From the IMG/VR virus record IMGVR_UViG_3300032241_001711, positions 1 to 26,837 of that record: DNA of 26,837 nt. One strand, 5' to 3'. Of the stretch, positions 1 through 26,837 are shown one piece after another; the stretch's first letter is position 1, and each line of letters opens with the position of its first letter. Source of the stretch: a virus. The notes under the pieces are model-generated. The model was given only the letters and a program-made list of their open reading frames with translations. It did no database searches and had not been told where the DNA came from. Made by a program: the position numbers and the translations under genes.

Positions 1-2
1 CC

Positions 3-104
3 AAAAAAGATTTATTTGTAGGGTGTTCAGATGATTTAGATCATCTATTCGAAAAAGATGTTGACATTCAAAATAAATTATGTTATATTCCAAGTATAAC
101 ATGA
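3..104 (+). CDS. 3' end of an unidentified gene (partial)
   Basis: The third forward frame is open from the left edge and stops at TGA 102-104, giving 33 C-terminal residues that end in IPSIT. The other two forward frames stop within the first 35 bases. The stop overlaps the next start as ATGA at 101-104, the tight coupling seen throughout this window, which argues that this is a real gene end. I do not recognise the family; the fragment is acidic with two Cys and shows no motif. A sigma70-like promoter lies inside it at 61-89. Confidence 0.6.
   Translation, partial: KKDLFVGCSDDLDHLFEKDVDIQNKLCYIPSIT
61..89 (+). promoter_or_regulatory. sigma70-like promoter before the clamp operon
   Basis: TTGACA at 61-66, 17-bp spacer, TATATT at 84-89. 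Expected transcription start is about 96, only a few bases before the ATG at 101, so the first message would have almost no leader. It overlaps the alternative upstream ATG at 80, another reason to start the next gene at 101. It is well placed to drive the DUF3310-like gene and the 45-44-62-regA cluster. Confidence 0.7.
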
Positions 105-364
105 AATACAATGAAGATAAAATTATAAAAGAAATATTTGATTATATCAAATCAACATACGGTCAACATTATTCTTCTAATAAAGATGGATTTCAAGTTT
201 TAGATTTATTTAAAACTTTGAATATAGGTAAAGATTTTTGTCATGCCAACGCAATTAAGTATTTGTGTAGATATGGTAAAAAAAATGGTTATAATAGAGC
301 AGACTTAATTAAGGCCGCTCATTATATTATATTATTATTAAATTATGATAACAACAAGGAGTGA
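101..364 (+). CDS. DUF3310-like phage protein
   Basis: An 87-residue protein if started at ATG 101, which overlaps the previous stop as ATGA. The in-frame ATG at 80 lies inside the upstream gene and within the -10 element, so it is less likely. The central and C-terminal part (YGQHY, VLDL, FCHANAIKYLCRYGKK, RADLIKAAHYI) resembles DUF3310-type small phage proteins, in which a conserved N-x-x-KY-x-x-RxxxK segment is followed by a DLxKAxxY helix. The molecular role of the family is not established to my knowledge; phage copies often lie among nucleotide or replication genes. Its stop TGA (362-364) overlaps the Shine-Dalgarno region of the clamp gene, suggesting coupled translation. Confidence 0.7.
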   Translation: MKYNEDKIIKEIFDYIKSTYGQHYSSNKDGFQVLDLFKTLNIGKDFCHANAIKYLCRYGKKNGYNRADLIKAAHYIILLLNYDNNKE

Positions 365-366
365 AC

Positions 367-1032
367 ATGAACCTAAGTACAGACACGCTTGCAATTTTAA
401 AGAATTTTAGTGAGATCAACAATAATATTCTTTTTAAACCAGGTAGCAAGTTAAACACAATATCTGCTATGAAAAACATTCTAGCAGAAGCAACAGTATC
501 AGAAAAATTTGATGTCGAATTTGGTATATATGATCTTACCGAATTTCTAAGAGCAATAGAGTTATTTGATAAACCTGCCATTAAAGTTAATGGTGCAAAT
601 TATGCTACAATTTCTGATGAAAAAATGAAACAAGCAATTAAGTATTTTTTTGCTGACAAATCAGTATTAGTAGCACCATCTAAAGGTATTACTATGCCAG
701 ATAAGACAGTTGCATTTACTTTGAAGAAAGAAGATTTTGCCAAAGTACAAAAAGCAGCGACTACTTTAAATCTTCCTGATATAGCAGTTAAAGGTAATGG
801 TAAAACAATATCTTTTGTTGCTACAGATAAGAAAAACAAATCATCAAATGATTATTCACTTAATATAGGTGAAACTGATAAAACGTTTACTGCATATTTT
901 AAAGCAGAAAACTTTAAGATTATTTCTGATGATTATGACGTTGCTATTTCTAAAGCAAAGATTAGTCATTTTATTAATAGAAGTAAACCAGTACAGTATT
1001 GGATAGCATTAGAACCTGATAGTGAATTTTAA
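367..1032 (+). CDS. 45: DNA polymerase sliding clamp gp45
   Basis: About 221 residues, the size of T4 gp45. The start resembles T4 gp45 (LSxDTxAxLKNF, then the IN segment), the middle has YDLxxFL, and the C-terminus has the family ending WIALEPDS. The trimeric clamp encircles DNA, tethers the polymerase and, in T4, activates late transcription with gp55 and gp33. An in-frame GTG at 361 is part of the AAGGAG ribosome site (356-361), so ATG 367 is chosen, 5 bases downstream of it. The clamp loader genes follow directly, as in T4. The TATAAATA late promoters in this window fit a clamp-dependent late transcription system. Confidence 0.95.
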   Translation: MNLSTDTLAILKNFSEINNNILFKPGSKLNTISAMKNILAEATVSEKFDVEFGIYDLTEFLRAIELFDKPAIKVNGANYATISDEKMKQAIKYFFADKSVLVAPSKGITMPDKTVAFTLKKEDFAKVQKAATTLNLPDIAVKGNGKTISFVATDKKNKSSNDYSLNIGETDKTFTAYFKAENFKIISDDYDVAISKAKISHFINRSKPVQYWIALEPDSEF

Positions 1033-1047
1033 TAAAGGAGATTTACT

Positions 1048-1992
1048 ATGTCAGATTTTCTCTGGACCGAAAGGTTTAGACCTAAGCGTATTGAAGATTG
1101 TATTTTATCGGAAGATTTAAAACAAACTTTTTTAGAGTTTATTAAGAAAAAAGAAATACCTAATCTATTATTATCTGGTACACAAGGTACAGGTAAAACT
1201 ACTGTTGCTCGTGCATTATGTGAACAATTAGGTGTAGATTATATCATCATCAACGGTTCTGATGAAGGCCGTCAAATAGATACACTTCGAAATAAGATTA
1301 AAAACTTTGCATCTACTATATCATTAACAAAAGAAGCAAATCACAAAGTTGTTATTATAGATGAAGCAGATTACATGAACGCTGAGTCCGTTCAACCTGC
1401 TTTAAGAAACTTTATTGAAACGTTTTTTAATAACTGTAGATTTATCTTTACTTGTAATTACAAAAACAAAATCATACCTGCATTACATAGTCGTTGTACT
1501 GTAATTGATTTTAAAATTGTCAATGGTCAAAAAGTAAAGACTGCAAATCAATTCTTACAAAGACTAGCAAACATTCTTACGGAAGAAAAGATAGAGTTTG
1601 ATAAAAAAGTATTAGCAGAATTAATACAAAAACACTATCCAGATTTTAGAAGAACCATAAACGAATTACAAAGATATTCAGTTCGTGGTAAAATAGACAG
1701 TGGTATTCTTTTTAGTTTGTCTGAAGCAAACAGTAAAGAATTGATGAATAATCTTAAAGATAAAAACTTTAACGAAGTTAGAAAGTGGGTTATACAAAAC
1801 TTAGATAAAGAACCTAGTTCATTATTTACAGATATTTACGATAATCTTTATAACTTTTTAGATCCCAAATCAATACCTCAAGCAATATTAATCATTGCAG
1901 GTTATCAATATAAGGCAGCATTTGTAGCAGATCAAGAAATTAATATGGTTGCATGTTTAACCGAGATCATGGCAAATTGTAAATTCAAATGA
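1048..1992 (+). CDS. 44: clamp loader large subunit gp44 (AAA+ ATPase)
   Basis: A 314-residue AAA+ protein, close to the T4 gp44 length. It opens with the clamp-loader signature WTERFRPK (6-13), then Walker A GTQGTGKT (44-51), Walker B VVIIDEAD (101-108) and the SRC arginine-finger motif (148-150). With gp62 it forms the complex that uses ATP to open and load the gp45 ring at primer ends. A strong AAAGGAG ribosome site at 1034-1040 precedes the ATG by 7 bases. The last codons overlap the gp62 start (ATGA at 1989-1992), as expected for a fixed-ratio complex. Confidence 0.96.
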   Translation: MSDFLWTERFRPKRIEDCILSEDLKQTFLEFIKKKEIPNLLLSGTQGTGKTTVARALCEQLGVDYIIINGSDEGRQIDTLRNKIKNFASTISLTKEANHKVVIIDEADYMNAESVQPALRNFIETFFNNCRFIFTCNYKNKIIPALHSRCTVIDFKIVNGQKVKTANQFLQRLANILTEEKIEFDKKVLAELIQKHYPDFRRTINELQRYSVRGKIDSGILFSLSEANSKELMNNLKDKNFNEVRKWVIQNLDKEPSSLFTDIYDNLYNFLDPKSIPQAILIIAGYQYKAAFVADQEINMVACLTEIMANCKFK

Positions 1993-2381
1993 GTTATGAA
2001 TTAAAAGATTATTTAAAGGCCATCAACGAAACAAAAGAATCTTTATTAGATAGTGATGATTCTACATGGGAAAAGAAATACCCACCATATATTATAAATC
2101 GTTGTTTATCTATGTTTATAGATACCTTAATGCAAGCCAACGAAATGAATGGTCTACACTTTTTAGACAAAAAACTACAATTTCATTTTTTAATAAATAG
2201 TATCAGAAAAAAGAAGCGATTTGGTGGTAAATGGTTATCACAAACTAAATTGAAAAATTTAGAGTATGTAAAAGATTACTATGGTTACAGTAATGAAAAG
2301 GCAAGAGAGGCCTTAACTATATTGACCAAAGAACAACTTGAACATATAAAAGAAAAATTATATAAAGGTGGGAGAAATTAA
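1989..2381 (+). CDS. 62: clamp loader small subunit gp62
   Basis: 130 residues, shorter than T4 gp62 (187). The segment KKYPPYIINRCLS (about 30-42) is the recognisable conserved patch of phage gp62, and the position directly after 44 and before regA is diagnostic. It has no ATPase motifs, as expected for the non-catalytic subunit that holds the gp44 tetramer. The start overlaps the 44 stop (ATGA) and its stop overlaps the regA start (TAATG at 2379-2383). The 3' part carries a likely internal promoter for regA at 2322-2350. Confidence 0.9.
   Translation: MSYELKDYLKAINETKESLLDSDDSTWEKKYPPYIINRCLSMFIDTLMQANEMNGLHFLDKKLQFHFLINSIRKKKRFGGKWLSQTKLKNLEYVKDYYGYSNEKAREALTILTKEQLEHIKEKLYKGGRN
2322..2350 (+). 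promoter_or_regulatory. sigma70-like promoter for regA, inside gene 62
   Basis: TTGACC at 2322-2327, 17-bp spacer, TATAAA at 2345-2350: 10 of 12 consensus positions. Expected start about 2357, which leaves room for the ribosome site AGGTGGGAG (about 2366-2374) and ATG 2381. It would let regA be transcribed apart from the clamp operon. Confidence 0.5.
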
Positions 2382-2815
2382 TGGTCGATAATATCAAATG
2401 GTCTATTGACGACATGTTGGAAGTCACTATCAAACAACCAGATGACTTTTTAAAAGTAAGAGAAACACTAACACGTATAGGTGTTGCATCAAGAAAAGAC
2501 AAGACATTATTTCAGTCATGTCATATACTTCATAAACAAGGTAAATATTACATAGTACATTTTAAAGAGTTATTTGCTCTTGATGGTAAAACAGCAACAT
2601 TATCAGAAAACGATATTCAAAGAAGAAATACAATTGCAGTATTACTTGCTGATTGGAATTTAATTGATATAGTACAAAAAGAAAAAGCAGAAAATAAAGC
2701 ACCGTTAAGTCAAATTAAGGTGTTACCATTTAAAGAAAAAAAAGATTGGATATTATCTGCAAAATATAATATTGGTAAAAAAGTTACAAAAGATGATGAA
2801 ACAAATGGTGAATAA
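2381..2815 (+). CDS. regA: RegA translational repressor
   Basis: A clear match in pattern to T4 RegA: PDDFLKVRETLTRIGVAS, LFQSCHILHKQGKYYIVHFKELF, DGKTATL, a D-x-x-RR-x-x-IAxLLxDW segment, and the C-terminal FKEKKDW and KYNIGKK. T4 RegA is 122 residues; this copy of 144 has about ten extra residues at the N-terminus (VDNIKWSIDDM) and a charged tail. RegA binds early mRNAs near their start codons, including 44, 45 and its own in T4, and blocks translation. It may be autoregulated here too, but I could not identify a defined operator. The start is fixed by TAATG overlap with 62 and a good ribosome site. Confidence 0.95.
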   Translation: MVDNIKWSIDDMLEVTIKQPDDFLKVRETLTRIGVASRKDKTLFQSCHILHKQGKYYIVHFKELFALDGKTATLSENDIQRRNTIAVLLADWNLIDIVQKEKAENKAPLSQIKVLPFKEKKDWILSAKYNIGKKVTKDDETNGE

Positions 2816-4300
2816 ATGCAAGTTCCTAAGTTTAAAGACTTTATAAACGAAGCAAGACAACAAGATGAAACCGATCCGATTACGGTTGTCATTATTAGTA
2901 AGTCATCACCTAAAGTAAAACAACAAAAATCAGGTAATAAAAAAACTAAAAAAGAAGTTACGGTTAGTTTTATACAACAGTCTTGTGAAAAAAGAAAAAT
3001 ACCTTGTTATTTAATCAATACTAAGTTTTCAATCATTACAGATAAAGACGAAGAAAAAAATACATTAACAATTTATAACTACGATGGTGAAGATAGTAAA
3101 CAAACTTTTGTAGGTAAAAATACAGTTGTTATTACTCGTGCAGGTGCAGTAGAAGATGAGGCAGGATTATCTTTAATATCAGCATTTCAAAATTCTGGTG
3201 CATTTATGTTAAACACTAGATCGTCAATGTTAACATGCGACAATAAATTAACTTCTGCATTATTATTTGAAAAGTTTAATATACCTACACCTAAAACTGC
3301 ATTTGTATCAAATGAAAAAAATCTTGAAAATGCATTAAAACTTGTAGGCAATAAATTTCCAGTTATAGTAAAAACATTAACAGGTACACAAGGTATTGGA
3401 GTTGTTAAAGTAGATAGTTATGATTCTTTAGTATCAGTAGTACAAGCATTATTTAAACATGATGCAGAATTATTATTACAAGAATATATGCCAACAGATT
3501 TTGACGTTAGAACTTTTGTAGTAGATAATAAAATATTTGCATGTACAAAAAGAGTTAAAAAATCAGGAGAGTTTAGATCAAATGTTCATCGTGGTGCAGT
3601 TGCAGAACCACATAAACTTTCAGATAAAGAAATTGAAATTGTATTAAGAACCGCTCGTGCTACAAAGGCTTATCTTGTAGGCATAGATCATATAATATAC
3701 AAAGACAAAATTTATGTATTAGAAGCAAATGGTTCTCCAGGAACTGGTGCAGATTACGAAGGATATCACTACGAAGATTATATTGACACACCTGATACAA
3801 CTGGTCCAATTAAAGGTAGTCAGTTAGTAGATAATGTAATTAAATATATTTCAAATCGTAAAAATTGGGACAGACAATCAATTATAGAAGTAGGTTATTT
3901 AGAAACAATAGATTTATCTACTGTAGGTAAAGTAAGAGCAAAATTAGATACAGGTAATGGTGCAGAAGCTTGTGCGTTACATGCTGAAGATATAGAAATT
4001 AAAGATGGTAAAGTATCTTGGAAATATAATGGTAAAAAACATTCAAGTAAATTAGAAGGTTATTTAAAAATATTTAGAGCAAACACAGATGATGGTGCAG
4101 GTGAAAAAAGACCTATAGTTAAATTGGATATGACATTTAATGGTTTTACATACAAAGATGTATTGTTTAGTTTAGATGAAAGAAAAAGATCAGCATCAGA
4201 CGCATTATTAAATAGAGATGTAATTCGTAAAATGAACGCATCTGTAAATCCTAATAGAGAGTTTGTGTTAAGTAGAAGAATTAAACCAATTGACAAATAA
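2816..4300 (+). CDS. RimK-like ATP-grasp ligase fused to RimB-like retropepsin domain
   Basis: 494 residues in three parts. Residues 1-22 form a capsid-targeting-like N-terminus (KFKDFINEA, gp21-type site INE/A at 10-13). Residues of roughly 25-345 are an ATP-grasp ligase: glycine-rich loop TLTGTQGIG (about 187-195), LLLQEY, DVRTFVV, and the RimK signature LEANGSPG (302-309). Residues of about 362-494 resemble the ATP-dependent zinc protease/RimB family: VGYLETIDL, AKLDTG with the retropepsin Asp at 378, and LLNRDVIRKMN (464-474). RimK adds glutamates to ribosomal protein S6 and RimB trims such tails, so writer and eraser activities may be joined here; the substrate is inference. It follows regA without a gap and precedes a promoter. 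Confidence 0.85.
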   Translation: MQVPKFKDFINEARQQDETDPITVVIISKSSPKVKQQKSGNKKTKKEVTVSFIQQSCEKRKIPCYLINTKFSIITDKDEEKNTLTIYNYDGEDSKQTFVGKNTVVITRAGAVEDEAGLSLISAFQNSGAFMLNTRSSMLTCDNKLTSALLFEKFNIPTPKTAFVSNEKNLENALKLVGNKFPVIVKTLTGTQGIGVVKVDSYDSLVSVVQALFKHDAELLLQEYMPTDFDVRTFVVDNKIFACTKRVKKSGEFRSNVHRGAVAEPHKLSDKEIEIVLRTARATKAYLVGIDHIIYKDKIYVLEANGSPGTGADYEGYHYEDYIDTPDTTGPIKGSQLVDNVIKYISNRKNWDRQSIIEVGYLETIDLSTVGKVRAKLDTGNGAEACALHAEDIEIKDGKVSWKYNGKKHSSKLEGYLKIFRANTDDGAGEKRPIVKLDMTFNGFTYKDVLFSLDERKRSASDALLNRDVIRKMNASVNPNREFVLSRRIKPIDK

Positions 4301-4318
4301 CAAATAATAGTATATAAT
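4290..4318 (+). promoter_or_regulatory. perfect-consensus sigma70 promoter
   Basis: TTGACA at 4290-4295, exactly 17 bases, TATAAT at 4313-4318: 12 of 12 consensus positions. It sits at the end of the ATP-grasp gene. Expected start about 4325; a ribosome site AAGGAA (about 4332-4337) precedes ATG 4344. It would drive the Sm-like gene, the ferredoxin and DNA polymerase. Confidence 0.85.
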
Positions 4319-4343
4319 AAAGTAAATTGAAAAGGAATATATC

Positions 4344-4655
4344 ATGTCAGAAGTAAAACTCTTTAGATTAAGTACAGGTGAAGATTTAATAGGTCAAAAA
4401 TTAGAAGAAAGTAACGATACTTTAACTCATATCAAAAACGCTTTTGTAATTGTACCAATGCAATCAAAACCAGGTGGACCAATGTCTCTTGCATTAACAC
4501 CTTATATACCTTATGCAGAAGGTGATATTATAATACTTAAAACAGCAAATATAATAACAGAAACACAACCAAAATTAGATATCACAAATTCATACAATTC
4601 TCATTTAGGAACAGGCATAGTACAATTAAAAAAACCTAAATTGATTATTGATTGA
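4344..4655 (+). CDS. small Sm-like (LSm-type) phage protein
   Basis: 103 residues beginning with VKLFRLSTGEDLIGQ, a pattern typical of Sm-like beta-barrel small proteins (KLxxGEDLIG), then IKNAFVIVP and a LTPYIPYAEGD segment. Marine T4-like phages carry similar proteins near the polymerase. RNA binding is possible by fold analogy, but no function is established from the sequence. It is first in the unit driven by the consensus promoter at 4290-4318 and overlaps the ferredoxin start (TGATG at 4653-4657). The fold call is tentative; the gene call is firm. Confidence 0.7.
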   Translation: MSEVKLFRLSTGEDLIGQKLEESNDTLTHIKNAFVIVPMQSKPGGPMSLALTPYIPYAEGDIIILKTANIITETQPKLDITNSYNSHLGTGIVQLKKPKLIID

Positions 4656-4993
4656 TGATAACAATATATTTTGTAAGAAACGGCTCTAAAATTAGAGTTG
4701 ATGTACCCATTGGTATGACTTTAATGGAAGCAGCTAAAAAATACAGTGTAATAGATATAAGAGAAATAACTGCTGATTGTGGTGGTTGTTGTGCGTGTGG
4801 TACTTGTCATGTTATAATAGACGAACAGTGGATTGATAAGATTGCACCTATAAATGAAAACTATGCAGAATTAGATATACTAGAATTTGATAAACAATAT
4901 AAAAAAGGATTGAGTAGATTAGCATGTCAAGTACAACTAACAAAAGAACATGACGGATTAATCGCTCACTTACTTAATGAAGATATTAGATAA
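4655..4993 (+). CDS. adrenodoxin-type 2Fe-2S ferredoxin
   Basis: 112 residues from ATG 4655; the upstream in-frame TTG at 4652 is ignored because ATG overlaps the previous stop. Cysteines fall at 42, 48, 51 and 91. The C-x5-C-x2-C part sits in CGGCCACGTCHV, the signature of adrenodoxin or ISC-type vertebrate/bacterial ferredoxins rather than plant-type PetF. The fold start (ITIYFVRNGSKIRVDVPIGMTLMEAA) is also typical. It would be a one-electron carrier in the cytoplasm. Its partner is not visible in the window; ribonucleotide reductase, a radical-SAM enzyme or an Fe-S assembly step are possible. The stop overlaps the polymerase start (TAATG), an unusual coupling. Confidence 0.92.
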   Translation: MITIYFVRNGSKIRVDVPIGMTLMEAAKKYSVIDIREITADCGGCCACGTCHVIIDEQWIDKIAPINENYAELDILEFDKQYKKGLSRLACQVQLTKEHDGLIAHLLNEDIR

Positions 4994-7482
4994 TGAATTT
5001 TTACAAATCAGTTATAGAATATAAAGGCAAACTTTTAGTTAGAGGTATTCTAAACGGTAAAGAATATAAAGAAAAATTAGATTATAAGCCTACTTTATAT
5101 TCATTAACTCAAAAACAAACTCAATTTAAAACACTTCAAGGTTCTTATTTAACACCTATTCAATTTGATTCTATATCAGACGCAAGAGACTTTAAAAGAA
5201 ATATTGCAACAGATAATTCACCTATCTATGGTATGGAAAGATATCAGTATCAATATATTTCTGACAACTATAGAGATGATGTAGAATGGCAAAAAGAGTT
5301 TATAAAAATATTTACATTAGATATAGAAACGGCCTGCGAAAATGGATTTCCCGATGTAGAAAATCCTATAGAAGAAATACTTTGCATTACAGTTAAAAAT
5401 CAAAACAACAAACAAATTATTACTTGGGGTGTAGGTGATTATAAAACAGATAGACCAGATGTAACTTATGTAAGATGTAAATCTGAAAAAGAACTTATAA
5501 GACAGTTTATGGAATTTTGGTTAAAGAATTATCCTGATGTTATTACAGGTTGGAATACTAAATTTTTTGATCTACCTTATCTAATGAATAGAATAAGACA
5601 GATAACGGGTGATAAAGTTATTAATAGACTATCTCCTTGGAATCTTATTGAACGTGAAGTTATAGTAGTGCAAGGTCGTCCACAAACAGTTTATAATCTA
5701 TTAGGTATTACTATGTTAGATTATCTTGATTTATATAAAAAATTTATACCAACTAAACAAGAAAGTTATAGATTAAATTATATCGGTAAAGTAGAACTAG
5801 GTGAAGAAAAGAATGATAATCCTTACGAAACATTTGTTGAATGGTATACAAAAGATTTTCAATCATTCGTAGATTATAATATTCAAGATGTTGAGATTGT
5901 TGATAAATTAGAAGATAAGTTAGGTCTTATTGAATTAGTTTTAACTATGGCATATGATGCTAAAGTAAACTATAATGATGTTTTTAGTCAAGTAAGAATG
6001 TGGGACACTTTAATATATAATTTTTTACGAAACGAAAATATAGCAATACCACCAAAAGAAGAAAATGTTAAAGAAGAAAAATATGAAGGCGCTTATGTAA
6101 AAGAACCTATATTAGGTTTACATAAATGGATTGTTTCTTTTGATATTAATTCATTATATCCACATTTAATTATGCAATATAATATTTCTCCAGAAAAGAT
6201 TATTGGAGTTAAGTCTGATGGTATTAATGTTAATAAATTGTTAGATCATTCTACTCCACTAGATTATTTAAAAACAGAAGGTGCATGTATTACTCCAAAC
6301 GGTGCATTATTTAAAAATGATAGTGCAGGTTTCTTACCTAGATTACTAGATAAGATGTATAAAGAACGAGTTGTCTATCGTGAAAAGATGATGGCAGCAA
6401 AAGTAGAATATCAAAAAACAAAAGATAAAAAATTACAAAAGTTAATTGCACGTTTCCATAATATACAATGGGCAAAGAAGATTGCATTGAATAGTGCATA
6501 TGGTGCAATTGGTAATGAGTACTTTAGATATTATGACGTGAGACAAGCAACTGCTATCACAACATCTGGTCAATTTATAATTCGTTATATTGAAAAGAAA
6601 CTTAATTCTTATATTAATAATATATTACAATCGCATGACGAAGTAGATTATATTGTGGCATCAGATACAGATTCAGTTTATCTTTGCTTAGATAAATTAG
6701 TACAACATGTATGTAAAGATAAAACAGAACTACAAGTATTAAAATTTTTAGATAAAGTTGTTAAGTCAAGAATTGAACCATTCCTTGAAAAATGTTTTAT
6801 AGAACTTGCAGATTATACTAATGCGTTTGAACAACGTATGAAAATGAAACGTGAAGTAATTGCAAACAAAGGTATTTGGACTGCAAAAAAAAGATATATG
6901 TTAAACGTATTAGATGAAGAAGGTATTACTTTTGATGAACCTAAATTAAAGATCATGGGTATCGAGGCCATACGATCTTCAACTCCTGAAATATGTAGAG
7001 GTAAGATTAGAGAAGTTATCAAAATTATAATGAACAAAGATGAAAATACTTTAATAGATTTTGTCGCAAAATTTAGAGATGAATTTTCAAAATATGATCC
7101 CGAGATGGTTGCATTTCCTAGATCATGTAACAACATTAAAAAGTATGGTCATGCGTCTGATATATTCATTAAGGGAACACCAATACATGTTAAAGGTGCA
7201 TTATTATATAATCACTATCTTAAATCAAATAAACTTACACAGAAATATCCATTAATTAAAGAAGGCGATAAGATTAAATTTTTATTATTAAAAGAACCAA
7301 ATCCATTTAAATTTAATGTAATAAGTTATCTAACAACGTTACCAAAAGAGTTTAAATTAAAAGATTATGTAGATTACGATACTCAATTTGAAAAGACTTT
7401 TATTGATCCTATCAATTTTATTCTTAATTCTATTGGTTGGCATTATGAAAAACAAGCATCTTTAGAAAGTTTTTTTGTATAA
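4993..7482 (+). CDS. 43: family B replicative DNA polymerase gp43
   Basis: 829 residues, somewhat shorter than T4 gp43 (898). The 3'-5' exonuclease is present: Exo I DIET (D110, E112), Exo II GWNTKFFDLPYL, Exo III YNIQDVEIVDK. Polymerase motif A is DINSLYP (384-390), motif B KKIALNSAYG (495-504), motif C SDTDS (557-561), with both catalytic Asp of DTD. It is the main replicative polymerase and pairs with the gp45 clamp. It shows no interruption, intein or frameshift. It starts by TAATG overlap with the ferredoxin, so the two are translationally coupled, and is followed by a promoter for the methyltransferase pair. Confidence 0.97.
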   Translation: MNFYKSVIEYKGKLLVRGILNGKEYKEKLDYKPTLYSLTQKQTQFKTLQGSYLTPIQFDSISDARDFKRNIATDNSPIYGMERYQYQYISDNYRDDVEWQKEFIKIFTLDIETACENGFPDVENPIEEILCITVKNQNNKQIITWGVGDYKTDRPDVTYVRCKSEKELIRQFMEFWLKNYPDVITGWNTKFFDLPYLMNRIRQITGDKVINRLSPWNLIEREVIVVQGRPQTVYNLLGITMLDYLDLYKKFIPTKQESYRLNYIGKVELGEEKNDNPYETFVEWYTKDFQSFVDYNIQDVEIVDKLEDKLGLIELVLTMAYDAKVNYNDVFSQVRMWDTLIYNFLRNENIAIPPKEENVKEEKYEGAYVKEPILGLHKWIVSFDINSLYPHLIMQYNISPEKIIGVKSDGINVNKLLDHSTPLDYLKTEGACITPNGALFKNDSAGFLPRLLDKMYKERVVYREKMMAAKVEYQKTKDKKLQKLIARFHNIQWAKKIALNSAYGAIGNEYFRYYDVRQATAITTSGQFIIRYIEKKLNSYINNILQSHDEVDYIVASDTDSVYLCLDKLVQHVCKDKTELQVLKFLDKVVKSRIEPFLEKCFIELADYTNAFEQRMKMKREVIANKGIWTAKKRYMLNVLDEEGITFDEPKLKIMGIEAIRSSTPEICRGKIREVIKIIMNKDENTLIDFVAKFRDEFSKYDPEMVAFPRSCNNIKKYGHASDIFIKGTPIHVKGALLYNHYLKSNKLTQKYPLIKEGDKIKFLLLKEPNPFKFNVISYLTTLPKEFKLKDYVDYDTQFEKTFIDPINFILNSIGWHYEKQASLESFFV

Positions 7483-7486
7483 AGTA

Positions 7487-7515
7487 TTGATTTTTAAAAG
7501 AAAGTATAGTATAAT
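7487..7515 (+). promoter_or_regulatory. sigma70-like promoter of the methyltransferase/CmoA unit
   Basis: TTGATT at 7487-7492, 17-bp spacer, TATAAT at 7510-7515 (10 of 12 consensus positions). The expected start, about 7521-7522, coincides with the ATG at 7521, and there is no ribosome site between -10 and ATG. This predicts a leaderless message for the DNA methyltransferase. Confidence 0.7.
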
Positions 7516-7520
7516 AAAGT

Positions 7521-8675
7521 ATGAAATATAAAGAATATTATTTAAAAGATGTTCTTGCAGGTGAAAAAAAATCACTGTTTACTGTAGTATCTACGTTTGC
7601 AGGAGGTGGAGGTTCATCAACAGGATATCGTTTAGCAGGAGGAAAAATATTAGCAATAAATGAGTTTGTAGAAGAAGCAAGAAAAACTTATAATGCTAAT
7701 TATCCAACTACTCTTATAATACCAGATGATATTAAAAAGTTAACAGGTAAAAGTATTTTAAAACAAGTGAAGTTAAAAGAAAAAGAATTAGATATATTAG
7801 ATGGTTCGCCACCATGTTCTGCATTTAGTGTTGCAGGTTCATTATCTCATGGTGAAGGCAATACGCATAAAGATGGATTTGGTAAAACAAAACAATATTC
7901 AGATATAGATGAAGTAACTAATGTTGAAGATTTATTTTTTGAATTTTTAAGAATAGCAAAAGATATTAAACCTAAAATAATTATAGGTGAAAATGTTAAA
8001 GGTTTGACAATAGGAGAAGCAGTAAATTACTATCATAAAATATTAAATACTTTTGAAAGTATTGGATATTATGTAACATCTAAAGTTTTATCTTCAAAAA
8101 ATTTTGGAGTTCCACAATCAAGAGAAAGAACATTTTTTATAGCAGTAAGAGAAGACGTTGCTGACAAATTAGGAATAAGTTTTTTAAATATGTCATCTTT
8201 ATTTCCAAAAGAAAATGATGAGATAGTTACATTAGGAGAAGCAATTGATGGTATTGATAATGATAAAGAAGAAGTGCAAATGTTATTAGATTCATTAGGC
8301 CCAGAAAAAGCAGCAGGATTAACTTTATCAAAGATGCCAAAAAATCCTAATAAAATATTAACTGGAATGGATTACCATCCAAAGAAACATCATTTTAATT
8401 TAAAAAGAACAAGTAGTAAACTTCCATGTCCAACAATTACTGCAATGGGTAATTTTGCTAGTTTTCCTGGAGTATGTCATTACGGAGAAGATAGAAAGTT
8501 TACAATAAAAGAATTAAAAAGAATTATGTCATTACCAGAAGATTATATCTTAACAGGAAAACATAATAAACAATCAGAACGAATTGGACGAATGGTTCCT
8601 CCATATATGATGAGGGCCATTGCAGAATCCGTTTATAGTAAAGTATTAAAACCATATAAGGAGTTAAATGACTAA
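7521..8675 (+). CDS. C5-cytosine DNA methyltransferase family, motif X Asn replaced by Arg
   Basis: 384 residues with the full set of cytosine-C5 motifs: I FAGGGGSSTG (26-35), IV GSPPCSAFSVAG with nucleophile C99, VI ENVKG (157-161), VIII QSRER (199-203), IX (RTSSKLPCPTITAMG), and X near the end. Motif X normally reads IGNxVPP; here it is IGRMVPP with Arg at 357 (codon CGA 8589-8591). That residue lies by the SAM pocket, and a basic residue there could hold a carboxylate. The last 8 bases overlap the CmoA-like gene, supporting a joint role in transferring a carboxymethyl group to cytosine; this is inference. Otherwise it is an ordinary 5mC methyltransferase. The start ATG sits at the predicted transcription start. 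Confidence 0.93.
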   Translation: MKYKEYYLKDVLAGEKKSLFTVVSTFAGGGGSSTGYRLAGGKILAINEFVEEARKTYNANYPTTLIIPDDIKKLTGKSILKQVKLKEKELDILDGSPPCSAFSVAGSLSHGEGNTHKDGFGKTKQYSDIDEVTNVEDLFFEFLRIAKDIKPKIIIGENVKGLTIGEAVNYYHKILNTFESIGYYVTSKVLSSKNFGVPQSRERTFFIAVREDVADKLGISFLNMSSLFPKENDEIVTLGEAIDGIDNDKEEVQMLLDSLGPEKAAGLTLSKMPKNPNKILTGMDYHPKKHHFNLKRTSSKLPCPTITAMGNFASFPGVCHYGEDRKFTIKELKRIMSLPEDYILTGKHNKQSERIGRMVPPYMMRAIAESVYSKVLKPYKELND

Positions 8676-9345
8676 ATTTACGTTTGCAACATCAGAAGAA
8701 GGATTTGATAATCATATAGAAAATTCAGTAAGAGGTTATAACAATCTTTGGAATGATGTATTATCAATGTCAAAATACTTTATTGAAGATAATACAAACG
8801 TAATTGATATAGGTTGTTCTACAGGTAAATTATTAAAATCAATGATAGATCAAAATAAAAAACATATACCAAAAGCAAGTTATACTGGTATAGAAATAGA
8901 AGAAGATTTTTTTAAACATTACGATAAAGATATAAACAAATATCCAGAATTATCTTTTTATAGAGATGATGTTAGACAATATGAATTTGTAAATTGTAGT
9001 TTAGTAACATCAATTTTTACATTGCAATTTATGCCACCCAAAGATAGAGAATATACAATTAATAAAATATATCAAGGTTTAAATCATGGCGGTGCATTTA
9101 TTTTTTCAGAAAAAACTTTTAGTTGCGATCCTCAAGTACAAGATATGATGACATTTATGTATTATGATTATAAAAGAAAAAGTTTTAGCGAAAAAGAAAT
9201 ATTAAATAAAGAAGTACAACTAAGACATATGATGAAACCTAATACTAAAAATGAAATTTTTGACATGCTTGATAAGGCAGGTTTTAAACATCATGTCTTT
9301 TGGCAGAATTTTAATTTCGTAGGGATTATTGCATTAAAGAAATAA
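8668..9345 (+). CDS. cmoA: CmoA-like carboxy-S-adenosyl-L-methionine synthase
   Basis: 225 residues, class I SAM fold. It follows bacterial CmoA almost block for block: SVRGYNNL (about 20-27), VIDIGCSTG (about 45-53), the long block FTLQFMPPKDRE then KIYQGLNHGGAFIFSEK (about 116-148), YDYKR, SEKEI-x2-KE, a DKAGF helix, and the end WQNFNFVGIIALK. CmoA converts SAM and prephenate to carboxy-SAM, which CmoB uses on tRNA U34. No CmoB is seen in the window. The Arg I recall as contacting the carboxylate in E. coli CmoA (R199) seems to align with Glu here (about 181), with an Arg one turn later, so activity needs proof. It has an AAGGAG ribosome site and overlaps the DNA methyltransferase by 8 bases. 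Confidence 0.85.
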   Translation: MTKFTFATSEEGFDNHIENSVRGYNNLWNDVLSMSKYFIEDNTNVIDIGCSTGKLLKSMIDQNKKHIPKASYTGIEIEEDFFKHYDKDINKYPELSFYRDDVRQYEFVNCSLVTSIFTLQFMPPKDREYTINKIYQGLNHGGAFIFSEKTFSCDPQVQDMMTFMYYDYKRKSFSEKEILNKEVQLRHMMKPNTKNEIFDMLDKAGFKHHVFWQNFNFVGIIALKK

Positions 9346-9350
9346 TTTTG

Positions 9351-9358
9351 TATAAATA
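9351..9358 (+). promoter_or_regulatory. T4-type late promoter before speD
   Basis: Exact TATAAATA octamer, the gp55-type late promoter element of T4-like phages, 51 bases before ATG 9410. It lies between the CmoA-like gene and the SpeD-like gene, inside the replication region. Confidence 0.7.
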
Positions 9359-9409
9359 AGTTTATATATATTGAAGTGAAAGTGAAAACAATTTTTAATT
9401 TAGAGAGAG

Positions 9410-9871
9410 ATGGAACAGAATAAACTTTTAATACACAAACATTTAATTATTAGAGCCGAAGTGAAAAATCCCCCAAAAAACGAAGAACAATTAACGCAAT
9501 GGTTGAAAAACTTTATTTCTTTTATAGATATGAAGGTCTTGATGGGGCCGTATGTAAAGTATTGTGATACACCTGGTAATCGAGGTATTACTGGAGTTGC
9601 AGTCATAGAAACAAGTCATATTGCAATGCACGTTTGGGACGAAACTGATCCCGGGATAATGCAGTTTGACGTTTATAGTTGCTCAGAATTTGATCCATAC
9701 AAGATTGCAGATAAACTTCAAGCTGATTTTGATGTAGTTAAATTAGATTATAAATTCCTTAATAGAGAAACGGAATTAAAACCAATAAGACTTAAAAAAG
9801 ATACAATGAAAAATTATGCAAATAGTATTAATAGACCAGTTTCAGAATCCACCATATACAATATCGCCTGA
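9410..9871 (+). CDS. speD: SpeD-like pyruvoyl-dependent decarboxylase (AdoMetDC family)
   Basis: 153 residues. The core ETSHIAMHVWDE and the following FDVYSC match the SpeD proenzyme family: Ser69 would be the self-cleavage residue that becomes pyruvoyl, His74 the processing His (same Ser+5 spacing as T. maritima), and Cys91 the proton donor. The residue before Ser is Thr rather than the usual Glu. AdoMetDC makes decarboxylated SAM for spermidine; some phage SpeD homologues have shifted to arginine or ornithine, so the substrate is unproved. It is preceded by a late promoter although it sits among early genes, which fits a role in polyamine supply for DNA packaging. The ribosome site (GAGAGA) is weak. 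Confidence 0.82.
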   Translation: MEQNKLLIHKHLIIRAEVKNPPKNEEQLTQWLKNFISFIDMKVLMGPYVKYCDTPGNRGITGVAVIETSHIAMHVWDETDPGIMQFDVYSCSEFDPYKIADKLQADFDVVKLDYKFLNRETELKPIRLKKDTMKNYANSINRPVSESTIYNIA

Positions 9872-9998
9872 GTTCCCTCCAAAAGAACTTGACAATGTTA
9901 AACAAATGTTATATAATGAAGGTATAAAAGATTACGTATTAATAAGAACTGAAAAGGAACGACTTGAATATGAACAGCTTTCTCAAAGACATAATTAA
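9816..9998 (+). CDS. possible small protein overlapping speD and uvsX
   Basis: 60 codons in a frame different from its neighbours, overlapping the 3' end of speD by 56 bases and the first 29 bases of uvsX. The translation ([15 protein letters not shown], then a charged helix ending in LSQRHN) looks protein-like but I do not recognise it. A later ATG at 9906 is also possible. A consensus promoter (9889-9917) lies within it, so part of this conservation may be regulatory. Moderate to low confidence. Confidence 0.4.
9889..9917 (+). promoter_or_regulatory. perfect-consensus sigma70 promoter for uvsX
   Basis: TTGACA at 9889-9894, 17-bp spacer, TATAAT at 9912-9917: 12 of 12 positions. Expected start about 9924; the AAGGAA ribosome site (9954-9959) and ATG 9970 follow. 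It allows early transcription of the uvsX-helicase unit independently of the late speD transcript. Confidence 0.85.
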
Positions 9999-10992
9999 AG
10001 ATGTAGGTAATGAATATGCAACACTTGTAAGTGAGGGTGTTGATAGTGCAGATATAACAAGTTTTATAGATACAGGTTCATACTCTTTTAACGCATTATT
10101 ATCAGGAAGTATATTTGGAGGTCTACCAAGTAATAAAATTACAGCAATTGCGGGTGAAGCAGCAACAGGTAAAACATTCTTTGCTTTAGGTATTTGTAAA
10201 AACTTTTTAGATAAAAATAAAGATGCAGGTGTAATTTATTTTGAATCTGAAAGTGCAATTTCAAAAGAAATGATTGTAAGTAGAGGCGTAGATGCAACAC
10301 GAATGGTTATAGTACCAGTTGCAACAGTACAAGAATTTAGAAATCAATCAATAAAAGTATTAGACAAATACTTAGAACAACCAGAAGATAAAAGAAAACC
10401 TTTAATGTTTGTATTAGATAGTTTAGGTATGTTATCTACAACTAAAGAAATGGAAGATACAGCAGAAGGAAAAGAAACACGAGATATGACAAGAAGTCAA
10501 ATCGTGAAATCAACATTTAGAGTTTTAACATTGAAACTTGGCAAGGCAAAAGTTCCAATGATAATGACCAATCACACCTATGATGTCATAGGTTCTATGT
10601 ACCCACAAAAAGAAATGGGTGGTGGTTCCGGTCTTAAATACGCTGCCTCATCAATCATCTATCTAGGCAAAAGAAAAGAAAAAGATGCCGAAAACGAAGT
10701 GATTGGTAATATTATCCACTGTAAAAACTACAAGTCAAGGTTAACAAAAGAAAATGCACAAATTGATGTAAGACTAACATATAAATCTGGTTTAGACAGA
10801 TATTATGGTTTGTTAGAAATTGCAGAAGAAGCGGGCATATTCAAAAAAGTATCAACACGATATGAATTACCAGATGGCACAAAAGTATTTGGTAAATCTA
10901 TCAATGATGAACCTGAAAAGTATTTTACAAAGGAAATATTAAAACAGATAGATGACACAACAAGAAAAAAGTTCCTCTACGGAACCGATTAA
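9970..10992 (+). CDS. uvsX: UvsX RecA-like recombinase
   Basis: 340 residues. Walker A is GEAATGKT (62-69), followed by a RecA core with FESESAI, a hydrophobic Walker B strand ([11 protein letters not shown]) and TNHTYD. The region around [17 protein letters not shown] is typical of UvsX. It forms filaments on single-stranded DNA and performs strand exchange in recombination-dependent replication and repair. A TTG six bases upstream at 9964 is in frame but is only 4 bases from the ribosome site, so ATG 9970 is chosen. Position just before helicase 41 is as in marine T4-like phages. Confidence 0.94.
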
Positions 10993-11269
10993 TACAAAAT
11001 ATCTTTTTGTTCAAAAAGAAGGTGACGACTTTACTTGTATCAAATTAGTTGAAGACAAGTATATGGGTATCGTTTACAAATATGGTAAAGTTACGTTTGC
11101 AAAAGATCCAAATAAAGATGGAAAACTACCTATGAAATTTGACTATACTTTATTAAAAAATCCTGATAATGTAGATACTACAACGCAAGAATTTATAGAT
11201 TATATAGGTGACATATTAATAGAATTATTAGAAAAACAATTGACTGAAAATAAAGTAACTTATGAATAA
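10952..11269 (+). CDS. conserved small protein between uvsX and 41
   Basis: 105 residues, overlapping the uvsX end by 41 bases and the helicase start by 8. The middle ([21 protein letters not shown], then MKFDYTLL) resembles a small protein that marine T4-like phages carry between uvsX and 41. No catalytic motif is visible; it looks like a small beta-rich domain with an acidic C-terminal helix. No alternative ATG exists near the 5' end, so the start is probably ATG 10952. A role with the recombination or helicase machinery is suggested only by position. Confidence 0.75.
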
Positions 11270-12629
11270 TGAACGTATAGAAATTACAATACTTCGCAAT
11301 TTTATATTTAATGAAGACTTTACGAGAAAGGTATTACCTTTTTGTAAAGAAGATTATTTTACAAATAGAATTGAAAAAATTTTATTTAAAGAAATTGATA
11401 TATTTGTAAACAAATATAAAAACATACCTACAAAAGAAGCATTAACTATAGAACTTGGTCAAAGAAAAGATATCAATGAAGATGAATTTAAATCTGTAAA
11501 AGAATTACTAACAACTATAAATGATGAAAAAGTAGATTTACAATGGTTATTAGATACTACCGAAAAGTTTTGTAAAGATCGTGCTGTTCACAATGCAGTA
11601 TTAACTGGTATTAAAATATTAGATAAAAAAGATCCTAGACTTACACCAGAGGCAATACCTGGTATTCTTGCAGATGCATTGGCCGTTTCTTTTGATAACC
11701 ATATAGGACATGATTATATAGAAGATGCAACAAGACGATTTGATTTCTATCATACAAAAGAAAAGAAATATCAATTTGATCTATCTTATATGAATCGTAT
11801 TACAAAAGGCGGTGTACCACCTAAAACTTTAAACATTGCATTGGCAGGTACGGGTGTTGGTAAATCTTTGTTTATGTGTCATTGTGCTTCTAGTTTTTTA
11901 ACACAAGGTTTAAATGTATTGTATATTACATTAGAAATGGCAGAAGAACGAATAGCAGAACGTATAGATGCAAATTTATTAGATGTTACAATGGACGATC
12001 TTCATTCAATGCCTAGACAATTGTATGATGATAAGATATTAAAGATACAAAATAAAACAGTTGGCAAACTAATTATAAAAGAATATCCTACAGCATCAGC
12101 ACATTCTGGTCATTTTAGAGCATTGTTAAATGAACTTGCATTAAAAAAATCTTTTAGACCACATGTAATCTTTATTGATTATTTAAATATATGTTCCAGT
12201 AGTAGATTTAAAGGAGGAAATATATCTTCGTACTTCTTCATAAAGGCGATTGCTGAAGAACTACGAGGTCTTGCTGTAGAATTTAATGTACCTATTTTTA
12301 GTGCGACACAAACAACAAGAACAGGTTTTGTAAGTACAGATATTGGTCTTGAAGATACTTCAGAATCGTTTGGTCTACCTGCAACGGCCGACTTTATGTT
12401 TGCATTAATATCAAATGAAGAATTAGAAGCATTAGGTCAAATGAAAGTTAAACAATTAAAAAATCGTTATAACGACCCTAGTATCAATCGTGCATTTATA
12501 GTAGGTGTAGATAGAGCAAAAATGAGATTATATGATGTGTCAGTTAATGCACAAAATATAGTAGATGGTAATCAAACAAAAATAAATCCAAAATCAAGTT
12601 ACGATAAATTTTCAGATTTTAAAATATGA
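11262..12629 (+). CDS. 41: replicative DNA helicase gp41 (DnaB-type)
   Basis: 455 residues, as in T4 gp41. The N-terminal helical domain occupies roughly the first 150 residues, then a RecA-like motor with Walker A AGTGVGKS (195-202), LYITLEMAEERIAERIDAN, Walker B-like VIFIDYLNIC, and FSATQTTR near the end of the core. It unwinds DNA at the fork and partners the primase gp61, not seen here. The start overlaps the previous gene by 8 bases and no good ribosome site is seen, suggesting coupling. Its stop overlaps the next start (ATGA at 12626-12629). Confidence 0.95.
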   Translation: MNNERIEITILRNFIFNEDFTRKVLPFCKEDYFTNRIEKILFKEIDIFVNKYKNIPTKEALTIELGQRKDINEDEFKSVKELLTTINDEKVDLQWLLDTTEKFCKDRAVHNAVLTGIKILDKKDPRLTPEAIPGILADALAVSFDNHIGHDYIEDATRRFDFYHTKEKKYQFDLSYMNRITKGGVPPKTLNIALAGTGVGKSLFMCHCASSFLTQGLNVLYITLEMAEERIAERIDANLLDVTMDDLHSMPRQLYDDKILKIQNKTVGKLIIKEYPTASAHSGHFRALLNELALKKSFRPHVIFIDYLNICSSSRFKGGNISSYFFIKAIAEELRGLAVEFNVPIFSATQTTRTGFVSTDIGLEDTSESFGLPATADFMFALISNEELEALGQMKVKQLKNRYNDPSINRAFIVGVDRAKMRLYDVSVNAQNIVDGNQTKINPKSSYDKFSDFKI

Positions 12630-13162
12630 TAGTTAATAAATTAGAAACAGTTTGTTTTATTAATAAAATAAAAGAACATAAAAATATTAAACAATCAATT
12701 TTAAATCTTATTAAAACAATACCTTTAAATAATTATAAAACCGATAGAGAAACTATTTCGCATACAGATTGGAACTTACCTAAAAATCATAAAAGAGAAT
12801 ATTTAGATTTTTTTTATAAAATTATATCACCATATATGGATAAGATTATGAATAAATTATATTGTACAGATTGGAAAATAAGAAATGCTTGGTTTCAACA
12901 ATATGAAAAAAATAATGAACATAATTGGCATAATCATAATGAAGCAAATTATACAAATGTATATTATTTAGAAATGCCTGACGATAATATGAAAACAGAA
13001 TTATATGATATTTTAAATAAAAAAATAATTACTTTTGATTTAAAAGAAGGTGATTTATTTACTTTTCCAGCAAACATATTACACAGATCAAAAAAAATTA
13101 ATATTGATAAAAGAAAAACAATAATATCTTTTAATAGTGATTTTGAAAAAGTTAATTTATAA
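12626..13162 (+). CDS. 2OG-Fe(II) oxygenase-like protein
   Basis: 178 residues. The pattern HNWHNHNEANYTNVYYLEMP, then DLKEGDLFTFPANILHRSKK and KRKTIISFN fits the phage 2OG-Fe(II) dioxygenase group: metal-binding His/acid pair before a VYYL strand, distal His in the FPxxxxH segment, and an Arg or Lys about ten residues later for 2-oxoglutarate. Such enzymes hydroxylate proteins, nucleic acids or metabolites; the substrate here is unknown. The N-terminal half is unusually rich in Ile, Asn and Lys. It follows helicase 41 with ATGA overlap. Confidence 0.72.
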   Translation: MIVNKLETVCFINKIKEHKNIKQSILNLIKTIPLNNYKTDRETISHTDWNLPKNHKREYLDFFYKIISPYMDKIMNKLYCTDWKIRNAWFQQYEKNNEHNWHNHNEANYTNVYYLEMPDDNMKTELYDILNKKIITFDLKEGDLFTFPANILHRSKKINIDKRKTIISFNSDFEKVNL

Positions 13163-13167
13163 ACTAT

Positions 13168-13437
13168 ATGGAAAAAAACATGAAAAGACAAAAAGTAAGA
13201 TTTCATAAGAGTGATAAAAGACCTAGTTATTTGTCTGAAACATTAACTTATGAAAAGAAAATGGTTAAAAAAGGTAGAAGTATATTTTGGCAAGCTATCG
13301 AACAACCTACTAAGACTATTATTAAACAATCGTTCTTCGAAGAAGATATAGAAAAAATAGTTAACTTTCAAAACGAACATAAACAATGGCAAAGAAATGG
13401 TGGTATTCCTAAATTTCTTTGCGATCATATATATTGA
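13168..13437 (+). CDS. conserved small basic protein (89 aa)
   Basis: 89 residues from ATG 13168, or 85 from ATG 13180; neither has a strong ribosome site. The pattern FWQAIEQPTKTIIKQSFFEEDIEKIVNFQNEHKQW, then NGGIPKFLC resembles a short protein found near gene 41 in marine T4-like phages. The N-terminus is basic (RQKVRFHKSDKRP), compatible with nucleic acid binding, but no known domain is evident. The last codons overlap a possible -35 element at 13434. Confidence 0.7.
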   Translation: MEKNMKRQKVRFHKSDKRPSYLSETLTYEKKMVKKGRSIFWQAIEQPTKTIIKQSFFEEDIEKIVNFQNEHKQWQRNGGIPKFLCDHIY

Positions 13438-13446
13438 CATTATACT
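13419..13446 (+). promoter_or_regulatory. possible weak promoter before the 457-aa gene
   Basis: TTGCGA at 13419-13424, 16-bp spacer, TATACT at 13441-13446. A nearby perfect TTGACA (13434-13439) has only TAATAA at the 17-base position. One of these probably serves ATG 13472, but neither is as clear as the five stronger promoters. Confidence 0.3.
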
Positions 13447-13471
13447 AAAAATAATGTAATAAATATGATAT

Positions 13472-14845
13472 ATGCCTACTATATCACCAACTTATATACA
13501 AAAAGGAGTTAAAAATCCTTATTATATAATTGAACCAAGTATTGATATAACTGTAAAATCTCAATTAAAAAAATTAAAAGTTAATTTTAAAAATATTGTT
13601 TATAAATGTGTTACCGATGTTACGGGTAAAAATGTATATTCATCTAGCGGTCATTTTCAATTTCAATTAGTTGAAAAAGATCCATCTTCTTTAGAATCTA
13701 AAAAAGATAGAATATTACAATATAATGTAAAATTAACAGGAAAAAATGTTAAAGGTCATTATGGACAAGCTACAAGAAAAGATAGTACTGCATCATCAAA
13801 TGTTAATGAATATTGTACAGCACATTTTTTAGTAAATAAATTTTCAACCGTAAAAGATTTTAATTTTTTTTCTTGTAAAAACAAATCAAAATTAACAGGA
13901 GTTTTAGATGGTGATAATAAAAATATAACTTATAATGATGTTTGTCTTTTATTAGATAGAGACGAAACGATGGAACGAGATGTTACAATAGGATATAGAA
14001 ATTCCTTAGCTGTAAAAAAAGATTTAAAAAATAAAACAGTAAAAAAATATTTTTGGGTTCCTAGAGGAAAACCCGATAATATATCACCCAAAAATCCTTC
14101 AGATATAATATTACAATTAAACAATGGTAATTATGTAGGTTATTCATTAAAAATTATTTCAGGTGAAAAAGATGCAACACCTAAATTTAATACAAACATA
14201 ACTGCTTTTTATAGCAAATTAGAAAATAAAGATCAATTAAAATCCATAGAAAAATTAATAAACAAATCTTGGAATGATGCAACAAAAAAAATAACAATAC
14301 AAAATAAAAATGCTTATGATGCAATAAATAATTTTGATATTGAAAAAGAAGCATTTAGTGAAAGTTCTTCAAAAGACGCTTTTTCAAGTTTAGCAAAAGA
14401 ATTTAAAAAAGATAAATTAGATTTTTATGCAGATGGTTTTTATTATATTTTTAGAAATAATTTAATAAAAAATCTTGCATTAAAATTAAAAGATAAAGAA
14501 AATCTTGTTTATTTTTTAAATACAATTTATTTTTATACTTACGATGATCCTAGAGTAGAGTATACTCCATGTCCTTATAAATTATTAATAGGAAAAGAAT
14601 TAGGAGAAAGTACTATAAAAGATGTTGCTGCCGACACAAAATTAAAAGATGTTTTAATTAATAAAAAACTTTCAAATTTAGATGATATTAGTTATGAATA
14701 TGATAATCAATCACAATCTTTTTCTATAAATTTTAAATTTAAAGATTTTAAAGTTGCTATACCAGTAACTTGTAGAACAAGAGCTACTGGAGGATGGTCA
14801 GGAAAATCTTTATATATTAATACACCAGGATTAAAAATTATATAA
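13472..14845 (+). CDS. unidentified 457-aa protein, possible PD-(D/E)XK nuclease fold
   Basis: I do not recognise the full-length family. The stretch NPSDIILQLNNGNYVGYSLK (209-228 approx.), with D211 and S225-L226-K227, resembles the core of divergent PD-(D/E)XK nucleases found in phages (N-P-x-D-I, then G-x-S-x-K). The second acidic residue is replaced by Ser, which occurs in some variants or means inactivity. The rest is Lys/Asn-rich with no signal peptide or membrane segment; the end (RTRATGGWSGKSLYINTPGLKI) looks like a conserved patch. It is the last gene before the late block. A nuclease attacking host DNA is possible but unproved. Confidence 0.6.
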   Translation: MPTISPTYIQKGVKNPYYIIEPSIDITVKSQLKKLKVNFKNIVYKCVTDVTGKNVYSSSGHFQFQLVEKDPSSLESKKDRILQYNVKLTGKNVKGHYGQATRKDSTASSNVNEYCTAHFLVNKFSTVKDFNFFSCKNKSKLTGVLDGDNKNITYNDVCLLLDRDETMERDVTIGYRNSLAVKKDLKNKTVKKYFWVPRGKPDNISPKNPSDIILQLNNGNYVGYSLKIISGEKDATPKFNTNITAFYSKLENKDQLKSIEKLINKSWNDATKKITIQNKNAYDAINNFDIEKEAFSESSSKDAFSSLAKEFKKDKLDFYADGFYYIFRNNLIKNLALKLKDKENLVYFLNTIYFYTYDDPRVEYTPCPYKLLIGKELGESTIKDVAADTKLKDVLINKKLSNLDDISYEYDNQSQSFSINFKFKDFKVAIPVTCRTRATGGWSGKSLYINTPGLKII

Positions 14846-14848
14846 ATA
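14841..14848 (+). promoter_or_regulatory. T4-type late promoter of the internal-protein block
   Basis: Exact TATAAATA at 14841-14848, overlapping the stop of the upstream gene, 60 bases before ATG 14908. It is positioned to transcribe the late block 14908-21884, a run of genes with almost no gaps. Confidence 0.75.
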
Positions 14849-14907
14849 TATAAATTGATATAGTATATGGTTAGTTTGATTTTGTTTATGGGAACGATGA
14901 GAGGTAC

Positions 14908-16131
14908 ATGTTTAGTTTTAAAGGATTTATAACAAGCGGTGGTAAAAAAAATACACACCTAGAACATTTAGAAGATTCAATAATAGATCGAGGGCAAAAA
15001 GGAGCTCGAGATGCTATATTCTTTATTAAATCAATAAGAAAAATGTTACAAGGTCACGTTGGTGGTCGTTTAAATGTAACAGTTAAATGGGATGGAGCAC
15101 CATCTATTATTTGTGGTGTTAATCCAGAAAATCATAAGTTCTTTGTAGGTACAAAATCAGTCTTTAATAAAACTCCAAAACTTAATTATACAACAGGTGA
15201 TATTAGAAAAAATCACGAAGGTGTTCTTGCAACTAAATTAGAAATTTGTTTAAGAGAATTATCTAAACTAGGTATTCAAGGTATTGTACAAGGTGATTTA
15301 TTATTTACAAAAGGCGATGTAAAAACTGCAACAATAGATGATGAAGACTGTTATGTTTTTACTCCAAATACAATTACTTATGCAGTGCCTGTTAAAAGTG
15401 ATTTGGGTCGTAGAATAGGTAGAGCTAGATTAGGTATTGTATTTCATACAATGTACACAGGCAGAGATATGCAAAATTTGTCTGCAAGTTTTGGTTCTAT
15501 TAAAGGTTTTCCAAAAATGCCTTCTATATTTGTTACAGATGCAGTTTATAAAGATGAATCCGGTACAGTTACATTTAATAATTCAGAACTTTCACAAGTA
15601 GATAGTATAATTGCGATGGCAGAAGGTTCTCTATCAAAATGTGCATCATTTTTAGATACACTATTGACAAATGATCCTTTAACAGTAGGATATAAATTAA
15701 AATCATTTTTTAATTTCGTTATCAAAACTCAAGGAGAGTTTGGTAAAATAAAAGAACTAATGACTGAATTTAGACAGTATTTTATAATTATGTTACAAAA
15801 AGAAATAGACGCAGTAACAAGAGAAGAAACAAAAAACAAATATAGAAAAATAAGAGAAGGTGGTTTAGATTTTATAGATAGAAATCAATCACAATTATAT
15901 TTTGCGATGGCTACATATATGTCATTGCAAAGAGCAAAAAACTTTTTAATAAACAAAATGAATAAAATTCAAAGTATTGGTACATTTATGAGAACACCTA
16001 ATGGATTTAGAACAACAAATCCTGAAGGTTATGTTGCCATAGATCGTGTCAAAGGTGCAGTTAAACTTGTAGATAGATTAGAGTTTAGTCGTGCTAATTT
16101 TACAGTTGCCAAGGACTGGCTGAAAGGATAA
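14908..16131 (+). CDS. DUF6267-like protein with nucleotidyltransferase/ligase-like core
   Basis: 407 residues. It belongs to a family common in marine T4-like phages, recognisable by KNTHLEHLEDS (14-24), GARDAIFFIKSIRKML, TVKWDGAPSI (58-67), VQGDLLF (127-133) and FTPNTITYAVPV. KWDG (60-63) looks like motif I of the DNA/RNA ligase superfamily (K-x-D-G, where Lys is adenylated), and the later GDLLF and EGVLATKLE fit other motif positions loosely; ligase activity is unproved. The N-terminus MFSFKGFI resembles the capsid-targeting type but lacks the usual Glu, so cleavage there is not expected. A GAGAGG ribosome site precedes the ATG. Confidence 0.8.
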   Translation: MFSFKGFITSGGKKNTHLEHLEDSIIDRGQKGARDAIFFIKSIRKMLQGHVGGRLNVTVKWDGAPSIICGVNPENHKFFVGTKSVFNKTPKLNYTTGDIRKNHEGVLATKLEICLRELSKLGIQGIVQGDLLFTKGDVKTATIDDEDCYVFTPNTITYAVPVKSDLGRRIGRARLGIVFHTMYTGRDMQNLSASFGSIKGFPKMPSIFVTDAVYKDESGTVTFNNSELSQVDSIIAMAEGSLSKCASFLDTLLTNDPLTVGYKLKSFFNFVIKTQGEFGKIKELMTEFRQYFIIMLQKEIDAVTREETKNKYRKIREGGLDFIDRNQSQLYFAMATYMSLQRAKNFLINKMNKIQSIGTFMRTPNGFRTTNPEGYVAIDRVKGAVKLVDRLEFSRANFTVAKDWLKG

Positions 16132-16132
16132 A

Positions 16133-16477
16133 ATGAAAACATTTAAAGACTACGAAAAAATAGATGCAATATGCGAAGCAATGAAATGGGAAGAACTATT
16201 AGAAGAAGAAGCGGAACACGAAGGTAAAAAAGTTACTTTAAACAAACCTCATAGGACATCAGGTGGCCCTAAAAAATTTTCAGTATATGTTAAAAACGAC
16301 AAAGGTAATGTTGTTAAGGTAAACTTTGGAGATCCAAATATGGAAATTAAACGAGATGATCCTGCAAGACGCAAATCATTTAGAGCAAGACATGGTTGTG
16401 ATAATCCAGGCCCTAAATGGAAAGCAAATTATTGGTCATGCAGACAATGGAGAGCAGGAGCAAAAGTAGAAGATTAA
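16133..16477 (+). CDS. conserved late protein with capsid-targeting-like N-terminus
   Basis: 114 residues. The N-terminus MKTFKDYEKIDAICEA matches the T4 internal-protein type (T4: MKTYQEFIAEA) and contains a gp21-type site ICE/A (13-16). The mature part (GKKVTLNKPHRTSGGPKKFS, VYVKNDKGNVVKVNFGDPNM, RKSFRARHGCD, YWSCRQW) is a distinctive conserved module of marine phages. Its two C-terminal Cys and several His might bind metal. The biochemical role is unknown to me. It sits tightly between two nucleotidyltransferase-like genes in the late block. Confidence 0.82.
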   Translation: MKTFKDYEKIDAICEAMKWEELLEEEAEHEGKKVTLNKPHRTSGGPKKFSVYVKNDKGNVVKVNFGDPNMEIKRDDPARRKSFRARHGCDNPGPKWKANYWSCRQWRAGAKVED

Positions 16478-18685
16478 ATGTTTAAACTAATACAAGAATC
16501 TGTAGTAGATATACCTAGACGTACTTACGCTAAAGATATATTTGATTATGCAGATACAGAAGAACCAAAATTAAAACAGTCTGTATTGAACATAATCAAT
16601 GCACAATTAGATAAATTTAATTCAATTTATCCAATTAAAAAATATAGTTTAGTAGGTTCATCTATTACAAAACAATATCGAAACGATGCAGATTTAGATG
16701 TCAATGTTTTATTTGACGTAGCACCTGCAGATAGAGAAGCCGTTCGATTAATGTTATCGCATCAATTAAAAGATATAAATGGTAAATTAATTCCAGGAAC
16801 AAAACACCCTATAAATTATTATATCATTACTGATCCTTTTATTAAAGAAACTAATGATGCTATGGCAGATGGTGTATTTGATATTAAAAATAATACATGG
16901 ATAAGAAAACCAAAAGAATTTAAATTTGATCCACAAAAATATGCATCAGATTTTGAAAAAAAAGTAAAAGAAATTGATGTTGCAGAAGGTGAATTAAAAA
17001 GAGATATTATAGATTATGAAGATTTAAAAGAATTAACTACAGATGATGTTTTAAATTTACATGAAATTATAAATGAAAAATTAACTAAAATAGATGATGA
17101 TATTAAACATATAATTGCTATAGGTGACGATGTAGTTAAAGCTAGACGAGATGCTTTTGCAACAGATATGACACCAGATGAAATTAGAACATTTGGTAAA
17201 AAGAATTTGTTACCTAAAAATGTTATCTATAAGATGTTAGAAAAATATCATTATTTAAAATTATATCATCATTTAAAAGATATTTTACACGATGGTAAAA
17301 TTACAGACGCAGAAATACGTTCTATACAGACGGAAGATAAAGAAAATGATACAGTAATGATGTATAAGTTAACAGGCAAAGCAATGAAGGCTGTGCCTGG
17401 TTCTATAATACAAAAAGAAATTATAAAACAATTAAATGTTTACAGAAAAAAATTAGGCATGGAACCTATAACAGAAGCAACAAATAAGTCACTTGCATTT
17501 ACTTTTGGTCGATTTAATCCACCTACTATAGGACACGAATTACTAATTAAAAAAATTGCATCATTAGGTATGGATTATAAAATATTTTTAAGCAGATCAT
17601 ACGATCCTGCAAAAAATCCATTATCTCCAGCTGACAAATTAAAATGGTTGCAAACAATATTTAAATATAATGCAAGTCATATAATGATTATGCCTACTAA
17701 TATGATATTAGAATTAGCAACAAAAATTTATAATATGGGTTATACTAATATAACAATGATAGTAGGTAGTGATAGAGTAAGAGAATTTGATACAATATTA
17801 AAAAAATATAATGGAGAAAAAAACAGACATGGATATTATAAATTTACAAAAATTAATGTAGTATCAGCAGGAGAAAGAGATCCTGATGAAGAAGGCGTTT
17901 CAGGAATGAGTGCAAGTAAATTAAGAGAATATGTAAAACGAGGAGATTTTAAAAATTTTAAAAGAGGTATACCAGGAAATTTATCTGATAAACAATTAAA
18001 AGATTTATTTTTTGATGTAAGAAAAGGAATGGGATTATCTATTAGATTAGCTGCAGAAGTAGAAACAAATAATAAACTTAAAACACTAAAAGAATTTGAA
18101 ACTCAACAAGTAAGAGATTTGTATTTAAGAGAAATGATATTTAATATTAATGAACAAGCACACAATATTAAATTAGATATAAAAGGAAAAGTAGTAAGAC
18201 GAGGAACAAATTATATTGTAATAGAAGATACAAATAACAATTTACACAAATCATGGATTTGGGATTGCATACCTATTGCAGCAGATAGAGAAATAGAAGT
18301 TAGAGAATATAATTTAAACGTTGATTACGGATTTCAAGCCGTATCAGAAATTAAGGAATCAATAAAAATGAATGATGAAAAAAAAGAAGGTTATGATATA
18401 GGACATGATTGGGCACAACATACTGCTAAAATGACACCAGGTGAACCACAATATGATCCAAATTATTTAAAAAAACAAAATACACCTGAAGAAAACATGT
18501 ATAAACCAAGTAAACCAACTGAAAATACAACACAAATTTCAACACAAGAAATAGAAGATTGGTCACTTGCAAAAGATACATTAGATAAATATAGAGAAAG
18601 ATACGGTGATAATTATCAGTCTAAAATAGACGAAGTAAAAAAGAAAATGATGTCTTTTAAAGATTTTAATAAGGATAAAAAATAA
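16478..18685 (+). CDS. two-enzyme protein: Pol-beta-type nucleotidyltransferase plus NMNAT-like cytidylyltransferase
   Basis: 735 residues. The first part (about 20-320) has a Pol-beta-type nucleotidyltransferase motif: VGSSITKQYRNDADLDVNV (G-S-x-n-D-x-D). Residues 331-334 are ITEA, an ideal gp21-type cleavage site. The second domain (about 338-530) is an HxGH-type adenylyl/cytidylyltransferase: GRFNPPTIGH (344-353), VGSDRV, and MSASKLREYV, the ISxTxxR-like phosphate motif; closest in style to NMN adenylyltransferases. The C-terminal 200 residues are mixed, with further possible cleavage sites and a charged tail ending in FKDFNKDKK. The start MFKLIQES fits a degenerate targeting peptide. Roles in NAD or nucleotide metabolism are inferred. 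Confidence 0.83.
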   Translation: MFKLIQESVVDIPRRTYAKDIFDYADTEEPKLKQSVLNIINAQLDKFNSIYPIKKYSLVGSSITKQYRNDADLDVNVLFDVAPADREAVRLMLSHQLKDINGKLIPGTKHPINYYIITDPFIKETNDAMADGVFDIKNNTWIRKPKEFKFDPQKYASDFEKKVKEIDVAEGELKRDIIDYEDLKELTTDDVLNLHEIINEKLTKIDDDIKHIIAIGDDVVKARRDAFATDMTPDEIRTFGKKNLLPKNVIYKMLEKYHYLKLYHHLKDILHDGKITDAEIRSIQTEDKENDTVMMYKLTGKAMKAVPGSIIQKEIIKQLNVYRKKLGMEPITEATNKSLAFTFGRFNPPTIGHELLIKKIASLGMDYKIFLSRSYDPAKNPLSPADKLKWLQTIFKYNASHIMIMPTNMILELATKIYNMGYTNITMIVGSDRVREFDTILKKYNGEKNRHGYYKFTKINVVSAGERDPDEEGVSGMSASKLREYVKRGDFKNFKRGIPGNLSDKQLKDLFFDVRKGMGLSIRLAAEVETNNKLKTLKEFETQQVRDLYLREMIFNINEQAHNIKLDIKGKVVRRGTNYIVIEDTNNNLHKSWIWDCIPIAADREIEVREYNLNVDYGFQAVSEIKESIKMNDEKKEGYDIGHDWAQHTAKMTPGEPQYDPNYLKKQNTPEENMYKPSKPTENTTQISTQEIEDWSLAKDTLDKYRERYGDNYQSKIDEVKKKMMSFKDFNKDKK

Positions 18686-20256
18686 TGAGTTTTATAAAAT
18701 CATCTTACGAAGCATATAAATTAGTTGAAGCATTAGAACAACAAACACAAGAACGTGAAGTTTCTATGGCTCGTTCAAATGCCGCAGCTATATTAGATAA
18801 ATCAATAATTTTAAGAGACATTCTAACAAAAGAACCAAATAAAGCACAAGGTTTAAAACCTTGGATAGAATCCAAAATTACAACTGCAACAAATAATGTT
18901 GTAATGATACATGATTATTTAAAATATTATCCTACAATAAAAGCAAAATACAAAGAAATAAAAGAAGAAGTAACCAAAGATGAAGTAGATATGGTTATTG
19001 CTTCTTTAAATAATATGATACATAAATCAAATGAAATAGGTGAAATGATGGTTTATATGAGAGATCATAATACAGAATTAGAACCATGGGTATCATCTAA
19101 ATTGCAAACCGCAAAAGATAATGTATCAGCTGTTTACGATTATATGGTTTACAATCCAGATTTAAATGAATCAACTGATTTAACAGAACGTGAAAAAAAG
19201 TTTTCATTAATACCTCCTTCTCATAAAGCTGCTTATCATAACATGCCATCTGCACCTTTAAAAAAAGATACTTATATAGGTGATCTAAAAGGACAAATTA
19301 ATTCTACACAACTTGCAAATATTAAAAAAGATTGGGAAAAAAAATCTGCAAAAGATATTACTCCAGAATTAAAAGCATTTATAAAAAAATTGGATATACC
19401 AACAAAAGTTGCAATAGGTCAAGCAAACATAAATGTACTTTCAAAATTAGTTAAAGAAGAAGTAGAGTTAGAAGAAGCATCTTTAACTGCAATACATAAA
19501 ATGCAAAAAGATGGTAAGTCTATAGAAGATATAGCAAAAGAATTAAAATTAGATACAAATCTAGTCAAAAGAATTTTAGGTGAAGAAACTGCTGCTGAAA
19601 AATTACAAGCAAAACAAAAGAAAAATAAAATTATTCAACAACCACAAATAGATAAGACTGCTGCTGATGTAGTAGATGTAACTAAACCAGGTGGAGGATT
19701 TGGCCCTACTCTTGCTGTTGAAAGAAAAATAGTAGATACAGTTAATATGGAAGAAAAAGATGAATTTAAACCACATTATATGTATGAACCTAAAACTGGT
19801 AAAAAAGAATGGGTTACTACTATGGCAAAACATCTCGAATTAGATAAAAAGGGTTGGGGACATGAATCAGTAAAAGAAGAAAAAAATTGTGGTTGTGGTC
19901 AAACACCTTGTATTACTTATGGAAAACAAGTAGATGAACATATTGTAAAAGTAAAAGGCGGTTACGAATTAAAATCTAAATCAACAGGCAAAAATTTAGG
20001 AACATATCCTACAAAAGCAGGTGCAGAAAAAAGAGAACGTCAAGTTCAATATTTTAAACATGCTAATGAAAGTGTACAAGAAGCAAAAGAAGCTACAGGT
20101 AATTTAAAAGACGCATGTTGGACAGGTTATACTGCAGTAGGATTTAAAATGAAAAATGGTAAAAGAGTACCAAATTGCGTACCAAAATCTGAAGCATATA
20201 AAGGTGCTAAAAAGGTTGTAGAAAACGCATTTAAAAAAATAAAAGGAAAAAAATAA
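18685..20256 (+). CDS. modular late protein, probable internal head protein
   Basis: 523 residues built from modules. The N-terminus MSFIKSSYEAYKLVEA has a gp21-type site LVE/A (13-16). Two similar helical repeats follow, around LKPWIESK (57-64) and LEPWVSSK (132-139). LEE/A (262-265) precedes a helix-turn-helix-like stretch AIHKMQKDGKSIEDIAKEL. Later come a Cys cluster (CGCGQTPC), a GGYELKSKSTGKNLGTYPTK module and a C-terminal DACWTGYTAVGFKMKNGKRV-PNCVPK module, both typical of marine phage head proteins. No enzyme motif is evident. I would expect it to be cut by the prohead protease. Start by TAATG overlap. Confidence 0.78.
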   Translation: MSFIKSSYEAYKLVEALEQQTQEREVSMARSNAAAILDKSIILRDILTKEPNKAQGLKPWIESKITTATNNVVMIHDYLKYYPTIKAKYKEIKEEVTKDEVDMVIASLNNMIHKSNEIGEMMVYMRDHNTELEPWVSSKLQTAKDNVSAVYDYMVYNPDLNESTDLTEREKKFSLIPPSHKAAYHNMPSAPLKKDTYIGDLKGQINSTQLANIKKDWEKKSAKDITPELKAFIKKLDIPTKVAIGQANINVLSKLVKEEVELEEASLTAIHKMQKDGKSIEDIAKELKLDTNLVKRILGEETAAEKLQAKQKKNKIIQQPQIDKTAADVVDVTKPGGGFGPTLAVERKIVDTVNMEEKDEFKPHYMYEPKTGKKEWVTTMAKHLELDKKGWGHESVKEEKNCGCGQTPCITYGKQVDEHIVKVKGGYELKSKSTGKNLGTYPTKAGAEKRERQVQYFKHANESVQEAKEATGNLKDACWTGYTAVGFKMKNGKRVPNCVPKSEAYKGAKKVVENAFKKIKGKK

Positions 20257-21360
20257 ATGACAAAGTATTTACAATCAAGACCAGGTAGTATAGAAGAAAT
20301 TACAAAACAATTAATGGACGATTATCAAGCATTTTTTAAATCAGAATTAGAAAAAGCTGATAAATCAATACCATCAATGACTGATTCAGAAAAGAAAGCA
20401 TTTTTTGACAAAGTTGCAAAAGACTACAATAATCAAAAAGAAGAAGTAAAACCAGGTAGTTTTAAAGACAAGATAATGAAAAAAATAGGTCAACCTATAA
20501 AAGATTATAATAAGAAAAAAGAAGATGTAGAAAAAGCACCACAGGGTCACGAAATGAGATCAGGTAAACTTTTATTAGAACCTAAAAAAGACGATTTAAA
20601 AAAACAACCTAAAATGCAACAAGAAGCAACTTCACAAGATGTATCTGTTGAATTAGAAAATAAAAATAATACCATGTTGGTTGTAAATCCTAAAAATAAA
20701 AAACCAGGTATTGATGGTGTTAAAAAAATTAAAAAAAGCGAATGGCCTGAACATCAAAAACAAGGTTATATACAAGCAGAAGACACAGAAGCAGATAAAG
20801 AAAATGAAAAATTAAGAGTATTCAGTGGCGAAAGAAAACCTGTTAAATTAAAAACAGAAGATGCAATTGCTGATAAAGAAAATGAAAGTCAAAAGAAAAA
20901 AGGTGGAGAAAAAGATTTTGTTAAAAAAGCAGTTGAAGGTCGATCAGATATTATTAATGAAGATGAAAAGAAAAAAGTAGATGTTAAAAAAGATAAAAAG
21001 GGCGAAAAAGATGTTAATGTTCAAATTGAAGTAGAGGCAGTTGATCCTGAAAGAATACAAAAATTGACACAACATATACAAGATTTAAATAAAAAAACAA
21101 ATGAATTAGATAAATCAAAATCAGATTATAAAACTAAAAGTGCAATTTTGCAATCTGATACAACTACTGCAAAACTTAAACTTGCTGATTTAACAAAAAA
21201 GAAAGCTTCAGAAGTTCAAAATCCAAATGATAGAGTAAAAACTGAAGCAGTAAAACCTAATTATAAATCAATGAAAAAATCTTTAAAATCTGAAAAAACA
21301 ATGACCGGTAAGATTGCTGAAAAAATAGATACGGAACCCACATTAAATAAAAAAGAATAA
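20257..21360 (+). CDS. Lys/Glu-rich low-complexity late protein
   Basis: 367 residues, highly charged, with almost no aromatic or Cys residues and no recognisable domain. A repeated element ADKENE appears twice (TEADKENEKL and AIADKENESQ). About 260-320 forms a likely coiled coil (RIQKLTQHIQDLNKKTNELD). Several potential gp21-type sites occur (for example IINEDE, KIAEK). Such composition suits an internal or scaffold-like head protein, or a protein processed into peptides, but this is inferred from context. It directly follows the modular late protein. Confidence 0.7.
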   Translation: MTKYLQSRPGSIEEITKQLMDDYQAFFKSELEKADKSIPSMTDSEKKAFFDKVAKDYNNQKEEVKPGSFKDKIMKKIGQPIKDYNKKKEDVEKAPQGHEMRSGKLLLEPKKDDLKKQPKMQQEATSQDVSVELENKNNTMLVVNPKNKKPGIDGVKKIKKSEWPEHQKQGYIQAEDTEADKENEKLRVFSGERKPVKLKTEDAIADKENESQKKKGGEKDFVKKAVEGRSDIINEDEKKKVDVKKDKKGEKDVNVQIEVEAVDPERIQKLTQHIQDLNKKTNELDKSKSDYKTKSAILQSDTTTAKLKLADLTKKKASEVQNPNDRVKTEAVKPNYKSMKKSLKSEKTMTGKIAEKIDTEPTLNKKE

Positions 21361-21368
21361 TTTTTTTT

Positions 21369-21884
21369 ATGAAAGATTTGCCTCGTATATACTGCGACAT
21401 GGACGGAGTATTATGCGACTTTAAAGCACTGGCGGAACAAATTGTTGGAATGAGCATGCAACAATGGATAAATGAACCCGGTCACAAATATAAAACTATA
21501 AAAGAAAAGTGGGCGCCAATTATTAATTATCCAAACTTTTGGCAAAAACTTCCTTGGATGGCAGGCGGTTCTTTTTTATGGTCTTATATTAGTAAATATA
21601 AACCTCATTTACTATCTGCTTTTGTAGAACAAACATTTGATCCTCATTGTATTCCTGGAAAAAAACAATGGGCAATGTCGCATCTTTCTATTCCAGTAAA
21701 TAGAATAAATTTAGTTAGAAGAAAAGATAAAAAAAATTATGCTAAAGTTAATGGAAAACCTGCAATATTAATAGACGATTATATTAAAAATGTAACTGAA
21801 TTTACTGCAAGAGGTGGTATAGGTATACTTCATACTAATGCATCGCATACAATTGATCAATTAAGAAAACTAGGCTTTGAGTAG
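21369..21884 (+). CDS. HAD-family phosphatase, 5'(3')-nucleotidase-like
   Basis: 171 residues. Motif I is YCDMDGVLCDF (nucleophile and acid/base Asp), the middle helical cap contains FWQKLPWM, and the C-terminal motif IV is ILIDDYIKNVTEF; a Lys-rich loop before it (RRKDKKNYAK) fits motif III. This pattern fits small phage HAD enzymes such as deoxynucleotidases or the 3'-phosphatase half of polynucleotide kinase. The substrate cannot be told from sequence. An 8-base T run separates it from the previous gene without a hairpin. Its stop codon lies inside a terminator-like hairpin at 21866-21888. Confidence 0.85.
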   Translation: MKDLPRIYCDMDGVLCDFKALAEQIVGMSMQQWINEPGHKYKTIKEKWAPIINYPNFWQKLPWMAGGSFLWSYISKYKPHLLSAFVEQTFDPHCIPGKKQWAMSHLSIPVNRINLVRRKDKKNYAKVNGKPAILIDDYIKNVTEFTARGGIGILHTNASHTIDQLRKLGFE

Positions 21885-21892
21885 TTTTTTTT
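21866..21892 (+). terminator. intrinsic terminator-like hairpin after the HAD gene
   Basis: AAAACTA (21866-21872) pairs with TAGTTTT (21882-21888) around a 9-base loop and is followed by further Ts to 21892. It overlaps the gene's stop codon. The stem is AT-rich, so strength is uncertain. A late promoter starts at the last T. Confidence 0.5.
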
Positions 21893-21899
21893 ATAAATA
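21892..21899 (+). promoter_or_regulatory. T4-type late promoter of the 156-aa structural gene
   Basis: Exact TATAAATA directly after the T run of the preceding hairpin. ATG 21946 follows after a 46-base leader containing an AGGGAGAA ribosome site. Confidence 0.75.
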
Positions 21900-21945
21900 G
21901 TACTGTTATAACAAAAATACTTATTAATTAATAGGGAGAAAAACA

Positions 21946-22416
21946 ATGAGTTTATGGGGAATACATGCCAATAAAACTGCAAGTGGTACTGTAGAAATTA
22001 CAAGTTCAGGTGATGTCACAGGAACTGGTACTGCGTTTACAACACAAGCAAAAGTTGGCAATTATATTACAGTCGGTCAAGTTGATTACTTGATACGTTC
22101 TATCGCAAGTGATACTTCTGCGACAGTTATAAATGGTACTGTAAAAGGTATTGATTACGGTACATCAGGTGCTGTTACTGCAGTTGGTTCTACTACTGCA
22201 TATAAATTATCAGAAAAACCAAAATATGTAACAACTGCTGAATCTAACATTCCATCAGGAGTATCTGGTGATTCTACAAAAGTTGTAGGTATTTCAGCTG
22301 GTTCAGTTGCACGTTTAACACATGCAGGTTGGGTTAGAGAAATAGTTGGTTCTGGCGGCAGATCAGGTAGAACAACACACGAAGTTTTAGTAGTTACAAA
22401 AAATATAGTTAACTAG
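21946..22416 (+). CDS. probable abundant virion structural protein
   Basis: 156 residues. Start MSLWGIHAN, then VTGTGTAFTTQAKVGNYITV, DYLIRSIASDTSATV and a C-terminal THAGWVREIVGSGGR-x-GRTTHEVLVV match a beta-rich structural protein seen in marine T4-like phages, usually beginning M-x-LWG. No enzymatic motif. It has its own late promoter, a good ribosome site and a strong hairpin directly behind it, the layout of a highly expressed single gene. Base use is slightly less AT-rich than its neighbours, consistent with strong expression. Exact place in the particle is unknown. Confidence 0.82.
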   Translation: MSLWGIHANKTASGTVEITSSGDVTGTGTAFTTQAKVGNYITVGQVDYLIRSIASDTSATVINGTVKGIDYGTSGAVTAVGSTTAYKLSEKPKYVTTAESNIPSGVSGDSTKVVGISAGSVARLTHAGWVREIVGSGGRSGRTTHEVLVVTKNIVN

Positions 22417-22428
22417 ATAAAGACATTT

Positions 22429-22454
22429 CATAGCGAGTTTAATTACTCGCTATG
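22429..22454 (+). terminator. perfect 10-bp hairpin, terminator or mRNA end-protector
   Basis: CATAGCGAGT (22429-22438) and ACTCGCTATG (22445-22454) pair perfectly around loop TTAATT. It is the most GC-rich stem in this region. No clear U-run follows, so it may stop transcription weakly, block exonucleases, or separate two transcripts. The next late promoter begins 3 bases later. Confidence 0.65.
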
Positions 22455-22457
22455 TCA

Positions 22458-22465
22458 TATAAATA
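22458..22465 (+). promoter_or_regulatory. T4-type late promoter of the 147-aa structural gene
   Basis: Exact TATAAATA 3 bases after the 10-bp hairpin and 65 bases before ATG 22531. The resulting leader is structured (22480-22514). Confidence 0.75.
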
Positions 22466-22479
22466 TATAAACAAAGTGG

Positions 22480-22524
22480 TCTAGGTATTACCTAGAGTAG
22501 CATTCCCGAAAGGGTTAATAGGAG
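22480..22524 (+). promoter_or_regulatory. structured 5' leader of the 147-aa gene
   Basis: Two small hairpins lie in the predicted leader: TCTAGG/CCTAGA (22480-22496, loop TATTA) and CCC-GAAA-GGG (22505-22514), the latter with a GNRA-type tetraloop. A ribosome site AGGAG (22520-22524) is left free 6 bases before the ATG. The role may be mRNA stability or translation control. Confidence 0.4.
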
Positions 22525-22530
22525 ATAAAA

Positions 22531-22974
22531 ATGGCAGATAAGAAAATCACACAGCTGACCGATTTAGGTACAGCAATTGCAACAGATACATTATTTAACG
22601 TAGTTGCAAATCCAAGTACAACACCAATCAATAACAAAGTATCAACTGCAAATATTTTTAATAATATACCAACATATATTGGATTAAAACAAACTGCAGA
22701 TACTTTAAATGCTAGTGGAGCAGCAAATATTACTACTGCAGTTACATTGGTAGATTCAACATCAGGTACTACAGCAGTTTCACTTGCAACAGGAACTGAT
22801 GGTCAAATTAAAACAATAGTTTTTACCGCAGGAACTAATCCAGTAAATATTACACCAACTAATTTAGCAGGATATACTTCTATAACTTTAAGTGCAGTAG
22901 GTAGAACAGTTACATTAATGTTTAAAAATAGTTATTGGTATATTATTGCTGGTAATAATTATAGCGCAACATAA
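22531..22974 (+). CDS. probable virion fibre/decoration-type protein
   Basis: 147 residues. The N-terminus MADKKITQLTDLGTAIATDTLFNVVAN is a common opening of phage virion proteins of fibre or head-decoration type. The C-terminal part (DGQIKTIVFTAG, VNITPTNLAGYTSITLSAVG, TVTLMFKNSYWYII) has the repeated beta pattern of trimeric fibre tips. Thr, Ala and Asn are abundant. It has its own late promoter with a structured leader. No catalytic motif is present. The role as fibre versus capsid decoration cannot be decided from sequence. Confidence 0.75.
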   Translation: MADKKITQLTDLGTAIATDTLFNVVANPSTTPINNKVSTANIFNNIPTYIGLKQTADTLNASGAANITTAVTLVDSTSGTTAVSLATGTDGQIKTIVFTAGTNPVNITPTNLAGYTSITLSAVGRTVTLMFKNSYWYIIAGNNYSAT

Positions 22975-22986
22975 TAAAGGTATAAT

Positions 22987-23172
22987 ATGATTATTGATGA
23001 AACTATATTAAATTCAGAATTAAAATTATTAAAAACAGATTTTGATAATTTAACTGATAAAATAGCAAAAGTAGAAGTTGATTTAAATCAAATGAAAGCA
23101 AATTTAAATGCAATTCATGGTGCCATGCAACAAATTGATAAACTAATAAAAATGGCAAAGGATCAACAATGA
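22987..23172 (+). CDS. small coiled-coil protein (61 aa)
   Basis: 61 residues with heptad-like spacing of Leu/Ile almost throughout (LNSELKLLKTDFDNLTDKI, AKVEVDLNQMKANLNAI). It likely forms a single long coiled coil. An AAAGG ribosome site precedes the ATG. It overlaps the next gene as ATGA (23169-23172). No family identified; possibly a structural accessory protein. Confidence 0.7.
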   Translation: MIIDETILNSELKLLKTDFDNLTDKIAKVEVDLNQMKANLNAIHGAMQQIDKLIKMAKDQQ

Positions 23173-23717
23173 AACGTTTTAAATCTTTTACAATTGAAGA
23201 AGATTTAAAAGAATTTGAAGAAGATATATTAAAAAATGAAACTAATAAGGAAAAAGAAATGAAATCATTTAAACAACATATTAAAGAAAATGCTCACTAT
23301 GAGGGTGATGCACAAGGTGTTGGAACTAGTGATAACCAAAATTCTATTGAAGATAGTAGAATAGGTGCTCACAATATTGATAATCCAGAAGTATTAAAAA
23401 TGGTTAATGCTTTTGTAGGATCAATAGCGGACAACGAATACCTAAATCCAGATAATGCGATTTCTATATTAAGAGAAAAATTAAGTAGAATTGGATTAAC
23501 TTTTGACGAACATATTAAATTAGAAGGTGACAATGGAACTGTTGCTGTAGATTTAAAACAATTTGGCGGAAGATATGGAAAAGGTCTTGATACTAAACCT
23601 GAAGATGTAATTAATGACGATGGTATAAGTCACCGTAAATCGGGTGGGTTAAAACTAGAGTTTAAGTTTGAAAAATTAAGTAACAATACTTCTAAGGTTT
23701 ACGCAAAGCTAATTTAA
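23169..23717 (+). CDS. late protein with two tandem capsid-targeting-like starts
   Basis: 182 residues from ATG 23169 (ATGA overlap), or 152 from an internal in-frame ATG at 23259 that has its own AAGGAA ribosome site. Both possible N-termini look like capsid-targeting sequences: MKRFKSFTIEED (site IEE/D) and MKSFKQHIKEN (site IKE/N). The mature part (ADNEYLNPDNAISILREKLSRIGLTF, then FGGRYGKGLD, and KLEFKFEKL) looks like a small compact domain of unknown function. Translation might yield two forms. Confidence 0.75.
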   Translation: MKRFKSFTIEEDLKEFEEDILKNETNKEKEMKSFKQHIKENAHYEGDAQGVGTSDNQNSIEDSRIGAHNIDNPEVLKMVNAFVGSIADNEYLNPDNAISILREKLSRIGLTFDEHIKLEGDNGTVAVDLKQFGGRYGKGLDTKPEDVINDDGISHRKSGGLKLEFKFEKLSNNTSKVYAKLI

Positions 23718-23726
23718 AGATTAGCG

Positions 23727-24089
23727 ATGTTTAAACAGATTACCAAAGACAATTGGTTATTGTTTGCACAACATCATTATGATAATCCAACTCTTGAAAA
23801 AGATAAAGAGTTTTACGAAGATTTAAAAAGATTTAAATATCTTAAAAGATTATTTCGTAGATATGTTTTTACAGGAGAGTTTAATATAAGATTAGTTGTA
23901 AATCATATAATTGTTTTGCAAAATGTTTTTGGTGTAGAGGCCGCAGTTACATTATTGTTATATAAATTAGATACTCGATTTTGGCCTGCATTAAAATCTG
24001 TTTTAGATTATTTAAATTTTTTGTACCCGCATGAATTACAAGAAATTAAAAGTGATGAAAAAGTAAAACAAATATTAAAAGAATTATAA
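23727..24089 (+). CDS. conserved T4-like marine phage protein (DUF7207-like)
   Basis: 120 residues, helical. The pattern NWLLFAQHHYDNP, EFYEDLKRFKYLKRLFRRY, RLVVNHIIVLQNVFGVEAAVTLL and FWPALKSVLDYLNFL is a well-conserved signature among marine T4-like myoviruses, usually followed, as here, by the gene at 24089. Function is unknown to me. Such genes lie in late or structural regions in relatives. The stop overlaps the next start (TAATG). Confidence 0.8.
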   Translation: MFKQITKDNWLLFAQHHYDNPTLEKDKEFYEDLKRFKYLKRLFRRYVFTGEFNIRLVVNHIIVLQNVFGVEAAVTLLLYKLDTRFWPALKSVLDYLNFLYPHELQEIKSDEKVKQILKEL

Positions 24090-24559
24090 TGGCAAATAGA
24101 TTAGTAGATTTATTAATTACTTATAGAATAGTTAAAGGTATGACAACACCTTTTGATAAAACAGATGCATTTAAATTAGGTATTATAGATAAAAATGGTA
24201 AAGTATTAAGAAAAGCAAAAGACCTTAATACTGAACAGGAAAAAGATGCATATACAATTTTAGATCGATTTATATTTAATATAAAAAGAATAATGGGCAA
24301 ATTTGGTTTAAATAGTTCGTTATCATCTTTTGCAGTTGCATTAGCATTATTTTTAAAAGAAAGTAAAGAAATGCAAAAACATAAATTATTAATAGAAAGT
24401 ACAATAATATCTTATCTTAAACAGATTAATGTATATGATAATATGATAAAAGAAGTTAAAGATATAAAAGAACATAATGAAACACCTATTATGACTTGTT
24501 TTGGAATAGATATATATGAAAGAAAAGGAGAATTAGTAACAGAATATGAAAACGCTTAA
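24089..24559 (+). CDS. conserved T4-like marine phage protein
   Basis: 156 residues. Signature: LLITYRIVKGMTTPFDKTDAFKLGIID, the short NGKVLRKAKDL, EQEKDAYTILDRFIFNIKRIM, then FAVALALFLKE. This block is shared by many large myoviruses directly after the previous gene. Mostly helical with one hydrophobic helix (SSFAVALALFL) that is short for a membrane segment. Function is not known. The last 14 bases overlap the next gene. Confidence 0.8.
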   Translation: MANRLVDLLITYRIVKGMTTPFDKTDAFKLGIIDKNGKVLRKAKDLNTEQEKDAYTILDRFIFNIKRIMGKFGLNSSLSSFAVALALFLKESKEMQKHKLLIESTIISYLKQINVYDNMIKEVKDIKEHNETPIMTCFGIDIYERKGELVTEYENA

Positions 24560-24845
24560 AAATTTTTTAAAAGAACAAAAAGAAGAATTACCACCACCAT
24601 TTATAGAACAAATTAAAAAATATACTCATTTTAATGATCATTTTAAAGCAAGAGCATATATCGCTACATTAATGGGAAATAAAAGACTTGCAAAATTATA
24701 CGATTCGTTAGAAAAATTACATGACGAATATCATAGTTATTTTGGTAATGATGTAATTGATCTTCGTTCAAAACTTGAAATAAATTTAAAAAATGATATT
24801 AGAAATCATTATTCTAATTGGGAAAAAATAATCAAAGCATTATAA
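24546..24845 (+). CDS. small protein with capsid-targeting-like N-terminus
   Basis: 99 residues. MKTLKNFLKEQKEE fits the targeting pattern (site LKE/Q at 8-11). The remainder is helical and basic (HFKARAYIATLMGNKRLAKLYDSLEKLHDEYH). I do not recognise a family. It overlaps the previous gene by 14 bases and is followed by the glycine-rich gene. Confidence 0.65.
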   Translation: MKTLKNFLKEQKEELPPPFIEQIKKYTHFNDHFKARAYIATLMGNKRLAKLYDSLEKLHDEYHSYFGNDVIDLRSKLEINLKNDIRNHYSNWEKIIKAL

Positions 24846-24859
24846 AAAAGTAATAAAAT

Positions 24860-25255
24860 ATGAAAACATATAAAGATTGGAAAAAGAAATTTAAAAAAGA
24901 AGATGGTGGCGGAGGTGCTGGAGGTGGCGCTGCAGGTGCAGGAGCTGTTGCTGCTAATAATGTAGGCAGTGGAAATATTGCAGGTGTAGGAGTAGGGCCT
25001 GCTGGTGAGCCCGGAGTTTCCCCTGGTTTTGGTAAAGATAAAAAAAGAAAAAAACTTAAAATATCTACTATAGATGGTATGTTAAAAACAAATATAAAAG
25101 AAAATAGAGATAATAATAATGTTATATTAAAACAAGTATTAGATGGTTTAGATAAAGTCGATATTGCTATTGATACTATGAACGCACCTAAAACTAAAAT
25201 TAAAATTGTACAAGAAGAACCTAAAAAATCATTTAAAGAAAAATATAAATTATAA
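24860..25255 (+). CDS. glycine-rich late protein with targeting-like N-terminus
   Basis: 131 residues. MKTYKDWKKKFKKE resembles the capsid-targeting sequence but is more basic, then a Gly/Ala-rich linker and the block ANNVGSGNIAGVGVGPAGEP, which recurs in small marine T4-like phage proteins. The C-terminal half is charged and helical. Probably a small virion or internal protein. Codon use in the Gly linker is GC-richer than the surroundings only because Gly and Ala codons are. Confidence 0.72.
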   Translation: MKTYKDWKKKFKKEDGGGGAGGGAAGAGAVAANNVGSGNIAGVGVGPAGEPGVSPGFGKDKKRKKLKISTIDGMLKTNIKENRDNNNVILKQVLDGLDKVDIAIDTMNAPKTKIKIVQEEPKKSFKEKYKL

Positions 25256-25656
25256 TGACAGAAAAGAAAAAAACATATAAATCGTTTAAAGAGTTTGCAA
25301 AAGATTATTTAAAAGAATATGACGATAATTCAAATTTTGTAGGAGTAGGGGGGTTTGGTATAGGTAGTTTAGATAGTTTTAAACCAGAATTTGATTTGGG
25401 AGATACTGCTCCTGATAACAGAGGAAGTGGAGATAGTAGAGGAACTAAACCAGAAACTGCAAATACTAGTTCATCAAAAAATTTACAACATGCATTAAAT
25501 AGAAAAGATCATAAAAAAATAAGTGCAGGAGCAAAAACATTAACAGGTGAACCTGCAACTAAAATTGAAATAGAACCGCATGATCCGGGCGGAGACAATT
25601 TAGGTGAAAAAGTAAATTTATTAGATAAATTGAAAAAACATGATAAAACATTATAA
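25255..25656 (+). CDS. small late protein with targeting-like N-terminus
   Basis: 133 residues. The N-terminus carries TYKSFKEFAKDYLKEY, with site LKE/Y at 19-22, then a Gly/Ser/Asp-rich disordered middle (GVGGFGIGSLDSF, GSGDSRGT) and an acidic tail. Start by TAATG overlap with the preceding gene. Like its neighbour it is probably a processed virion protein; no domain is recognised. Confidence 0.7.
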   Translation: MTEKKKTYKSFKEFAKDYLKEYDDNSNFVGVGGFGIGSLDSFKPEFDLGDTAPDNRGSGDSRGTKPETANTSSSKNLQHALNRKDHKKISAGAKTLTGEPATKIEIEPHDPGGDNLGEKVNLLDKLKKHDKTL

Positions 25657-25882
25657 TAAGATATGGTCGCCCATATTTTTTAAATTATCAATCACAAGTT
25701 ACATTTTAAGTCAATATTACCCTACAACCATGTGTAATCATAGTAAAATCAACACTTTTAACTGGTTTTTAGACATAATAACAAGTCTAAATAGTATGAC
25801 AGTTATGTGGTTTCTTATGGGTCTAGTACATTTAAGTGCTTACTGGACTAAAGAATGTAACTGTAAAAAACAAGGAGAATAA
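25640..25882 (+). CDS. possible small membrane protein
   Basis: 80 residues from ATG 25640 (overlapping the previous gene by 17 bases), or 50 from ATG 25730, which would leave a cleaner protein. One convincing membrane segment is MTVMWFLMGLVHLSAYW, then a short Cys-bearing charged tail KECNCKKQGE. The long version has a second hydrophobic patch near its N-terminus. No strong ribosome site marks either start. It lies just before the holin-like gene, suggesting a lysis-related role, which is inference. Confidence 0.5.
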   Translation: MIKHYNKIWSPIFFKLSITSYILSQYYPTTMCNHSKINTFNWFLDIITSLNSMTVMWFLMGLVHLSAYWTKECNCKKQGE

Positions 25883-25883
25883 A

Positions 25884-26054
25884 ATGATTCAAATCATAGT
25901 ATTAGTATTAATAGGTATAATAATAGGATGGTCGGTACCAAAACCACAAACTACTATTATTACAACAATAACAACAAAAGTATCTGCTTTAATAGCAAAA
26001 ATCAAAGCTAAGTTTGCTAAAAAAACTGATACAACACCTCCAACACAACAATAA
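25884..26054 (+). CDS. small single-pass membrane protein (56 aa)
   Basis: Starts at ATG 25884 with AAGGAG ribosome site (about 25872-25877); an upstream in-frame ATG at 25836 is ignored. The N-terminal helix IQIIVLVLIGIIIGWSVP is a clear membrane anchor, then a Thr/Lys-rich tail with IAKIKAKFAKK and a Pro/Gln end. The architecture (anchor plus short basic soluble tail) would suit an i-spanin or a small lysis accessory, but no family match is recognised. Confidence 0.6.
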   Translation: MIQIIVLVLIGIIIGWSVPKPQTTIITTITTKVSALIAKIKAKFAKKTDTTPPTQQ

Positions 26055-26058
26055 TTAA

Positions 26059-26481
26059 ATGTTAACGATAATAGGTTCAATACTTGGATTTGCAACTTCG
26101 TTTTTGCCTGCAATTATGCAGTACTTTCAGCAAAAACAACAAGCAATGTTGCAACTTCAAATGATGCAACTTGGTATCAAACAAACAGAAGTAGAAGCTC
26201 AAGCAGTTCAACAACAAGCAATATATCAAGAAGATGCTTCATTAAAAGGAAGTCCCTGGATTGAAAGTATGAGAGCTTCTGTAAGACCAGTAATTACTTA
26301 TATATTTTTTACATTATTTGTAGCAATTAAAGTTTGTGCTTTATTATCTACAATTAAAACTGGTACAACATTTATGTCAGCTTTACCACTACTATGGGAC
26401 GAAGAAACTAACGCATTATTTGCGGCAGTAGTTACTTTTTGGTTTGGTGGTAGAGCATTTGAAAAGATTTACAAAAATTAA
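26059..26481 (+). CDS. holin-like protein, GTA_holin_3TM type
   Basis: 140 residues with three hydrophobic segments: LTIIGSILGFATSFLPAIM (about 2-20), VITYIFFTLFVAIKVCALL (about 77-95) and LFAAVVTFWFGGRAF near the C-terminus, separated by a Gln-rich helix. The block SPWIESMRASVRPVITYIFF and the end WFGGRAFEK are hallmarks of the 3TM holin family (first described from gene transfer agents). It would sit in the inner membrane and control lysis timing. No good ribosome site is visible, so it may depend on the preceding gene. Confidence 0.8.
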   Translation: MLTIIGSILGFATSFLPAIMQYFQQKQQAMLQLQMMQLGIKQTEVEAQAVQQQAIYQEDASLKGSPWIESMRASVRPVITYIFFTLFVAIKVCALLSTIKTGTTFMSALPLLWDEETNALFAAVVTFWFGGRAFEKIYKN

Positions 26482-26495
26482 AAAAAGGAAACAAA

Positions 26496-26837
26496 ATGAA
26501 AAGACTTACAGGTCTTTTATTATGTTTTGCCATTGCGTTTACGCAAGTGATTTCGACAGGTGCTTCAATAGCACAAACAACAACTCAGAATAATACCGCA
26601 GGAAGTAATACTTCTATTACAGGTGGATATTCTTCAACTACTAATGATACCTATCAATCAGGTTCAAGTAATAACACAACATCAACTACTTCAACTACAT
26701 CAAACTCTTATGCAGGAGACACCAGAGTATCTGCCATGGCAAATGCACCTGCAATGTCTATCTATTCACAAGACGTTTGTGCTGTGGGTGTAAGTGGTGG
26801 TGTATCTACATTTTCTTTTGGTATATCAGGAGGTTCA
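26496..26837 (+). CDS. secreted protein following the holin (partial, runs off the right edge)
   Basis: 114 codons are visible without a stop. The start is an N-terminal signal peptide: MKRLTGLLLCFAIAFTQVIS, then a likely cleavage region around GASIAQ. After it come Thr/Ser/Asn-rich repeats (SSTTNDTYQSGSSNN, TSTTSTTSN), then a more ordered part with one Cys (SQDVCAVGVSGGVSTFSFGI). An AAGGAA ribosome site precedes the ATG. In marine phages a similar export-type gene often follows the 3TM holin. A role in outer-membrane disruption is possible but inferred. The 3' end is outside the window. Confidence 0.7.
   Translation, partial: MKRLTGLLLCFAIAFTQVISTGASIAQTTTQNNTAGSNTSITGGYSSTTNDTYQSGSSNNTTSTTSTTSNSYAGDTRVSAMANAPAMSIYSQDVCAVGVSGGVSTFSFGISGGS

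Follow-up and report, generated by a model that had tools for sequence, protein, structure and literature searches.

A cmoX–cmoA gene pair in a T4-like phage as a probable DNA carboxymethylation module

An overlapping pair of phage genes, cmoX and cmoA, very probably constitutes a DNA carboxymethylation module that makes 5-carboxymethylcytosine (5cxmC) in phage DNA; we put the probability of this reading at about 0.93. For the pair itself the assignment is based on homology, diagnostic residues, gene order and co-occurrence, while the chemistry has been demonstrated for the homologous system of Synechococcus phage S-B43. The DNA that we analysed (the window) comes from a T4-like phage; this fragment measures 26,837 bases and has 28% GC. 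It encodes, in this order, the sliding clamp, the clamp loader, RegA-like and RimK-like proteins, a ferredoxin, PolB, CmoX, CmoA, a SpeD-like protein, UvsX and a DnaB-like helicase, the clamp-loader and RegA-like labels being taken from similarity to annotated genes of Synechococcus phage S-CRM01. The pair is thus flanked by polB on one side and by the speD-like gene and uvsX on the other. cmoX (7521–8675, 384 amino acids), cmoA (8668–9345, 225 amino acids) and the speD-like gene (9410–9871) all lie on the plus strand, as do the sites within them given below. Scans of the window for Rfam families, tRNAs and tandem repeats gave no result relevant to the pair.

A natural 5-carboxymethylcytosine system was described in phage S-B43 in December 2025 (Yang et al., Nat Commun 2025;17:281; PMC12783734), and its chemistry is backed by biochemistry, a crystal structure and analysis of virion DNA. 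The CmoA of S-B43 makes carboxy-SAM (Cx-SAM) with a kcat of 2.33 per s, as compared with 0.23 per s for E. coli CmoA. Wild-type S-B43 CmoX takes only Cx-SAM and writes 5cxmC at GC, which results in HhaI resistance in vitro; its Arg350, the counterpart of Asn304 in HhaI, touches the carboxymethyl group, and the R350N mutation abolishes activity. In the next step CmoY adds glycine, and virion DNA holds the glycine amide 5gcxmC and no bare 5cxmC. The same study lists 5,615 candidate CmoX proteins in IMG/VR, UniProt and MGnify, with 4,257 CmoA and 2,251 ligases in their genomic context (PMC12783734). In the mechanism that we propose for the window, CmoA would carboxylate SAM with prephenate as the carboxyl donor; CmoX would flip a cytosine (within GC dinucleotides in S-B43), Cys99 would attack C6, and Arg357 would hold the carboxymethyl group of Cx-SAM while it is moved onto C5. 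The resulting 5cxmC would block host restriction nucleases. The initial annotation had arrived at the same use of carboxy-SAM by the transferase, and the idea finds support in the chemistry of the S-B43 homologue, where the base is further ligated to glycine, and in the diagnostic residues of the window proteins. Its novelty is not upheld, since the system was already in print.

The transferase belongs to the C5-cytosine DNA methylase family (PF00145, E 3.7e-54; TIGR00675 above its cut-off) and retains the GSPPC loop, GENV and the RxR-type QSRER of that fold. Its best match in the PDB is 8yf3, the S-B43 CmoX (SpCmoX) with Cx-SAM (E 7e-151, 505 bits), the next structure scoring 76 bits; the alignment spans residues 5–377, with SPPC, ENV and GRMVPP identical. 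Cys99 (codon 7815–7817, in SPPC) aligns exactly with the catalytic Cys98 of S-B43 CmoX and corresponds to Cys81 of HhaI. Arg357 (codon 8589–8591, in the motif X sequence ERIGRMVPP) aligns column for column with S-B43 Arg350, the carboxymethyl-binding position, which is Asn304 in HhaI; the roles of both residues are those established for S-B43 (PMC12783734). All the diagnostic CmoX residues that we tested are present, and the gene keeps the expected company in the form of an overlapping cmoA. Judging by its 62% identity to S-B43 CmoX, the window enzyme would share the GC specificity. The window shows no depletion of GC dinucleotides, with 616 seen against 517 expected.

The best named family for the ORF at 8668–9345 is TIGR00740, CmoA (E 7e-38), although its score of 130.6 bits misses the cut-off of 193.3; the assayed S-B43 CmoA, to which it is 53.5% identical, likewise scores below this cut-off. 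Its best PDB matches by sequence are the E. coli CmoA structures 4gek and 4iwn (E 5e-31), and these also rank first in a fold search with the AlphaFold model of the window protein (mean pLDDT 78). Tyr39, Asp62 and Asp117 of E. coli CmoA, which contact the cofactor, and Glu164 are kept as Y24, D47, D101 and E148. In E. coli CmoA, Arg199 forms a salt bridge to the carboxylate (PMC3663124). This arginine is not in place in the window protein, which has Glu182 at the position (codon 9211–9213) and, one turn further along the helix where E. coli has Glu203, Arg186 (codon 9223–9225). Of 81 distinct phage CmoA sequences, 69 have E/R in place of the R199/E203 pair of E. coli and five have the E. coli-like order, so that the two charges have in effect traded places. 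Arg186 likely stands in for Arg199 and would then take the carboxylate contact. The initial annotation was therefore right that the arginine is displaced, but the displacement is no argument against activity: the active S-B43 CmoA carries the same Glu/Arg pair, which means that a strict Arg199 does not define the family. With it the main doubt about the phage CmoA is removed.

The annotation of the two genes as a DNA cytosine methyltransferase and a CmoA-like protein overlapping by 8 bases is borne out; the overlap is exactly ATGACTAA (8668–8675), and a ribosome-binding-like AAGGAG for cmoA lies within the end of cmoX (8658–8663). The overlap supports joint translation and by itself makes co-transcription likely. 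A shared promoter, which had also been proposed, is not supported: the sole good match upstream of the pair (TTGATT-17-TATAAT, 7487–7515) stops 5 bases short of the ATG, and sites resembling promoters occur in the window at chance level (21 versus 18.6 in shuffles). Against the four nearest relatives, dN/dS of about 0.04–0.23 indicates purifying selection on both genes. Divergence from the same relatives is unequal (compared with L002, L003 and L004; cmoX dS 0.22–0.27 and cmoA dS 0.54–0.55 versus L002/L003), which suggests recombination near the cmoX–cmoA junction.

The initial annotation had called for a survey of phage genomes for the same gene pair and for the Arg variant apart from CmoA. 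Our loci came from IMG/VR, where we searched with a single CmoA, four transferases and a single DruA-like protein, and from annotated phages; transferases were typed by the residue in the Arg357 column. CmoA is present in the fetched DNA of 85 of 90 distinct Arg-type transferases. All five remaining cases have an explanation: in four the contig breaks off within the gene or at its end, and the fifth comes from an Erwinia jumbo phage whose CmoA is encoded elsewhere in the genome. Among 58 distinct Leu-type relatives CmoA was never seen, and 50 of them are accompanied by a TET/JBP oxygenase homologue. Since CmoA itself served to gather part of the sample, and since the Arg-type and Leu-type enzymes fall into two clades, the link between Arg and CmoA does not represent many independent events. 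There are also exceptions: in the staphylococcal phages SPbeta-like and vB-SscS-F1 the partner of CmoA is a Gly-type C5-transferase, and the arginine is accordingly not the whole story. In these loci (L085, 5983–7682; L086, 5950–8468) motif X of the transferase reads VVGGVI, and a CmoY-like ligase is present as well in F1. If the Gly-type enzymes make 5cxmC, a definition of CmoX based on the arginine overlooks them.

These data bear on whether the two proteins act together at all. As the initial annotation had allowed, they might do separate jobs, the transferase making plain 5mC and CmoA boosting the wobble modification of host tRNA; the known use of bacterial CmoA is indeed cmo5U synthesis via CmoB, and related phage genes bear the annotation 'tRNA methyltransferase'. 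However, Arg357 occupies the carboxymethyl-binding position, Arg-type enzymes track CmoA, and CmoB is missing: as the initial annotation had noted for this DNA, no CmoB (PF08003) was found in the window, and we find none in the complete genomes of S-CRM01 and S-B43 or in two related contigs, with the E. coli control positive. Wild-type S-B43 CmoX, moreover, takes only Cx-SAM, and together with the lack of CmoB this makes a division of labour very unlikely. Even less probable is a larger operon of SAM chemistry, in which the SpeD-like protein, via decarboxylated SAM, or the RimK-like ligase would further modify the same base. The speD-like gene does lie directly downstream of the pair, and the RimK-like gene, which relatives without CmoY also have, 0.7 kb upstream of polB. 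Yet SpeD (PF02675, AdoMet_dc) is present in 13 and absent from 83 of 96 cmoX–cmoA–uvsX loci, and its position is unchanged in over 20 DruA-type loci that lack the pair; it tracks the phage lineage rather than cmoX–cmoA, and we reject it as a third enzyme. RimK, too, occurs without cmoX and cmoA, both in surveyed loci and in Methylophilales phage Melnitz, and is missing from S-CRM01, which leaves it unsupported as a replacement ligase. The KFKDFINEA stretch at the start of the RimK-like protein, which we take to resemble the T4 capsid-targeting peptide, would perhaps suit an ejected virion protein.

With a joint carboxymethylation module as the preferred reading, what matters next is whether 5cxmC is capped. 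Searches for an Asn_synthase domain and for CmoY homologues found neither in the window, and turned up no CmoY-type ligase in seven related contigs of 20–41 kb (five searched by domain model, four by protein) or in the complete 178.6-kb genome of S-CRM01, which has the cmoX–cmoA pair; an amidoligase (PF12224) search gave a silent control. An IMG/VR search for near-complete genomes of the window lineage returned none above 41 kb. Given this pattern, modification in the lineage and in S-CRM01 may stop at bare 5cxmC, in which case the phage as a whole would lack a second step. A ligase unlinked to the pair, CmoY-like or of another family, might instead cap 5cxmC with glycine or another amine from elsewhere in the genome, of which the window covers only 26.8 kb. 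S-B43, with 5gcxmC and no bare 5cxmC in its virions, is the precedent for this, and CmoY-like ligases adjoin cmoX/cmoA in a sister clade (L069–L081, in the order cmoX–cmoY–cmoA), in PaBG and in staphylococcal phage F1. Against capping stand the ligase-free window, related contigs and whole S-CRM01 genome, and we rate it at somewhat below an even chance. In the window lineage, then, either bare 5cxmC may end the pathway or another ligase family may act.

The interval between polB and uvsX holds different genes in different loci: CmoX with CmoA, a C5-methyltransferase with a TET/JBP protein, or a DruA-like protein. Among the surveyed loci, where slot counts depend on the queries used and some contigs were fetched twice, none had CmoX in this interval together with DruA or TET/JBP. 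We tentatively propose, at odds a little short of even, that bare 5cxmC is the final virion base in the window lineage and S-CRM01 and that this slot exchanges DNA-marking chemistries, namely CmoX with CmoA, C5-methyltransferase with TET/JBP, and possibly a DruA-like GNAT protein.

Several of the alternative occupants deserve description. In Methylophilales phage Melnitz-3 (L084, 4010–6194) and in L092–L171, a Leu-type C5-methyltransferase is followed in the slot by a TET/JBP dioxygenase (PF12851, E 4e-11); the annotation there says only 'hypothetical', and the two genes probably give these marine methylophages a route of the 5mC-to-5hmC type. A DruA-like gene (PF14236; GNAT-type fold by model, weak) fills the slot in many relatives (L172–L251 and L037). 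In Pfam, the DruA family formerly went by the name DUF4338. DUF4338 has been described as a GNAT domain (PMC10853773), and a fold search with the DruA-like protein weakly agrees. In L037 (968–2745) the DruA-like gene directly precedes cmoA, at the expected place of cmoX. We considered it as a second user of Cx-SAM and rejected this; CmoA occurs in this contig alone among 81 DruA loci, which more likely reflects a recombinant. In up to 44 loci (L013, 5779–6357, and related) an ORF of one family lies between polB and cmoX. The tested member is an MT-A70 adenine methyltransferase, and such loci may mark adenine and cytosine jointly.

Other genes of the window have features of their own. In the SpeD-like protein, Thr-Ser-His replaces Glu-Ser-His at the expected pyruvoyl cleavage site, and the expected active-site His and Cys are apparently kept. 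The RimK-like gene (2816–4300) encodes an ATP-grasp ligase fused to a zinc-protease-like domain and starts with MQVPKFKDFINEA; similar starts are found at 16133, 23169, 24546, 24860 and 25255. A DUF6267 protein (14908–16131) has a KWDG motif like that of covalent nucleotidyltransferases, and a 735-amino-acid protein (16478–18685) contains a cytidylyltransferase-like domain (PF01467).

An independent reading of this DNA thus confirms a modification that was recognised as natural only in December 2025. It adds the detail of a cmoX–cmoA pair set between polB and uvsX, with no adjacent ligase, in a T4-like lineage of uncultured phages. What goes beyond the published work (PMC12783734) is the lineage that, together with S-CRM01, carries the pair without CmoY, and a polB–uvsX slot that swaps modules. 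What remains of interest is that a capping step is missing and that the slot is exchangeable, and one question has become testable: whether DNA of phages with CmoX and CmoA and without CmoY contains an uncapped, negatively charged base.

Compared with known systems, the window pair is closest to that of S-B43. Both proteins are similar (62% identity for CmoX and 53.5% for CmoA), the genes are clustered in both phages, and the catalytic Cys, the carboxymethyl-binding Arg and the E/R pair of CmoA are common to both. In the window, however, the order is reversed, with cmoX followed by an overlapping cmoA between polB and uvsX, and cmoY is found neither inside the pair nor nearby. S-CRM01 (NC_015569) shares the pair (60% and 54.5% identity) and a complete genome without CmoY, but has cmoA before cmoX, beside regA and outside the polB–uvsX slot. 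Engineered M.MpeI N374K (cited in PMC12783734) accepts Cx-SAM through a basic residue at the same position, although it is a laboratory variant with CG specificity. Phage Melnitz has a C5-methyltransferase in the same slot, 40% identical to the window transferase, but with Leu for Arg, no CmoA and a TET/JBP dioxygenase instead, and hence a different cytosine chemistry. Finally, the bacterial CmoA/CmoB pathway to cmo5U in tRNA likewise uses a CmoA homologue that makes Cx-SAM, whereas the window lacks CmoB and the acceptor here would be a cytosine in DNA.
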